Origin: Rickettsiales bacterium
GTDB taxonomy: Bacteria > Pseudomonadota > Alphaproteobacteria > Rickettsiales > SXRF01
Direction of reading: 5' to 3'
Length of the DNA: 64,000 nucleotides
Assembly (NCBI GenBank): GCA_025464625.1
Contig: JAOAUZ010000003.1
Location: 1 to 64,000 of the forward strand
Shown: piece by piece, positions 1 through 64,000 of the stretch
Numbering within the stretch: the stretch's first letter is position 1
Layout: every line of letters begins with the position of its first letter
Notes under the pieces: generated by a model
Databases searched by the model: none
What the model was told of the DNA's origin: nothing
Seen by the model: only the letters and a program-made list of their open reading frames with translations
Translations under genes and position numbers: made by a program

Positions 1-3
1 AAA

Positions 4-1197
4 ATGGCAAAAGAGAAATTTGAGAGAAATAAACCGCATTGCAACATTGGAACTATTGGTCACGTGGATCATGGCAAGACCAGCTTGACTGCTGCGATTA
101 CGAAGGTATTGGCTGAGGCTAATAAAAAGAACACTTATACAGCGTATGACAAGATTGATGCTGCTCCAGAAGAAAAAGCGCGTGGTATTACCATTAATAC
201 CGCACACGTTGAATATGAAACTGAAAACCGCCACTATGCGCACGTTGATTGCCCTGGTCACGCGGATTATGTGAAGAACATGATCACTGGTGCGGCGCAG
301 ATGGATGGTGCGATATTGGTTGTTTCTGCTGCTGATGGTCCTATGCCACAGACCCGCGAGCATATCCTTCTTGCGCGTCAGGTTGGTGTTCCTGCGTTGG
401 TTGTATTCCTCAATAAATGCGACATGGTTGATGATCCTGAACTTCTTGAACTTGTGGAAATGGAAGTTCGTGAACTTCTGAACAAATACAAATTCCCAGG
501 TGATACCATTCCAATCATTCATGGTTCTGCGCTTTGCGCTTTGGAAGATAAGAATCCTGCGCTTGGTCGTGAAGCTGTTCTTAAACTTATGGCTGCGGTG
601 GATGCTTCAATCCCGCAACCTGAACGTCCGATTGACAAACCATTCATCATGCCAGTTGAGGACGTGTTCTCAATTTCTGGTCGTGGAACTGTAGTTACAG
701 GTCGCGTTGAGCGTGGTATTGTGAAGGTTGGCGAAGAAATTGAAATTGTTGGTCTTCGTCCGACCCAGAAAACCACCTGCACAGGCGTTGAAATGTTCCG
801 CAAACTTCTTGATGAAGGTCGCGCTGGTGATAACGTTGGTATTTTGCTGCGTGGCACGAAGCGTGAGGAAGTTGAGCGTGGTCAAGTATTGTGTAAGCCA
901 GGTTCGATCACTCCGCATACTAAATTTACTGCTGAGATTTATGTTCTGAACAAGGATGAGGGCGGTCGTCATACCCCATTCTTCAGCAATTATCGTCCAC
1001 AGTTTTATTTCCGTACTACGGACGTAACTGGCTCAATCAAACTGCCTGATGGCGTTGAAATGATTATGCCAGGTGATAACGTTAGCATCGAAGCGACTCT
1101 AATCTCACCAATCGCGATGGAAGAAGGCTTGCGCTTCGCTATCCGCGAAGGTGGGCGCACTATCGGTGCGGGTGTCGTTGCGAAAATTTTGGAGTAG
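4..1197 (+). CDS. tuf: Elongation factor Tu
   Basis: GTP-dependent factor that delivers aminoacyl-tRNA to the ribosomal A site in the cytoplasm. The 397-residue frame is full length for the family. The P-loop GHVDHGKT is at residues 19-26, with the DCPGHAD switch II motif and the NKCD guanine-specificity motif after it. Beta-barrel domains II and III follow and end in the usual VAKILE tail. The ATG lies three bases from the window edge, so its ribosome binding site and any upstream str-operon genes cannot be seen. An inverted repeat and tRNA-Trp follow, the usual alphaproteobacterial order before secE. Confidence 0.98.
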
Positions 1198-1203
1198 TTT
1201 TCT

Positions 1204-1290
1204 AAGAATTGAGGAACTGGAGAATTGACGAATTGGAGAATTAGAAGTTTTTCTTTAGTTCTCCATTTCCTCAGTTCTCCAATTCTTTTT
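1204..1290. repeat. Imperfect inverted repeat behind tuf, possible terminator
   Basis: The left half is built from GAATTGAGGAACTGGAGAATTG-like units. The right half carries the complementary CTCCATTTCCTCAGTTCTCC and ends in ATTCTTTTT. The transcript could fold into a long imperfect hairpin finishing in a U-run, which fits a Rho-independent terminator for tuf. The internal repetition of GGAGAA/GAGGAA units also suggests a repeat-derived sequence. Confidence 0.6.
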
Positions 1291-1365
<75 letters not shown>

Positions 1366-1366
<1 letters not shown>

Positions 1367-1403
1367 TTAATTAAAAAGGGCTTAAAAGTCCCTTTTAATT
1401 AAT
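1366..1403 (+). terminator. Hairpin directly after tRNA-Trp
   Basis: Arms ATTAATTAAAAAGGG and CCCTTTTAATTAAT pair over 14 bp with one bulged A around a 9-nt loop. The hairpin begins in the encoded CCA end. No T-run follows the stem, but the stem itself holds TTTT, so it may act as a tRNA terminator or 3'-end processing signal. Confidence 0.5.
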
Positions 1404-1529
1404 GATATAGGAATTACAGGATGAGAACTTTAGGTTCGACAATTTTGCAGTAAGCAAAATTGGATGGCGAAGCAACCCGAAGGGCAAATGACCAGTAGGT
1501 CGTTTGTCAATCTTGTCGCCCCTGCCATT
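1404..1529. repeat. Small hairpin-bearing insert ending in a copy of the tRNA-Trp 3' end
   Basis: Bases 1509-1529 repeat bases 1348-1368 exactly: the T-arm side, acceptor strand, CCA and two further T. The sequence between holds two hairpins, CAATTTTGC-AGTAA-GCAAAATTG (about 1440-1462) and CAAATGACC-AGTA-GGTCGTTTG (about 1486-1507). There is no coding frame. Duplicated tRNA 3' ends are typical footprints of integrated elements, and the insert may be the remnant of one. Confidence 0.55.
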
Positions 1530-1560
1530 TTAATATCTGTTCAGAAGGTGTTGTCTAAAT

Positions 1561-2310
1561 ATGGAATATCTCCTTACTCTCGCCTCTGATCCTGTAATAT
1601 GGGCTGCACTTGCCACCCTTATTGTCATGGAAGTAGTGCTTGGTATAGACAATTTGATCTTCATCTCCATACTCTCTAACAAACTTCCGCAGCATCAGCG
1701 TTCTAAAGCAAGGCGTCTTGGTATAGGTTTAGCGCTTTGGCTGCGCTTGTTGCTGTTGGGGTCGGTGGCGTGGATTGTGCAGCTGACCGAGCCAATATTC
1801 TACGTCTTTGACAATGCTTTTTCATGGCGTGATATTATTCTTATCGCAGGTGGCTTGTTTCTGGTATGGAAGGCTACTAAAGAAATACATCATAGTGTAG
1901 ATCCGTCACCTGACCCAGACATGTTTGATAACGCCAAGCCTACTATCGGCTTTTCTGCTGCTATTGGGCAGATATTGGTATTGGATCTGGTGTTTTCCAT
2001 TGATAGTATTATTACTGCCGTGGGTATGACGGAGCATGTGCCAGTGATGGTGGTGGCTGTGTTGGTAGCTGTGGCTGTAATGATGCTTGCAGCTAATCCG
2101 CTGGCAAATTTCATTCATGCTAACCCAACAGTAGTTATGCTGGCTCTGGGTTTTTTACTGATGATCGGTATGACACTTATCGCCGAAGGTTTCGGGGCGC
2201 ATGTGCCAAAGGGTTATGTATATGCAGCAATGGCTTTTTCTGGGTTTGTTGAAGGACTTAACATCTTCGCCCGACGCTCAAAGTCAAGGATATCAAACAA
2301 GAAGGATTAG
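1561..2310 (+). CDS. TerC-family integral membrane protein
   Basis: A 249-residue polytopic inner-membrane protein of the TerC/YgdQ group, which is linked to metal ion (notably manganese) export or handling. Two repeated halves carry the family's intramembrane acidic motifs: [12 protein letters not shown] at residues 23-34 and [16 protein letters not shown] near 141-156. About seven hydrophobic segments are visible. The substrate cannot be told from sequence. It sits alone between tRNA-Trp and secE, where many relatives have no gene, just downstream of the duplicated tRNA end. It could therefore be a late arrival. Confidence 0.85.
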
Positions 2311-2404
2311 CCATTTTAAAATAATGCTTGCAATTATCCCAATTTATTCTACAAACCCAATCTCCCCCGTATATTTAACAATTATTGTAGAGAGTCGAGA
2401 ATCG

Positions 2405-2596
2405 ATGACCGCCCTAAATCCAGCAAAATTTGTCCGCGAAGTGCAGCAGGAAATGAAAAGAGTAACATGGCCAACCCGTAAGGAGACAGTTATATCTACA
2501 GTTACTGTGTTGGTTGTTGTTGTGATAGCCTCCACTTTCTTTTTGCTTGTGGATGTTCTGGCTGGGTCGATTATTCGTTCGATTATAGGGATATAG
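2405..2596 (+). CDS. secE: Preprotein translocase subunit SecE
   Basis: Small essential clamp subunit of the SecYEG protein-conducting channel in the inner membrane. It has 63 residues, the short single-span form. The cytosolic amphipathic helix includes the conserved EMKRVTWPTRKET, followed by one transmembrane segment (about residues 32-54). The frame stays open far upstream, but the ATG at 2405 (MTALNPAKFV) gives the normal protein, and the upstream extension resembles nothing in the family. nusG follows 61 nt later, as usual. Confidence 0.95.
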   Translation: MTALNPAKFVREVQQEMKRVTWPTRKETVISTVTVLVVVVIASTFFLLVDVLAGSIIRSIIGI

Positions 2597-2657
2597 AGAT
2601 TTTCCAGAGAACGGCTTACTAAAACTGGTTTTGCAATTTAATAAAGAAAGTAAAAAT

Positions 2658-3197
2658 ATGGCGTTTCGTTGGTATATTGTGCATGCTCATTCAGGGTTTG
2701 AAAAAAAGATTGCTGAATCTATAAAAGAGCAGGCAGCTAAGAAAAACATCAGCCATCTTATCGAGGAAGTCGTTGTTCCGATTGAAGAAGTTAGCGAGGT
2801 TCGTCGTGGCAAAAAAGTAACTTCTGAACGTAAGTTTTTCCCTGGTTATGTTATGGTGAAGATGGAGCTTACCGATGAAACATGGCATATGGTAAAAAAC
2901 ACGCCTAAAGTTACAGGGTTTCTTGGTGGTGGTGGCAAGGGTCGCCCTGTGGCTATTACTGAAAAAGAGGCGGAATCTATTTTTGCACAGCTCCGTGATG
3001 GTATTGAACATCCTAAATCTAAAGTTAGTTTCGAGATTGGTGAAAATGTCAAAATCGTTGAGGGTCCCTTCGAGTCTTTCGTTGGTTTGGTCGAAGGTGT
3101 TGATGATGAAAAATCGCGAGTCAAAGTTTCTGTATCTATTTTTGGTCGCGCAACCCCTGTGGATCTCGAATATAATCAGGTTGTGAAGGTTGCCTAA
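2658..3197 (+). CDS. nusG: Transcription termination/antitermination protein NusG
   Basis: Binds RNA polymerase, affects pausing and Rho-dependent termination, and couples transcription to translation. The ATG at 2658 (MAFRWYIVHAHSG) gives 179 residues; the upstream in-frame ATG would add an unconserved nine-residue tail. The NGN domain shows the FPGYVMVKMEL strand and the TPKVTGFLG loop. The C-terminal KOW domain begins near EIGENVKIVEGPFESFVG. It is the second gene of the secE-nusG unit. A new promoter follows before rplK. Confidence 0.96.
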   Translation: MAFRWYIVHAHSGFEKKIAESIKEQAAKKNISHLIEEVVVPIEEVSEVRRGKKVTSERKFFPGYVMVKMELTDETWHMVKNTPKVTGFLGGGGKGRPVAITEKEAESIFAQLRDGIEHPKSKVSFEIGENVKIVEGPFESFVGLVEGVDDEKSRVKVSVSIFGRATPVDLEYNQVVKVA

Positions 3198-3226
3198 GAT
3201 AAATTAAATTTTTAATTAAAAAACGC

Positions 3227-3255
3227 TTGCATTAACAAAAAACCACAACTATAAG
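3227..3255 (+). promoter_or_regulatory. Promoter of the rplKAJL-rpoBC region
   Basis: A -35 box TTGCAT (3227-3232) and a -10 box TATAAG (3250-3255) are separated by exactly 17 nt. This is a good sigma-70-type match in the nusG-rplK gap. It would give an untranslated leader of roughly 115 nt before rplK. In enterobacteria the equivalent leader holds an L1 autoregulation site; I cannot recognise one here with certainty. Confidence 0.7.
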
Positions 3256-3378
3256 TCTGCTCCCTCTACTAAAAACATATTAGTTTTGGGGCGTTAGTTT
3301 TTGGGAGTTTGCCGCTGATTGTTTTGTTGATTTTCAGTGTGTTGCAGGCGTTAACACCACTTCGTAAGGTTAGGAATA

Positions 3379-3813
3379 ATGGCTAAAAAAATTGTTGGTT
3401 ACATAAAACTAGAAATTCCTGCTGGTAAGGCGAATCCGTCACCACCAGTTGGTCCCGCTCTTGGTCAGCGTGGTTTGAACATCATGGAATTCTGCAAAGC
3501 GTTCAACGCTGCGACCCAGAAAATGGAAGTTGGTGCGCCAATACCTGTGATTATCACAGCGTATCAGGATCGTACTTTTACTTTTGTTACTAAGCTGTCT
3601 CCAGTTTCTTACTATATTAAAAAGGCTATTGGTCTGCAAAAAGGTTCGCAAACTCCAGGTAAGGGAGCAACTGCTGGTAAGATTACTATGACGCAGATCC
3701 GTAAAATCGCGGAAGAAAAAATGAAAGATTTGAATGCTAATGACGTTGAAGGCGCAGCACGAATGATTCGTGGTTCTGCGCAGTCAATGGGTCTTGAAAT
3801 TGTGGAGGCGTAA
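3379..3813 (+). CDS. rplK: 50S ribosomal protein L11
   Basis: Part of the GTPase-associated centre of the large subunit, with the L10-L7/L12 stalk. It has 144 residues. The N-terminal [21 protein letters not shown] segment is the proline-rich switch region, and the C-terminal rRNA-binding domain has GSARSMGL-like [10 protein letters not shown]. It is the likely substrate of the PrmA methyltransferase encoded at 55570. It is followed after 5 nt by rplA. Confidence 0.98.
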
Positions 3814-3818
3814 GCAAT

Positions 3819-4517
3819 ATGCCAAGAATCGCAAAAAGAAGAAAAGCACTTGTTGCTAAAGTTGATACAGCTAAACGTTATACCCTAAAGGAAGCAGTTA
3901 AGCTTGTAAAATCAAGTGCGAATACAAAATTTGATGAAACCATTGATGTTGTTATCAATACTGGGCTAGATCCAAAACAGACTGATCAGTTGGTCCGCGG
4001 TATGGTTTCAATGCCGAACGGAACTGGTAAGACTATTCGCGTGGCAGTTTTTGCGCGTGGTGACAAAGCAGCTGATGCTCTCAAAGCTGGTGCAGATTTT
4101 GTCGGTGCAGAAGATTTGGGCGAAAAAATAGCCGCTGGCTTTACCGATTTTGATCGTATTATTGCTACCCCTGATATGATGGCAGTGGTTGGTAAGCTCG
4201 GAAAAGTTCTTGGACCAAAAGGTTTGATGCCTAATCCGAAGCTTGGAACTGTGACTCCGAATGTGGTTGATGCGGTGAAAGCAGCAAAATCTGGTCAGGT
4301 TGAGTTCCGTTTGGATAAAGCCGCAATTATTCATGCAGGTGTCGGCAAAGCTAGTTTTAGTGAAGATGCTATTGCTCAGAATATAAAAGTTTTTGTTGAT
4401 GCTGTTGTTAAAGCAAAGCCGTCTGGCGCAAAAGCAAACTATATCAAGAAAGTTGGCATTTCCTCGACTATGGGTCTTGGTATTAAGCTTGACCTTTCTG
4501 ATTTGCTGGCAGCGTAA
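3819..4517 (+). CDS. rplA: 50S ribosomal protein L1
   Basis: Protein of the mobile L1 stalk, which helps release deacylated tRNA. In many bacteria it also represses its own operon. It has 232 residues, full length. The conserved stretch [17 protein letters not shown] is present in the middle and GTVTPNVV follows. The spacing of 5 nt to rplK and 12 nt to rplJ shows one transcript. Confidence 0.98.
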
Positions 4518-4529
4518 GGGAGAAAAAAT

Positions 4530-5045
4530 ATGCCGATGACTCGTGTACAAAAGAAAGAGCAGATTGAAGCTACTAGTGCCAAGCTTAATAAGGCTGGTAT
4601 TGCTTTAGTTGTGCATAATAATGGTCTTACTGTTGCTCAGATTTCTACTCTCCGTCGTAATCTACGCGCAGTTGGGGCTGAATTTAAGGTGTCTAAAAAT
4701 CGTCTTACCAAGATAGCCGCTAAAGATACTCCTTTTGAGGGTATTATTGATTTGCTGAAAGGTCCCTCTGCCATCGCGACTTCGGCTGATCCTGTATCAG
4801 TTGCTAAAGGGTTGGTGGATTTTGCAAAAAACAATGAAAAGTTGGTTATTATAGGCGGTGCTTTTGGCTCTCAGAAGCTGGATGCTAAAGCTATTGAGGC
4901 ATTGGCTAAGTTACCGTCGCTTAATGAACTTCGTGCTAAAATTGTTGGTATTATTCAAACCCCTGCTACTAGGATTGCTGGCGTTCTGCAAGCTCCAGGT
5001 GGTGGGGTCGCGCGGGTGATAGCTGCTCATGCTAGCAAAGAGTAG
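4530..5045 (+). CDS. rplJ: 50S ribosomal protein L10
   Basis: Base of the ribosomal stalk. The N-terminal domain binds 23S rRNA and L11, and the C-terminal helix binds L7/L12 dimers. It has 171 residues, with the typical LRRNLRAVGAEFKVSKNRL segment and an alanine-rich C-terminal helix. A start at 4536 (MTRVQKK) is also possible. It is separated from rplL by 98 nt of T-rich sequence, which leaves room for translational control of the L10-L12 ratio. Confidence 0.97.
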   Translation: MPMTRVQKKEQIEATSAKLNKAGIALVVHNNGLTVAQISTLRRNLRAVGAEFKVSKNRLTKIAAKDTPFEGIIDLLKGPSAIATSADPVSVAKGLVDFAKNNEKLVIIGGAFGSQKLDAKAIEALAKLPSLNELRAKIVGIIQTPATRIAGVLQAPGGGVARVIAAHASKE

Positions 5046-5143
5046 GTAAAGTTGGTCGGGGAGTGGTTGTTGGTAGTTAATTTATTGAATTGTGGTTTTG
5101 GTTATTTTTATTAATTTTTTGTTTCTTGTTGGGAGTATTATTT

Positions 5144-5524
5144 ATGTCTGCAAATCTTGCACAAATCGTTGATACCTTATCAGCGTTGACAGTTATCGAA
5201 GCTGCTGAACTGTCCAAAATGCTTGAAGAAAAATGGGGAGTGTCTGCTGCTGCTCCTGTTGCTGTAGCTGCTGCTGCAGGCGGTGCTGCTGCACCTGCTG
5301 CTGAAGCACAAACAGAATTCAACGTAATTCTTGCTTCAGCTCCTGCTGATAAAAAGATTGGTATCATCAAAGTAGTGCGTGAAATCACTGGTCTTGGTTT
5401 GAAAGAAGCTAAAGATCTTGTTGAAGCTGCACCAAAAGCAGTTAAAGAAGCTGTTTCTAAAGATGAAGCTGAAAAAATCAAGAAATCCTTGGTTGAAGCA
5501 GGTGCAACCGTTGAAGTTAAATAA
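5144..5524 (+). CDS. rplL: 50S ribosomal protein L7/L12
   Basis: Multicopy stalk protein that recruits translational GTPases. The ATG at 5144 gives 126 residues and has a GGGAG site ten bases upstream; a longer in-frame start at 5090 would add a hydrophobic tail foreign to the family. N-terminal dimerisation domain ([27 protein letters not shown]), Ala/Val-rich hinge, and C-terminal domain with [24 protein letters not shown]. Confidence 0.98.
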
Positions 5525-5547
5525 TTTCAATTGATTGTTATTTATAT

Positions 5548-5579
5548 GGGGTGACGTGATTTTCGCGTCACTCCCTTTT
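5548..5579 (+). terminator. Hairpin between rplL and rpoB, likely partial terminator
   Basis: GGGGTGACG pairs with CGTCACTCCC (one bulged base) and is followed by TTTT. In other proteobacteria a leaky attenuator at this position lowers rpoBC expression relative to the ribosomal protein genes. The position and form fit that role, but termination is inferred. Confidence 0.6.
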
Positions 5580-5644
5580 GCTATTTATACAAAATCCAAA
5601 AATGCGGTTCTGTATTTTTAATATTTTTAAAGTAAGAGGTTCTC

Positions 5645-8600
5645 ATGGCGCAAGCTCAAAATTCGCAACTTTCGTTCACCGCGCGTAAGCGTATTCGCAA
5701 AAGTTTTGGCAGAATTGAGACTATAACCTCCATGCCGAATTTGATCGAGGTTCAGAAGAACTCTTATGATCAATTTCTGCAGATAAATATACCTGCGGAG
5801 AAGCGTACTAATACTGGCTTGCACGCGGTATTCAAATCGGTATTTCCGATTAAAGATTACACAGAAACTTCCACTCTTGAGTTCGTGCGGTTTAATTTTG
5901 ATGCGCCGAAATATGATGTTGATGAATGCCGTTCGCGCGGTATAAATTCCTCCGCTCCTTTGCGCGTTACTCTGCGTTTGATTGTGTGGATTGTTGATGA
6001 AGATACAGGTGCGCGTGAAATAAAAGACATCAAAGAACAAGATGTTTATATGGGCGATATTCCGCTGATGACTGATAACGGTACGTTCATCATCAACGGC
6101 ACTGAGCGCGTTATTGTATCGCAGATGCACCGCTCACCAGGTGTATTCTTTGACCATGACAAAGGCAAAACCCACAGCTCTGGTAAATTCCTCTATTCCT
6201 GCCGTATTATTCCATATCGTGGTTCATGGCTGGATTTTGAATTTGATGCTAAAGATTTGGTGAATGCGCGTATTGACCGTCGTCGTAAAGTGCCAGTTAC
6301 TACCTTCCTGCGCGCTATGGGCATGGATAACAGCAGCATCTTAGATACATTCTATACTCGTACTATTTATAAAAAATTAAAAACTGGTTGGTCGGCAAAA
6401 TTCAATCCTGAACAATATCGTGGTGTAAAACTCGCTTACGATTTGGTTGATGCAAAAACTGGAAAAGTATTTGCTGAAGCGGGCAAAAAAATGAATGTAC
6501 GCACTGCCAAAAAATTTGCTGAAGATGGTCTCAAAGAATATCTGGTAACTGACGAGCAGTTTATCGGCAAATATATAGCAAGCGATATTGTTAATCCGCA
6601 AACTGGTGAAATCTATGTTGAAGGCGGTGAAGAAGTAACCGCTGCAGCAGTTGCTGTGCTTGAAGAAGCTGGGGCAAAAGATGTTGCGATTCTTGACATA
6701 GATCATATCAATGTTGGCGCATATATACGCAATACTTTGATTGCTGATAAAAATCTTACCAAAGAAGATGCGCTGATTGATATTTACCGCGTAATGCGCC
6801 CTGGTGAACCAACTACTGTTGAAGCAGCAGAAGCACTCTTCAATTCTTTGTTTTTTGAGGCAGATAGGTATGATTTATCAGCCGTTGGTCGCGTAAAAAT
6901 GAATGCGCGCCTTAACCTGAATATATCTGATGAAGTTGGAACTCTTACTAAAGATGATATCATCGGTTCGGTGAAATTATTGGTTGGTCTTAAAGACGGA
7001 ATCGGCGAAATTGATGATATTGATCATCTTGGCAATCGTCGTGTGCGCTCTGTTGGTGAGTTGATGGAAAATCAATTCCGCATTGGGTTATTGCGTATGG
7101 AGCGTTCAATTATTGAGCGTATGTCAAGCGTTGATATTGATACAGTAATGCCGCATGACCTCGTGAATGCGAAGCCAGTAGCTGCTGCTATCCGTGAATT
7201 TTTTGGTTCAAGCCAGCTTTCACAATTTATGGATCAAACCAATCCTCTTTCAGAAATTACTCATAAACGTCGCCTATCAGCCCTTGGACCTGGTGGTCTT
7301 ACCCGTGAACGTGCTGGTTTTGAAGTGCGTGACGTACATCCAACCCATTATGGTCGTATCTGCCCGATTGAAACTCCTGAAGGACCAAATATCGGTCTTA
7401 TCAATTCAATGGCAACTTACGCTCGCGTCAACAAATATGGTTTTATTGAAAGCCCATATCGCAAAGTGGTGAATCAACGTGTAACTGACGAAGTTATTTA
7501 TTTGTCAGCGATTGAAGAAGGCAAATACACCATCGCTCAGGCTAATTCAGCAATGGATGATAAAAACAAATTCACAGGTGATTTGATTTCTTGCCGTCGT
7601 AATGGTGATTTCGTTTTGTCTGCGCCAGATCAGATTGATTATATTGACGTTGCACCAAAACAATTAGTTTCGGTTGCAGCCGCGCTTATTCCCTTCCTTG
7701 AAAATGATGATGCGAACCGCGCGCTGATGGGTTCAAATATGCAACGCCAAGCTGTTCCTTTGCTTCGTTCTGAAGCACCAATGGTTGGCACTGGTATGGA
7801 AGAAATAGTAGCTAAAGATTCTGGTGTTACTACTGTTGCTCGTCGTAGCGGTGTGGTGGATCAGGTTGATGCTACTCGTATCGTTATTCGCTCTAGTGAG
7901 CCGTCAGAAGATGGCGCACCAGGTGTGGATATTTATAACCTCATTAAATTTACTCGTTCTAACCAGAATACCTGCCTCAATCAGCGTCCACTTATTACAG
8001 TTGGTGATGTGGTGAAGGCTGGTGATATTATCGCTGATGGTCCTTCAACTGATTTGGGTGAACTGGCTCTTGGTCGTAACGTGCTGGTAGCGTTTATGCC
8101 GTGGAATGGTTACAATTTCGAAGATTCTATTTTGATTTCTGAGCGCATTGTATCAGATGACGTATTTACCTCAATTCATATTGAAGAATTTGAAGTAATG
8201 GCGCGTGATACCAAGCTTGGTGCGGAGGAAATTACCCGTGATATTCCAAATATCGGTGAGGAAGCACTGCGCAATCTCGACGAAATCGGGGTGGTGCATA
8301 TTGGCGCGGAAGTAAAACCAGGAGATATTCTAGTTGGTAAAGTTACGCCAAAATCTGAATCGCCAATGACTTCAGAAGAAAAGCTCCTTCGTGCGATTTT
8401 CGGCGAAAAAGCTTCTGATGTTCGTGATTCTTCTCTTCGCCTTCCTCCCGGTGTGGCAGGAACTATCGTTGGTGTGCGTATTTTCAGCCGTCGTGGTATC
8501 GAAAAAGACGAACGTGCGCTTTCTATTGAAAAAGCAGAAATTGAACGCCTCGCAAAAGATAGAGACGATGAACGCGGAATTATTGAGCGTTTCGTTTACT

Positions 8601-9769
8601 CTCGCATGCGTGAATTATTGATTGGTAAAAAAGCGACTTCTGGACCAAAAAATTTCAAAGTTGGTACGGAAATTAACGAACAAACTTTCAGCGATTACAG
8701 CAAAGGTCAGTTGTGGCAGTTTGCGGTAAAAGATAATGCGGTAATGAACGAAGTTGAGGGCTTGAAAAAGCAGCTTGATTCCGCTCTTGCCCGTATCAAT
8801 CATAAATTTGAAGAAAAAGTTGGCAAGGTGCAGGCTGGTGATGATTTAATGCCGGGCGTTCTTAAAATGGTGAAAGTGTTTGTGGCTGTTAAACGCAAGC
8901 TGCAACCTGGTGATAAAATGGCTGGTCGTCACGGTAATAAAGGGGTGGTGTCAAAAATCGTTCCGATTGAAGATATGCCATATCTTGAAGATGGTACTCA
9001 TGCTGATATTATCTTGAATCCTCTCGGCGTACCATCGCGTATGAACGTGGGACAGATTTTGGAAACCCATCTTGGCTGGGCATCAGCTGGTATTGGTAAG
9101 CAAATCCGCTCCATGCTTGAAGAAGTGCAAGAGCAAAACAGCAAAGCTGCTGCGGTGAAAAAACTTAGAGATTTCTTAGGTGAAATGTATGAGGATAAAG
9201 AGCTGCAGAAATCTATCGGCAAAATGTCCGATAAAGAAGTGATGGAGCTTGCAGGAAATCTGAAAAAAGGTGTGCCGTTTGCTACACCTGTATTTGATGG
9301 TGCTAAGGAAGAAGATATTGTTCATTGGTTAGGTAAGGCTGGTCTTGATTCTTCTGGTCAGGTGCAGCTTTATGATGGTCGTACGGGGGATGCGTTTGAT
9401 CGCAAAACCACTGTTGGTTATCTGTATATCCTTAAACTTCACCATTTGGTTGATGATAAAATCCATGCTCGTTCAATTGGGCCATACTCGCTTGTTACGC
9501 AGCAGCCGCTTGGTGGTAAATCGCAATTCGGTGGACAGCGTTTCGGGGAAATGGAGTGCTGGGCATTGCAGGCTTATGGTGCTGCTTACACCTTGCAGGA
9601 AATGCTCACTGTTAAATCTGATGACGTGGCGGGACGTAGCAAAATCTACGAATCTATCGTGCGTGGTGATAACAGCTTTGAATCTGGTATTCCTGAATCT
9701 TTCCATGTTATGGTGAAAGAATTGCGGAGTCTTGGTTTGAATGTAGAACTAATTGAAAAAGAAGCGTGA
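5645..9769 (+). CDS. rpoB: DNA-directed RNA polymerase subunit beta
   Basis: Catalytic core subunit, 1374 residues, full length for alphaproteobacteria. The start [19 protein letters not shown] is preceded by AAGAGG. The rifampicin pocket reads [19 protein letters not shown] followed by [14 protein letters not shown]. The positions that usually mutate to resistance (Q, D, H, S) are wild type; the change NNP to TNP is unusual but is not a classic resistance site. [11 protein letters not shown] and the C-terminal [19 protein letters not shown] clamp segments are intact. rpoC follows after 65 nt. Confidence 0.98.
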
Positions 9770-9825
9770 TTCGAAAATCAGAAATAAAGATACTGAAATC
9801 GGAAAAATAGACCACTGGTCACTAG

Positions 9826-14016
<4,191 letters not shown>

Positions 14017-14025
14017 ATTTTGTTG

Positions 14026-14114
14026 CGTCATCCTGTGAGCCGTTAGGCTGCACAGGATCTCGTGCAGTTTTTATGAGATCCTGTGCTACGGCTTTGCCGT
14101 CCACAGGATGACAG
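14026..14114. repeat. Large palindromic repeat behind rpoC
   Basis: The outer arms CGTCATCCTGTG and CACAGGATGACA and the inner arms GCACAGGATCTCGTGCA and TGAGATCCTGTGC fold into a long interrupted hairpin around TTTTTA. The unit CACAGGAT occurs in both orientations several times. It fills the gap before the SpoU methyltransferase gene and could serve as the rpoBC terminator. The form suggests a dispersed genomic palindrome rather than a unique site. Confidence 0.7.
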
Positions 14115-14122
14115 GATAATTT

Positions 14123-14836
14123 ATGACACATTTCCTATATGGTAAACACGCTTCTATTGCAGCTCTTTCCAATCCCATGCGCAAAATCAAGCGGGTTTTG
14201 GTGACTAAAAACACCCGCGATGAGCTTGGTGAAAAACAATTTTCCAAAATCAAAAATATTCAAATAATTGAAGGCAAAAAACTAGATGACATGCTCCCGC
14301 GCGAAGCAGTACATCAGGGTATCGCGTTGGAGTGCGAACCGATTTCTCAGCCGAGTTTACAGGAATGGTTGGCGACAGAGCATAACAAGCCTGTTTTGAT
14401 TCTTGACCAAGTTAGTGATCCGCATAATGTTGGTGCGATATTGCGTTCAACTGCTGCTTTTGATGCGGGTGCAGTGATAGTGACTGACCGTAACGCGCCA
14501 ACTGAAAGTGGCGTGATGGCGAAAGCCGCCAGCAGTGCGCTGGAAATTATACCGCTTATTAGTGTTGGCAATTTATCGCAAGCGATTGAGCATCTTAAAA
14601 AAGCGGGATATTGGATTTACGGCTTGGACGGCGAGGCAAAACAGCTAATATCCGTGGTAAAATTTGATAAAAAAACCGCATTGGTTTTAGGGGCAGAGGG
14701 TAGGGGGCTGCGCCGCTTGACAGGCGAGCGTTGTGACGCTTTGGTGCGTCTGCCGATATCAGATAAAATGGAAAGCCTTAATGTGTCAAATGCAGCCGCC
14801 GTTGCCCTTTACGAGCTATATCGGCAAATATCATAA
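14123..14836 (+). CDS. rlmB: TrmH/SpoU-family 23S rRNA 2'-O-methyltransferase (RlmB-like)
   Basis: A SPOUT-class enzyme that transfers methyl from S-adenosylmethionine to a ribose 2'-OH, most likely in 23S rRNA. It has 237 residues. A substrate-binding N-terminal domain (FLYGKHASIAALSNP) precedes the catalytic knot with motif 1 LDQVSDPHNVGAILRSTAAF, motif 2 LVLGAEGRGLRRLT and motif 3 LPISDKMESLNVSNAAAVALYE. All three motifs are intact. The exact target nucleotide is inferred from similarity to RlmB. Confidence 0.88.
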   Translation: MTHFLYGKHASIAALSNPMRKIKRVLVTKNTRDELGEKQFSKIKNIQIIEGKKLDDMLPREAVHQGIALECEPISQPSLQEWLATEHNKPVLILDQVSDPHNVGAILRSTAAFDAGAVIVTDRNAPTESGVMAKAASSALEIIPLISVGNLSQAIEHLKKAGYWIYGLDGEAKQLISVVKFDKKTALVLGAEGRGLRRLTGERCDALVRLPISDKMESLNVSNAAAVALYELYRQIS

Positions 14837-14910
14837 GTTGAAAAAGGTTTACATTTTCTGTTTTAGTGGTATTTTATTACCCGTCACATTGGTGATAGGG
14901 AATGGTCTTT

Positions 14911-15627
14911 ATGGGCGGTCGGGTAAAAAATATGCAAGCTCAGGATAGCGCAATTAAATTTAGCAAGGCTACTCCAGTTCGAAAAAACCTTCTGGCAGAA
15001 CGTTTATTGGCTTTGGGTATCCCTGAAGAAGAAATGACCCCTAACGTTCGTCTGGTAATCTCCGCACTGCTGGAGAAGATGGATGATGTGAACCGTGATT
15101 TATCACGAACTAAGGAAAATCTTTCTGAAATTGAACGACTTGTTGACGTGGATTGTATAGCGCCTATTGCTAACCGTCGTGCTTTTATGCGTCGCCTGTC
15201 TTGGGCGATTACCATGCATGAACGTTACGGGCATCCCTCCACAATCCTTTATTTTGATCTTAATGACTTCAAATCAATTAATGACACTCATGGACATGCG
15301 GCGGGAGATCTAGCGATTATTCATGTTTCACAGATACTTTCAACTGTAATGCGTGAGTCAGATTTTCTGGCGCGCATAGGTGGGGACGAATTTGCCGTTA
15401 TCATGTATTATGCTAACGAGGAGTCTGCAAAATTGCGTGGTAGGAAAATTTCTGAGAAACTTGACAACACTCCATTTAATTTTAATGGCTCGCAGCTGTA
15501 TGTTTCCGCATCATATGGCTATTATTTAGTGCGTAGCGGTGATGATGCAGAGTCTGCATTAGCTTCGGCTGACATGTCTATGTATGTTGATAAGCGTCGG
15601 AGCAAGGGAAAACTTGCAAAAGCTTAA
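14911..15627 (+). CDS. Diguanylate cyclase with C-terminal GGDEF domain
   Basis: Makes the second messenger cyclic di-GMP from two GTP. The C-terminal half carries an intact active-site RIGGDEFAVIM and the upstream LYFDLNDFKSINDTHGHAAGD signature. The N-terminal ~90 residues look helical with no recognised sensor domain, so the input signal is unknown. No membrane span is seen, so it is probably cytosolic. The start at 14911 has ATAGGG ten bases upstream; an ATG at 14902 overlaps that site, and 14932 is also possible. No RXXD inhibitory site is evident four to five residues before GGDEF. Confidence 0.88.
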   Translation: MGGRVKNMQAQDSAIKFSKATPVRKNLLAERLLALGIPEEEMTPNVRLVISALLEKMDDVNRDLSRTKENLSEIERLVDVDCIAPIANRRAFMRRLSWAITMHERYGHPSTILYFDLNDFKSINDTHGHAAGDLAIIHVSQILSTVMRESDFLARIGGDEFAVIMYYANEESAKLRGRKISEKLDNTPFNFNGSQLYVSASYGYYLVRSGDDAESALASADMSMYVDKRRSKGKLAKA

Positions 15628-15734
15628 ACGTTGCAAGATTAAATCGTAATAGAATCATAAATAATTGTTATCCACCTCTTGTGCTGTAGAGCAGCTTTTG
15701 TTAGTGTATTGTAGATACTTTACAATAAAAACGG

Positions 15735-16727
15735 ATGTTTAAGGTTTCTATGCGAAATATTTCTATCATGTTGGCAGCATTACTTGCCATTTTCTCGGAT
15801 GTTACACCACTTTTTGCTTCGGAAAAAAATATTACCATTGGCACTGCTGGAGTAACAGGGGTTTATTATCCTGCTGGCGGTGCGATTTGCCGAATGGTTA
15901 ATCGTGGTCGCAAAGAGCATGGTATCCGCTGTACGGTTGAATCAACAGGTGGCTCAATTGCTAATTTGGAATCAATTCATAATAAAGATGTCGAACTCGG
16001 TATTGTCCAATCTGATTTGCTTTATTACGCGTATAATGGCACGGAGATTTTCTCTGATGCGGGCATGGATAAAAAGTTACGCGTGTTGTTATCACTGCAT
16101 TTCGAACCTTTCACTATTGTTGCTCGTAAAAACACTAAAATTACAGTGTTTGATGATTTGAAAGGAAAGCGGATTTACATAGGTCCGCAGGGTTCGGGGA
16201 TGAGAGCAACTATGGAGGAATTGATGGCGCAAAAAGGTTTGAACAAAAAAACCTTTGCCAATATCGTGGATATTAAATCCAGCGATCAGACCAAGGCTTT
16301 GTGCGATGGGAAGATTGATGCATTAGTGTATGCTGGTGGTCACCCTAACGGTGCAATTCAGCAAGTTACATCTTCCTGCCCAACTCGTCTTGTTGATGTG
16401 GCTCAAGCTGACATAGAAAAGCTCATTGCTTCTCATCCTTTTTATGTGCGGGCGACTATACCTAGTGGCATGTATAATTCTAACCCGCAAGAGACCAAAA
16501 CTTTTGGTGTGCGCGCACTTCTGGTGGCATCAGCGGATATGGATAATGATATAGCGTATGCAGTGGTGAAAGCTGTATTTGAAAATCTGGATAATTTTAA
16601 AACGCTACATCCAGTATTTGCAACTCTTGACGCGACTCATATGATTGCAAACGAAAATATTGCACCTATACATTCTGGTGCGCAAAAATATTATCGTGAA
16701 AAAGGTATGGTTGCTACTTCCCCTTAA
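15735..16727 (+). CDS. TAXI-family TRAP transporter solute-binding protein
   Basis: A predicted periplasmic binding protein of 330 residues with a Sec signal peptide ending near PLFA-SEK. The mature N-terminus ITIGTAGVTGVYYPAGGAICRMVN, then ESTGGSIANLESI and ELGIVQSDLLYYAYNG, are typical of TAXI proteins. These normally feed a DctQM-type fused permease for glutamate or other organic acids. No permease gene lies beside it, so the partner must be elsewhere or the protein works differently. Translation may start at 15735 or 15750. Its 3' end overlaps nth on the other strand by 14 bp. Confidence 0.85.
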   Translation: MFKVSMRNISIMLAALLAIFSDVTPLFASEKNITIGTAGVTGVYYPAGGAICRMVNRGRKEHGIRCTVESTGGSIANLESIHNKDVELGIVQSDLLYYAYNGTEIFSDAGMDKKLRVLLSLHFEPFTIVARKNTKITVFDDLKGKRIYIGPQGSGMRATMEELMAQKGLNKKTFANIVDIKSSDQTKALCDGKIDALVYAGGHPNGAIQQVTSSCPTRLVDVAQADIEKLIASHPFYVRATIPSGMYNSNPQETKTFGVRALLVASADMDNDIAYAVVKAVFENLDNFKTLHPVFATLDATHMIANENIAPIHSGAQKYYREKGMVATSP

Positions 16728-17340
16728 ACTCGCATAGATCATTTATAGAGCATGCATTGCACAGAGGTGTGCGTGCTTTGCAGACATAACGACCGTGGAG
16801 AATAAGCCAGTGATGGGCATGTGTTTTCCATTTTTCAGGAATTACTTTTTCCAAAGCAGCTTCAGTGGTATCTGGAGTTTTTGTTGTGCATAATCCCAGC
16901 CTGTTTGCCACCCGAAACACATGTGTATCAACAGCTATGGTTGGCAAGCCCCGCGCGCAATTAAGCCAGACATTGGCAGTTTTTCTTCCTACCCCAGCCA
17001 ATCCCATTAATTCTTCGCGTGACTCAGGTATTTTTCCGCTAAATTCATCAACTAGCTTTTGGCTTAGAGTGATTATATTCTTTGCCTTACTGTTAAACAG
17101 ACCAATGGTTTTAATGTATTTTTTTAACTTTGTTTCCCCAAGAGCAAGCATTTTTTCTGGTGTATAAGCAACAGCAAATAGAGCAGGGGTAGCCTTGTTT
17201 ACGCCCACGTCTGTTGCTTGTGCGGATAGAACTATTGCCACCAGCAAAGTGAAGTCATTAGTGGAGAACAGCTCGGTCTTTGGTGCAGGATTTGCAGCAC
17301 TCAGACGACTAAAGATTTTATCTGTTTTTTGTTTATTCAT
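16714..17340 (-). CDS. nth: Endonuclease III (DNA glycosylase/AP lyase)
   Basis: Base-excision repair enzyme that removes oxidised pyrimidines and cleaves the abasic site. It has 208 residues. The helix-hairpin-helix LAGVGRKTAN contains catalytic Lys120; catalytic Asp138 lies in IAVDTHVFRV. The C-terminal [4Fe-4S] cluster ligands C187, C194, C197 and C203 show the family spacing C-x6-C-x2-C-x5-C. It is transcribed divergently from the creatininase-like gene. Confidence 0.96.
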   Translation of the reverse strand: MNKQKTDKIFSRLSAANPAPKTELFSTNDFTLLVAIVLSAQATDVGVNKATPALFAVAYTPEKMLALGETKLKKYIKTIGLFNSKAKNIITLSQKLVDEFSGKIPESREELMGLAGVGRKTANVWLNCARGLPTIAVDTHVFRVANRLGLCTTKTPDTTEAALEKVIPEKWKTHAHHWLILHGRYVCKARTPLCNACSINDLCEFKGK

Positions 17341-17375
17341 ATATGTTATGGTTGATGGTAAACAGTGGAGGGTGG

Positions 17376-18191
17376 ATGAATAGTTTAGGGCGTGTTTTTA
17401 TTTGTGTCATTAGCATTATGCTAACAATACCTGCATACGCAGCGGAAAGTGTGTATATCGAGGAAATGACCACGCCAGAAATTCGCGAACGTATCGAGAG
17501 GATGGGCAATTATAACAACGGAGTTGTTATTGCGATTATTCCCACTGGTGGAAGTGAACAAAATGGTCCGCATATGGTTATAGGAAAGCATAATACCATA
17601 GTGCGTTACACAGCGGGAGAAATTGCAAAGCAGCTTGGTAATGCACTGGTTGCGCCTGTTATTGCCTATGTTCCTGAAGGAAATATAGAACCGCCAGAAG
17701 GGCATATGAAGTTTACAGGGACGATTTCCGTGCGTGAAGAAACATTTTCTGCTTTGCTTGAAGACGCTGCTTCCAGCCTGAAGCAACATGGTTTTAAATT
17801 GATTTGTTTCCTAGGTGATTCAGGTGGGAATCAGGCGGTGCAGAAAAAATTAGCAGAAAAACTAACTGCAAAATGGAAGGATAGCGGTGTTCGTGTACTC
17901 CAGGTTTCTGATTATTATGATAAAAATGGGCAGGACGATTGGGTAAAATCACTAAAGTTACCAATTACAGAACCAAGCGCACATGCTGGTTTTGAGGATA
18001 CCTCTGAGCTGATGGCAATTGATAAAAGCGGTGTGCGTGATGCTCTGCGTGGCAAACATTCAATAGCAGATTTTAAAATTAGTGGCTCAATGGGAGATTC
18101 TACGCTTGCTTCTGCTGATTATGGCAGGTATTTACTTAATTTGAAAATAACAACAGCCGTAGAACAGATAAAACATGAAGCCAAACCTTGA
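17376..18191 (+). CDS. Exported creatininase-family protein with altered metal site
   Basis: Related to creatinine amidohydrolase and Fe(II)-dependent formamide hydrolases. The ATG at 17376 has GGAGGG upstream and yields 271 residues with a signal peptide ending at PAYAAES. The family motif EQHGPH...GTD reads EQNGPHMVIGKHN here; NGHGGN reads GDSGGN; and the HAGE motif reads HAGFEDTS. Several usual metal ligands are therefore replaced. It may bind a different metal arrangement, form an uncharacterised periplasmic subfamily, or be inactive. It overlaps the next gene by 17 bp, suggesting co-translation. Confidence 0.78.
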   Translation: MNSLGRVFICVISIMLTIPAYAAESVYIEEMTTPEIRERIERMGNYNNGVVIAIIPTGGSEQNGPHMVIGKHNTIVRYTAGEIAKQLGNALVAPVIAYVPEGNIEPPEGHMKFTGTISVREETFSALLEDAASSLKQHGFKLICFLGDSGGNQAVQKKLAEKLTAKWKDSGVRVLQVSDYYDKNGQDDWVKSLKLPITEPSAHAGFEDTSELMAIDKSGVRDALRGKHSIADFKISGSMGDSTLASADYGRYLLNLKITTAVEQIKHEAKP

Positions 18192-18783
18192 TTCTGCTAA
18201 AGCGAGCGGTAAGCAACGTCGTTTACGCCACCATTTTATTGCTGCATGGTTAAGGTCACCGCTTAAGATTGGGGCGGCACTTCCAAGCTCACGTACACTT
18301 GCCAGAGCAATGGCAGCGCAAGTTGATTTATCTCGTGAAGGTGGAGTTATTGAGCTTGGTGCTGGTACAGGCGTGGTAACTCAGGCTTTGCTTGAAGCAG
18401 GAATTGCTCATGATAAATTGTTGGTTATTGAGCGTGATAAAAAATTGCATGCCCTATTACATTCTATATTCCGCGATCTAAAAGTTTTATGCGCGGATGC
18501 CATGGAATTGGAAGAAGTGATAAAAAATTCTGGAATGAAAAAAGTGAATGCCATTGTTTCCAGCTTACCATTCATTACCATGCCAGTTGCTATCCGTCAT
18601 GGCATACAAGAACAGATGGCAAAAGCGATTGGTGATTACGGCATTATTGTGCAGTTTACCTACGGTCCTAAATCACCGATTAACAGAAGTGAATTGAAGA
18701 GTTATGGTCTTGTAGGGGAGCGCGTGAAATTAGTATTAGTAAATGTTCCGCCAGCGCATGTTTGGGTTTATCGCAAAGGATAA
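18175..18783 (+). CDS. PmtA-like SAM-dependent methyltransferase
   Basis: A 202-residue class I methyltransferase similar to bacterial phospholipid N-methyltransferases and, more distantly, to rRNA adenine dimethylases. SAM motif I is VIELGAGTGVVTQALLE (about residues 58-74), the acidic strand end is LLVIERD, and VSSLPFITMP replaces the NPPY-type motif, as in PmtA proteins. The N-terminal FIAAWLRSPLKIGAALPSS is typical of that group. The likely role is methylation of phosphatidylethanolamine toward phosphatidylcholine, inferred from family. It overlaps the creatininase-like gene. Confidence 0.75.
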   Translation: MKPNLDSAKASGKQRRLRHHFIAAWLRSPLKIGAALPSSRTLARAMAAQVDLSREGGVIELGAGTGVVTQALLEAGIAHDKLLVIERDKKLHALLHSIFRDLKVLCADAMELEEVIKNSGMKKVNAIVSSLPFITMPVAIRHGIQEQMAKAIGDYGIIVQFTYGPKSPINRSELKSYGLVGERVKLVLVNVPPAHVWVYRKG

Positions 18784-18784
18784 T

Positions 18785-19474
18785 TTAAGCTAATTCAACA
18801 TTTGTTGGAGCTGTATCGCTGGTGTTATCAATAGTCGCTTTGTAAGCCATTATCTGTGGTGGAATAATTTCTTTAGGTTGTAACATTTCCTGTGGCTGAG
18901 TATCAACAGCTTCTACAGGAACATATACTGGTTCAACACTTGCTTGAATTGCACTGTCTGTTGGTATCGTAGCAACAGGTGCATCATGCACATCCACCAA
19001 ATCTATCGGTTGAGGGGTGTCCTGAGATTCATGTTCCAGCTGTAGCAAGGTTTTGAATATACCAACTGGATCTACAGGTTTTCCTGCATTACTTGGTTTA
19101 TATTTTACATTAGCAAAACTTACCAATTTATCGTATTGCACGAAAATTCCATGAACTTCAGGAGACAGATCTCCGCCAGCTAACTGTGCTAAGAAGCTAG
19201 TTTGTGCATTGGCAGTATAAGATGCAGAATTTGTAGGCAAGCTTCCAAGGGAAAAATTCTCTATCGTAGAACTAACACTCACAAAAGATTGCGGAGATTC
19301 CGTTTTCGTCAAAGAATTACGGTTGCCACTTGCGTTATTATCTAGTTGTGAGCTAGAAACAGAAGGTGCTACGTTATCGTAGGGAACGCGCAGAGCAATG
19401 CTATTCGGCAACGCCGTAGCAACCAGCGTTGGTGGTGTCGGAATATTAACTGTGTTTCCTATTGATGCGAACAT
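18785..19474 (-). CDS. Unknown protein, Ser/Thr/Pro-rich
   Basis: I do not recognise this protein. From the ATG at 19474 (MFASIGNTVN) it has 229 residues with no signal peptide and no membrane segment. A low-complexity N-terminal part is followed by SFLAQLAGGDLSPEVHGIFVQYDKLVSFANVKY and an acidic, Pro/Val-rich tail. An upstream ATG at 19528 is also in frame, and a still longer frame to 19687 runs into the SCO gene and is unlikely. It is divergent from the SCO gene and separated from it by an operator-like palindrome. The composition resembles linker-rich secreted or hook-length-type proteins, but no function can be given. Confidence 0.55.
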   Translation of the reverse strand: MFASIGNTVNIPTPPTLVATALPNSIALRVPYDNVAPSVSSSQLDNNASGNRNSLTKTESPQSFVSVSSTIENFSLGSLPTNSASYTANAQTSFLAQLAGGDLSPEVHGIFVQYDKLVSFANVKYKPSNAGKPVDPVGIFKTLLQLEHESQDTPQPIDLVDVHDAPVATIPTDSAIQASVEPVYVPVEAVDTQPQEMLQPKEIIPPQIMAYKATIDNTSDTAPTNVELA

Positions 19475-19520
19475 ATTATTAAAACTGCTAGTGTAATTTA
19501 TTTGGTATTCTAAAGGAAAT

Positions 19521-19540
19521 ATTAACATATTTATGTTAAT
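19521..19540. promoter_or_regulatory. Perfect 9-bp inverted repeat, operator-like
   Basis: ATTAACATA-TT-TATGTTAAT is a perfect dyad of 20 bp. It lies in the space between the divergent unknown gene (start 19474) and the SCO gene (start 19599). Size and symmetry fit a dimeric regulator site. If the unknown gene starts at 19528 instead, the site overlaps its start codon. No regulator gene is adjacent. Confidence 0.45.
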
Positions 19541-19598
19541 CGCGCAAGTTATACTGCTTGCCAAGCATATGTCGGTTAACAGCATAAGAGGTTGATTT

Positions 19599-20201
19599 AT
19601 GATAAAATTTTGTACATTCTTGATTTTTCTATTGTTGGTTGTGACCTCTGTAATGCTGGTTGTGACCAAAAATAGATTTAAGGACAATGTTCAAACTAAT
19701 GAAGTGCAGGGCGAAGGAGTAGCACTTATTGGCGGTGATTTTACTCTAATAAATCAGGACGGTGTAGCAGTTAGCAATAAAGATTTTCGTGGTAAAGTAA
19801 TGATGGTTTTTTTTGGTTTTACCCATTGCCCAGATATGTGTCCAACTACTGCCAGCAGTTTCACAAAAATATTAGAGTCTCTTGGCAATAAAGCAAATTC
19901 AATTGCACCAATTTTTATCAGTGTTGATCCAGAGCGTGATACGTCAGCAGTTTTGAAGGAATATTTAAGCAACTTTGATAAACGTATTATTGGGCTGACT
20001 GGCACTAAGGAACAAATTAAAACTGTGGCTTCAGTTTACAAGGCATATTTTGCCCAATCAAAAACAGCAGAAGGCGATGAAAGCGTTGATCATTCAGGTT
20101 TTATTTATATTATGGATAAAAATGGTGCTTATGTTCAGCACTTCCCATATGATGCGAGCGTGCAGGATATAACCTCCTCCATTTCTGGCTTATTAAAGTA
20201 A
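19599..20201 (+). CDS. SCO1/SenC-family copper chaperone
   Basis: Thioredoxin-fold protein that delivers copper to, or reduces, the CuA site of cytochrome c oxidase. It has 200 residues with an N-terminal membrane anchor (about residues 3-24). The copper-binding CPDMCP motif is preceded by FFGFTHC, and the third ligand histidine is in VDHSGFIYIM. AAGAGG lies six to seven bases before the ATG. No oxidase genes are adjacent; gmk follows after 9 nt and is probably co-transcribed. Confidence 0.92.
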   Translation: MIKFCTFLIFLLLVVTSVMLVVTKNRFKDNVQTNEVQGEGVALIGGDFTLINQDGVAVSNKDFRGKVMMVFFGFTHCPDMCPTTASSFTKILESLGNKANSIAPIFISVDPERDTSAVLKEYLSNFDKRIIGLTGTKEQIKTVASVYKAYFAQSKTAEGDESVDHSGFIYIMDKNGAYVQHFPYDASVQDITSSISGLLK

Positions 20202-20210
20202 AGGTAAAAA

Positions 20211-20864
20211 ATGTCGTTGCAAGCTGAAGTCGAACTCCACAGAAGGGGTTTACTGTTTATTCTTTCTTCACCTTCTGGTGCTGGGAAGACTACTTTGTCG
20301 CGCCGTTTATTGGAGCAATATAAAAACGCTGCCGAGCATGAAACTATCGTGCTTTCTGTGTCAGTTACCACTCGCGCTATGCGCTCTGGTGAAGTGCATG
20401 GCAGAGATTATTTCTTTATTGATGATGCAGCTTATAAAAAGATGGTAGAGAGTGGTGAATTGTTGGAACATGCGCAGGTGTTTGACCATCATTATGGTAC
20501 GCCTGAAAAATTCGTGCGTGAGCATATTGAAAAAGGTGTAGATGTTCTGTTCGATATTGATTGGCAAGGAACTAAGCAATTAACTGCAAAACTACCAGAT
20601 GATTTGGTTAGTATTTTTATTCTGCCACCTTCTATGATAGAGCTGGAGCGTCGTTTGCGGGCAAGGGCGCAGGATTCGCAGGAAGTGGTGCAGAAACGTA
20701 TGAGTAAGGCGCGCGCTGAAATCAGCCATTGGCAGGAATATGATTATGTTCTAATCAACCAAGATCTCGACCAAACCCATGAAAAAATTAACGCCATTCT
20801 CAAAGCTGAACGTCTGAAACGTGTTCGCCAAGAGGGGTTGGCAGATTTTATAGAAAAACTTTAG
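20211..20864 (+). CDS. gmk: Guanylate kinase
   Basis: Phosphorylates GMP to GDP in nucleotide metabolism. It has 217 residues. The P-loop SSPSGAGKTTLSRRL is near residues 18-32, the GMP-binding segment reads SVTTRAMRSGEVHGRDYFF, and the lid/adenine segments include ILPPSMIELERRLRARAQD. A longer N-terminus than in E. coli is common in alphaproteobacteria. Its stop codon is two bases before the GTG of the cobalamin-binding gene. Confidence 0.96.
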   Translation: MSLQAEVELHRRGLLFILSSPSGAGKTTLSRRLLEQYKNAAEHETIVLSVSVTTRAMRSGEVHGRDYFFIDDAAYKKMVESGELLEHAQVFDHHYGTPEKFVREHIEKGVDVLFDIDWQGTKQLTAKLPDDLVSIFILPPSMIELERRLRARAQDSQEVVQKRMSKARAEISHWQEYDYVLINQDLDQTHEKINAILKAERLKRVRQEGLADFIEKL

Positions 20865-20866
20865 AA

Positions 20867-22618
20867 GTGACCACTGACACACCATATATTCCCAAAAAAC
20901 CAGCAGGGACATCGGACGATCCTTACGATCCGTTGCAATATTTCATTGCCCTGTTTGAAGGGCGTAAGGGTGAGGCATCGGCGGTTAAGCAGCGTGCGGA
21001 TACTATCGAGGGCGTGCTTAAAGACAGGATTATTGATGGTGATAAAAAAGGCTTGGAAGACGACCTCGCGATTGCCATGAAAACCCATGCGCCGTTATTT
21101 ATCATCAACGATATTTTACTAGCAGGCATGAAAGTTGTTGGTGAGTTGTTTGGCTCGGGCAAAATGCAATTGCCGTTCGTGCTACAGAGTGCGGAAACCA
21201 TGAAAAAAGCTGTGGCATATCTTGAACAGTTCATGGAAAAAGTAGAAGGGCAGGAAAAAGGCAAAATCGTGCTGGCAACGGTAAAAGGTGACGTGCATGA
21301 CATTGGCAAAAATCTGGTGGATATTATTCTCACCAATAATGGTTTTAAGGTGTATAATCTAGGTATCAAACAGCCGATTGATTTGATTTTGAAAGCGGTG
21401 GAAGAAGTAAAGCCAGATGCGATTGGGCTTTCTGGTTTGCTGGTAAAATCCACGGTGGTGATGCGTGAAAATCTGGCGGATTTAACCACGCGCGGAATTG
21501 ATATTCCTGTTCTGCTTGGCGGTGCTGCGCTAACTCGTGCTTACGTTGAGGAAGATTGTGTGGAAGCATACGGGGCAGGGCGGGTAGCTTACGCACAGGA
21601 TGCTTTTGATGGCTTGGATCTCATGAATAAAATTGCGGGTGGTGAGTTTGATAGCCACCTTGAAGAAATAAAAAAACGTAAACATAACCGCCCGAGTAAT
21701 GCCAAAGCCAAGCAGCGTTGGTCGCAAAATGAAGAGGCTGGGCAGAAATTAATCGGTGTGGAAATGCGCCCAGTTGAGTGGGAAGCTATTAACCTAAAAC
21801 GTGCCGAGCTTGCGGCGCAGGTGAGCGTGCCAACACCACCGTTTTGGGGGGCAAAAATCGTTGATTCCATTCCTGTAAAAGCTCTGATTCCTTACCTTAA
21901 TGAGCAGATGCTTTTCACCTTCCATTGGGGCTTTAAAAAGGCGGGTAAAACCCTTGATGAATATTGGAAATGGGTGGAAACTGACGTAAAACCAATCCTG
22001 AAAAAACTGCTGGATGAATGCGAGCGGGAAAATATTTTACAGCCCAAAGCCGCTTACGGATTTTTCAAATGTGCGAGCAAAGGCAATAGTCTTTTGATAT
22101 TTGATGATTCAGGCAAAAAACAAGTTGGGCAGTTGGATTTGCCCCGTCAAGGTAAAGAGGGTGGCATTTGCGTGGCGGATTTCTTCCGCGATGTTGATGC
22201 TGATGAACGAGATGTTCTTGCCATGCAGGTGGTGACAGCAGGGCAGAAAGTGGCGGATGTTGCCCGCGAGTGGTTTGCAAGTAATCGCTATCAGGATTAT
22301 TTATATCTGCATGGGCTTGGTGTCGAAATTGCAGAAAGCTCTGCCGAATATATCCATAAACGCATTCGCTCGGAGCTAGGCTTTGGTCATGAAGATGATA
22401 GAGATGTGAAGAAAATGCTCAAGCAAGGTTATCGCGGTTCACGCTACAGCTTTGGTTATCCCGCTTGCCCGCGCTTGGAGGATCAAGCATTGCTTATGTC
22501 ACTGCTTGGCGCAGAGCGCATCGGCGTTGAACTTTCGGAAGAGTTTCAACTCCACCCTGAACAATCCACATCGGCAATCGTAGTCCACCATCCACAGGCG
22601 AAATATTTTAATATATAA
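20867..22618 (+). CDS. metH: MetH-type protein with only cobalamin-binding and reactivation domains
   Basis: Equivalent to the C-terminal half of B12-dependent methionine synthase. It has 583 residues from a GTG start. Order: helical cap (about residues 20-125), B12 domain with the DxHxxG motif D142-V-H144-DI-G147 and LSGLLVKS plus LLGGAALT, then the AdoMet reactivation domain with RYSFGYPACP near the end. The homocysteine- and folate-binding modules that occupy the first ~650 residues of MetH are absent, and gmk sits two bases upstream, so no piece has merely shifted frame here. Alphaproteobacterial MetH is often split, but usually after the first module only. The missing modules must be encoded elsewhere if the enzyme is active. 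Confidence 0.88.
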   Translation: MTTDTPYIPKKPAGTSDDPYDPLQYFIALFEGRKGEASAVKQRADTIEGVLKDRIIDGDKKGLEDDLAIAMKTHAPLFIINDILLAGMKVVGELFGSGKMQLPFVLQSAETMKKAVAYLEQFMEKVEGQEKGKIVLATVKGDVHDIGKNLVDIILTNNGFKVYNLGIKQPIDLILKAVEEVKPDAIGLSGLLVKSTVVMRENLADLTTRGIDIPVLLGGAALTRAYVEEDCVEAYGAGRVAYAQDAFDGLDLMNKIAGGEFDSHLEEIKKRKHNRPSNAKAKQRWSQNEEAGQKLIGVEMRPVEWEAINLKRAELAAQVSVPTPPFWGAKIVDSIPVKALIPYLNEQMLFTFHWGFKKAGKTLDEYWKWVETDVKPILKKLLDECERENILQPKAAYGFFKCASKGNSLLIFDDSGKKQVGQLDLPRQGKEGGICVADFFRDVDADERDVLAMQVVTAGQKVADVAREWFASNRYQDYLYLHGLGVEIAESSAEYIHKRIRSELGFGHEDDRDVKKMLKQGYRGSRYSFGYPACPRLEDQALLMSLLGAERIGVELSEEFQLHPEQSTSAIVVHHPQAKYFNI

Positions 22619-22737
22619 TTTCTACTAGACTGGTCAGCTTGCTTGTCTTTTCTGCGCTTCCGATGCGCACGTACTAGATGTACGTTTGCGCTTCGGTTCT
22701 CAAAAAGACTTCGCATCTGACTCAGCCTAGCGAAATT
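22617..22737. repeat. Large intergenic palindrome, ACGTAC-apex type
   Basis: A 121-bp imperfect palindrome. The ends AATTTC and GAAATT match, followed by CTAGACTGGTCAG against CTGACTCAGCCTAG, then GTCTTTT against AAAAAGAC, then CGCTTCCGATGCGCACGTAC against GTACGTTTGCGCTTCGG around a TAGAT loop. It begins just past the metH stop codon region. The architecture and apex match the element at 56467-56590. Confidence 0.8.
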
Positions 22738-22770
22738 AAGGAGATACACAAAAAATATTTTGTATTTATC

Positions 22771-23292
22771 TTACTTCCCAACCGCCGATAGCAGCGTTAC
22801 CGCATCTATCACTTTTTTTGATGCTTCGGAAACCAGCAGTACGTCTTTATCAACTTGAACATATTGATAACCAACTGGAGCAGGCTCAAGCAACATCATA
22901 AGTTCGTGAGGGACAGGACGCCACTCACCGCGTAGAGGCTGCCCGATAACATAGCGTTTCTTTGCTATGCCTGGGGGAAGGCAGCCATTATGTTTTTTAG
23001 CAAGCCCTGGTGGGCAGTTTGGAGCATATTCACGCACCAGATATTCTCTGATAATTACTCTATTGCTGTCACCAAAAGATATTCCAAATGAATGCCCACT
23101 ATGATGGTGGTGATCGTCATCATCATCATGATGGTGTTTATATTTTTTATGTTTCTTGCCGCCATGTTCATCATCGTCGTAACCATGTTTATCATGGTGT
23201 TTGCCACCTTTTTCTGCCATAGCAGTTACGCTATAGGTGGAGATTGCCATGATTACAGCAATACTCAGCAAATTTTTAAATCTAATTTTCAT
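22771..23292 (-). CDS. RcnB-like periplasmic protein with His/Asp-rich metal-binding segment
   Basis: 173 residues with a Sec signal peptide (VTAMAEKG). Residues 27-68 are made almost wholly of His, Asp, Lys and Gly, a likely nickel, cobalt, copper or zinc binding stretch. The C-terminal half, with CPPGLAKKHNGCLPPGIAKKR and GYQYVQVDKDVLLVS, resembles the RcnB/DUF1236-type periplasmic family linked to Ni/Co homeostasis. The metal is not predictable. It lies at the end of the leftward ppc-like-comF run, with only 10 nt between comF and it. Confidence 0.7.
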   Translation of the reverse strand: MKIRFKNLLSIAVIMAISTYSVTAMAEKGGKHHDKHGYDDDEHGGKKHKKYKHHHDDDDDHHHHSGHSFGISFGDSNRVIIREYLVREYAPNCPPGLAKKHNGCLPPGIAKKRYVIGQPLRGEWRPVPHELMMLLEPAPVGYQYVQVDKDVLLVSEASKKVIDAVTLLSAVGK

Positions 23293-23302
23293 ATAAATAT
23301 CC

Positions 23303-24013
23303 TTATTTAATTGTACGCGCTAAAGTTAGCACACTAACTTGTGCTGCGCCAGATTTTAGCAATATCTTTGTGCATTGTTCGATAGTTGAGCCTGTTGTCA
23401 TTACGTCATCTATCAGCAAGATGTTTTTTCCTTTTAGAGCATTTTTATAATGCTTATTTACCCTGAATGCTCCCTTTACATTTGTTTCGCGCTGCTTGCG
23501 GGTAAGACCCATTTGTGGGGTGGTGTGGCGGGAGCGTTTAAGAGCATTGGGCAGATATTTGATACCAGTTTTTTTGTGCAGAACATTGGCAAGCAATGCT
23601 GATTGATTGAAGCGGCGACTCACAAATCGGAAATAATGTAACGGTACTGGAATTATTACATCAGTTTGTGCCAGCAATTCCACACCTGCTTTGGCAAGCC
23701 AGTTTCCATAGATTTTTGCAAGCTGGGTATGATCAGAATATTTGAAGCGGGTTATTAGTTTTCGGCTGTGTTCGTCATAGCGGAACGCTGCTCGCGCTCG
23801 CGCGTAAGGTGGGTGTTCCTGCAGGCAGGAAGCGCACAGTGCATTGTCGCCAATATCATAATCAAAAGGTAGACCACAACATCCGCACATAGGATCGCTG
23901 ATGAACTGTACCTGCTGCCAACAAGTTAGACACAATGTTCCATGCGTTGGAACGCGAGCATCACAATTAAGGCATTGGGGAGGGAATAGGAGGTTGAGAA
24001 TCCGCGTTTTCAT
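23303..24013 (-). CDS. comF: ComF-family phosphoribosyltransferase-like protein
   Basis: 236 residues. The N-terminal zinc-finger-like cysteines are CLNC, CLTC, CGCC and CASC. The C-terminal type I phosphoribosyltransferase fold ends with the PRPP loop ILLIDDVMTTGSTIEQC. ComF/GntX homologues take part in DNA uptake or use of DNA as nutrient in some bacteria, and the biochemical role is not settled. It is downstream of the PEPC-like gene by 8 nt and probably in the same transcript. Confidence 0.9.
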   Translation of the reverse strand: MKTRILNLLFPPQCLNCDARVPTHGTLCLTCWQQVQFISDPMCGCCGLPFDYDIGDNALCASCLQEHPPYARARAAFRYDEHSRKLITRFKYSDHTQLAKIYGNWLAKAGVELLAQTDVIIPVPLHYFRFVSRRFNQSALLANVLHKKTGIKYLPNALKRSRHTTPQMGLTRKQRETNVKGAFRVNKHYKNALKGKNILLIDDVMTTGSTIEQCTKILLKSGAAQVSVLTLARTIK

Positions 24014-24021
24014 ATGCGGAT

Positions 24022-27000
24022 TTAACGCCCCACGCTTTGCGTTTGTCCGCTTGCTGCTCGGTGTCTTGCAGTGGCTGGATCACCAGCACCAAGCCAGCGA
24101 CCATGTTCTACAGTGTCCTTGGCTGCTTGTGCTACCCTTCCCATGTGTGGGTCTGCAAAAAGATCGGGATTGTTAATCTGCCAATGCAGAAGACCTGCAC
24201 GATAATTGGTTTTGTTGATTATATCTTCTCTAAGATTTGGCAAGGCTTCTATCATTTTTTCACGAATTTGACCGTTACTTAGATTGCTGGCATGTAGCGC
24301 ATTTCCAGTAAGTGAAGAATAAGCAAGCTCTGCAGCAGCTTTATAAGTTTCTTGAATACGTTCCTGATAGAAACTGCCAGATTCCTTATATTTTTTTGTT
24401 TGTTCTGAATCACCGTCATTAATAAGCAATTTTTTATTTGCTATAGCCATGGCTGAATCCATATCAGTTAGAGCGAGAGCAAAAGCAGAGCGATCTTGGG
24501 CATCACGGAAAGTTGGCGATTGATCATAAATTTTCTTGAGAGATTCTGGTGTAAGTTCGGTACGCAGTATACCAGTCTTTGCTACATCATTGAATTCTTT
24601 TTTCTTAAATACGCTATCCATGCGTTTTTTTAAATCTAATGAACCAACCCAAGATGGAACTATTCCTGCACCTTGCCATGTTTTACTGAATCCTATGGTA
24701 CGGACATCTTCGATAGGTACTGGTGTAAATTCAATGGCACTATTAACTTCCTTTGCTGTCACCATCGCTCCCACTGTTGTGGTTGAGCCAGCAGCAAAAG
24801 CAGAGGATCTTTCGCCTGCACGCGAACCAGAATTACTATCTTCTATAACTTTCTTGTAGTTCAAAGCAGTGAGGAGAACCCCCATTGTTTCTTGGGTAAA
24901 ATCGTTATTTCTATAATCGAGGAGAGTTTGTTTAAGCGCGCGATTAACATTTTTCTCAATTTCAATATTCGGAGTTCTTTCATTCGCTCCTCTTACTCTA
25001 ACTGCCCAAGTCCCATTTTCTTGTTCCAGAGGTCTGGCTTGATGCGAAATTTGGCGATCAAAAGTACGAACTATAGAAGCAGGGTGATTAAAGAAATTCA
25101 GCAGGTCGCCACCTTGAAAGGTGAATTTTGCAAAATCATGAAGCCCAAACGCATTGACTGATGCAGACACTGCCCGCACACCATTGCGGTAAGCATCAGA
25201 AATACTCCCCCCTTCAAAGAATTGGGTTTGTATAGTCTCTTTGCCAGAGGCTTGACGGTCTCTATTTAATTCACGCATTTTGTGGTGAGCTATGTGGATA
25301 TATGCTCGTGCTGCCTGTAATCCCGAACGTTTGGCGTTATCGCTGTGGGCGATCATCACTTGTTGTGTTAATTTTTCTGCGCCGTTTGCTTCTTTAACAG
25401 CTTCCAAATGTTTTTTGTAAGCACCATTCTCATATGCACCGCCTACGATTTTATCAATATGTGTCATTGTGTCTGGTTCTTCAAACAAAGGAATTATTCC
25501 AAGTTTTGGACTTTTTCCATTTTTTGCCACTACACGTTGTAAAAACTGTGCTTCAAGTATATTGGCAATGCCTTGATCTATTATTTCCTTGTCTGTTGGC
25601 GGTCTTCTATCTGTTTTTAACTGTCCACATTCAGCTAGAACATTATCCTTAATCACGTCACTAAAATCACGAGCCAGTGCCATGCGTTTAAGAGTGTGAT
25701 AGGCGATAGGTTTAGCTGATTCTTTGTCGTAGCGTTTACCAGCACCTTCAATAATTCTACTTTCATTGTCTTTAAAAAGTTCAGCAGCGATATTATTTGG
25801 TTTCTGCAAAAGTTCGGTGAGTTTTTCAACCTTCTGGTAAGGCATTAAATCTTTATAGCCTTCTACCAATTCTCCAACTACACGACCATATGCTGCGGCT
25901 GTTTCTCGATATTCAATTTTTGAAAAACTAAAACCAAAGGTACGGAAGCGACGAAGTAAGTTTAGAGCTTTTTTATTTTCTTCGGTATTTCCTTTTGCTG
26001 ATTTTTCTAAATCTTTTTCAAATTCTTTTCCGTTCAGAGAATTCCTTGCTACAGCTAATTTTTCTGATAGTTGATCGAACCTTCCACTAAGTTCCGCTGG
26101 CGGGGCGTTCCCGTTCTCGGAATATTGGCGAATCTGGGTTATTTCTGGCAGTAATGCATTTACATTATTCAGCGCATTATCAAAATTTCTTTTCCATTTT
26201 ACAGCATCTGGAGAACTCATCTCTCCCAAATCCTTGCTGTAGCGTGTTAGTATTGCTTGCGTGTGCAAAGCAATAGCTTCTAGTGTGCTTTCTGCCGTTA
26301 CTTTATTGTTGCCATCTTTATCACCAGACGAACCCCATGAGCCAAATTTTGCTTTTAGGTTGAGCGATGTTGGGTCATAGGAAGAGACAGTCTTTTCTGC
26401 ATGTTTAGCTAGGGCATCATCATAATTTTTATAGGCTTTAGGCAGATCCTCATAAATATTTCCAAGAAAATAAAGCGCGGTTTTTGTTTCATCATGTACA
26501 GAGAGATTGGCATCTCTTCCATTGACCTTATGTAATAAAGGAGATTTCTGATATTCAGTTAGAGCCTTTGTGAGGGCTTTTTGGTCGTGTTCTTCAAGTG
26601 CTTTGCCGATTTCTCTTTGGGCTTTCATCGACTCCAGCGAATTAACGTTGGTAGGATGCGCTGTCATTATCACTTCAAAAACTGGTTGATTAAGTTTGTT
26701 TACAATATCTGCGACAGGCTTATTAGCGTTGCCATTTTCTCTAGTCAGAGCTTCTACGCCTCCTGGTATTGGTTCGCCATTTTTGGTAATGTTGTCAAAA
26801 TAATTACCACGAGCTGAAAGTGACGCAATTTCATAGAGATGCCCCATGCGTGCATAGGATGACAGCAATTGCTCCTTTTGCGTATTGTTGAGTCCTTCAA
26901 CGGCATCGCTGAAAACTTGTTTTTGTCTCGCTTCTTGTTCTCCTGAAGGCAGCCTTTGTTGTTCTTTCGATGTCCCTTCTGTTGTCCATACGGCATCACG

Positions 27001-27141
27001 CAGCTTTTGCAGCCTATCAGCAATAATTTTTCCGCCAAATTCCTGATTGTCATATATAATTTTAATTTGCTGATTACTCAGCTCCCGCGCAAGGGAAACC
27101 GTTTCAGTTGATTTTAGAGGATCTTGTCTGTTCTCTGGCAT
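24022..27141 (-). CDS. Divergent phosphoenolpyruvate carboxylase homologue
   Basis: 1039 residues, longer than usual bacterial PEPC (about 880-930). Recognisable blocks in order: VIMTAHPTNVN (His162), SWGSSGDKDGNN (268-279), IEYRETAAAYGRVVGEL (409-425), IIPLFEEPDTM (549-559) and VMIAHSDNAKRSG (595-607). The catalytic loop normally FHGRGGSxGRGG reads FFEGGSISDAYRNG (641-654), losing the His and first Arg. EQGE reads FQGGD, and the C-terminal ...RNTG tail is replaced by a Ser/Ala/Gly-rich end. AGGA lies before the ATG. It may be a PEPC with altered chemistry or a descendant with another job; oxaloacetate formation should not be assumed. Confidence 0.75.
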   Translation of the reverse strand: MPENRQDPLKSTETVSLARELSNQQIKIIYDNQEFGGKIIADRLQKLRDAVWTTEGTSKEQQRLPSGEQEARQKQVFSDAVEGLNNTQKEQLLSSYARMGHLYEIASLSARGNYFDNITKNGEPIPGGVEALTRENGNANKPVADIVNKLNQPVFEVIMTAHPTNVNSLESMKAQREIGKALEEHDQKALTKALTEYQKSPLLHKVNGRDANLSVHDETKTALYFLGNIYEDLPKAYKNYDDALAKHAEKTVSSYDPTSLNLKAKFGSWGSSGDKDGNNKVTAESTLEAIALHTQAILTRYSKDLGEMSSPDAVKWKRNFDNALNNVNALLPEITQIRQYSENGNAPPAELSGRFDQLSEKLAVARNSLNGKEFEKDLEKSAKGNTEENKKALNLLRRFRTFGFSFSKIEYRETAAAYGRVVGELVEGYKDLMPYQKVEKLTELLQKPNNIAAELFKDNESRIIEGAGKRYDKESAKPIAYHTLKRMALARDFSDVIKDNVLAECGQLKTDRRPPTDKEIIDQGIANILEAQFLQRVVAKNGKSPKLGIIPLFEEPDTMTHIDKIVGGAYENGAYKKHLEAVKEANGAEKLTQQVMIAHSDNAKRSGLQAARAYIHIAHHKMRELNRDRQASGKETIQTQFFEGGSISDAYRNGVRAVSASVNAFGLHDFAKFTFQGGDLLNFFNHPASIVRTFDRQISHQARPLEQENGTWAVRVRGANERTPNIEIEKNVNRALKQTLLDYRNNDFTQETMGVLLTALNYKKVIEDSNSGSRAGERSSAFAAGSTTTVGAMVTAKEVNSAIEFTPVPIEDVRTIGFSKTWQGAGIVPSWVGSLDLKKRMDSVFKKKEFNDVAKTGILRTELTPESLKKIYDQSPTFRDAQDRSAFALALTDMDSAMAIANKKLLINDGDSEQTKKYKESGSFYQERIQETYKAAAELAYSSLTGNALHASNLSNGQIREKMIEALPNLREDIINKTNYRAGLLHWQINNPDLFADPHMGRVAQAAKDTVEHGRWLGAGDPATARHRAASGQTQSVGR

Positions 27142-27329
27142 ATATCCTATTGTAATAACTGATCTTTGTAGTATCAGGAACTTATCGAATAATTCTGATA
27201 TTATACTTGGTTAAATTGCTTTAATAAAACTACCACTATTCTTCTAAAAATCAATATCATACTATGTTAAGAATTGATGACAGTCGAGGCTTTGGCAATC
27301 ATTTTAACTATCTTAAATAAAGCATCCTT

Positions 27330-28211
27330 ATGATTTCTAACCAAGTTCCCAATATTTTTGACCGAGATAGGTTAAGGAAGCATCGCGCTCGGGCAGCGGG
27401 TAATTTTGCCCAATATGACTTTTTATTCAGAGAAATGGCTGAGAGGCTATGCGATAGGCTAGAATATATTAAAAGAAAATTTCCAATTTCCCTTGATTTA
27501 GGAGCGCATACAGGGATTTTGGCAGAGATTTTACAAGGAAGGGGTGGTATTGAAACATTGGTGCAGGCAGAATTTTCAGAGTGCCTGCTAAAAAAAGCTA
27601 GTAATATCAGGATAGCAGCAGATGAAGAAGCATTACCATTTGCTGATAATAGCTTTGACTTAGTTATGAGTGTCGGCTCTCTCCATTGGGTAAATGATTT
27701 AGCGGGGACACTTATCCAAATTCAGAGGATATTAAAACCAGATGGGTTATTTTTGGCAGTATTTTTTGGTGGACAAACTTTGCATGAATTGCGCGCATCT
27801 TTTGCCAAAGCAGAAATGCAGATTCGTGGTGGTTTGTCACCGAGAATATCACCTTTTATTGATGCACAAACTGCAGGTAGTTTATTACAACGGGCAGGTT
27901 TTGCTCTACCTGTTGTGGATAGTGAAATTCTTACTGTAGAATATACTCACCCACTTAAATTGATGAAAGAATTGCGCGCTATGGGTGAAAGTAATTCATT
28001 ATTTGCTAGTGAAAAGAATTTTACGCCATGCTCAATTGTTATGTCAGCAGTGGATAATTATTTTCAAGATTTTTCTAATAATGATGGCAGAGTTACAGCA
28101 AGTTTTGAACTCATAACATTCACTGGTTGGAAACCACATTCTAGCCAACAAAAACCACTTAGCAGGGGTAGTGGTCAGGTTTCACTCTCTCAAGGGTTAT
28201 TGTCATATTGA
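27330..28211 (+). CDS. NDUFAF5/BioC-like SAM-dependent methyltransferase
   Basis: 293 residues. The N-terminal FDRDRLRKHRARAA, SAM motif I SLDLGAHTGILAEIL, SVGSLHWVNDLAGTL and the C-terminal LITFTGWKPHSSQQKPLSRGSG tail are characteristic of the alphaproteobacterial/mitochondrial group around NDUFAF5, a complex I assembly factor that hydroxylates an arginine of a complex I subunit. The BioC branch is a more distant alternative. The stop codon lies inside a palindromic repeat. Confidence 0.82.
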   Translation: MISNQVPNIFDRDRLRKHRARAAGNFAQYDFLFREMAERLCDRLEYIKRKFPISLDLGAHTGILAEILQGRGGIETLVQAEFSECLLKKASNIRIAADEEALPFADNSFDLVMSVGSLHWVNDLAGTLIQIQRILKPDGLFLAVFFGGQTLHELRASFAKAEMQIRGGLSPRISPFIDAQTAGSLLQRAGFALPVVDSEILTVEYTHPLKLMKELRAMGESNSLFASEKNFTPCSIVMSAVDNYFQDFSNNDGRVTASFELITFTGWKPHSSQQKPLSRGSGQVSLSQGLLSY

Positions 28212-28275
28212 GCGAAGCGAAATATCTCCATCAAACTACAAGGAGATTCTTCGGCTACGCCTCAGAATGATAACA
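28198..28275. repeat. Palindromic repeat between convergent genes
   Basis: TTATTGTCATATTGAGCG with AAGCGAAATATCTCC pairs with GGAGATTCTTCGGCTACGCC followed by TCAGAATGATAACAA around a 12-nt loop. It provides the stop codon of the methyltransferase gene and fills the gap to the convergent RND pump gene. It resembles dispersed intergenic palindromes rather than a unique terminator, though the long hairpin could end transcription from both sides. Confidence 0.75.
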
Positions 28276-28280
28276 AGAAT

Positions 28281-31200
28281 CTAGAATTTACGCAATTTTT
28301 CCAGATAGAGATATATCACAGGCGTTATGTATAAAGTAAGTAACTGCGAAGTTAGCAGCCCACCCACAACGGCAAGACCAAGCGGTTGGCGCAGTTCCGA
28401 ACCAGCACCAAAACCAATTGCTATTGGTAATGTTCCGATAATTGCTGCCATAGAGGTCATCATAATAGGACGAAAACGTAGAGTGCAGGCTTGATAAATA
28501 GCGTCTTCTGGGCTTTTGCCTTCGGCGCGCGCAGAAACAGCAAAGTCAACCATCATGATAGCATTTTTCTTCACAATTCCGATAAGCAGAATAATACCGA
28601 TTATGGCGATAACGCTCAAATCCATCCCAAATAATAATAAAGTTATTACTGCTCCAAGCCCAGCTGACGGCAGACCTGAAAGGATTGTGATTGGGTGGAT
28701 AAAACTTTCATAAAGCATTCCGAGAATTATATAAACCACCAAAACGGTAAGAAGTAGCAACATACCTTGCCCATTTACTGAACTTTGAAATGCTTGCGCT
28801 GCTCCTTGAAAACTGGTGGTTATGGTGGCGGGCATCCCCATTTCTTTTTCTATATCTTGAATGCGCTCCACCGCTTGTGACAGTGATGTTCCAGTTGCAA
28901 GGTTGAACGACAGAGTAACAGCAGGCAATTGTCCTTGATGATTGATAGAAAGCGGACCTGTTCCCTGCACAATGCTTGCGATAGAATCTAGTGGCACGAG
29001 CTTTCTGTCTTGACTTCGTACATAGAGATTTTTTATATCATCTGGTGTTTGTTGTGCAGATTTTGGAACTTCTAATATAACCTGATAATCATTAGATGGT
29101 GTATAAAGAGTTGCTACTTGCGCTGTTCCGAATGCTGCATACAGAACTTGGCGGACATCATCAAAATTAACTCCCATACGCGAGGCTTTTTCTTGATCTA
29201 AAATAAGACGCGCTTCAAGACTTTTTAGTTGCAGATCAGTTGTGACATCAAGAAAACCTTTCTCCTTCGCCACTTTTTCTTGCAGCAAATTTGTCCATTT
29301 ATAAAGTTCCTCTAAATCATTTCCTTGCAGCGTGTGTTGATAAAGTGCTTTGCTTGGACGACCGCCAATCTGAATATTCTGGATTGGTTGCATGAACACA
29401 TTTAAGCCTTGAACAACGGCAAGTTTTTCACGCAAGCGGGCAATGATAGCAAGGGCAGGGGGGCGCTCGGAGCGTGGTTTTAGTCCAAAGAAAATACGCC
29501 CAGAATTAAGTGCGCCACGTCCGCCGCCTATGGCATAAAATACATTCTCTACTGCTGGGTCAGAGCGGATAATTTCGGCGGCTTGTTTTTGTTTTTCAAC
29601 CATAGCTTCATAGGAAATATCCTGCGCTGCTTCGGTGGAGGAAAAAATAAATCCAGTATCTTCCAGCGGAAAAAAACTTTTTGGCACAATCCAGAAAGTA
29701 ATAATGGTGATTATCAGGCTGGCGATTGTTGCAACAAGTGTAGTGCGTTTATGACGCAACACTACCAGCAATGTGCGCTCATAAAGAGAGAGCATTTTGC
29801 CATATATATTTTCCAGTTTTTGTGCAAATGGAGAAGGAATTTCATTGTGATCAACAGCTTTCAACCAACGGCTGCAGAGCATTGGTGTTAGTGTTAGAGA
29901 AACAAAGCCAGAGGCTAAAATTGCGATGCTAATGGTGATGGCAAATTCGCCAAATAACCGCCCGACAATTCCGCCCATGAATAACACAGGGATAAATACC
30001 GCAACCAGCGAAAGTGTCATTGAAACGATGGTGAAGCCAACTTCGCGTGAACCTTTAAGTGCTGCTTCAAATGGTTTCATTCCGCCTTCGATATGACGCA
30101 TGATATTTTCCAGCATCACAATCGCATCATCAACTACGAAACCAACACATAAAGTAAGGGCTAGCAGCGAAACATTATTTATAGAAAATCCGAGCAATGC
30201 CATGCCACCATAAGTTGCTATAATAGACAGTGGAACTGCAATAGCTGGAATAATAGTGGCAGTGGTTTTACGCAGGAAAAGGAATATAACCACGACCACC
30301 AACACTATGGTTAGCTTGAGAGTAAACTGGACATCATCCACTGAATTACGGATAGCAACTGAGCGATCAAAAAGCGGAGTAAGCTCCACAGATGCAGGAA
30401 GCTGGGTGCGGAATATGGGTAGTAATTTACGCACTTCCTCAACAACATTTATGGTATTAGCGTTGGCTTGACGCTGGATTGCGATAACAACTGATTTTGT
30501 ACCGTTGATATTTCCAACGGAGCGTAAATCCTGAACTGAATCAGTAACTGTTGCAACATCTTCAAGGCGGATGGGAGAGCCATTTCTCCATGTAACGACT
30601 AGCGGGCGGAACTGCGCAGCATTGCTTGGTTGTCCCGCAACTTTGAGATTAAAAAGTTGTTTGCTGCCACTGATTACACCAACTGGGGCATTGGATGTTG
30701 CAGCAGAGATAGCAGTCTTAAGTTCATTAAAATCCAAATCATAAGCAGCAAGTTTTTTTGGGTCTGCTTGCAGGCGCACAGCATATTTCTGCGCTCCATA
30801 AATTTGTACTTGCGCCACACCAGAAAGTGTTGAAATTCTCTGAGCAATGAGAGTGTCGGCATATTCATTTACTTGTGAAATAGGCAATGTATCCGATGAT
30901 ACTGCAATGAATAAAATAGGTTGATCAGCAGGGTTTACTTTTTGAAATGATGGTGGTGAAGGCATTTCAGATGGCAGACGACGCGCTGTTGCGGAAATCG
31001 CTGTTTGTACGTCGAGGGCTGCACCATCAATATCGCGGTTTAAATCAAATTGGAGGGTAATTTGTGTGCTACCCAAGAAACTGGTTGAAGTCATTGCGGC
31101 AATGCCAGCAATGGTCGAAAATTGTCGCTCTAATGGAGTTGCTACTGAGCTTGCCATAGTCTCTGGGCTTGCTCCTGGCAGGTTTGCTGTAACTTGAATC

Positions 31201-31331
31201 ACAGGGAAATCAACGCTGGGTAGCGCGCTTACAGCAAGGTTACGGTATCCTGCTAAACCACCAACAATAATTGCCAGCATCAATAATGTTGTGAAAACTG
31301 GACGGCGGATACAGAACTCTGAAATATTCAT
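28281..31331 (-). CDS. RND-family efflux pump, inner-membrane transporter (MdtBC/AcrB type)
   Basis: Proton-driven multidrug efflux pump of 1016 residues. It has the start MNISEFCIRRPVFTTLLMLAIIVGG, a periplasmic PN1 segment with LPSVDFPVIQVTANLPGASPETM, central membrane helices with the proton-relay acidic pair in LCVGFVVDDAIVMLENI, and a second half ending in GSELRQPLGLAVVGGLLTSQLLTLYITPVIYLYLE. Full length and intact. The HAE1/MdtB group typically exports amphiphilic drugs or bile salts; the substrate here is unknown. It overlaps the adaptor gene by 4 bp. No TolC-type gene is adjacent. Confidence 0.93.
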   Translation of the reverse strand: MNISEFCIRRPVFTTLLMLAIIVGGLAGYRNLAVSALPSVDFPVIQVTANLPGASPETMASSVATPLERQFSTIAGIAAMTSTSFLGSTQITLQFDLNRDIDGAALDVQTAISATARRLPSEMPSPPSFQKVNPADQPILFIAVSSDTLPISQVNEYADTLIAQRISTLSGVAQVQIYGAQKYAVRLQADPKKLAAYDLDFNELKTAISAATSNAPVGVISGSKQLFNLKVAGQPSNAAQFRPLVVTWRNGSPIRLEDVATVTDSVQDLRSVGNINGTKSVVIAIQRQANANTINVVEEVRKLLPIFRTQLPASVELTPLFDRSVAIRNSVDDVQFTLKLTIVLVVVVIFLFLRKTTATIIPAIAVPLSIIATYGGMALLGFSINNVSLLALTLCVGFVVDDAIVMLENIMRHIEGGMKPFEAALKGSREVGFTIVSMTLSLVAVFIPVLFMGGIVGRLFGEFAITISIAILASGFVSLTLTPMLCSRWLKAVDHNEIPSPFAQKLENIYGKMLSLYERTLLVVLRHKRTTLVATIASLIITIITFWIVPKSFFPLEDTGFIFSSTEAAQDISYEAMVEKQKQAAEIIRSDPAVENVFYAIGGGRGALNSGRIFFGLKPRSERPPALAIIARLREKLAVVQGLNVFMQPIQNIQIGGRPSKALYQHTLQGNDLEELYKWTNLLQEKVAKEKGFLDVTTDLQLKSLEARLILDQEKASRMGVNFDDVRQVLYAAFGTAQVATLYTPSNDYQVILEVPKSAQQTPDDIKNLYVRSQDRKLVPLDSIASIVQGTGPLSINHQGQLPAVTLSFNLATGTSLSQAVERIQDIEKEMGMPATITTSFQGAAQAFQSSVNGQGMLLLLTVLVVYIILGMLYESFIHPITILSGLPSAGLGAVITLLLFGMDLSVIAIIGIILLIGIVKKNAIMMVDFAVSARAEGKSPEDAIYQACTLRFRPIMMTSMAAIIGTLPIAIGFGAGSELRQPLGLAVVGGLLTSQLLTLYITPVIYLYLEKLRKF

Positions 31332-32419
31332 TTTTTTGTCTCAGTAGTTTCAATCACAGCACCATCAGTAACACGCAGTAAGCCATCAATAATTACTTGT
31401 TCGCCTTCTACCAGACCTTTGCTTACGACGGCGACATCACCAGATTTGGTTGAAACCTCGACAGGTGTTTTTATGGCTTTATTATCCTGTATTTTGAAAA
31501 CAAAATGGTTGCCTTCATCTCCTTGTACGGCGATTGTTGGGATGGTGATTTTAGCAGTTTCTTTGCCGAGTTCTAAATTAATAGTCACAAACATTCCCGG
31601 CCAGAGAGATTCTTTTTCATTGGCAAAAATTGCGCGCGCAATAAAACTTCCTGTAGCTGGGTCGATAGTATTATCGATATATTCCAATGTTCCTTGCACT
31701 GGCTCTATATTTTCCTGCCTTGAGGCAGTTACAGCTACAGTTCCATTCATAGCAGATTTCACTTTTTCATAATAACGATCAGGAATAGAAAATTGAACGC
31801 GGATTGGGCTTATCTGATTGATAGTTACTAGTGCCTGCTGGTCATTGGCTTTTACATTATTACCTTGTGTAACATTGATAGTTCCCGCCCGCCCACTGAT
31901 GGGAGCAGTTATGGTAGAATAGCTTAGTAATACGCTGGTATTATCTAAATTTGCTTGTGCAGCATTTACTGTTGCCTGCTGCGAATTATAGGCAGCTTTT
32001 GCATCATCAAGTTGTGATTGGGCTATAAATTTATTGGTACTCAGGTTTTTTGCCCGTTCATATTGCATACGAGTATTTTCTAGCTGCGCCTTTTCTTTTT
32101 GCAAGCCAGCTTCTAATTGTTTTAGCTGCGCTTTCAAGCTGCGATCATCGAGGATGAATAACACTTCTGACTGCTTAACCATCTCACCATCACGAAATTT
32201 CACTTCGGTAATTTGCGAATCAATTCGCGATTTAACCGCCACTGTTTCATAAGCAATGACATTGGCTGGCAGGGATATGGAGATAGGAACGTCCTTGCGC
32301 GCCACTTCCGCTAGTGACACTTTGACTGCTGAGGTAGCCTTTTTGCTATCGCTGGAGAGTTTGCCAATACCCCACCACACCACAAGCAGGGCTGCAACCA
32401 GTCCTATTATCTTTTTCAT
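31328..32419 (-). CDS. RND efflux periplasmic adaptor (membrane fusion protein)
   Basis: Bridges the RND pump to an outer-membrane channel. 363 residues from the ATG at 32419 (MKKIIGLVAALLVVWWGIG, an uncleaved anchor or signal). The biotinyl-lipoyl halves are seen in AVKSRIDSQITEVKFRDGEMVKQ and ITAPISGRAGTINVTQGNNVKAND. A coiled coil (about residues 95-150) lies between them, and the C-terminal beta-barrel follows. A TTG start five codons earlier is possible. It is first gene of the pump operon. Confidence 0.93.
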   Translation of the reverse strand: MKKIIGLVAALLVVWWGIGKLSSDSKKATSAVKVSLAEVARKDVPISISLPANVIAYETVAVKSRIDSQITEVKFRDGEMVKQSEVLFILDDRSLKAQLKQLEAGLQKEKAQLENTRMQYERAKNLSTNKFIAQSQLDDAKAAYNSQQATVNAAQANLDNTSVLLSYSTITAPISGRAGTINVTQGNNVKANDQQALVTINQISPIRVQFSIPDRYYEKVKSAMNGTVAVTASRQENIEPVQGTLEYIDNTIDPATGSFIARAIFANEKESLWPGMFVTINLELGKETAKITIPTIAVQGDEGNHFVFKIQDNKAIKTPVEVSTKSGDVAVVSKGLVEGEQVIIDGLLRVTDGAVIETTETKK

Positions 32420-32505
32420 TGTGATAATACCCAATTATTGAGCCGTGAATGGTATAGCATTTATTTATCAGTTGCAATAGATTAACCATTCTTTATAGTG
32501 GCGGA

Positions 32506-33660
32506 ATGTATATAATTTCCCTTAAAATGTTGTTTGGTGATCGCGGTAAATATATAGCCATGATCGTGGGGGTTACCTTTGCCGCCCTAATTATGACCCA
32601 ACAACCTGCCATTTTGGTAGGTCTTCTCTCACGAACATATAGTTTTGTTGGTGATGTTTCCGAGCCTGACATTTGGGTTATGGATGCTGGAATACAATTC
32701 GTTGAAGAAAATAAACCCCTGCGCGATGTAGAATTAGGGCGGGTGCGTGGCATAGAGGGAGTAGCTTGGGCAATTCCCTTGTTCAAGAATATGGTGGCAA
32801 CCAAACTTCCTGATGGGAATACCAGATTTGTTGATATGACTGGGCTTGATGACGCTACTTTTGTGGGCGCGCCGAGCCGTATATTAGAAGGAAAATTAAC
32901 GGATCTGCGCCTCTCTGACGCTATTTTGGTTAGCGATGAAGCAGCAAAAACGCAGCTTCGTGTCAAAACTGCTGACGGTGGCACGCGTCCACTACTTACA
33001 GGTGATGTTATTGAAATAAATGACAAACGTGCTGTTGTGGTCGGGAAAATAAAAACAACTCGTAATTTTGTATTACAACCACAAATTTATACCACTTATT
33101 CCCGTGCGGTATTTTATTCTCCATCAACCCGCAAACATTTAAGCTATATATTGGTAAAAGCTAAAGATGGAGTAAATCTTGATGTTCTCAGCAAAAAAAT
33201 TGCTGAAGAAACAGGTCTTGCTGCTTATACGCAGGAAGCATTTGAGCAGCATAATCTTGAATATTGGATGAAAAGCACAGGTATTCCTATCAATTTTGGA
33301 ATTTCTGTTGCCCTTGGATTTTTGGTTGGGGCTGCCATAGTTGGTCAGACATTTTTTACTTTTGTGAATGAAAATACTAAACATTATGCCGCGTTAAAAG
33401 CTATGGGGCTGCGTAATGGAATTTTAGCGCGGATGGTGGTTCTGCAGGCACTAGTTGTTGGAATTATTGGTTATGGAATAGGGGTGGGGCTTACATCGCT
33501 ATTTGGGCTAAAATTTTATGATTCTATTTTAGCTTTCAGGATGCCACCAATATTATTGGTTTTTGCTGGTTTGGGAGTGCTTGCTATTGTAACAATTTCA
33601 GCGCTTTTTTCTATCCGCAAAGTTATAAAGATTGACCCAGCAACCGTGTTTAGGGGATAA
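32506..33660 (+). CDS. ABC exporter permease, DevC/MacB type
   Basis: 384 residues. One N-terminal transmembrane helix (about residues 17-40), a large periplasmic domain, then three C-terminal helices in the FtsX core (GFLVGAAIVGQTFFTFVNENTKHYAALKAMG and following). This is the DevC/MacB mechanotransmission topology. GGCGGA precedes the ATG. It is first gene of a permease-ATPase-adaptor set. Such systems move glycolipids, lipoproteins or peptides across the envelope, and the cargo here is unknown. Confidence 0.85.
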   Translation: MYIISLKMLFGDRGKYIAMIVGVTFAALIMTQQPAILVGLLSRTYSFVGDVSEPDIWVMDAGIQFVEENKPLRDVELGRVRGIEGVAWAIPLFKNMVATKLPDGNTRFVDMTGLDDATFVGAPSRILEGKLTDLRLSDAILVSDEAAKTQLRVKTADGGTRPLLTGDVIEINDKRAVVVGKIKTTRNFVLQPQIYTTYSRAVFYSPSTRKHLSYILVKAKDGVNLDVLSKKIAEETGLAAYTQEAFEQHNLEYWMKSTGIPINFGISVALGFLVGAAIVGQTFFTFVNENTKHYAALKAMGLRNGILARMVVLQALVVGIIGYGIGVGLTSLFGLKFYDSILAFRMPPILLVFAGLGVLAIVTISALFSIRKVIKIDPATVFRG

Positions 33661-33662
33661 GC

Positions 33663-34346
33663 ATGAGTGCTGTAATTTGCCGTAATGTTATCAAAAATTT
33701 TACTGCTGGCGGTGATATAATTAACGTGATTCGCGGGGCGCAACTAGAGATAGAAAAAGGCGAGTTTTTCATGCTGGTTGGACCTTCTGGTTGTGGAAAA
33801 ACAACTCTAATTTCCATCATAGCTGGGATATTGCAATATGATGGTGGTGAGTGTGAAGTTATGGGGAATAATTATACCAGAATGAAGCCTGCTGAAATTC
33901 TGGATTTTCGTGCAAAAAATATAGGATTTATTTTTCAATCATTCCATTTGATACCAACCCTTACAGTGGCAGAAAATGTTTCAATTCCCCTTATTATAAA
34001 TAAGGCAAATCGTGGCATTGCAATGGAAAGAGCAAAACTTATGCTCGCAGAAGTAGGGCTTTCTGATAAAGTTGATTTGTTTCCTAATCAGCTTTCGGGT
34101 GGACAGCAGCAGCGTGTGGCGATAGCGCGCGCATTAGTGCATGAGCCAAAATTACTGGTTTGTGATGAGCCGACCAGTTCGCTGGATCACCATACGGGCA
34201 TGAAGATTATGGATATAATGAAGCTGATGCAGAAAAAACTTGGTACTACTCTGATTGTGGTATCGCATGATGAGCGTATTTTTAATTATGCCGATCGTAT
34301 CGCTCATATGGACGACGGAATGATAGTGAAGGTAGAATCTAAATAA
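33663..34346 (+). CDS. ABC exporter ATPase, DevA/LolD type
   Basis: 227-residue nucleotide-binding subunit. Walker A GPSGCGKTT (about residues 38-46), Q-loop IFQSFHLIPTLT, signature LSGGQQQRVAIARAL, Walker B LLVCDEPTSSLD and the H-loop IVVSHDERI are all intact. It starts two bases after the permease stop codon, so coupling is near certain. Confidence 0.93.
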   Translation: MSAVICRNVIKNFTAGGDIINVIRGAQLEIEKGEFFMLVGPSGCGKTTLISIIAGILQYDGGECEVMGNNYTRMKPAEILDFRAKNIGFIFQSFHLIPTLTVAENVSIPLIINKANRGIAMERAKLMLAEVGLSDKVDLFPNQLSGGQQQRVAIARALVHEPKLLVCDEPTSSLDHHTGMKIMDIMKLMQKKLGTTLIVVSHDERIFNYADRIAHMDDGMIVKVESK

Positions 34347-34361
34347 GATGGAAAAAATGAT

Positions 34362-35273
34362 ATGAAAATACTCGGTCGTAAAATTAATTTATCTATTATT
34401 GTGGCTGCTGTTGGTCTTGTTGGTGCTGTATTGTTTACCTTTACCAAAGGTAATCCACCACCACCGCCCTCCAACAATTTAGTTTCTCCTCCTGTTACCC
34501 CCTACACCCAATCTGTTTCTGGAACTGGGATTGTAGAAGCTAACAGCCGGAATATTGCAGTTGGTGTTTTTGTTTCTGGAGTGATAGCGGAAGTTAAGGT
34601 TAATGAGGGTGATAAAGTAAAGGCTGGTGATGTTCTATTAGTGACTGACACACGTTCTGCCGAATCAGATTTAGCAGTTGCACAGGCGAATGTAAAAGTA
34701 GCGCAGGCGCAGCTTGATGATGAAGATGATTTGCTCAAACGGTATAACAATCTGCAAGGTGGCGTTTCCATTAGTGTGACTCAAAAGCAGCGACAGATAT
34801 TTGTTGTACGCAAGGCAAAAGCTAACTTGGAAAGTGCAATAAGTGCGCTTGCTTCAGCGAAAGTTATGCTAAATAAGCACACTGTTACAGCTCCAATTGC
34901 GGGAGAAATTCTGAAAGTGCGGGTGAGGGCTGGCGAGTTTGCTTCTGCCGGCGCAAACTTTGCCCCGATTGTTATAGGTAATACCAGCCCGCTTAATTTG
35001 AGGGTGCAGATCGATGAAAATGATCTTTGGCGGTTTAATGAAAAAGCAATGGCAATCGCCTATCTTCGTAGTAACAAAGAACGTAAATATACTCTTAAAT
35101 TTATCCGCGTAGAGCCATTAGTACAGCCAAAAACCCAGCTCAGTGGTAATGCAACGGAGTTGGTTGATACGCGCATAATGGAGGTGGTTTATTCTATAGA
35201 TCCACTTCCAGATGCGCCGCTTTATGTTGGGCAACAATTAGATGTTTTTATTGATGCGACAGGTAAACAGTAA
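34362..35273 (+). CDS. HlyD/DevB-type periplasmic adaptor
   Basis: 303 residues. An N-terminal anchor (about residues 8-27) is followed by a proline-rich stretch (NPPPPPSNNLVSPPVTP), the lipoyl half EVKVNEGDKVKAGDVLLVTD, a coiled coil (about residues 108-165), the second lipoyl half VTAPIAGEILKVRVRAGEFA and a beta-barrel domain. It is third gene of the DevCAB-like exporter, 15 nt after the ATPase. It would connect the ABC transporter to an outer-membrane channel; the nearest candidate is the secretin that follows. Confidence 0.87.
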   Translation: MKILGRKINLSIIVAAVGLVGAVLFTFTKGNPPPPPSNNLVSPPVTPYTQSVSGTGIVEANSRNIAVGVFVSGVIAEVKVNEGDKVKAGDVLLVTDTRSAESDLAVAQANVKVAQAQLDDEDDLLKRYNNLQGGVSISVTQKQRQIFVVRKAKANLESAISALASAKVMLNKHTVTAPIAGEILKVRVRAGEFASAGANFAPIVIGNTSPLNLRVQIDENDLWRFNEKAMAIAYLRSNKERKYTLKFIRVEPLVQPKTQLSGNATELVDTRIMEVVYSIDPLPDAPLYVGQQLDVFIDATGKQ

Positions 35274-35397
35274 ATTTTTTTTTTACATAAAAATGGATAA
35301 TATATTGATTGAACAGTTGCATTATGTAAATACTAGATATAGTAATATATGTGAAATATATTACTTTGGTACAACTATATATAAGGTGTAGTAGATT

Positions 35398-37305
35398 GTG
35401 AAACAGGTGACAGCTCGACTTATATTGCTATTGTCTTGTACTATTTTGACCTCTAGTTGTGGCTTGGGCAAAAACTCTTTCCTTCATGATAAGCACGCTG
35501 ATCCGATTGATCGTGATGCTAATCTTACCCGTGAAGACTTCCGCGATATGCGTGATGTGGAGAGTTTAAAGAAGCCAGAAATAACCGCTAATCTTGGTAA
35601 TGTAGTAGAGCCACCGATTCCTGATCTCGCAGAAATTATAGCGGCACCGCCGCAGCCAAAAATTGGTGAGACACAGCTAGTTTCTTTGGCTGTTACCGAT
35701 GATGTTCCTCTTAAAGATGTGTTGATTGAGGTTGCCCGCCTTGCGAATGTGGATATCGACGTTGATTCCAGCATAACTGGTGGTGTTTCTCTGCGTGCAA
35801 CAGATAAACCTTTTAATGAGGTTATTGAGCGTATATCCAGCATGGCTGGGCTTCGCTATAATATGAAAAATGGTGTTCTGCGCATTGAGCGCGATACCCC
35901 ATACATAAAACTTTATTCTCTCGATTTGCTGAATAGCGAGCGTAGTGCTAATGGCAGCATCAGTGTTGGTGGTGCTGGCGGTGGTGCAGCTGGCGGAGGT
36001 GGTGGCTCTGGTGGTGGGTCAAGCTCGAGCATTACAGCAAGTTCCAACAGCGATTTCTGGTCAAAGTTTGAAGGCAGTATTGCTCAGATTTTGGCATATA
36101 CTCCAGCACAACGTACTTCGACGACAACCATTGCGGCGCAGCCAGCTCCTCCAGCTGCTGCAACTCAACAACCTTCTGCTTCTGGTGCAGCTTCTCCGCA
36201 ATCTCCAGCGATGAGACCAATGCAGGCTGCGGTTGTTGCTCCTGCTGCTCCACAACCATCTGCTGCTGCACCCGTCGCTGGTGCTAATGGCTCTTTTTAT
36301 GTTGTGAATCGTCAGGCATCGACACTTACTGTTTCTGGCACAGAAAAGCAGCATGAGATGATAAAGAAATTTTTGTCAAAAATTGTTGAAAACACTTCTT
36401 CACAGGTGTTGATTGAGGCGAAGATTGTAGAAGTTAGTTTAAGCGACAGCTATCAAAGTGGTATCAATTGGACTGCTTTTGGCGGAACTAGCCTTGGTTT
36501 TACAGGAAACATGGCTGCTGCGGTGAAGGCAACAACTGATAACACCGTTCCCACTATGACTGTTTTGAAGAATGATATTCTAAGAAGCGGTGCAGATCTT
36601 TCTGCTGCCGTTAAATTGCTGAATGAATTCGGTACGACCCGCGCACTTTCCAGCCCGCGCTTGAATGCGATGAATAATCAGCAGGCAGTATTGAGTTTTG
36701 TTGAGAATTTGGTTTATTTCAGGGTAACTTTAACTTCGACACCAGCAACTACGACTGGAACAACAACTACCCCAGGAACCGTAACCGCAGCCAGTGAAAG
36801 ACAGATAGAACCAGTTGGTATTATTCTAAATTTACAGCCATCAATAAATTCAGAAACCAACGAAATAACTCTTGGTGTCAGACCTACATTGAAGAGGCTT
36901 ATTAAATATATAGATGATCCTGGGTTTAAGATAAATCTTGCGCTGGCTCTCCAGACTTTTGATGTCACGACCGATGTGGGAAGGGCTTTGGCTGGTACGG
37001 TAAGCCAAGTTCCGCAGGTCGAAACCAAAGAGCTTGATTCAATTGTTAAAATTAAAAGTGGTCAGACGCTGGTAATTGGCGGTTTGCTGGAGGATAAGAT
37101 AACTAATAATGATGGTGGTATCCCATATGCCAGTGAAGTTCCGATAGTTGGTAACTTGTTTAAGTCGGTGGATAAAAAGAATAACAAAAAAGAATTGGTC
37201 ATTTTTATCCGCGCAACGATTGTTGGCAGTAATGGTTCTGCCGACTCATATGACAAAGCTGTGTATGAAAAATTTATCCAAGATCCACGTCCATTAAAAT
37301 TTTAG
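35398..37305 (+). CDS. Secretin-family outer-membrane lipoprotein (MshL/PilQ-like)
   Basis: 635 residues from a GTG start. The signal ends at a lipobox (TILTSSC), predicting a lipoprotein. An N0/STN-like domain (LVSLAVTDDVPLKDVLIEVARLANVDIDVD) is followed by an N1-type domain split by a long Gly/Ser then Ala/Pro/Gln-rich low-complexity region (about residues 189-295). The secretin core runs from SQVLIEAKIVEVSLSDSYQSGINW to LVIGGLLEDKITNNDGGIPYASEVPIVG. Secretins form the outer-membrane ring of type II/III secretion and type IV pili. No pilus or T2SS gene is present nearby, so it may serve the ABC exporter or a distant pilus system. Confidence 0.85.
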   Translation: MKQVTARLILLLSCTILTSSCGLGKNSFLHDKHADPIDRDANLTREDFRDMRDVESLKKPEITANLGNVVEPPIPDLAEIIAAPPQPKIGETQLVSLAVTDDVPLKDVLIEVARLANVDIDVDSSITGGVSLRATDKPFNEVIERISSMAGLRYNMKNGVLRIERDTPYIKLYSLDLLNSERSANGSISVGGAGGGAAGGGGGSGGGSSSSITASSNSDFWSKFEGSIAQILAYTPAQRTSTTTIAAQPAPPAAATQQPSASGAASPQSPAMRPMQAAVVAPAAPQPSAAAPVAGANGSFYVVNRQASTLTVSGTEKQHEMIKKFLSKIVENTSSQVLIEAKIVEVSLSDSYQSGINWTAFGGTSLGFTGNMAAAVKATTDNTVPTMTVLKNDILRSGADLSAAVKLLNEFGTTRALSSPRLNAMNNQQAVLSFVENLVYFRVTLTSTPATTTGTTTTPGTVTAASERQIEPVGIILNLQPSINSETNEITLGVRPTLKRLIKYIDDPGFKINLALALQTFDVTTDVGRALAGTVSQVPQVETKELDSIVKIKSGQTLVIGGLLEDKITNNDGGIPYASEVPIVGNLFKSVDKKNNKKELVIFIRATIVGSNGSADSYDKAVYEKFIQDPRPLKF

Positions 37306-37333
37306 AGTATAAAAGCTACAAGAGAGGTTTTTA

Positions 37334-38092
37334 ATGCTCACAAATATTCGTTATATACTTATAACCGCTTTGCGCGATTGGCTGTTCATTGGTTTGCTGA
37401 TAGGTATTTTAGTGGCAACAGCTATTTCTGCTACGCTTGGCAGCACAGCTTTCATTGAAGAAAAAGAGATGACCCTAACATTTGCTTCGGCATCAGCACG
37501 CTTGATTCTGATGACTGGGCTTATAGTTTTTGTGTGCTTTCATATTCGCAATGCTTTTGACACGAAGGAAATAGATGTAATCCTTTCCCGCCCGATTTCG
37601 CGCTCTAATTTGGTAATTTCTTATTGGCTGGGTTTTTCTTTCGTAGGTTTGTTGCTTACAGTTCCGATAGTGGCGATTATTGCTATTATAGGGGTGATGA
37701 ATATTGCTGGATTTGTAGGCTGGTCGGTGAGTATTGTGCTGGAAATGGGGCTTGTTGTTGCGCTGGCACTTTTCTCAGCGTTCACGATGCGTAGTGCGGT
37801 TACGGCTGTTCTTGGCTGTATGGGATTTTATGTTCTCTCACGGATGATGGCGTTTTTCGTATTTACATCTAATGCGGGCATGTTTAATGAACCTAAATTT
37901 ATTGGCTTGAAGTGGTCGTTGCAGGCTATTTCTACATTGCTGCCTCGCCTTGATTTTTTTGCCAAGAGCGAGTGGCTGGTTTATGGCTTTGTAAGCGCGC
38001 GCGACTGGCAGCTTTATGTGGCGCAGGCACTGATTTTTATACCACTATTGCTTGCTGCCACTATGATTGATTTCCGTCGTAAGCAGTTTTAG
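37334..38092 (+). CDS. ABC-2-like integral membrane permease
   Basis: 252 residues with about six hydrophobic helices, an N-terminal LRDWLFIGLLIGILVATAISATLGSTAF and a cytoplasmic loop DTKEIDVILSRPISRSNLVISYW. That loop is typical of ABC-2 permeases (the coupling segment around ILSRPISR). No dedicated ATPase adjoins it; the closest is the DevA-like gene at 33663. It lies 28 nt after the secretin gene and 2 nt before an unknown gene, so these three form a unit. Confidence 0.7.
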   Translation: MLTNIRYILITALRDWLFIGLLIGILVATAISATLGSTAFIEEKEMTLTFASASARLILMTGLIVFVCFHIRNAFDTKEIDVILSRPISRSNLVISYWLGFSFVGLLLTVPIVAIIAIIGVMNIAGFVGWSVSIVLEMGLVVALALFSAFTMRSAVTAVLGCMGFYVLSRMMAFFVFTSNAGMFNEPKFIGLKWSLQAISTLLPRLDFFAKSEWLVYGFVSARDWQLYVAQALIFIPLLLAATMIDFRRKQF

Positions 38093-38094
38093 TT

Positions 38095-38844
38095 ATGCCC
38101 GATAGCCAGAAAAAATTAAAATTACGAAATTTTATTCGTCATTATCTGTTACTAATGGTATTAGTTTTATTTCAGCTTGGCTATTGGTATAAGACTAAGC
38201 ATATTACTCCAGAAATGGGCATTGTCCCAGATGTGCCTGGTCGTCAGGCATTGCACGCAATGACGTTTGGTGATGATCAGTTTTATTTCCGTGTTCTGGC
38301 ATTCAATCTGCAAAATGCGGGTGATACTTTTGGTCGCTCCACATCATTACGTTATTATGATTTCAACAAACTTTATCTATGGTTCAATTTGTTGGATGAA
38401 TTAGATCCTAAATCCAATATCGTTCCTGCGATGGCAACATATTATTTCAGCCAGACACAAAACACAGCGGATGTACGCTATGTTGTTGATTATCTTTATA
38501 TCCATTCAACTCGTGATGTAGGCAGCAAATGGTGGTGGCTGGTGCAGGCCATTTATCTATCAATGCACAAGCTGGATGATAAAGATTTAGGTCTTAAAGT
38601 TTCTGCGCCGCTGGTGCATAAAGATGTACCTGTATGGGCTCAACAAATGGCGGCTGTGGTGCGCGAAAAACGTGGTGAAATGGAAGATGCCTATAATATC
38701 ATGCAGACCATTAAAGAGCGTGCTGAAGCTAAAGATATTAAAGATATGGATCTAAAATATATGACTTATTTTATTAAGGAGCGTCTTGGTAAATTAGAAA
38801 AAATCCAAGATTCAAAAGATAAAAAAAGTGATTCCAAACAATAA
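38095..38844 (+). CDS. Unknown membrane-anchored protein
   Basis: 249 residues that I do not recognise. One N-terminal transmembrane helix (about residues 15-31, HYLLLMVLVLFQLGYWY) is followed by a soluble, largely helical, aromatic-rich domain. KWWWLVQAIYLSMHKLDD and WAQQMAAVVREKRGEMEDAYNIMQTI suggest TPR-like helical pairs. The C-terminus is lysine/aspartate-rich. It is probably anchored in the inner membrane facing the periplasm. It is translationally tied to the ABC-2-like permease (2-nt gap), so it is likely its partner. Confidence 0.6.
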   Translation: MPDSQKKLKLRNFIRHYLLLMVLVLFQLGYWYKTKHITPEMGIVPDVPGRQALHAMTFGDDQFYFRVLAFNLQNAGDTFGRSTSLRYYDFNKLYLWFNLLDELDPKSNIVPAMATYYFSQTQNTADVRYVVDYLYIHSTRDVGSKWWWLVQAIYLSMHKLDDKDLGLKVSAPLVHKDVPVWAQQMAAVVREKRGEMEDAYNIMQTIKERAEAKDIKDMDLKYMTYFIKERLGKLEKIQDSKDKKSDSKQ

Positions 38845-39703
38845 AATATTTAGTGCATTTTTGCATAATCGTGCAGTTATTAGCTTGACTGGCGATGATA
38901 CAATAGATTTTCTGCAAGGCTTGATAAGCAATGATGCTAGACCATTGGCTAATGGGAACTCTATTTACGCTGCGCTACTTTCTCCACAAGGAAAATTTTT
39001 GCATGATTTTTTTCTGATACCATGGTGTGATAAAATTCTTATTGATGTTAGTACAGAAAGAGCAGGTGATTTACTTGCTAGGTTAAAAATATATCGCCTA
39101 CGCTCAAAAGTTGAAATAGCAATTGATGAATCACTATGTGTTGCTACATTTTGGAATGGAATTATAGAAGAAGCTGAACAGAGAAATTCTAAGATATATA
39201 TAGATCCGCGCTTGCCAGAAATTGGGTATAGGGCGATAGGAACAAAAGATTCTATAAATGATTTTATTCAGAAAAATTCATGTAAATTAGTAATGGAAGA
39301 AGAATATGAACGTTTTCGGCTTTCACTTTCAGCGCCTGATACTCGCGATATGATAGTTGAAAAATCATTGCTTATGGAATGTGGTTTTGAAGAGCTGCAT
39401 GGTGTGGATTTTTCCAAAGGATGTTATGTCGGTCAGGAAGTGACGGCGCGCAGTAAATTTCGTGGGCAGGTTCGTAAATCGTTTTATAAAGTACAGGCGG
39501 ACACAGCCTTACCAACTATTGGAACATCAATAATGGCAGGAGATAAATCTATTGGTGAGCTGCGTACATCGCTTGGTGATACAGGGATTGCATTGATTCA
39601 TAATGATGAATATGAAGTTGCAAAAAATGCTAATGTTGATTTCTTATGTGGTGGTATAAAAATAAGGCTTGACCTTGCTATTTGGATAAAAAATTCAAAA
39701 TAG
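38828..39703 (+). CDS. ygfZ: YgfZ/GcvT-type folate-binding protein for Fe-S proteins
   Basis: Helps assemble or repair iron-sulfur enzymes using tetrahydrofolate; the mitochondrial counterpart is IBA57. 291 residues. The diagnostic KGCYVGQEVTAR motif is intact. N-terminal GDDTIDFLQGLISNDARPL and SPQGKFLHDFFL are typical. The only start giving the conserved N-terminus is a GTG at 38828, which overlaps the previous gene by 17 bp. Confidence 0.88.
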   Translation: MIPNNKIFSAFLHNRAVISLTGDDTIDFLQGLISNDARPLANGNSIYAALLSPQGKFLHDFFLIPWCDKILIDVSTERAGDLLARLKIYRLRSKVEIAIDESLCVATFWNGIIEEAEQRNSKIYIDPRLPEIGYRAIGTKDSINDFIQKNSCKLVMEEEYERFRLSLSAPDTRDMIVEKSLLMECGFEELHGVDFSKGCYVGQEVTARSKFRGQVRKSFYKVQADTALPTIGTSIMAGDKSIGELRTSLGDTGIALIHNDEYEVAKNANVDFLCGGIKIRLDLAIWIKNSK

Positions 39704-39741
39704 CCTCTTTTATTTTATTTTAAATAAGCTATATTGATAGC

Positions 39742-40389
39742 ATGCTCAAAGACATGACAGTACTAGAACAAAAAATGGATGTAGCAGATATTAATTCTTC
39801 TGCTAATTCGGGTGTTAATTATGGAGCCGTGTGTCGCGCAGGTTCACTCGCTGGCAAGTTTATAGTAGCTTCGCCCTCCTTGCAGGAATCCTGCTTTACC
39901 CGCTCTGTGATTTATATGTGTGTACATAATGAATCTGGTGCTATGGGGGTTATTGTCAACTACCCGATAGAAAATGTAGGAGTGGATGATATTCTTGAAC
40001 AATTGAATATGGAAAATGCTGCTGCTCGTAGCCTTCCTGTGCATTTTGGTGGACCAGTGGAAAGCAATCGCGGTTTTATCATACATAGTGATGAATTCAC
40101 TGAGAGTGGAGTTATTTTCCAGAAAGATGGGGTTGCTGTAACTTCTAATGCGGATGTGTTACTGGCGATGTCTAAGGGAGGCGGTCCAAAACAGAGCCTT
40201 CTTGCGCTGGGATATGCTGGCTGGACGGCTGGTCAGTTAGAATCAGAAATGGAGAGCGGTAGCTGGATTGTAGTTTCAGCAACAAAACAATTACTTTTTG
40301 AGACTGATAACGAGATGAAATGGAGCCTTTCTATCGCTTCTCTGGGGTTTGATGTAGGGCATTTCTCCAACTCTGTCGGTCACGCTTAG
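39742..40389 (+). CDS. UPF0301 (YqgE/AlgH) family protein
   Basis: 215 residues. The conserved core begins LAGKFIVASPSLQESCFTRSVIYMCVHNESGAMGVIVN and includes HFGGPVESNRGFIIHS and ALGYAGWTAGQLESEM. It is a widespread family of unsettled biochemical function; AlgH was named for an effect on alginate regulation in Pseudomonas. A start at 39754 (MTVLEQ) is possible. It converges on phaC with a 3-bp gap. Confidence 0.9.
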   Translation: MLKDMTVLEQKMDVADINSSANSGVNYGAVCRAGSLAGKFIVASPSLQESCFTRSVIYMCVHNESGAMGVIVNYPIENVGVDDILEQLNMENAAARSLPVHFGGPVESNRGFIIHSDEFTESGVIFQKDGVAVTSNADVLLAMSKGGGPKQSLLALGYAGWTAGQLESEMESGSWIVVSATKQLLFETDNEMKWSLSIASLGFDVGHFSNSVGHA

Positions 40390-40392
40390 GAC

Positions 40393-42189
40393 TTACACCA
40401 TCACCTTAACATAACTTCCCGGCGCATCTTCGATTGGCTTCAGTTTTCCTGAACCTATGACGCGGGCAGGGACTTTACCGTCAGAAAATTTCATTTGCCA
40501 TTCATTCCAATCTTGCCACCATGAGCCAGCATGTTCTTTGGCGGATTCTAGCCATTTATCTGGAGATTTTGGCAGATCATCATTAATCCAATGACAATAT
40601 TTTTGTTTGGACGGCGGATTAATAACACCAGCAATATGACCAGATGCCGCAAGGACAAAGCGGATATCCCCTTTGAATATTTGTGTTGCGGCATAGGTTG
40701 ATTTCCATGGAGCTATGTGATCTTCACGAGTGGAAAGCATATATGTTGGGGTTGTTATAGTTCGCAGGTCAATCGGGACACCGCCAATGGTAAGTGCATT
40801 TGGTTTAACTAGCATGTTTTTCTGATACATGTTTCGTAAGTAAAAGCTGTGCATAGCAGCTGGCATACGCGTGGAATCGGAATTCCAATATAACAAGTCA
40901 AAGGGGAAGGGATCTTTGCCAAGCAGATAATTATTTACCACAAACGACCAGATAAGGTCATTGGCGCGCAGCATATTGAAGGTCATCGCCATTTCGCTGC
41001 CTTCCAGATAACCCTGCTGCGACATGCGTGTTTCAAGCAATTTTAGCTGTTCTTCATCAATAAAAACAGACAGCTCACCAGCCTCGGTGAAATCAATCAT
41101 GGTGGTGAGATACGTTATGGATTTCACGCGATCTTGCTGCTTTTTTGCATGTAGCCATGCCAAAGTGATAGACATTAAAGTCCCGCCGAGGCAATAAGCA
41201 AACACGCTAACCCCTTTTTCACCAGTTGCTTTTTCAATAGCATCAAGTGCGGCGAGAGGACCTTCCATCATGTAATCATCGAAGCCTTTCTTACTAAGCT
41301 TCTCATCAGGATTAACCCATGAAATAACAAATACGGTGTGTCCTTGATCCACCGCCCATTTCACGCAGGAATTTTCTGGCTGTAAATCAAGTATATAATA
41401 TTTATTTATCCAAGCTGGTATAACCAGAATTGGCGTTTTGTAGACATCTTTAGTGGTAGCTTCATACTGGATAAGCTCGATCAAATCATTGCGGAAAACA
41501 ACTTTTCCCTTGGTTACGGCAAGGTTTTTGCCAACAGTGAAAGCTGAATTATCGGTCATGCTGATACGGAGGCTGCCTTTACCACGTTCGATATCTTCTA
41601 GCAGGTTTTCCAAGCCTTTAACCAGATTCTCTCCATTACTATCAATGGTTGCTTTTAATACTTCAGGATTGGTCATCAGGAAATTGCTCGGGGACATCGC
41701 ATCTATAAACTGGCGAGTATAAAAATCAATCTTACGGGCATCGTGTGCTTCCAACCCTTCGACATCTTTTACTGAATTTTGTATCCAGCGGGCTGATAAT
41801 AAATACGATTGCTTGAGAAAATCAAAGACCGTATTTTGTTCCCACGCTACGTCTTTAAAACGGCGGTCACGGCTGTCTGGGGCTATAACAGGCTCTTGTT
41901 CCTCACCCAGAAGTCGTTGGGTGGTTTTTTGCCACAAATACATATAATCCTGCCAGAGATTGACTTGTTTTTCCATCATCCCTAGAGGATTACTCATTAT
42001 TCTGGTGAATAATTCGGCGAAGGCATTGCCGATATTAAGTGGATCAATTGGGGTGTTGGTGGCATCCTGAGTCTGTCGTGACATGAATTCTTGCATAATT
42101 AGCTGACATTTTTCTGCAGCTCTTGCCATATTTCCTGCAAATTCAGCAGGATCGTGGGAAAATGTATGAGAACTATCGCTATCTGGCAT
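40393..42189 (-). CDS. phaC: Class I poly(3-hydroxyalkanoate) synthase
   Basis: Polymerises 3-hydroxyacyl-CoA into storage polyester at the granule surface. 598 residues, class I size. The lipase-like box AYCLGGT holds nucleophile Cys333. The catalytic Asp is in STREDHIAPW and the His in SGHIAGVINPPSK. The N-terminal region (residues 1-250) is the usual PhaC_N domain. No phaA, phaB, phaR or phasin gene is beside it, so precursors come from genes elsewhere. Confidence 0.95.
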   Translation of the reverse strand: MPDSDSSHTFSHDPAEFAGNMARAAEKCQLIMQEFMSRQTQDATNTPIDPLNIGNAFAELFTRIMSNPLGMMEKQVNLWQDYMYLWQKTTQRLLGEEQEPVIAPDSRDRRFKDVAWEQNTVFDFLKQSYLLSARWIQNSVKDVEGLEAHDARKIDFYTRQFIDAMSPSNFLMTNPEVLKATIDSNGENLVKGLENLLEDIERGKGSLRISMTDNSAFTVGKNLAVTKGKVVFRNDLIELIQYEATTKDVYKTPILVIPAWINKYYILDLQPENSCVKWAVDQGHTVFVISWVNPDEKLSKKGFDDYMMEGPLAALDAIEKATGEKGVSVFAYCLGGTLMSITLAWLHAKKQQDRVKSITYLTTMIDFTEAGELSVFIDEEQLKLLETRMSQQGYLEGSEMAMTFNMLRANDLIWSFVVNNYLLGKDPFPFDLLYWNSDSTRMPAAMHSFYLRNMYQKNMLVKPNALTIGGVPIDLRTITTPTYMLSTREDHIAPWKSTYAATQIFKGDIRFVLAASGHIAGVINPPSKQKYCHWINDDLPKSPDKWLESAKEHAGSWWQDWNEWQMKFSDGKVPARVIGSGKLKPIEDAPGSYVKVMV

Positions 42190-42348
42190 ATTCTGACATC
42201 ATGTCTATAATTGTTTCTCAAAAAACTAGGTAGTAATAACAAATAGACAATTGCATAAGCACATCCTCTGCTATATATCTTATCTAAACATGTTGTTAGG
42301 TTACCTGCAACTACTTAAAGTCATAATTTTACGCATTGGAACAGTATT

Positions 42349-43977
42349 ATGGAAAACACGATGAAAAATAAATTATTTTTAACCAAGGCAAATCTTTCTT
42401 TGCCTCGTAGTAATTTTTATTTGGGTATGTCGGCGGTTTTATTGTTGGGTGGCTGTGAAACTGTATCAAATGTTAGTTCCAACGTAACTTCAAGTTTCAG
42501 CTCAATTGTTGGCGAATCAGTTTCTGGCGATCGTACAGGGACATATTCTGACGGCCCTCGTCGTGCGCCAATGCTTAACAATACTCGTTCTCTTGCAAAT
42601 CAGCCTAAAATTCCTCCGATGGTTACCAATATAAAATCATCTAAATCTAATTCAGAAATAGATAGCCCATATGACAAATATGATGCCGATGGTAGTGAAG
42701 TAGTAGGCGCTGATAGTGGTAATTTTTTCACCAATTGGATGGGAACTGGTGAATCTGCACCTAAACAACAGCATGTTGTAAAAAACCAAGAAACGCATGG
42801 TGTACGAAAACAGCTGATTGGGAATCCTTATGCTCCAAGAACATCTTTAACCCCACCACTTTTGGATATGCAGACGAAAGAAGTTGTTAAGGAAAAGGAA
42901 GTGGATTTTATTAATAAACCTGCAGAGGGGGTTAAAGTTCCTGCTCTTGCTTTAGAGTCCATCGTAGAACCAGTTAAGGAATCTACTAAAGCAGTAATAA
43001 GTGAAAATGCAGATGAAAAAATACCTGAATCATCTGATGATGGTTTGCTTGGTCGCATCAGTTCTAGCCTTAATATTTTTGATTTTAATAAGAGTGATAC
43101 TCGTACGGATGCTTCAGAAGCTCCATACCCTGAAATATCGTCTGTCCCAGTAACGCCAGAGGAATTTGATGCTATAAAACGCGAGAAGGAACAGAATTTT
43201 AACGAATTGCAATCTGAACATAGCGTGGCACAGCATGAGAAGGAAGCTGTTGAGCGCGAAGTTTCTGGTTCTGTAAAGGAAGTTGCTCCAACCCCTGCGC
43301 CAGCTCCTATTCTTGCGCCGATTCCGTCTCCGCATACTTCATATCAGTCTCCTGCTGGTAATAAAGGCAAGTCCGCTGCCTTTGATGATGTGATGAAATC
43401 ACTGTTGGAAGAACCATCTGCTGAAAAAATGGCAGAGCCTCTCCCTGAGCCAGTAGCACAAGAACTGGTTCTAGAAAAAAATGATGAAAAGTCTGCTTCC
43501 GCTGAAGATGAAGAACCTAACTTCTTTGAGCGTCTGTTCTCATCGCCGGACGAATCATCAACTGAAAAACAACCAGCTACTGAACCTGCTTCTAAGTCTT
43601 TGCCAGAGGCTGTTCCAGAAAAAGAAACAAAACAGGAAAATTCTAAGTCTTCTGTTGTTGATGAAGAACCTAATTTTTTCGAACGTTTGTTTTACTCACC
43701 AGACGAGCAGCCAACTGCGGGTAAAGTAGAATCTCCGAAGTCTGAATTTAATGTGCCAATTACTTCTTTAGACGAAGTAAAAGTTGAGGCTAAATCAGCT
43801 AAAACTACAGAATATAAGGCTGTTTATAGCGAATCTTCAGAAACTAAGCCACAACTCGAAACGCTCTCTGAACAAAATGCTGAAACCACATCGCTTCCAT
43901 CACCAGATATTATCAAGACCATGCGTCCTTCTCGTTATGAAGAGCGGAGAAATTCAATAAATAATTCTGCTTATTAG
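42349..43977 (+). CDS. Unknown lipoprotein with internal NFFERLF repeats
   Basis: 542 residues, not recognised. A basic N-terminus and hydrophobic segment lead to the lipobox LLLGGC (Cys about residue 36), predicting an outer-membrane-bound lipoprotein. The rest is acidic, Ser/Glu/Pro-rich and probably disordered. A 51-residue unit is tandemly repeated: DEEPNFFERLFSSPDE near residue 387 and DEEPNFFERLFYSPDE near residue 438. A more distant variant, GNFFTNWMGTGE, lies near residue 125. The alternating hydrophobic patches look like short binding motifs strung along a flexible chain. It precedes the aminotransferase by 11 nt. Confidence 0.6.
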   Translation: MENTMKNKLFLTKANLSLPRSNFYLGMSAVLLLGGCETVSNVSSNVTSSFSSIVGESVSGDRTGTYSDGPRRAPMLNNTRSLANQPKIPPMVTNIKSSKSNSEIDSPYDKYDADGSEVVGADSGNFFTNWMGTGESAPKQQHVVKNQETHGVRKQLIGNPYAPRTSLTPPLLDMQTKEVVKEKEVDFINKPAEGVKVPALALESIVEPVKESTKAVISENADEKIPESSDDGLLGRISSSLNIFDFNKSDTRTDASEAPYPEISSVPVTPEEFDAIKREKEQNFNELQSEHSVAQHEKEAVEREVSGSVKEVAPTPAPAPILAPIPSPHTSYQSPAGNKGKSAAFDDVMKSLLEEPSAEKMAEPLPEPVAQELVLEKNDEKSASAEDEEPNFFERLFSSPDESSTEKQPATEPASKSLPEAVPEKETKQENSKSSVVDEEPNFFERLFYSPDEQPTAGKVESPKSEFNVPITSLDEVKVEAKSAKTTEYKAVYSESSETKPQLETLSEQNAETTSLPSPDIIKTMRPSRYEERRNSINNSAY

Positions 43978-43988
43978 TTGATGGTAAT

Positions 43989-45203
43989 ATGCAGGAAGAT
44001 TTTTATCGGATTGGTCGTCTACCGCCTTATGTATTTGCAGAAGTAAATAAAATAAAAGCTGCTGCCCGTGCTTCTGGGCATGATATTATTGATTTTGGGA
44101 TGGGAAATCCTGATTCAACGCCTCCCCAGCATGTAATTGATAAGCTGCGTGAAACTTTGAAAGATCCTAAAGTTCACCGCTATTCTTTGTCGCGCGGTAT
44201 TCATGGTTTGCGCAAGGCGCAGGCGGGATATTATGCACGTCGTTTTGGTGTTGAACTTGATCCAGATTCAGAAGTAGTTGTGACTATTGGTTCAAAAGAA
44301 GGTTTGGCAAACCTCGCGCAGGCAATAACTGGTCCGAATGATAGATTCGTTGTGCCAGATCCTAGCTACCCTATTCATGTTTGGGGGTTTGTTATTGCTG
44401 GTGCAGAAGTTGTACCAATTCCAAATAGCACGGGCGAAGATTTTTTTATCGCGCTTAAAGCTGTGCTTGATGATGGAAAACGCAAGCCAGTTGCAGTGAT
44501 AGTGAATTATCCGTGCAACCCGACAGCGCAATCGGCAGATATTGGTTTTTACGAGCGGGTGATTGATATTTGCAGGCATTATGGTGTTTATGTAATTTCC
44601 GATCTTGCCTACTGCGAACTATATTATGACGGTAATCCGCCACCATCTATTTTGCAGGTAAAAGGTGCGAAAGATATTGCTGTTGAGTTTACTACTATAA
44701 GCAAAACTTATTCTATGGCGGGCTGGCGCATTGGTTTTGCCGCTGGCAACAAAACTCTCATCGCTGCCCTCACCAAAATAAAATCCTATCTTGATTATGG
44801 AACATTTCTGCCAGTGCAGGTGGCTGCCGCTGCTGCTATTAATGGCTCGCAGGATTATGTGGTAAATCTGCGCGCTATGTATAAAGAACGGCGCGATATA
44901 CTTGCAGAGGGTCTTATAGATGCTGGGTGGAATGTAACAGTTCCAAACGCCTCAATGTTTTTATGGGCTGCGATACCTGATGCTTATCGCGAAATTGGTT
45001 GCTTGGAATTTTCTAAGCTGCTTCTACAGAAAGCAGATGTCGCAGTTGCCCCAGGTGTTGGGTTTGGCGCAGGTGGGGAAGGATTTGTCCGCATCGCGCT
45101 GGTGGAAAACAAACACCGCATCCGCCAAGCTGTACGTAATATCAAACAATTCCTAGCCACAGATCCACAAAAACAGATTCGTGGTTTGGAGAAGGCGGTG
45201 TGA
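43989..45203 (+). CDS. alaC: AlaC-like PLP-dependent aminotransferase
   Basis: Class I/II aminotransferase of 404 residues, closest in motifs to the alanine-forming enzyme AlaC. N-terminal RLPPYVFAEVNKIKAAARASG, DFGMGNPDSTPP, the PLP-binding lysine in TISKTYSMAGWRIGFAAGN, and KIKSYLDYGTFLPVQVAAAAA support this. It often carries an LL-diaminopimelate aminotransferase label in databases, but the genomic link with homoserine dehydrogenase fits general amino-acid supply. It overlaps hom by 4 bp. Confidence 0.85.
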   Translation: MQEDFYRIGRLPPYVFAEVNKIKAAARASGHDIIDFGMGNPDSTPPQHVIDKLRETLKDPKVHRYSLSRGIHGLRKAQAGYYARRFGVELDPDSEVVVTIGSKEGLANLAQAITGPNDRFVVPDPSYPIHVWGFVIAGAEVVPIPNSTGEDFFIALKAVLDDGKRKPVAVIVNYPCNPTAQSADIGFYERVIDICRHYGVYVISDLAYCELYYDGNPPPSILQVKGAKDIAVEFTTISKTYSMAGWRIGFAAGNKTLIAALTKIKSYLDYGTFLPVQVAAAAAINGSQDYVVNLRAMYKERRDILAEGLIDAGWNVTVPNASMFLWAAIPDAYREIGCLEFSKLLLQKADVAVAPGVGFGAGGEGFVRIALVENKHRIRQAVRNIKQFLATDPQKQIRGLEKAV

Positions 45204-46495
45204 GTAATTCTTCACTTCGCATTGGTATAGCAGGTCTGGGAACGGTTGGTTCTGGCACTCTTTCCATATTACAGCAGCAGGCAGATTTGCTCGCCATTCG
45301 CTGTGGGCGTCCTTTGCAAGTGGTGGCTGTTTCAGCGCGGAGTAGCAATAAGAAACGTGATATTGATGTCAGTAATTTACGCTGGGTTGATGATCCGACT
45401 TTACTTGCTAAAGATCCAGAAATTGATGTTGTTGTAGAGCTAATCGGTGGTGCTGATGGCACCGCAAAAACTGTGGTGGAAACCGCGCTGGCTAATGGTA
45501 AATCAGTTGTTACAGCTAATAAAGCACTTATCGCGCATCACGGAGTTGCGTTGGCAAATCTGGCGGAAAAAACGGGTGCGGTGCTGGCATTTGAGGCAGC
45601 GGTTGCTGGCGGAATTCCTATTATAAAAACTCTGCGCGATGGTTTGGCAGCAAATAAATTTTCACGGGTGATGGGAATTTTGAACGGAACATGTAATTAT
45701 ATCCTAACCAACATGTGGGAAAGTAAACGCAGTTTTGATGATGTTCTAAAAGAAGCGCAGTCGCTTGGTTACGCTGAAGATGAGCCGAGTTTTGATATTG
45801 ATGGTATTGATGCCGCGCATAAAATTTCTATTCTCACCAGCCTTGCTTATGGCTGCGCTCCATCTATTGATAATGTTTATATTGAAGGTATACGGTGCAT
45901 TACGCTCCGTGATATGAAATTTGCTGATGAGCTTGGCTACACAATAAAACTTCTGGGCATTGCAGTGCAAACGGCAAGTGGAATCCAGCAGCGTGTTCAT
46001 CCTGTTATGGTTGCAAAAGATTCAATGCTCGGCACGGTGCAGGGGGTTTATAACGCCGTGCTGGTAGAGGGTGACTCTGTCGGCAGGATATTCCTTGAAG
46101 GGCGCGGGGCAGGGGCTGCACCTACTGGTTCTTCAGTGGTTGCGGATATTATGGATATCGCCCGTGGCGTGAAATATAAGCCGTTTACCTTGCCAGTTAG
46201 CTCTCTTACCAAAGCGAAATTTGTTGGCATGGAGAAATTGCAAAGCTCTTATTATCTGCGGGTTGCAGTTGCTGATAAATCAGGTGTGCTGGCGGAAGTT
46301 ACCGATATTTTTAAGCGACATAATATTTCGCTGCGTTCCTTCCTGCAACATTCACACGCACCGAATGAAAATGTGCAGCTAGTTCTCACCACCCACGAAA
46401 CTCAGGAATCAGAGATGCTCACTGCTATAGCTGAGGTTTCCAAACTAGACTCCGTACGCGAACAACCATTCATGATTCGTATAGAAACGCTTTAA
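45200..46495 (+). CDS. hom: Homoserine dehydrogenase
   Basis: Reduces aspartate semialdehyde to homoserine, the branch to threonine and methionine. 431 residues from a GTG that overlaps the alaC stop (GTGA). NAD(P)-binding IGIAGLGTVGSGTL, VTANKALIAHHG, the substrate region GILNGTCNYIL and a C-terminal ACT domain (AVADKSGVLAEVTDIFKRHNISLRS) for feedback by threonine are all visible. Confidence 0.96.
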   Translation: MSNSSLRIGIAGLGTVGSGTLSILQQQADLLAIRCGRPLQVVAVSARSSNKKRDIDVSNLRWVDDPTLLAKDPEIDVVVELIGGADGTAKTVVETALANGKSVVTANKALIAHHGVALANLAEKTGAVLAFEAAVAGGIPIIKTLRDGLAANKFSRVMGILNGTCNYILTNMWESKRSFDDVLKEAQSLGYAEDEPSFDIDGIDAAHKISILTSLAYGCAPSIDNVYIEGIRCITLRDMKFADELGYTIKLLGIAVQTASGIQQRVHPVMVAKDSMLGTVQGVYNAVLVEGDSVGRIFLEGRGAGAAPTGSSVVADIMDIARGVKYKPFTLPVSSLTKAKFVGMEKLQSSYYLRVAVADKSGVLAEVTDIFKRHNISLRSFLQHSHAPNENVQLVLTTHETQESEMLTAIAEVSKLDSVREQPFMIRIETL

Positions 46496-46545
46496 AGCGT
46501 TTACATAATTCACCATTGCGAACCAAAGGTGAAGCTAAAGTATGT

Positions 46546-46630
46546 TGGTGCCTCGGGTCGGAATCGAACCGACACGCCTTGCGGCACCGGATTTTGAGTC
46601 CGGCGCGTCTACCAGTTCCACCACCGAGGC
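46546..46630 (-). tRNA. trnL: tRNA-Leu (anticodon CAA)
   Basis: An 85-nt class II tRNA on the minus strand. Acceptor GCCTCGG pairs with CCGAGGC, the D-arm has GGTGGAACTGGTAGAC, the anticodon stem-loop is CCGGA-CTCAAAA-TCCGG giving CAA, and the long variable arm GTGCCGCAAGGCGT and TTCGATT T-loop are present. CCA is encoded. It reads UUG. Confidence 0.96.
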
Positions 46631-46753
46631 ACATTCATTAGGATAGTGTGATATTAAGATAGTGTGGGAAACAGCTATAACATCCACTTCGTCTGGTCAA
46701 GCCCCCTGATAATAAAGTTGTATTTGAATATAATGAGCTTTATTATCTGCAAC

Positions 46754-47269
46754 ATGAATATAATATCTGCAATTTCTATAATGCCAGTGCGTTGTTTGCT
46801 ATTTCTTAGTGTATTGTTCAGCCTTTTGATGTTGGCTACGGCACTGGTTGGACAGTATGGCTTTGGGCTGCATCCTTGCAACTTGTGCATTTATCAGCGT
46901 ATTCCCTACGCTGCTATTGTGATATTAGGGATTTTTGGAGCTTTTTTAGTCAAAAAATGGCGATGGAGATATGTAGTTGCGGTTGTTTGTACCTTATTAT
47001 TCTTGGTAGACGCGGGAATTGCTGGCTATCATACTGGTGTAGAAACTGGGGTGTTTAAAGGGCCAACCGCTTGCTCCAGTGATGGGAAAACAGGGCAAAC
47101 TCTTGAGGAATTGCGGGCAGCAATCCTTAATGCCCCACTGGTTACTTGTGAGCAGGCAATGGTTTATGTACTCGGTCTGTCAATGGCTGCATGGAATATG
47201 ATTGCAGCGACCACAGCCTTCTTTGTATCGTCGTTTGTATTATTCAAAAATCGTAAGATAAAACTGTAA
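46754..47269 (+). CDS. dsbB: DsbB-family disulfide bond formation protein
   Basis: Inner-membrane oxidoreductase passing electrons from DsbA to quinone. Four transmembrane helices are visible. The first periplasmic loop has the redox pair PCNLCIYQR; the second loop has the other cysteines in PTACSS and VTCEQA. The start is uncertain: in-frame ATGs at 46664, 46733, 46754 and 46781 exist and none has a clear Shine-Dalgarno site. 46754 or 46781 gives a normal length of about 171 or 162 residues. Confidence 0.85.
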   Translation: MNIISAISIMPVRCLLFLSVLFSLLMLATALVGQYGFGLHPCNLCIYQRIPYAAIVILGIFGAFLVKKWRWRYVVAVVCTLLFLVDAGIAGYHTGVETGVFKGPTACSSDGKTGQTLEELRAAILNAPLVTCEQAMVYVLGLSMAAWNMIAATTAFFVSSFVLFKNRKIKL

Positions 47270-47271
47270 CT

Positions 47272-47817
47272 ATGGAACAGTTATTACCTAGTGAATTACA
47301 GCATGAAGATAGAATCGCACGGATGATTAGAGTAAATCATGCGGGGGAATACGGCGCAAAACGTATATATGCTGGGCAACTTGCTATTTTAGGAAAATCT
47401 GCCTGTAGTGAAACACTAAGACATATGGCAGAGCAGGAACAGGTGCATCTCGACCGTTTTGCTGATATGATGGTAAAAAGGCGTGTACGCCCCACCGCCC
47501 TTATGCCGCTATGGCATGTGGCTGGCTTTGCCCTTGGAGCAGCGACTGCTTTATTGGGAGAAAAGGCTGCAATGGCTTGTACTGTGGCGGTTGAAAGCGT
47601 TATTGATGAACATTATGCAGCACAAGAAATAGAACTGGCTGGTGATTCAGATGAAAAAGAGTTAAAACAAGCAGTTAGCCAGTTCCGTGTTGAAGAACAG
47701 GAACATCATGATACAGCTTTGGCTCAGGGAGCAGAGGAAACCCCGCTTTACCACATTCTTACTGGCGCAATTAAGCTCAACACCAAGCTCGCCATTTGGC
47801 TGGCGACGCGTATTTGA
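47272..47817 (+). CDS. coq7: Coq7-type demethoxyubiquinone hydroxylase
   Basis: Di-iron monooxygenase for the last ring hydroxylation in ubiquinone synthesis. 181 residues. The repeated iron-ligand motifs are intact: NHAGEYGAKRIY, EQEQVHLDRF, ESVIDEHYAAQ and EEQEHHDTAL. It starts 2 nt after the dsbB-like gene, so quinone synthesis and a quinone-using enzyme share a transcript. Confidence 0.95.
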   Translation: MEQLLPSELQHEDRIARMIRVNHAGEYGAKRIYAGQLAILGKSACSETLRHMAEQEQVHLDRFADMMVKRRVRPTALMPLWHVAGFALGAATALLGEKAAMACTVAVESVIDEHYAAQEIELAGDSDEKELKQAVSQFRVEEQEHHDTALAQGAEETPLYHILTGAIKLNTKLAIWLATRI

Positions 47818-47897
47818 GTGATAATGCAATTTTTTGTTGACTAAATGCTACAACATGCAGATAGTACGCTTCCTTTTTTAGGAAACAGTTTTTATTA

Positions 47898-47972
47898 GAC
47901 TCCTTCATCTAACGGTTAGGATACCGCCCTTTCACGGCGGGAATACGGGTTCGAATCCCGTAGGAGTCACCA
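47898..47972 (+). tRNA. trnE: tRNA-Glu (anticodon TTC)
   Basis: A 75-nt tRNA. Acceptor GACTCCT pairs with AGGAGTC, the D-loop has ATCTAACGGTTAGGAT, the anticodon stem-loop CCGCC-CTTTCAC-GGCGG gives TTC, and the T-loop is TTCGAAT. CCA is encoded. I saw no second copy of its 3' end nearby. Confidence 0.97.
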
Positions 47973-48040
47973 AAATCTTCCTCCGAGGAGCCAAAAATTC
48001 ATTTTACGATCTGAAAGATAGGCATACATTCTAACTCGAA

Positions 48041-49168
48041 CTATTGCGTGAGTAATCTGCCACCGTTCATGAGTGAAAAAATACGCGGGAAGAAGCGTGC
48101 TAGCAATATTCCCATTGCAAGACCTATGGCAATAGTTGTTGTAACGCTTGTTATCCAGTGAATAATCATCCACAAATCATTTTGTGATGGGACTAATTTC
48201 CACACAACCACTTTAACAATCGCAAGCATTGGCCAGTGTGCGGAGTGGAGAAAAAATGCCAGACCTCCATATATACTGATGTGTTTGCCGAGTTTTGTCT
48301 GTGCTGCGCGGTAAATCATGCCCCAGCAACCAAGAACGCCAACTATACGCATTATGCGTGTGATCAGGTTAAGCCAAGACAAATTAGCATCTTCATCTAA
48401 AGCCAACACATAAGGTGCAAACGCACGAATGCCAGCAAAAACAACAAAAATGGTAAACAGGATAATGGTGGTGTGCAGTGGTATGGTAAGTGACATGTTT
48501 TTTGTGCGTACTAGCCCTCCTAGGAAGAAAAAGAAGGGAACATCTGAACGCAAGAATATTTCCATGTCATAACCATAAAGCCATATTACGCAGAATATTA
48601 CAGCAAATGGCAATGGAGCGTAGCGTAAAGCTAACCACAATATCGGACTTATCAACACACTCATAAATAAATCGCGGACAAACCAGAATTGAAATGCGAT
48701 TGGGTTGTCGACAATCCCAGTAATTGCATTCACATAATCCCAAAGTCCCGCGCTGGCAAAATGAATATGAAGCCGTGAGCTGTTAGCAAAAAAAGATGCA
48801 TTTGGATTTGTAAGATATACTAAATAAAATAAAATTAGATAGCCAATGTTGAAAATAACCAATGGCATGTAGAGCGAAAAAAAACGTTTTTTTATGCGAG
48901 TCGTTAGTGCGGTTTTGGCGTTATCTTTAAATGAAAAAAACAACCATCCAGAAACCATACTGAGAAGCGGAACAGCAGAGAAAAAGAAAAACAGAACCGC
49001 GCTATTAAGCCAAGTTGCAAAATGATTGGCAGTCAAATCCATTCCCTGAAAAGGGGATATTTCAGAGTTAGGAAAATTTCCATAATGCAAAAATACCAAA
49101 CCTACTATAAGTAGTATCCGAGCAAGACCAATAGAGTGTGATATTTCGGATTGTGTTAGATTAGTCAT
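48041..49168 (-). CDS. Acyltransferase-3 (OafA/YrhL-like) membrane protein
   Basis: 375 residues with about ten hydrophobic helices. The N-terminal IGLARILLIVGLVFLHYGNF and VSGWLFFSF, and later GGLAFFLHSAHWPML, follow the acyltransferase-3 family pattern of membrane enzymes that O-acylate sugars of LPS, capsule or other glycans. The Arg and His expected in the first helix (family R-x10-H) are seen as AR and LH. The acceptor is unknown. It is a lone gene at a break in conserved gene order. Confidence 0.78.
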   Translation of the reverse strand: MTNLTQSEISHSIGLARILLIVGLVFLHYGNFPNSEISPFQGMDLTANHFATWLNSAVLFFFFSAVPLLSMVSGWLFFSFKDNAKTALTTRIKKRFFSLYMPLVIFNIGYLILFYLVYLTNPNASFFANSSRLHIHFASAGLWDYVNAITGIVDNPIAFQFWFVRDLFMSVLISPILWLALRYAPLPFAVIFCVIWLYGYDMEIFLRSDVPFFFFLGGLVRTKNMSLTIPLHTTIILFTIFVVFAGIRAFAPYVLALDEDANLSWLNLITRIMRIVGVLGCWGMIYRAAQTKLGKHISIYGGLAFFLHSAHWPMLAIVKVVVWKLVPSQNDLWMIIHWITSVTTTIAIGLAMGILLARFFPRIFSLMNGGRLLTQ

Positions 49169-49246
49169 TATGAATTCCTATTGGTTGACTGCTTGAGAAA
49201 TAATCTGCTTGTAACATGATGGCAGGCGACTTTCAAGTTTCCCCGC

Positions 49247-49666
49247 CTATCTTGAGACATTTTTTATTTTTTCTAGTGTCCTTAGACCGCCAAGTCCCAA
49301 CATCCCCATAAGCACGGTTGATAAAGTTTGCATGTCAAATGCAGGCAGTTCTACTTTGCCACCGTTGTTGGCAATGGCAAAAGCAAGAATTGGTTGTATA
49401 ACAAAGTGATAGGCAAATGCAATGCCACATATCCAGCCGATAAATGGTCGCCACCCTGAAACAAAAAGATTAGGGCTTGCCGCCTCTTCTTTATTAACAT
49501 CTGCCTGCATCTGGTCGGCGGAGAGGGCTAATTGTAATTCTTCTAAATCAAATGCTCGTTCGGCTTTTCTTAACTCTATTTTTGCTTTCTCGCGTTCCTG
49601 CGGATCAGAGATAATTTTATCCAACAGCTCTGAAATTGCTGGAATTAATGTTAGCCATGCTGCCAT
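49247..49666 (-). CDS. GTA-type three-TM holin family protein
   Basis: 139 residues. The N-terminal part is a charged helix (DPQEREKAKIELRKAERAFDLEEL). It is followed by SGWRPFIGWICGIAFAYHFVIQPILAFA, the hallmark of the 'holin of 3TMs, for gene-transfer release' family, and a C-terminal hydrophobic stretch MQTLSTVLMGMLGLGGLRTLEK. In Rhodobacter such holins help lyse cells to release gene transfer agents. No endolysin, capsid or other phage gene is near. It may belong to a dispersed GTA system or be a phage relic. Confidence 0.75.
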   Translation of the reverse strand: MAAWLTLIPAISELLDKIISDPQEREKAKIELRKAERAFDLEELQLALSADQMQADVNKEEAASPNLFVSGWRPFIGWICGIAFAYHFVIQPILAFAIANNGGKVELPAFDMQTLSTVLMGMLGLGGLRTLEKIKNVSR

Positions 49667-49764
49667 AATTTTAGTCCTTTTTGTCTCTTATATCTTATTA
49701 ACGCGTTAAAGTTCTTGGACTGGAAGTGAGAAAATAAATTTTATGTATATAATCTGTTTACACA

Positions 49765-49792
49765 TTGAAATTGTTTAATTAATTGCTATTTA
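49765..49792 (+). promoter_or_regulatory. Possible lpxC promoter
   Basis: TTGAAA (49765-49770) and TATTTA (49787-49792) with a 16-nt spacer, 122 nt before the lpxC GTG, in a gene-free AT-rich gap. A reasonable sigma-70-type match only; lpxC needs its own promoter here because ftsZ, its usual upstream neighbour, is absent. Confidence 0.35.
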
Positions 49793-49914
49793 GTGGGCGA
49801 TTATTTGGTTAATTATTAGTTTGTGTAATAAAACGTAACAAACAGTGATTTGAAAACCACCATACCAACATGTAGCTTAAGTAGCATAAACAAATGTAAA
49901 ACTAGGAATATCAA

Positions 49915-50859
49915 GTGAATAATAAACAATCTTCTACTCGTCAGACAACCATCAGCAACAAGGTTTCTTGTGAAGGGGTTGGGCTGCACAGTGGCGGTCA
50001 GGTAAACATGACAATAAATCCTGCTCCTGCTGGTAGTGGTATCACTTTTAAACGCTTGGATGTGACATCTTCTCAATCTTTTGTTCCAGCTCGTTTTGAC
50101 GCTGTGTGTGAAACTAATCTGGGAACCACCATTCGCAATGAATATGGTGTTACCGTCTCTACGATTGAGCATTTAATGGCTGCAATCTGGGGTGCTGGTA
50201 TAGATAACGCAATGATTGAGTTGGATGGATCAGAAGTTCCGATTATGGATGGCAGCTCTGAACCGTTTGTATTTATGCTGGAATGCGCTGGTATTGCCAC
50301 GTTGGGTGCGCCTCGTAGCGTTTTGCGCGTGCTTAAGATGGTAGAAGTGCGTGAGGGCAATAGCATAGCTAGAATTTCTCCAAATAAAGAGGGGGATGTT
50401 GGGATGCTTCTCAATATAGAGATAGATTTCAACCATGCTTCTATTGGGAAGCAGACGGCGGAATATGATTTTCGTGATGTAACGTTTAAACAAAGCGTCA
50501 GTCGCGCACGCACTTTTGGGTTTGAGCATGAAGTGACAGCCCTGCGTTCGATGGGGTTGGCACTTGGTGGTTCGCTTGATAACGCGGTAGTAGTTGGTAA
50601 AAACGGCGTTCTTAATAAAGACGGTCTTCGCTACGGTGACGAATTCGTGCGTCATAAAGCACTGGATTGTGTTGGCGATTTGTTCCTTGCTGGCGTGCGT
50701 ATTGATGGTGCATTGAGCTTTTTGCGCCCTGGGCATGCAATAAATAATAGCCTGCTTCGGGCGTTATTTGCTGATGACTCTGCTTATGTCATTGAGAATG
50801 AAGACGTAGTATCATCGGCTCTGCCATCTGCGTGCGTTGTTGAATCAGTTTACGCTTAA
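49915..50859 (+). CDS. lpxC: UDP-3-O-acyl-N-acetylglucosamine deacetylase
   Basis: Committed zinc-dependent step of lipid A synthesis in the cytosol. 314 residues from a GTG start. VGLHSGG near the N-terminus, the zinc histidine in STIEHLMAAIWG, the other ligands in RHKALDCVGDLFLAG, and the catalytic His in FLRPGHAINNSLLRAL are intact. Its presence shows that the cell makes LPS. bamD follows after 62 nt. Confidence 0.97.
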   Translation: MNNKQSSTRQTTISNKVSCEGVGLHSGGQVNMTINPAPAGSGITFKRLDVTSSQSFVPARFDAVCETNLGTTIRNEYGVTVSTIEHLMAAIWGAGIDNAMIELDGSEVPIMDGSSEPFVFMLECAGIATLGAPRSVLRVLKMVEVREGNSIARISPNKEGDVGMLLNIEIDFNHASIGKQTAEYDFRDVTFKQSVSRARTFGFEHEVTALRSMGLALGGSLDNAVVVGKNGVLNKDGLRYGDEFVRHKALDCVGDLFLAGVRIDGALSFLRPGHAINNSLLRALFADDSAYVIENEDVVSSALPSACVVESVYA

Positions 50860-50921
50860 AATCTCTTTCAATCTTAATTTTATCTTGTGTGAGGGCATAT
50901 TTGCCTGATATAAAATGCGTC

Positions 50922-51797
50922 ATGCATAATTTAAAATTTTTATTAACCGCTTCTTTACTGTGTTTACTCGTTGCTTGCTCGAGCAAAGATGATGATGCTT
51001 TGCAAAAACCTCCTGAAGCAGCAGAAAAAATATATAATGATGCTCGTGATAAGATTGATGATAGGGATTATAAAGAAGCAATCAAAACATTTGAAGAAGT
51101 AGAGAGGCAGCATCCTTATTCGCCTTGGGCAACTCATGCTCAGGTTATGTCGGCCTATACCAGCTACCGTATGGAAGATTATGATTCGACGGTTTCTACT
51201 CTGGATCGTTTTGTAAAACTCTATCCTAATAATGATTCCACTCCGTACGCCTATTATCTCATAGGTATGTGCTATTATGAGCAGATTTCCGATGTTGGTC
51301 GTGATCAAAAAGTCACTGAGCAGGCTCTAACAGCACTGCGCGAAGTGATACGTCGTTTTCCTGACTCTGATTATGCGCGTGATGCAAAAATCAAGTTGGA
51401 GCTGACACTTGACCATCTGGCAGGAAAAGAAATGCAAGTCGGGCGTTATTATCTTAAGCGTGACGACACTCTGGCGGCTATTAACCGTTTCCGCTTTGTT
51501 GTTGAAAATTATCAGACCACCAGCCATGTGCCGGAGGCTCTGCATCGCTTGGTTGAGAGCTATCTGAAGCTTGGAGTAACTGAGGAGGCTAACCGCTATG
51601 CAGCGGTATTAGGGCATAATTTCCCAAGCAGTTTATGGTATCGTGATAGCTATAAATTAATGAAAAAATCTGATCTGCCTAAGCCTAGCAAGGCAAAAGA
51701 AAAACCGTTAGAAAAGACATCGGACAAATCACTAGAAATTCCTTCGCAAAATTCTCCAAAAAAATCTTCATGGTGGAATAGCATCACCCCTTGGTAG
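50922..51797 (+). CDS. bamD: Outer-membrane assembly lipoprotein BamD (ComL)
   Basis: Essential lipoprotein of the BAM complex that inserts beta-barrel proteins. The ATG at 50922 (MHNLKFLLTASLLCLLVAC) gives 291 residues with a lipobox at LLVAC; a GTG at 50889 would spoil the signal peptide. TPR-type repeats follow: AAEKIYNDARDKIDDRDYKEAIKTFEEVERQHPYSPWA and further units. The basic Lys/Ser/Pro-rich tail is not conserved. lpxC-bamD-recN order is conserved in alphaproteobacteria. Confidence 0.93.
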   Translation: MHNLKFLLTASLLCLLVACSSKDDDALQKPPEAAEKIYNDARDKIDDRDYKEAIKTFEEVERQHPYSPWATHAQVMSAYTSYRMEDYDSTVSTLDRFVKLYPNNDSTPYAYYLIGMCYYEQISDVGRDQKVTEQALTALREVIRRFPDSDYARDAKIKLELTLDHLAGKEMQVGRYYLKRDDTLAAINRFRFVVENYQTTSHVPEALHRLVESYLKLGVTEEANRYAAVLGHNFPSSLWYRDSYKLMKKSDLPKPSKAKEKPLEKTSDKSLEIPSQNSPKKSSWWNSITPW

Positions 51798-51800
51798 TTT

Positions 51801-55569
<3,769 letters not shown>

Positions 55570-55570
<1 letters not shown>

Positions 55571-56475
55571 TGAAAAAAATGTTTGAAAAAAATCCATTCG
55601 CACAAGCCTCAATCTATTGGCAGGTGTTGTTTTTTCTTCCTGCCAGTGCGGTGGGGACGGCAGAAGAGTCGTTCAGCGATATATCAACCTCCATTGCCAA
55701 TTTTGAGACTGATGAGGAAAATAGCATTTGGACGTTTGAGCTGATATGCTCTGAAAAGCCTGATGTAGATGAGATAAAACGGCGGCTTCTGGTTATTGCA
55801 ACTTTGCATAACATCGCTGTGCCAGAAGTGCAAATTGAGCAGTTGGTGCAGGCTGATTGGCTCTCGCAAGTGGCGCGGGATTTTCCACCGCTTTCCATCG
55901 GGCGATTTTTTGTGCATGGTTCGCATGTGGAGGAATTGCCAAATCCTAGCAGTATTTCCATTCAGGTTGATGCTGGCGCGGCATTTGGATCTGGCGAGCA
56001 TGGCACAACGCGTTGCTGCCTTGAGGCTTTGCAGTGGCTGGCAAAAAGTCGTACATTCCCGAAAGTTCTGGATATGGGAACAGGTTCAGGGATTCTTGCC
56101 ATTGCTGCTGCCAAACTCTGGAAAACAGATATTCTGGCGGTGGATCTTGACCCTGTTTCGGTGCGGGTTACTGGTGAAAATACCAAAACCAACCAAGTGC
56201 GTAAATTCATAAAAACAGGTGTTTCCGATGGTTATAGCGCGATGCAGGTGAAGCGTGCAGCACCTTATGACTTGATAATTGCCAATATTCTCGCCCGTCC
56301 GCTTATTGCTTTTGCTCCACACTTAAAACAAAACCTCGCAGCAGGCGGTGTGGCAGTGCTTTCTGGGCTGCTTGCCTCACAGGAGAAACAGGTGCTTGCA
56401 GCACACCGCACTCATGGGTTATGCTTGAAGAAGAAATTTATTTATCAAGATTGGTGTACATTGGTGATAAACTAA
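55570..56475 (+). CDS. prmA: Ribosomal protein L11 methyltransferase
   Basis: Trimethylates L11 using S-adenosylmethionine. 301 residues. An N-terminal substrate-recognition domain is followed by QVDAGAAFGSGEHGTTRCCLEAL, SAM motif I VLDMGTGSGILAIAAAK, AVDLDPVSV and the catalytic-site loop IIANILARPLIAF. Its ATG shares a base with the ligA stop codon (TAATG). The stop codon lies at the left foot of a palindrome filling the gap to the next gene. Confidence 0.93.
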
Positions 56476-56590
56476 TTATAGCTTCAAATCTGCTTGCAAT
56501 GAAGCTTCCTCAAAAACTCACGTACTAAAACGTACGCTCAAGTTTTTTCGGTTTTCATTGCTTCGCGCTTTATCGCTATAATTAGTTTAT
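56467..56590. repeat. Large intergenic palindrome, ACGTAC-apex type
   Basis: The perfect 16-bp ends ATAAACTAATTATAGC and GCTATAATTAGTTTAT enclose imperfect arms (GCTTGCAATGAAG against TTTCATTGCTTCGC) that meet at CACGTACTAAAACGTACG. The unit contains the prmA stop codon at one foot and the first bases of the next ATG at the other, so it fills the entire intergenic space. It is the same design as 22617-22737. Confidence 0.82.
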
Positions 56591-56600
56591 GGGAAATACG

Positions 56601-58334
56601 ATGGAAAAACTAAAAAAACTTCGGGAATTGATGGCAAGGCATGGGATATCCGCATATCTCCAACCTGTGCATGATGAATGGATGAGTGAATATCCGCCAG
56701 CTTGCAACAGGCGGGTGGAGTGGCTTACAGGTTTTTCTGGTTCGGCAGGGCTTGCGGTTATACTTGCTGACAAAGCCGCGCTGTTTGTTGATGGGCGTTA
56801 CACTTTGCAGGCGAGTAAACAAGTGGGCGCTGGATATGAGGTGTTAAATAGTGCCGATGTAACCTCCCAAAGCTGGTTGGAAAATAATTTATCAAACGGT
56901 GCAAAAGTTGGCTATGATCCTAAACTTTACACCAAGGCGATGTTGGATAAATTTAATAAATTTTCTTTAGTTCCGACGGAAAATCTGGTTGATGAATTAT
57001 GGGCTGAACGTCCCGCTAAACCTGCCACTGAGATATTTGCGCATGATGTTATTTATAGCGGTGAAACTTCCGAGTCAAAACGTTTGCGTGTTGCGGAATC
57101 TATAAAAAAAGCAGGGGCAGATGCGCTGTTTCTCGGTGCGCCAGAAAGTATGAACTGGCTGCTTAATATTCGCGCGCGCGACACAGAAAATACCCCGTTA
57201 TGTTTGGCATTTGCAATTATTGATGCGCAGGGAAAGGCAAAGTTGTTTGTGGATTCCACGCGCCTCGACGAAAAATTGAAACAACATTTAGGAGGTGATG
57301 TAAAAATCTGTGCGCCAGATTCTTTGGCTGAAGAACTGCGCTCTTTCTCACAAAAAACTATGCTTGTTGATAAACAAACAACAACTATTTTTATTACTGA
57401 TTTATGTTCCGCTAGTGGAATAAAGTTATTGGAAGGTACAGATCCATGTGCTTTATTTAAGGCTATAAAAAACCCTGTGGAAATTGCGGGAATTCGCAAG
57501 GCACATATTCGTGATGGCGCAGCAGTGGCAAGACTACTTTGCTGGCTGGAAGGGCAGGAAAATATTACAGAATTAGAGGTGGTAGATAAATTATTATTGT
57601 TACGGATGCAGAATGATTTATTTTTTGAGCCGAGTTTTGATACTATCGCGGGAAGTGGTGAACATGGTGCAATTGTTCATTATCGGGCGACGCAGGAGAG
57701 CAACCGCATTTTGCAAAAAGGCGAGCTATTTTTGCTGGATTCTGGCGGGCAGTATTTTGATGGCACAACTGATATAACCCGCACGGTGGCAATTGGCGGA
57801 CCAACCGCTGAACATAAAACCAGATTCACGCAGGTGCTTAAAGGTCACATCGCGCTGGCTATGGTGCAGTTTCCTGAAGGTACAGCAGGGTCACAGCTTG
57901 ATGCTCTGGCGCGCCAATATCTCTGGCAAGATGGGCTGGATTATGATCACGGAACAGGGCATGGTGTTGGTTGTTTCCTTGGCGTGCATGAAGGTCCGCA
58001 GCGTATAGGTAAGCGGGGAGGGGACGCACCACTCACTGTTGGTATGGTGGTATCCAACGAGCCTGGTTATTATAAAGCTGGCGAGTATGGAATACGCATA
58101 GAAAACCTAGTGACTGTAGTTGAAAAAACAACAGGTGAAAACGGCAAGAAGTTTTTAGGGTTTGAAACTCTAACTTGCGCTCCGATAGATTTGTGCTTAG
58201 TTGATACAAAAATGCTCACAGATTCAGAAGAACAATGGTTGAATAACTATCATGAATGGGTGAAAACAGAAATATCTCCGCAACTTGAAGATAATGAAAA
58301 AGAATGGTTGGAGCAGCATTGCTCATTATTATAA
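56601..58334 (+). CDS. Aminopeptidase P family (M24B) metallopeptidase
   Basis: Removes N-terminal residues before proline. About 577 residues, the long three-domain type also found in eukaryotes (two creatinase-like N-terminal domains plus the catalytic domain). Metal ligands are present: the Asp pair in LLDSGGQYFDGTTDITRTV, the His in GTGHGVGCFLGVHEGP, and the Glu residues in VVSNEPGYY and GIRIENLV. The ATG at 56601 has GGGAAA upstream; an ATG at 56589 at the edge of the palindrome is the other option. Confidence 0.93.
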   Translation: MEKLKKLRELMARHGISAYLQPVHDEWMSEYPPACNRRVEWLTGFSGSAGLAVILADKAALFVDGRYTLQASKQVGAGYEVLNSADVTSQSWLENNLSNGAKVGYDPKLYTKAMLDKFNKFSLVPTENLVDELWAERPAKPATEIFAHDVIYSGETSESKRLRVAESIKKAGADALFLGAPESMNWLLNIRARDTENTPLCLAFAIIDAQGKAKLFVDSTRLDEKLKQHLGGDVKICAPDSLAEELRSFSQKTMLVDKQTTTIFITDLCSASGIKLLEGTDPCALFKAIKNPVEIAGIRKAHIRDGAAVARLLCWLEGQENITELEVVDKLLLLRMQNDLFFEPSFDTIAGSGEHGAIVHYRATQESNRILQKGELFLLDSGGQYFDGTTDITRTVAIGGPTAEHKTRFTQVLKGHIALAMVQFPEGTAGSQLDALARQYLWQDGLDYDHGTGHGVGCFLGVHEGPQRIGKRGGDAPLTVGMVVSNEPGYYKAGEYGIRIENLVTVVEKTTGENGKKFLGFETLTCAPIDLCLVDTKMLTDSEEQWLNNYHEWVKTEISPQLEDNEKEWLEQHCSLL

Positions 58335-58367
58335 CCGTGTAAATTGTATCACTTTTTTTAAGTACAC

Positions 58368-58396
58368 TTGCTATTGTAAAATAAAAGATATATAAT
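58368..58396 (+). promoter_or_regulatory. Strong promoter of the copper operon
   Basis: TTGCTA (58368-58373) and consensus TATAAT (58391-58396) are 17 nt apart. The expected transcription start, about 7 nt past the -10 box, falls at the ATG (58403) of the first gene, so the message may be leaderless. The 17-nt spacing argues against a CueR/MerR-type promoter (19-20 nt). Confidence 0.7.
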
Positions 58397-58402
58397 GCGC
58401 GC

Positions 58403-58783
58403 ATGAAAATCTTCGTTAGCATATTAGTGGTTCTGGCACTCGTTATGACAACGAGCTTTTCTTCCATGTCTCATGCGATGATGCCTCATAATTCTATGAA
58501 GGTAGAACAGACGAAAGCCTCTGACGCTGGTGATTGCCACAAACATGCTAAAGCCGAGCAGTCTGGTAAAACTGCACAAAACGACAAAGATTCTGGCGAG
58601 TGCTGTGATAAAAACATCTGCAAGTGTGTTGGTAGTGTCTGCCATAATGGTCTATCCAAGATATTTAATAATGGAAATGGCTCGTTGTTTGGTGTTGCTT
58701 CCAGCAGATCTGGTTTTACCTTCACCAATGATGTGGTTAAGTCCGCTCTTTCCAATCGTCTAAAACGCCCTCCCAAAGCCTGA
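58403..58783 (+). CDS. Cys/His-rich exported protein, CopL-like, first gene of copper operon
   Basis: 126 residues with a Sec signal peptide ending near MSHAMM. The mature part has a cluster of possible metal ligands: C45-H-K-H, C67, C68, C73, C75, C80 and H81. The C-terminal third (GSLFGVASSRSGFTFTNDVVKSALSNRLKRPPKA) resembles the tail of CopL-type proteins that precede copAB in Xanthomonas and others and affect copper-dependent expression. No Shine-Dalgarno site is visible upstream. Role as copper sensor/leader or periplasmic binder is inferred from position and cysteines. Confidence 0.68.
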   Translation: MKIFVSILVVLALVMTTSFSSMSHAMMPHNSMKVEQTKASDAGDCHKHAKAEQSGKTAQNDKDSGECCDKNICKCVGSVCHNGLSKIFNNGNGSLFGVASSRSGFTFTNDVVKSALSNRLKRPPKA

Positions 58784-58806
58784 GTCCTTTTTGTTTTTTG
58801 AACGTG

Positions 58807-58824
58807 ACGCGCCTAGTTGCGCGT
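58807..58824 (+). other. Stem-loop in the copL-copA gap
   Basis: ACGCGC-CTAGTT-GCGCGT is a perfect 6-bp GC-rich hairpin in the 75-nt gap before copA, following a T-rich run after the first stop codon. It could be an attenuator or an mRNA processing or stability element. Confidence 0.4.
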
Positions 58825-58858
58825 AGTGTGTATTTTCAATGTAAATAAAGGATTAGTT

Positions 58859-60481
58859 ATGCGAATTCGTCTCTTTGAGATGATGGCGTTGCTCATGGTG
58901 GGGTTTCTAGCCACTCCTGCGCATGCCAAAACATCAGAATACAACCTAACGATTGAACGCTTGCCCGTGAACATCACGGGAACGCCTATAGAAAAGATTA
59001 CTGTGAATGGGAGTATACCCGCCCCCACGCTTCGCTTTACCGAAGGTGATGAAGCTGTAATCCATGTCACTAATAAAATGAGTGAACCAACCTCTATCCA
59101 CTGGCACGGATTATTGCTACCCGATGAAATGGATGGTGTAACAGGGTTTGGAGGATATAAGGCGATAGAGCCAAACAACACGTTTACATATCGATTCCCG
59201 ATCAAACAAACTGGTACATATTGGTATCACTCCCACACAGGTGGTCAGGAACAAGATGGTTTGTATGGCTCGATCATCACCTCACCTAAAGGCAAAGACC
59301 TGATTGCAGCGGATCGTGATTATGTGGTGGTTCTGTCTGATTTTTCGGAGGAACATTCCAGTGATATAATGGCAAACCTCAAAATGTCCTCGGATTATTA
59401 CGCCAATGCACGGCTAACGCTGGGTGACTTTTTCAATGATGTAAAGGATCGTGGTTTTGGCAAGGCATGGAAGGATTCAAAGGATTGGGGCGACATGCGG
59501 ATGATGCGTACTGATCTTGCCGATGTTACTGGCTATACTTTCCTTGTGAACGGAAAATCACCAGAGAAAAACTGGACGGGACTATTCAAACTCGGTGAAA
59601 AGGTGCGTCTACGATTTATCAATGCTTCTGCCATGTCATTTTTTGATGTTCGGATTAATGGATTGAAAATGAACGTAGTGCAGGCAGACGGGCAGAATGT
59701 CGAACCAGTGGCGGTGGATGAATTTCGTTTTGCACCTGCGGAAACCTACGATGTGATTGTTACGCCGAAGGAAGATAAGCCCTACACCATCGCTGCTGAA
59801 CCGATTGACCGTACAGGCTTTGCTATTGGTACGCTGGCAACCGCCGAAGGCATGAAGGGTGAAATACCTGCCCCGCGTCCACGAGCGTTGCTTTCTATGG
59901 GCGATATGAACATGGCGGAGATGATGAAAGACGATCCCGACATGGAGATGACCACCGCCGATATGATTAGTGGCTGGGCAAAAACGGGAACGCCTGAAGG
60001 TCAGAAAGCACTTTCCTATGCTGACCTGCGTTATGCAGGCGTGCAGAAAGACCAGCGCAAGCCAGAACGAACAATTGATGTGCGCTTGGGCGGTAATATG
60101 GAGCGGTATATCTGGACAATTAACGAGAAGAAATTCTCGGATGCCGAACCAATCCGCCTGAAATATGGTGAACGTGTGCGATTGAACTTCACTAACGAAA
60201 CAATGATGGCGCATCCGATGCATCTGCATGGAATGTTCGTGCAGCTAGAAAACGGTCAGCCAGCGGCAAAACTTCCGAATAAACACACGGTGATTGTACC
60301 GCCTGGTGGTTCTTATTCCGTGCTGGTAACGGCAGATGAAATTGGTGAATGGGCGTTCCATTGCCATCTGCTCTACCACATGGCCAGCGGTATGATGCGA
60401 CAGGTCGTTGTTGCCAAGCTTGATGCGGCGGATATGCCAGCCACAAAAACCAAAACTAGCGGAGGTCATCATGCACAATAA
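58859..60481 (+). CDS. copA: Multicopper oxidase CopA (copper resistance)
   Basis: Periplasmic oxidase that converts Cu(I) to less toxic Cu(II). 540 residues from the ATG at 58859 with AAAGGA upstream; the longer frame has no better start. The signal peptide MRIRLFEMMALLMVGFLATPAHA lacks the twin-arginine motif usual for CopA, so it appears Sec-exported. All four copper motifs are intact: HWHG, YWYHSHTGG, HPMHLHGMF and FHCHLLYHMASGMM (type 1 Cys). A Met-rich loop GDMNMAEMMKDDPDMEM is a likely Cu(I) site. It overlaps copB by 11 bp. Confidence 0.93.
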   Translation: MRIRLFEMMALLMVGFLATPAHAKTSEYNLTIERLPVNITGTPIEKITVNGSIPAPTLRFTEGDEAVIHVTNKMSEPTSIHWHGLLLPDEMDGVTGFGGYKAIEPNNTFTYRFPIKQTGTYWYHSHTGGQEQDGLYGSIITSPKGKDLIAADRDYVVVLSDFSEEHSSDIMANLKMSSDYYANARLTLGDFFNDVKDRGFGKAWKDSKDWGDMRMMRTDLADVTGYTFLVNGKSPEKNWTGLFKLGEKVRLRFINASAMSFFDVRINGLKMNVVQADGQNVEPVAVDEFRFAPAETYDVIVTPKEDKPYTIAAEPIDRTGFAIGTLATAEGMKGEIPAPRPRALLSMGDMNMAEMMKDDPDMEMTTADMISGWAKTGTPEGQKALSYADLRYAGVQKDQRKPERTIDVRLGGNMERYIWTINEKKFSDAEPIRLKYGERVRLNFTNETMMAHPMHLHGMFVQLENGQPAAKLPNKHTVIVPPGGSYSVLVTADEIGEWAFHCHLLYHMASGMMRQVVVAKLDAADMPATKTKTSGGHHAQ

Positions 60482-61205
60482 GCACTTATTTATGGCATTT
60501 ATCTTTGCTACCGTATTCGCGCAGCCTGCTCTTGCAGCGGATCATTCTGCCCACGCAGATATGGCAGCAGAACATGGCGGTGGAATCTTCCACATGTTTC
60601 GGCTGGAAGCAGATGTAGGCAGCAACACTGATGGAACGCCATTACAGAGTTGGGATTTAGACGGATGGATCGGCACGGATGAAAACAAACTTTGGATAAA
60701 ATCAGAGGGTGAGCGTGCCGAGAACAAATTGGAAAGCACTGAGTTTTGGGTACTCTACAGCCGCAATGTTTCTACGTTCTGGGATGCACAGGCAGGTATT
60801 CGTTATGATACCAAACCTGAATCTACGGTATACCTGACGTTTGGGATTAACGGGCTTGCACCATACTGGTTTGAAACCGAAGCGCATCTTTTTATTAGTG
60901 AACATGGTGATGTTACGGCACGGTTGCGGCAGGAAAACGACCTGCTGCTTACTCAGCAACTGATTTTGCAGCCCTATGTTGAAGTGGGTCTCTCCGCACA
61001 AGATGTCCACGAACAGGATATTGGTGCAGGTGTGACAGACGGAAAGATAGGTTTGCAAACGCGTTACGAATTTACTCGAAAATTTGCGCCTTACGCTGAT
61101 GTTCATTATGGTCGAAAATTTGGTGAAAACTCATCTATAGCTAAAGAAAATGGTGAGGATAACGATGAGCTAGTTGGCTCTGTCGGTCTGCGGCTTATGT
61201 TTTAA
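60471..61205 (+). CDS. copB: Copper resistance outer-membrane protein CopB
   Basis: Predicted outer-membrane beta-barrel acting with CopA. The ATG at 60471 has GGAGG five bases upstream and gives 244 residues with a signal peptide ending PALAADHS. The His-rich start of the mature protein (DHSAHADMAAEHGGG) is much shorter than the Met/His region of Pseudomonas CopB. Core motifs include LQSWDLDGWIGTDENKLWIKSEGER, FWDAQAGIRYDTKP and the terminal LVGSVGLRLMF with the aromatic final residue of outer-membrane barrels. Confidence 0.9.
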   Translation: MHNKHLFMAFIFATVFAQPALAADHSAHADMAAEHGGGIFHMFRLEADVGSNTDGTPLQSWDLDGWIGTDENKLWIKSEGERAENKLESTEFWVLYSRNVSTFWDAQAGIRYDTKPESTVYLTFGINGLAPYWFETEAHLFISEHGDVTARLRQENDLLLTQQLILQPYVEVGLSAQDVHEQDIGAGVTDGKIGLQTRYEFTRKFAPYADVHYGRKFGENSSIAKENGEDNDELVGSVGLRLMF

Positions 61206-61229
61206 TCAACTAATCAAAAGGGAAATACT

Positions 61230-61895
61230 ATGAAAAAACTTTTACTGACTACCGCACTAATTCTGGCAACCACGCCTGTATTCGCGGCTGAATTCACCAT
61301 CAAGGAAGTCACTGACTATGATGCCAAGAAACAAAACTTCTTCTCACCCGATAAATTGACTATTCAAGTTGGTGATACCGTTACATTTGAAAATGTGCAG
61401 GATGAACCGCATCAGGTGATGTTTATCAGCGTTCCCAAAGGTGTGGATGAAATGATTATGTCTACCATGCACGAAAAGAAAGGCGACAAATTTACTTACA
61501 CTTTTACCGTGCCTGGAACCTACAAGTTCCATTGTCACCCGCATGAAGCACTAGGTATGGATGGTGTGTTAATCGTGGGGCAACCATCCAAAGCTAGTGA
61601 AACCAAAAATGTGGATCACCACAAACTCGCCAAAAAACTGGAAAATGGTGACGCGACTCCAGTAAGTGGCGGTGTTGTTGCTACAGGCAAGGTTGTGAGC
61701 GCGGATGCAGCAAAGCGCACCATAAAAATCAAGCATGACCCAATTAAATCGTTGGGTTGGCCAGTGATGACGATGACGTTCACTGTCGATAATGGTGTTG
61801 ATCTTTCCAGATACAAGGAAGGAGATGCCGTGTCCTTCACGCTGAAGCCAGCGGGGAAGGATGATTATGCGATTTCGACTATCAAAAAGGATTAA
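61230..61895 (+). CDS. Cupredoxin-CusF fusion, periplasmic copper-binding protein
   Basis: 221 residues with a signal peptide ending VFAAEF. Domain 1 (about residues 22-117) is a plastocyanin/azurin-like cupredoxin with type 1 ligands His61, Cys102, His105 and Met110. Domain 2 (about residues 145-221) matches CusF: His169, Trp177, Met180 and Met182 have exactly the H-x7-W-x2-M-x-M spacing of the CusF Cu(I) site. A lysine-rich linker joins them. One protein thus holds both a redox-active Cu site and a Cu(I) chaperone site. It could pass Cu(I) to CopA or accept electrons from it. Confidence 0.88.
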   Translation: MKKLLLTTALILATTPVFAAEFTIKEVTDYDAKKQNFFSPDKLTIQVGDTVTFENVQDEPHQVMFISVPKGVDEMIMSTMHEKKGDKFTYTFTVPGTYKFHCHPHEALGMDGVLIVGQPSKASETKNVDHHKLAKKLENGDATPVSGGVVATGKVVSADAAKRTIKIKHDPIKSLGWPVMTMTFTVDNGVDLSRYKEGDAVSFTLKPAGKDDYAISTIKKD

Positions 61896-61917
61896 CCACC
61901 AACCGAAGGAGATTGTT

Positions 61918-62268
61918 ATGTTTAAGAAGTTATTACCTATCGTTCTTATGATTTTTGTTGCTGCCTGCTCAAATACGCAAGGTGGATCGCAATCTAGCAT
62001 GGACATGAAAATGCCGTGCTGTGAAAAATGCGAATACTGTAAAGACGGAAAATGCGCCGAGTGTTGTAAAGATGGTGAGTGCAAATGTTGCAAGGACGGC
62101 ATGTGCAAGATGTGCATGGGTAAAATGGGAGGCATGTCTTCCATGAAAGAAGGGATGCAATGTCCAATGATGAAAGGTAGCATGGATAACATGAAGAAAG
62201 AATCTACGAAGATTCAGAATCTTAAATATGTTGGTGATGCAGAACATAAAGAACACCACGCACAATAA
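61918..62268 (+). CDS. Cysteine-rich metal-binding lipoprotein
   Basis: 116 residues with AAGGAGA before the ATG. The lipobox FVAAC places lipidated Cys17 after a short signal. Residues 34-82 hold 12 more cysteines, including three CKDGxC units (C41-C46, C50-C55, C58-C63) flanked by CC and CxxC pairs, then a Met-rich stretch (MCMGKMGGMSSMKEGMQCPMMKGSM) and a His-rich end. It looks like a membrane-tethered metallothionein-like copper trap. I know no named family for it. It is last gene of the copper operon, 22 nt after the fusion gene. Confidence 0.75.
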   Translation: MFKKLLPIVLMIFVAACSNTQGGSQSSMDMKMPCCEKCEYCKDGKCAECCKDGECKCCKDGMCKMCMGKMGGMSSMKEGMQCPMMKGSMDNMKKESTKIQNLKYVGDAEHKEHHAQ

Positions 62269-62317
62269 GAAGCAGTTCTAACACTACAGAGAATTGGTTC
62301 TGCACTAAAGGTTGCTT

Positions 62318-62348
62318 CACCTTGCTCACTATAATAGTGAGCAAGGTG
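62318..62348 (+). terminator. Strong hairpin ending the copper operon
   Basis: CACCTTGCTCACTA-TAA-TAGTGAGCAAGGTG is a perfect 14-bp stem with a 3-nt loop, 50 nt after the last copper gene. Only a weak T-rich stretch follows (TTGCAATTTGATAT), so it may be a terminator or a 3'-end stabiliser. Confidence 0.7.
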
Positions 62349-62406
62349 GTTGCAATTTGATATATTTAACGGTAACTAACCTAGCTTCAGTCTGTAATTG
62401 TATATT

Positions 62407-62482
62407 GCCGCTTTAGCTCAGTTGGTAGAGCACTTCATTCGTAATGAAGGGGTCGGGTGTTCGAGTCACCTAAGCGGCACCA
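62407..62482 (+). tRNA. trnT: tRNA-Thr (anticodon CGT)
   Basis: A 76-nt tRNA. Acceptor GCCGCTT pairs with AAGCGGC, the D-arm has AGCTCAGTTGGTAGAGC, the anticodon stem-loop CTTCA-TTCGTAA-TGAAG gives CGT (reads ACG), and the T-loop is TTCGAGT. CCA is encoded. Confidence 0.96.
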
Positions 62483-62540
62483 TTTTCTCTGTAGTTAAGA
62501 TTATTTGCGGTCAGCTGTCACGTTTAGTCGTAATATGAAT

Positions 62541-62616
62541 TGGTGGACCGTGCTGGAATCGAACCAGCGACAAGCTGATTAAGAGTCAGCTGCTCTACCA
62601 ACTGAGCTAACGGTCC
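62541..62616 (-). tRNA. trnK: tRNA-Lys (anticodon CTT)
   Basis: A 76-nt tRNA on the minus strand. Acceptor GGACCGT pairs with ACGGTCC, the anticodon stem-loop GCTGA-CTCTTAA-TCAGC gives CTT (reads AAG), and the T-loop is TTCGATT. CCA is encoded. It converges on tRNA-Thr with 58 bp between them. Confidence 0.96.
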
Positions 62617-62766
62617 ACATGCTCAGAGGTGTTTTGTATTCTATTGGCAGGGAATGTAAATATATTTGATTGAATGGGTAGACATTATATCAGACTTTTA
62701 CAATAAGACCAGAAATTTAATTACTCATGTTTTATCTTAATATGCTGAAAATACTTATAAATTTGC

Positions 62767-62772
62767 TATAAT
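62767..62772 (+). promoter_or_regulatory. -10 box upstream of usg
   Basis: A consensus TATAAT stands 42 nt before the usg ATG. The matching -35 region (GCTGAAA near 62744) is weak. Confidence 0.35.
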
Positions 62773-62808
62773 GAAAGCAGAGGTATTGCAATTTATGGGA
62801 GTATGCGT

Positions 62809-63072
62809 ATGTCTGACCTTAGCATGATGCTCAAAGATTATCGGCTGACGACGGCGGAGATACTCTATCACCTTCCTGACCACCCAATGTTGCTGCAGAG
62901 CTTTGTGTGGCAGGATTTGGACATTGCTCCTAAATTCCCAGTGCTTAGTAAATTTCTAAATTTTTGGGAGCAGAAAATTGACGGCAAGTTACATTCTGTA
63001 AAGGTTGCCAGTACGCAGATTATTAAGCCAGCACAGTTTATTTACTGTAAAGGCGAGCTTAATATTCACTAG
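62809..63072 (+). CDS. usg: Usg family protein
   Basis: 87 residues. The sequence LTTAEILYHLPDHPMLLQSFVWQDLDIAPKFPVLSKFLNFWEQKIDG follows the small Usg family of alphaproteobacteria, first named next to trpF in Caulobacter. Function is unknown. The ATG at 62809 has GGGAG seven bases upstream; the ATG two codons earlier is too close to that site. It converges on yaaA. Confidence 0.88.
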   Translation: MSDLSMMLKDYRLTTAEILYHLPDHPMLLQSFVWQDLDIAPKFPVLSKFLNFWEQKIDGKLHSVKVASTQIIKPAQFIYCKGELNIH

Positions 63073-63077
63073 AGTTT

Positions 63078-63851
63078 TTATGGTTTTGCTCTGGTAAAAA
63101 CATAGTTTTTGCTGTCTGAGAGTTTTTTATTAAACTTATAACCGTTATCATTGAAAGCACGCAAATCAGCAGCTTTTTCTGTACGGTTTTTGATAATAAA
63201 ATTTGCCATTTTTCCCCGTGCTGCTTTGGCGAATAGACCAATAATCTTAAAGTCGCTGCCTTTGCCTTCTTTGAATATAATATTTAGCAATTCACCATCT
63301 AATTTTACTTCATGGACAGACTTAAAATATTCCTGTGATGCAAGATTTATCAATAGAGGTGATTTTTGTTTATGTAGAGCTGAATTTAAGGATTTTGTTA
63401 TTCGATCATCCCAAAATTCATAAAGATCCTTTCCGCGGGGATTGGCGAGTTTAATTCCCATTTCTAAGCGATATGGTTGGATTAAATCTAGTGGTTTAAG
63501 TAGCCCATATAGCCCAGAAAGAATGCGTAAATGCTCCTGTGCGAAGGAAAAATCTGATTCACTATAGTTTTCAATATCAATGCCTTCGTAAACATCGCCC
63601 TTGAATGCTAGGATTGCCTGACGAGCATTTTTTGTGGTAAAAGGTGTATAAAAATCTTGGTAACGCTGAAAATTCAAAGCAGCCAGTTTATTGCTTATAT
63701 CCATTAATTTCATTAATTCGGCTGGTGTTTTGTCTCGTAAGTATTTAATAAGTTGCACAGATCCATCTAGGAATTCTGGTATAGTATGTTTTTTTGTCAG
63801 TAGTTTTGATGTATAATCCATAGTTTTTGAGGGGGAAAGTATAATAATCAT
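63078..63851 (-). CDS. yaaA: YaaA family peroxide stress protein
   Basis: 257 residues, full length for the UPF0246 family. It has the N-terminal MIIILSPSKTMD, the middle IDIENYSESDFSFAQEHLRILSGLYGLLKPLDLIQPYRLEMG and the C-terminal GLFAKAARGKMANFIIKNR. In E. coli YaaA lowers free iron and DNA damage during hydrogen peroxide stress. Confidence 0.93.
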   Translation of the reverse strand: MIIILSPSKTMDYTSKLLTKKHTIPEFLDGSVQLIKYLRDKTPAELMKLMDISNKLAALNFQRYQDFYTPFTTKNARQAILAFKGDVYEGIDIENYSESDFSFAQEHLRILSGLYGLLKPLDLIQPYRLEMGIKLANPRGKDLYEFWDDRITKSLNSALHKQKSPLLINLASQEYFKSVHEVKLDGELLNIIFKEGKGSDFKIIGLFAKAARGKMANFIIKNRTEKAADLRAFNDNGYKFNKKLSDSKNYVFTRAKP

Positions 63852-63915
63852 TAAAACATGCCAATATTATTGTTGAAATGGTAATTAAATTTTAGAGGCG
63901 AAGAAAATTACAATA

Positions 63916-64000
63916 TGCTAACATTAGACCACAATTATAACGATTTTAGTGGAACAAAGCGCATTATGCGAATGGTTTTTTCAGGATTTTTTCGTAAAAA
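63916..64000 (+). CDS. Possible start of a gene cut by the window end
   Basis: An open frame of 28 codons from ATG (MLTLDHNYNDFSG, then basic TKRIMRMVFSGFFRK) runs off the end. GAGGCGAAGAAAA lies 10-20 bases upstream. The basic residues followed by aromatic ones could lead into a membrane segment. Product unknown. Confidence 0.35.

Follow-up and report, generated by a model that had tools for sequence, protein, structure and literature searches.

The window, by which we mean the whole stretch of 64,000 nucleotides analysed here, carries on its forward strand a five-gene operon with the order cutF/copL-like, copA, copB, cupredoxin/CusF and metallothionein-like lipoprotein. The first gene (58403..58783, 126 aa) is an upstream ORF of the CutF/CruR/CopL type and likely a copper-responsive leader, as judged from a signal peptide, a CC....C motif, a 48-residue spacer and a C-terminal KRPPKA, together with a sub-threshold match to NCBIfam CopL_fam NF033807 (34 bits, cut-off 40); it has no Pfam hit at E-values up to 1, DUF2946 included. 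It is followed by genes for the multicopper oxidase CopA (58850..60481; TIGR01480, 657 bits, above the cut-off), the copper resistance protein CopB (60471..61205; PF05275, 239 bits, above the cut-off) and an exported cupredoxin fused to a CusF domain (61230..61895; PF00127 and PF11604, both above the cut-off). The preliminary description of this DNA had raised an association of the lipoprotein with copA and copB, and in the window the lipoprotein gene indeed ends an operon that holds both (Pfam, NCBIfam). The single P-ATPase of this genome that scores above the copper-ATPase cut-off is encoded on another contig.

The fifth gene (61918..62268), an ORF read directly from the sequence, encodes a protein of 116 aa. 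The start codon stands six bases downstream of a ribosome-binding site, AAGGAG (61906..61911), and an 11-bp perfect inverted repeat found by eye (62319..62347) is a candidate transcript end, all on the forward strand. The protein begins with a signal peptide closed by the lipobox cysteine, Cys17 (61918..61968; lipobox VAAC, residues 14-17), which makes it a bacterial lipoprotein by the usual definition, its acylation being predicted. Past the lipobox lie a cysteine block, C34-C66 (62017..62115, read directly and from the alignment), with three CKDGxC units (C41-C46, C50-C55 and C58-C63), and a Met-rich segment, M62-M92, that includes Cys82 (62101..62193). Lipobox, coordinates and reading frame agree with the preliminary description, and several of its details had to be corrected: the cysteines, lipobox included, number 14 and not 13; the three CKDGxC units are present, evenly spaced only to a near approximation, as their starts lie 9 and then 8 residues apart; and the tail is Met-rich as described (14 Met past the lipobox) without being His-rich (3 His in the whole protein, counted by eye). 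With 14 Cys in 116 aa and CxC, CxxC and CC spacing, this protein has the small size and the Cys content that the general definition of a metallothionein asks for. It matches no named prokaryotic metallothionein family in Pfam or NCBIfam (E-values up to 1) and no family in PHROGs, in keeping with the earlier remark that no named family has this layout (zero matches in all three).

Extent and conservation of the family

Within the window's order (343 genomes), a search with the single protein matched 11 genomes at E 0.01, three of them judged to be chance, profile A1 matched 12 at E 0.001, and the broader profile A2 matched 14 at E 0.001, one of which (G142, locus L063) was dropped; a scan of genome contigs confirmed 7 loci among 52 candidate stretches. 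The distribution across the order is patchy, at 12 to 14 of 343 genomes. Profile A1 found the window's own genome only, both in a sample of the class (1 of 385 genomes) and in a sample of the phylum (1 of 398). Profile A4 matched two of 152 genomes of the class, the window's own and that of L072 (G388), which belongs to another order (E 1.7e-4). L072 is a frame for a small lipoprotein rich in Cys, with two CCQKM units and a weak profile match; it is not counted as a member, and hints that the type may extend beyond the window's order. Three contigs of IMG/VR carry the gene (L032, L033, L037), and tblastn with the lipoprotein found nothing at E 0.01 in either 72,556 plasmid records or 50,697 phage records. 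The operon DNA matched 3,126 plasmid records, none with 80% query coverage; the 20 matches listed cover 12-16% of the operon query, in the copA part.

The family as delimited here has 18 distinct members, the window's own and 17 relatives (L002, which equals L003, L004, L005, L006, L007, L008, L015, which equals L022, L021, L028, L029, L030, L032, L033, L037, L062, L065 and L066). L002 and L003 were merged for their identical lipoproteins; the genomes are placed in different families, and a recent transfer or a mis-binned contig may account for the identity. Candidates set aside are L016, judged a chance match, with stops in frame; L017 and L018, likewise judged chance, both inside longer unrelated frames; and the already mentioned L063, a small lipoprotein in whose surroundings neither a leader nor a metal gene was seen. 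For the distant L030, L062, L065 and L066 a shared ancestry is less certain, because they were matched by a profile rich in Cys and Met.

Past the lipobox the cysteines number 18 in L021, 17 in L002 and L015, 15 in L004, L005, L006, L032, L033 and L037, 13 in the window, 9 in L007, L030, L062 and L066, 8 in L008, L028 and L029, which represent a Met-richer subtype, and 4 in L065. The lipoprotein of L002 looks like a join of the standard and the Met-richer styles. L065 (1501-1878, reverse strand) encodes a Met-rich lipoprotein with a family-like tail, possibly a Met-type counterpart in an RND island. The Cys block of L007 lacks 51 nt (17 residues) relative to that of L004; in the best placement as a single deletion, which leaves 11 other differences, a 13-nt direct repeat lies at its bounds, which argues that units of the block can be lost by recombination.

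Residues A16 and C17 are invariant in 15 of 15 aligned members, as is C82, and the lipobox can also be read in L062, L065 and L066. Selection was assessed on a gap-free alignment of residues 1-70 of eight members (window, L002, L004, L005, L006, L032, L033, L037). The pS values are 0.48-0.93, with synonymous sites near or at saturation, pN and pairwise dN are 0.03-0.10, and dN/dS is 0.02-0.09 in the 20 of 28 pairs having a finite dS. Thirteen of the 14 Cys columns hold Cys in all eight members; the other one, column 40, has Cys in seven and Tyr in the window copy only, which has thus lost one family Cys. Most Cys codons alternate between TGC and TGT while the residue stays Cys. By this sequence evidence the lipoprotein gene is real and under strong purifying selection. 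It is conservation, not Cys density, that lifts the gene call above chance: density alone was rejected as proof of a gene, because a false frame of the window, likewise free of stops, is just as dense (12 Cys within 40 codons); it lies within a 635-aa ORF, out of frame with it.

Genomic neighbours, leaders and the identity of the metal

Homologues lying mostly away from metal genes would, according to the preliminary description, have counted against it. This is not what is seen: metal-resistance or copper-sensing genes adjoin 16 of the 17 relatives; the remaining one, L033, starts at a contig edge, its upstream side being out of view. The succession copA, copB, cupredoxin/CusF and lipoprotein gene is found in the window, L002, L008, L029/L057 and L037 and, from copB onward, in the short locus L028. 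Islands with RND, MerR, P-ATPase or CDF genes adjoin L004 (Pfam, NCBIfam) and L006, L007 and L032 (tblastn with L004 proteins). L065 is accompanied by the terminal part of an RND gene and by two more genes that the L004 island also has (tblastn), L005 by a MerR gene and an HMA/MauE protein nearby, and L021 by genes for a cupredoxin, FTR1 and a TonB receptor in its vicinity, besides a leader. For four relatives (L022, L030, L062, L066) a leader is the only such neighbour identified. Between the cupredoxin/CusF and lipoprotein genes of L002 there is a 115-aa exported-looking ORF (5589-5936) with weak TRASH/YHS matches.

The identity of the metal is the main doubt, and the gene content of some islands argues for divalent metals. 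A MerR gene is located just upstream or near in L004, L006, L007 and L032, and the Cys pattern of the regulators in L004, L006 and L032 is presumably ZntR/CadR-like; CDF genes are present in L002, L004 and L032. Because of these regulators and CDF genes, a broader soft-metal role can be argued for the islands of L004, L006, L032 and L002. Extended to the whole family, the protein would be a general soft-metal lipoprotein (Cd, Pb, Zn, Ag, Hg, Cu) of multi-metal resistance islands, with copper as one client. Such a role would suit the CusA/CzcA-type RND pump and the MerR with a CPxxxxxSCP tail that adjoin L004 and L006, the other RND-type pump, CDF gene and MerR of the same type at L032, and the CDF, ArsR-type regulator and LspA genes at L004. 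However, the P-ATPases beside the gene in L002, L004 and L006 hold CPC, YN and MxxSS, a combination that we take to be the Cu(I) P1B-1 signature, five loci have a CutF-type leader alone before the gene, and four have a full cop operon behind the leader, all of which speaks for copper; we consider the general soft-metal role unlikely. Within the metal island of L004 that also holds the lipoprotein gene, the LspA (lipoprotein signal peptidase) gene comes directly after that of the CDF pump (9216-10314).

The operons with CopA/CopB or with pumps in many relatives would also be compatible with a role in copper delivery, the protein passing Cu(I) on, as a relay or chaperone, to the CopA oxidase, to CopB or to an RND pump instead of storing it, and a lipid anchor could position the lipoprotein near CopB. 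On the other hand, a cupredoxin/CusF protein is already part of the operon, and a Cys complement that ranges from 4 to 18 past the lipobox, with repeat units deleted, fits capacity better than a defined docking site; a relay seems to us distinctly improbable.

CruR and CutF leaders are described as having a signal peptide, then a Cys motif and, some 45 residues farther on, a RAPP or proline motif at the C-terminus, and as acting in cis on the next gene (PMC9426467, PMC9973294); arrest by CruR has been reported in vitro (PMC12992588), and CutF is also described in PMC8456105. The first gene of the window's operon has this layout: it is a small ORF at the head of a copper operon, with a signal-like N-terminus and with a spacer of close to 45 residues between its Cys motif and a PP motif at the C-terminus. 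Cys motif, spacer and PP end are shared with the CutF/CruR/CopL (DUF2946-like) proteins, a likeness that concerns the leader and not the lipoprotein. The window and the loci then collected were scanned for frames 70-259 residues long that contain two or more Cys and end in this way; of the 8 distinct tails obtained, 7 are leaders and one is an evident false frame in L046. The spacing from CC....C to RPP is 42-48 residues in all seven leaders scored (48 in the window), and their tails read KRPP or ERPP. The leader of L066 ends in ERPPKQASWV and that of L062 in TPPPKQA, without Arg; both have a CxxC 39 residues ahead of the residue preceding PP.

Leaders head four cop operons that carry the lipoprotein gene (window, L002, L008, L057). 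In five loci (L021, L022, L030, L062, L066) a leader stands directly before the lipoprotein gene alone, at gaps of 52, 43, 44, 59 and 44 nt, with no close co-directional gene after it. These leader-lipoprotein pairs provide the best genetic evidence that the lipoprotein may be a copper-response protein. Expression raised by copper (CutF-like) would be more sensible for a sponge than expression lowered by it (CruR-like). Folding of three leader-type loci (z -1.48, -0.11 and -0.05) lent no support to a CutF-style stem-loop that would cover the beginning of the lipoprotein gene. The downstream genes of CutF/CruR leaders, as given in PMC9426467 and PMC9973294, encode pumps, oxidases, TonB receptors and chaperones, and the word 'metallothionein' is absent from the main text of both.

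The genomic site of the operon differs within the genus. A comparison of window positions 58334-62407 with L056 and L058 showed that the tRNA-Thr gene downstream of the operon (62407..62482, forward strand) directly follows pepP in the same-genus genome G242, with no cop operon between; pepP, tRNA-Thr, tRNA-Lys, usg and yaaA are all present there, and the cop operon of G242 is located elsewhere on that contig. In G241, pepP is followed by an opposite-strand 1145-aa KAP-ATPase-like ORF and, farther on, by a recombinase-like ORF (by eye). The window's CopA shares 90.6% identity with its counterpart in L002, whose genome is placed in another family, and 86.6% with that of G242, with the neighbouring aminopeptidase at 65-70% identity within the genus. 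In several loci, islands with the lipoprotein gene border on phage lysis or tail genes or on repressor or integrase-like ORFs. A phage lysozyme gene and DUF2793 adjoin the lipoprotein gene in L032, all or part of these phage genes recur in L002, L005, L007 and L033 (tblastn), and L008 and L037 have repressor or integrase-like ORFs (by eye); the window has no phage gene beside the operon. Taken as sequence evidence, this suggests that the metal islands may have moved by prophage-linked transfer.

Thiol redox state, predicted structure and known systems

A thiol-based copper trap had been called unusual for the oxidising periplasm. The window's genome encodes a DsbA-family protein with a ScsC N-terminal domain hit, DsbB (inside the window, 46790-47224) and a 578-aa full-length DsbD with its N-terminal, membrane and thioredoxin parts, so that, to judge from these genes, both oxidation and reduction of periplasmic thiols would be possible. 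The puzzle is softened because DsbD and the ScsC-domain protein are encoded besides DsbB. The number of Cys past the lipobox is odd in 13 of the 18 members, the window included, which leaves such a chain with at least one Cys that has no partner within it; disulfides may form between chains.

The predicted periplasmic side and the presence of DsbA-family and DsbB genes would also accord with a disulfide-bonded or redox-buffering lipoprotein, or with an envelope sensor of copper/redox stress such as NlpE, metal binding being incidental in either case. The odd Cys number, the repeated CxxC, CC and CxC spacing without a predicted fold, and the strong link to metal genes all weigh against this alternative, which we regard as highly improbable.

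AlphaFold, run with a shallow alignment of 10 rows, predicts no fold for the lipoprotein (mean pLDDT 51.7, pTM 0.26). Besides the signal peptide it gives only short low-confidence helices and no Cys-lined four-helix bundle of the Csp kind, as far as such low confidence allows. The absence of a predicted fold would be expected for an apo-metallothionein. A search of solved structures returned only chance matches to BRCA1 (E 0.21 or worse).

Among known systems, SmtA and MymT are likewise small and Cys-rich, with CxC, CxxC and CC spacing and a role in metal resistance; unlike them, the window protein has a signal peptide, a lipobox and a Met-rich tail, and leaves the metallothionein models of Pfam and NCBIfam unmatched. 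Copper storage proteins of the Csp1 type are exported, and thiol storage of many Cu(I), the function proposed here, is what links the Csps to the window protein; the latter differs in that no fold is predicted for it and its lipoprotein signal lacks a twin arginine. The Gram-positive CopL lipoprotein and NosL are lipid-anchored copper proteins. SilE/PcoE and CopM-type proteins are Met/His-rich periplasmic proteins that have been proposed to act as disordered metal sponges near pumps; the block of the window lipoprotein is, by contrast, thiol-based, and L065, nearly all Met, bridges both styles. Bacterial metallothioneins are drawn in the cytosol in PMC7558416, where the Csps are described as rigid four-helix bundles already before copper binding and NosL as a folded protein with one Cu(I) bound. 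The literature searched, most subscription journals lying outside its reach, yielded no report of a metallothionein that is periplasmic or lipidated.

A proposed copper sponge of the periplasm

The handling of periplasmic copper is usually ascribed to oxidation, Met/His proteins and efflux. We propose, with a probability of roughly 0.6, that the lipoprotein is a copper-induced, lipid-anchored, metallothionein-like Cu(I)-thiolate sponge of the periplasm, and that it probably takes up surplus copper in the envelope. This reading as a Cu(I) sponge is drawn from a lipoprotein rich in thiols and thioethers, with no predicted fold, that is encoded among copper genes. The protein would be exported by the Sec route, then acylated at Cys17 and anchored on the periplasm-facing leaflet of a membrane, perhaps the outer one, in view of the Ser at position +2. 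The Cys block, taken to be disordered, would bind several Cu(I), a presumed stoichiometry, as thiolate clusters, around which the Met tail would form an outer shell of weaker binding, and the Cu(I) would stay there pending its oxidation by CopA or its removal by the cupredoxin/CusF protein and pumps. Expression would track copper via the CutF/CruR-type leader ORF that heads the operon. Against this reading weigh the patchy occurrence within the order, the loss of Cys40 from the window copy, the DsbB and DsbA-family genes, by which oxidation is possible, the neighbours of divalent-metal type in some islands, the sub-threshold CopL match of the leader and the negative result of the stem-loop folding.

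A wider picture is offered tentatively, at somewhat less than even odds. It is one of a lineage-specific family of Cu(I) metallothioneins, anchored to a membrane and active in the oxidising periplasm. A copper-sensing nascent-chain leader would induce them, with the metallothionein as its sole target in some genomes; the number of repeats would vary through recombination, and prophages would serve as carriers.

What is new here is the likeness of the operon's first gene to CutF/CruR-type leaders and the pairing of such a leader with the lipoprotein gene alone; the general kind of protein, a metallothionein, is already known, and no new mechanism is claimed. If the proposed reading is true, there would be a copper storage layer outside the inner membrane, under the control of a copper-sensing leader ORF, which would pose the question of how the thiols of a lipoprotein stay reduced, and metallothioneins would be a new kind of target for CutF/CruR leaders.
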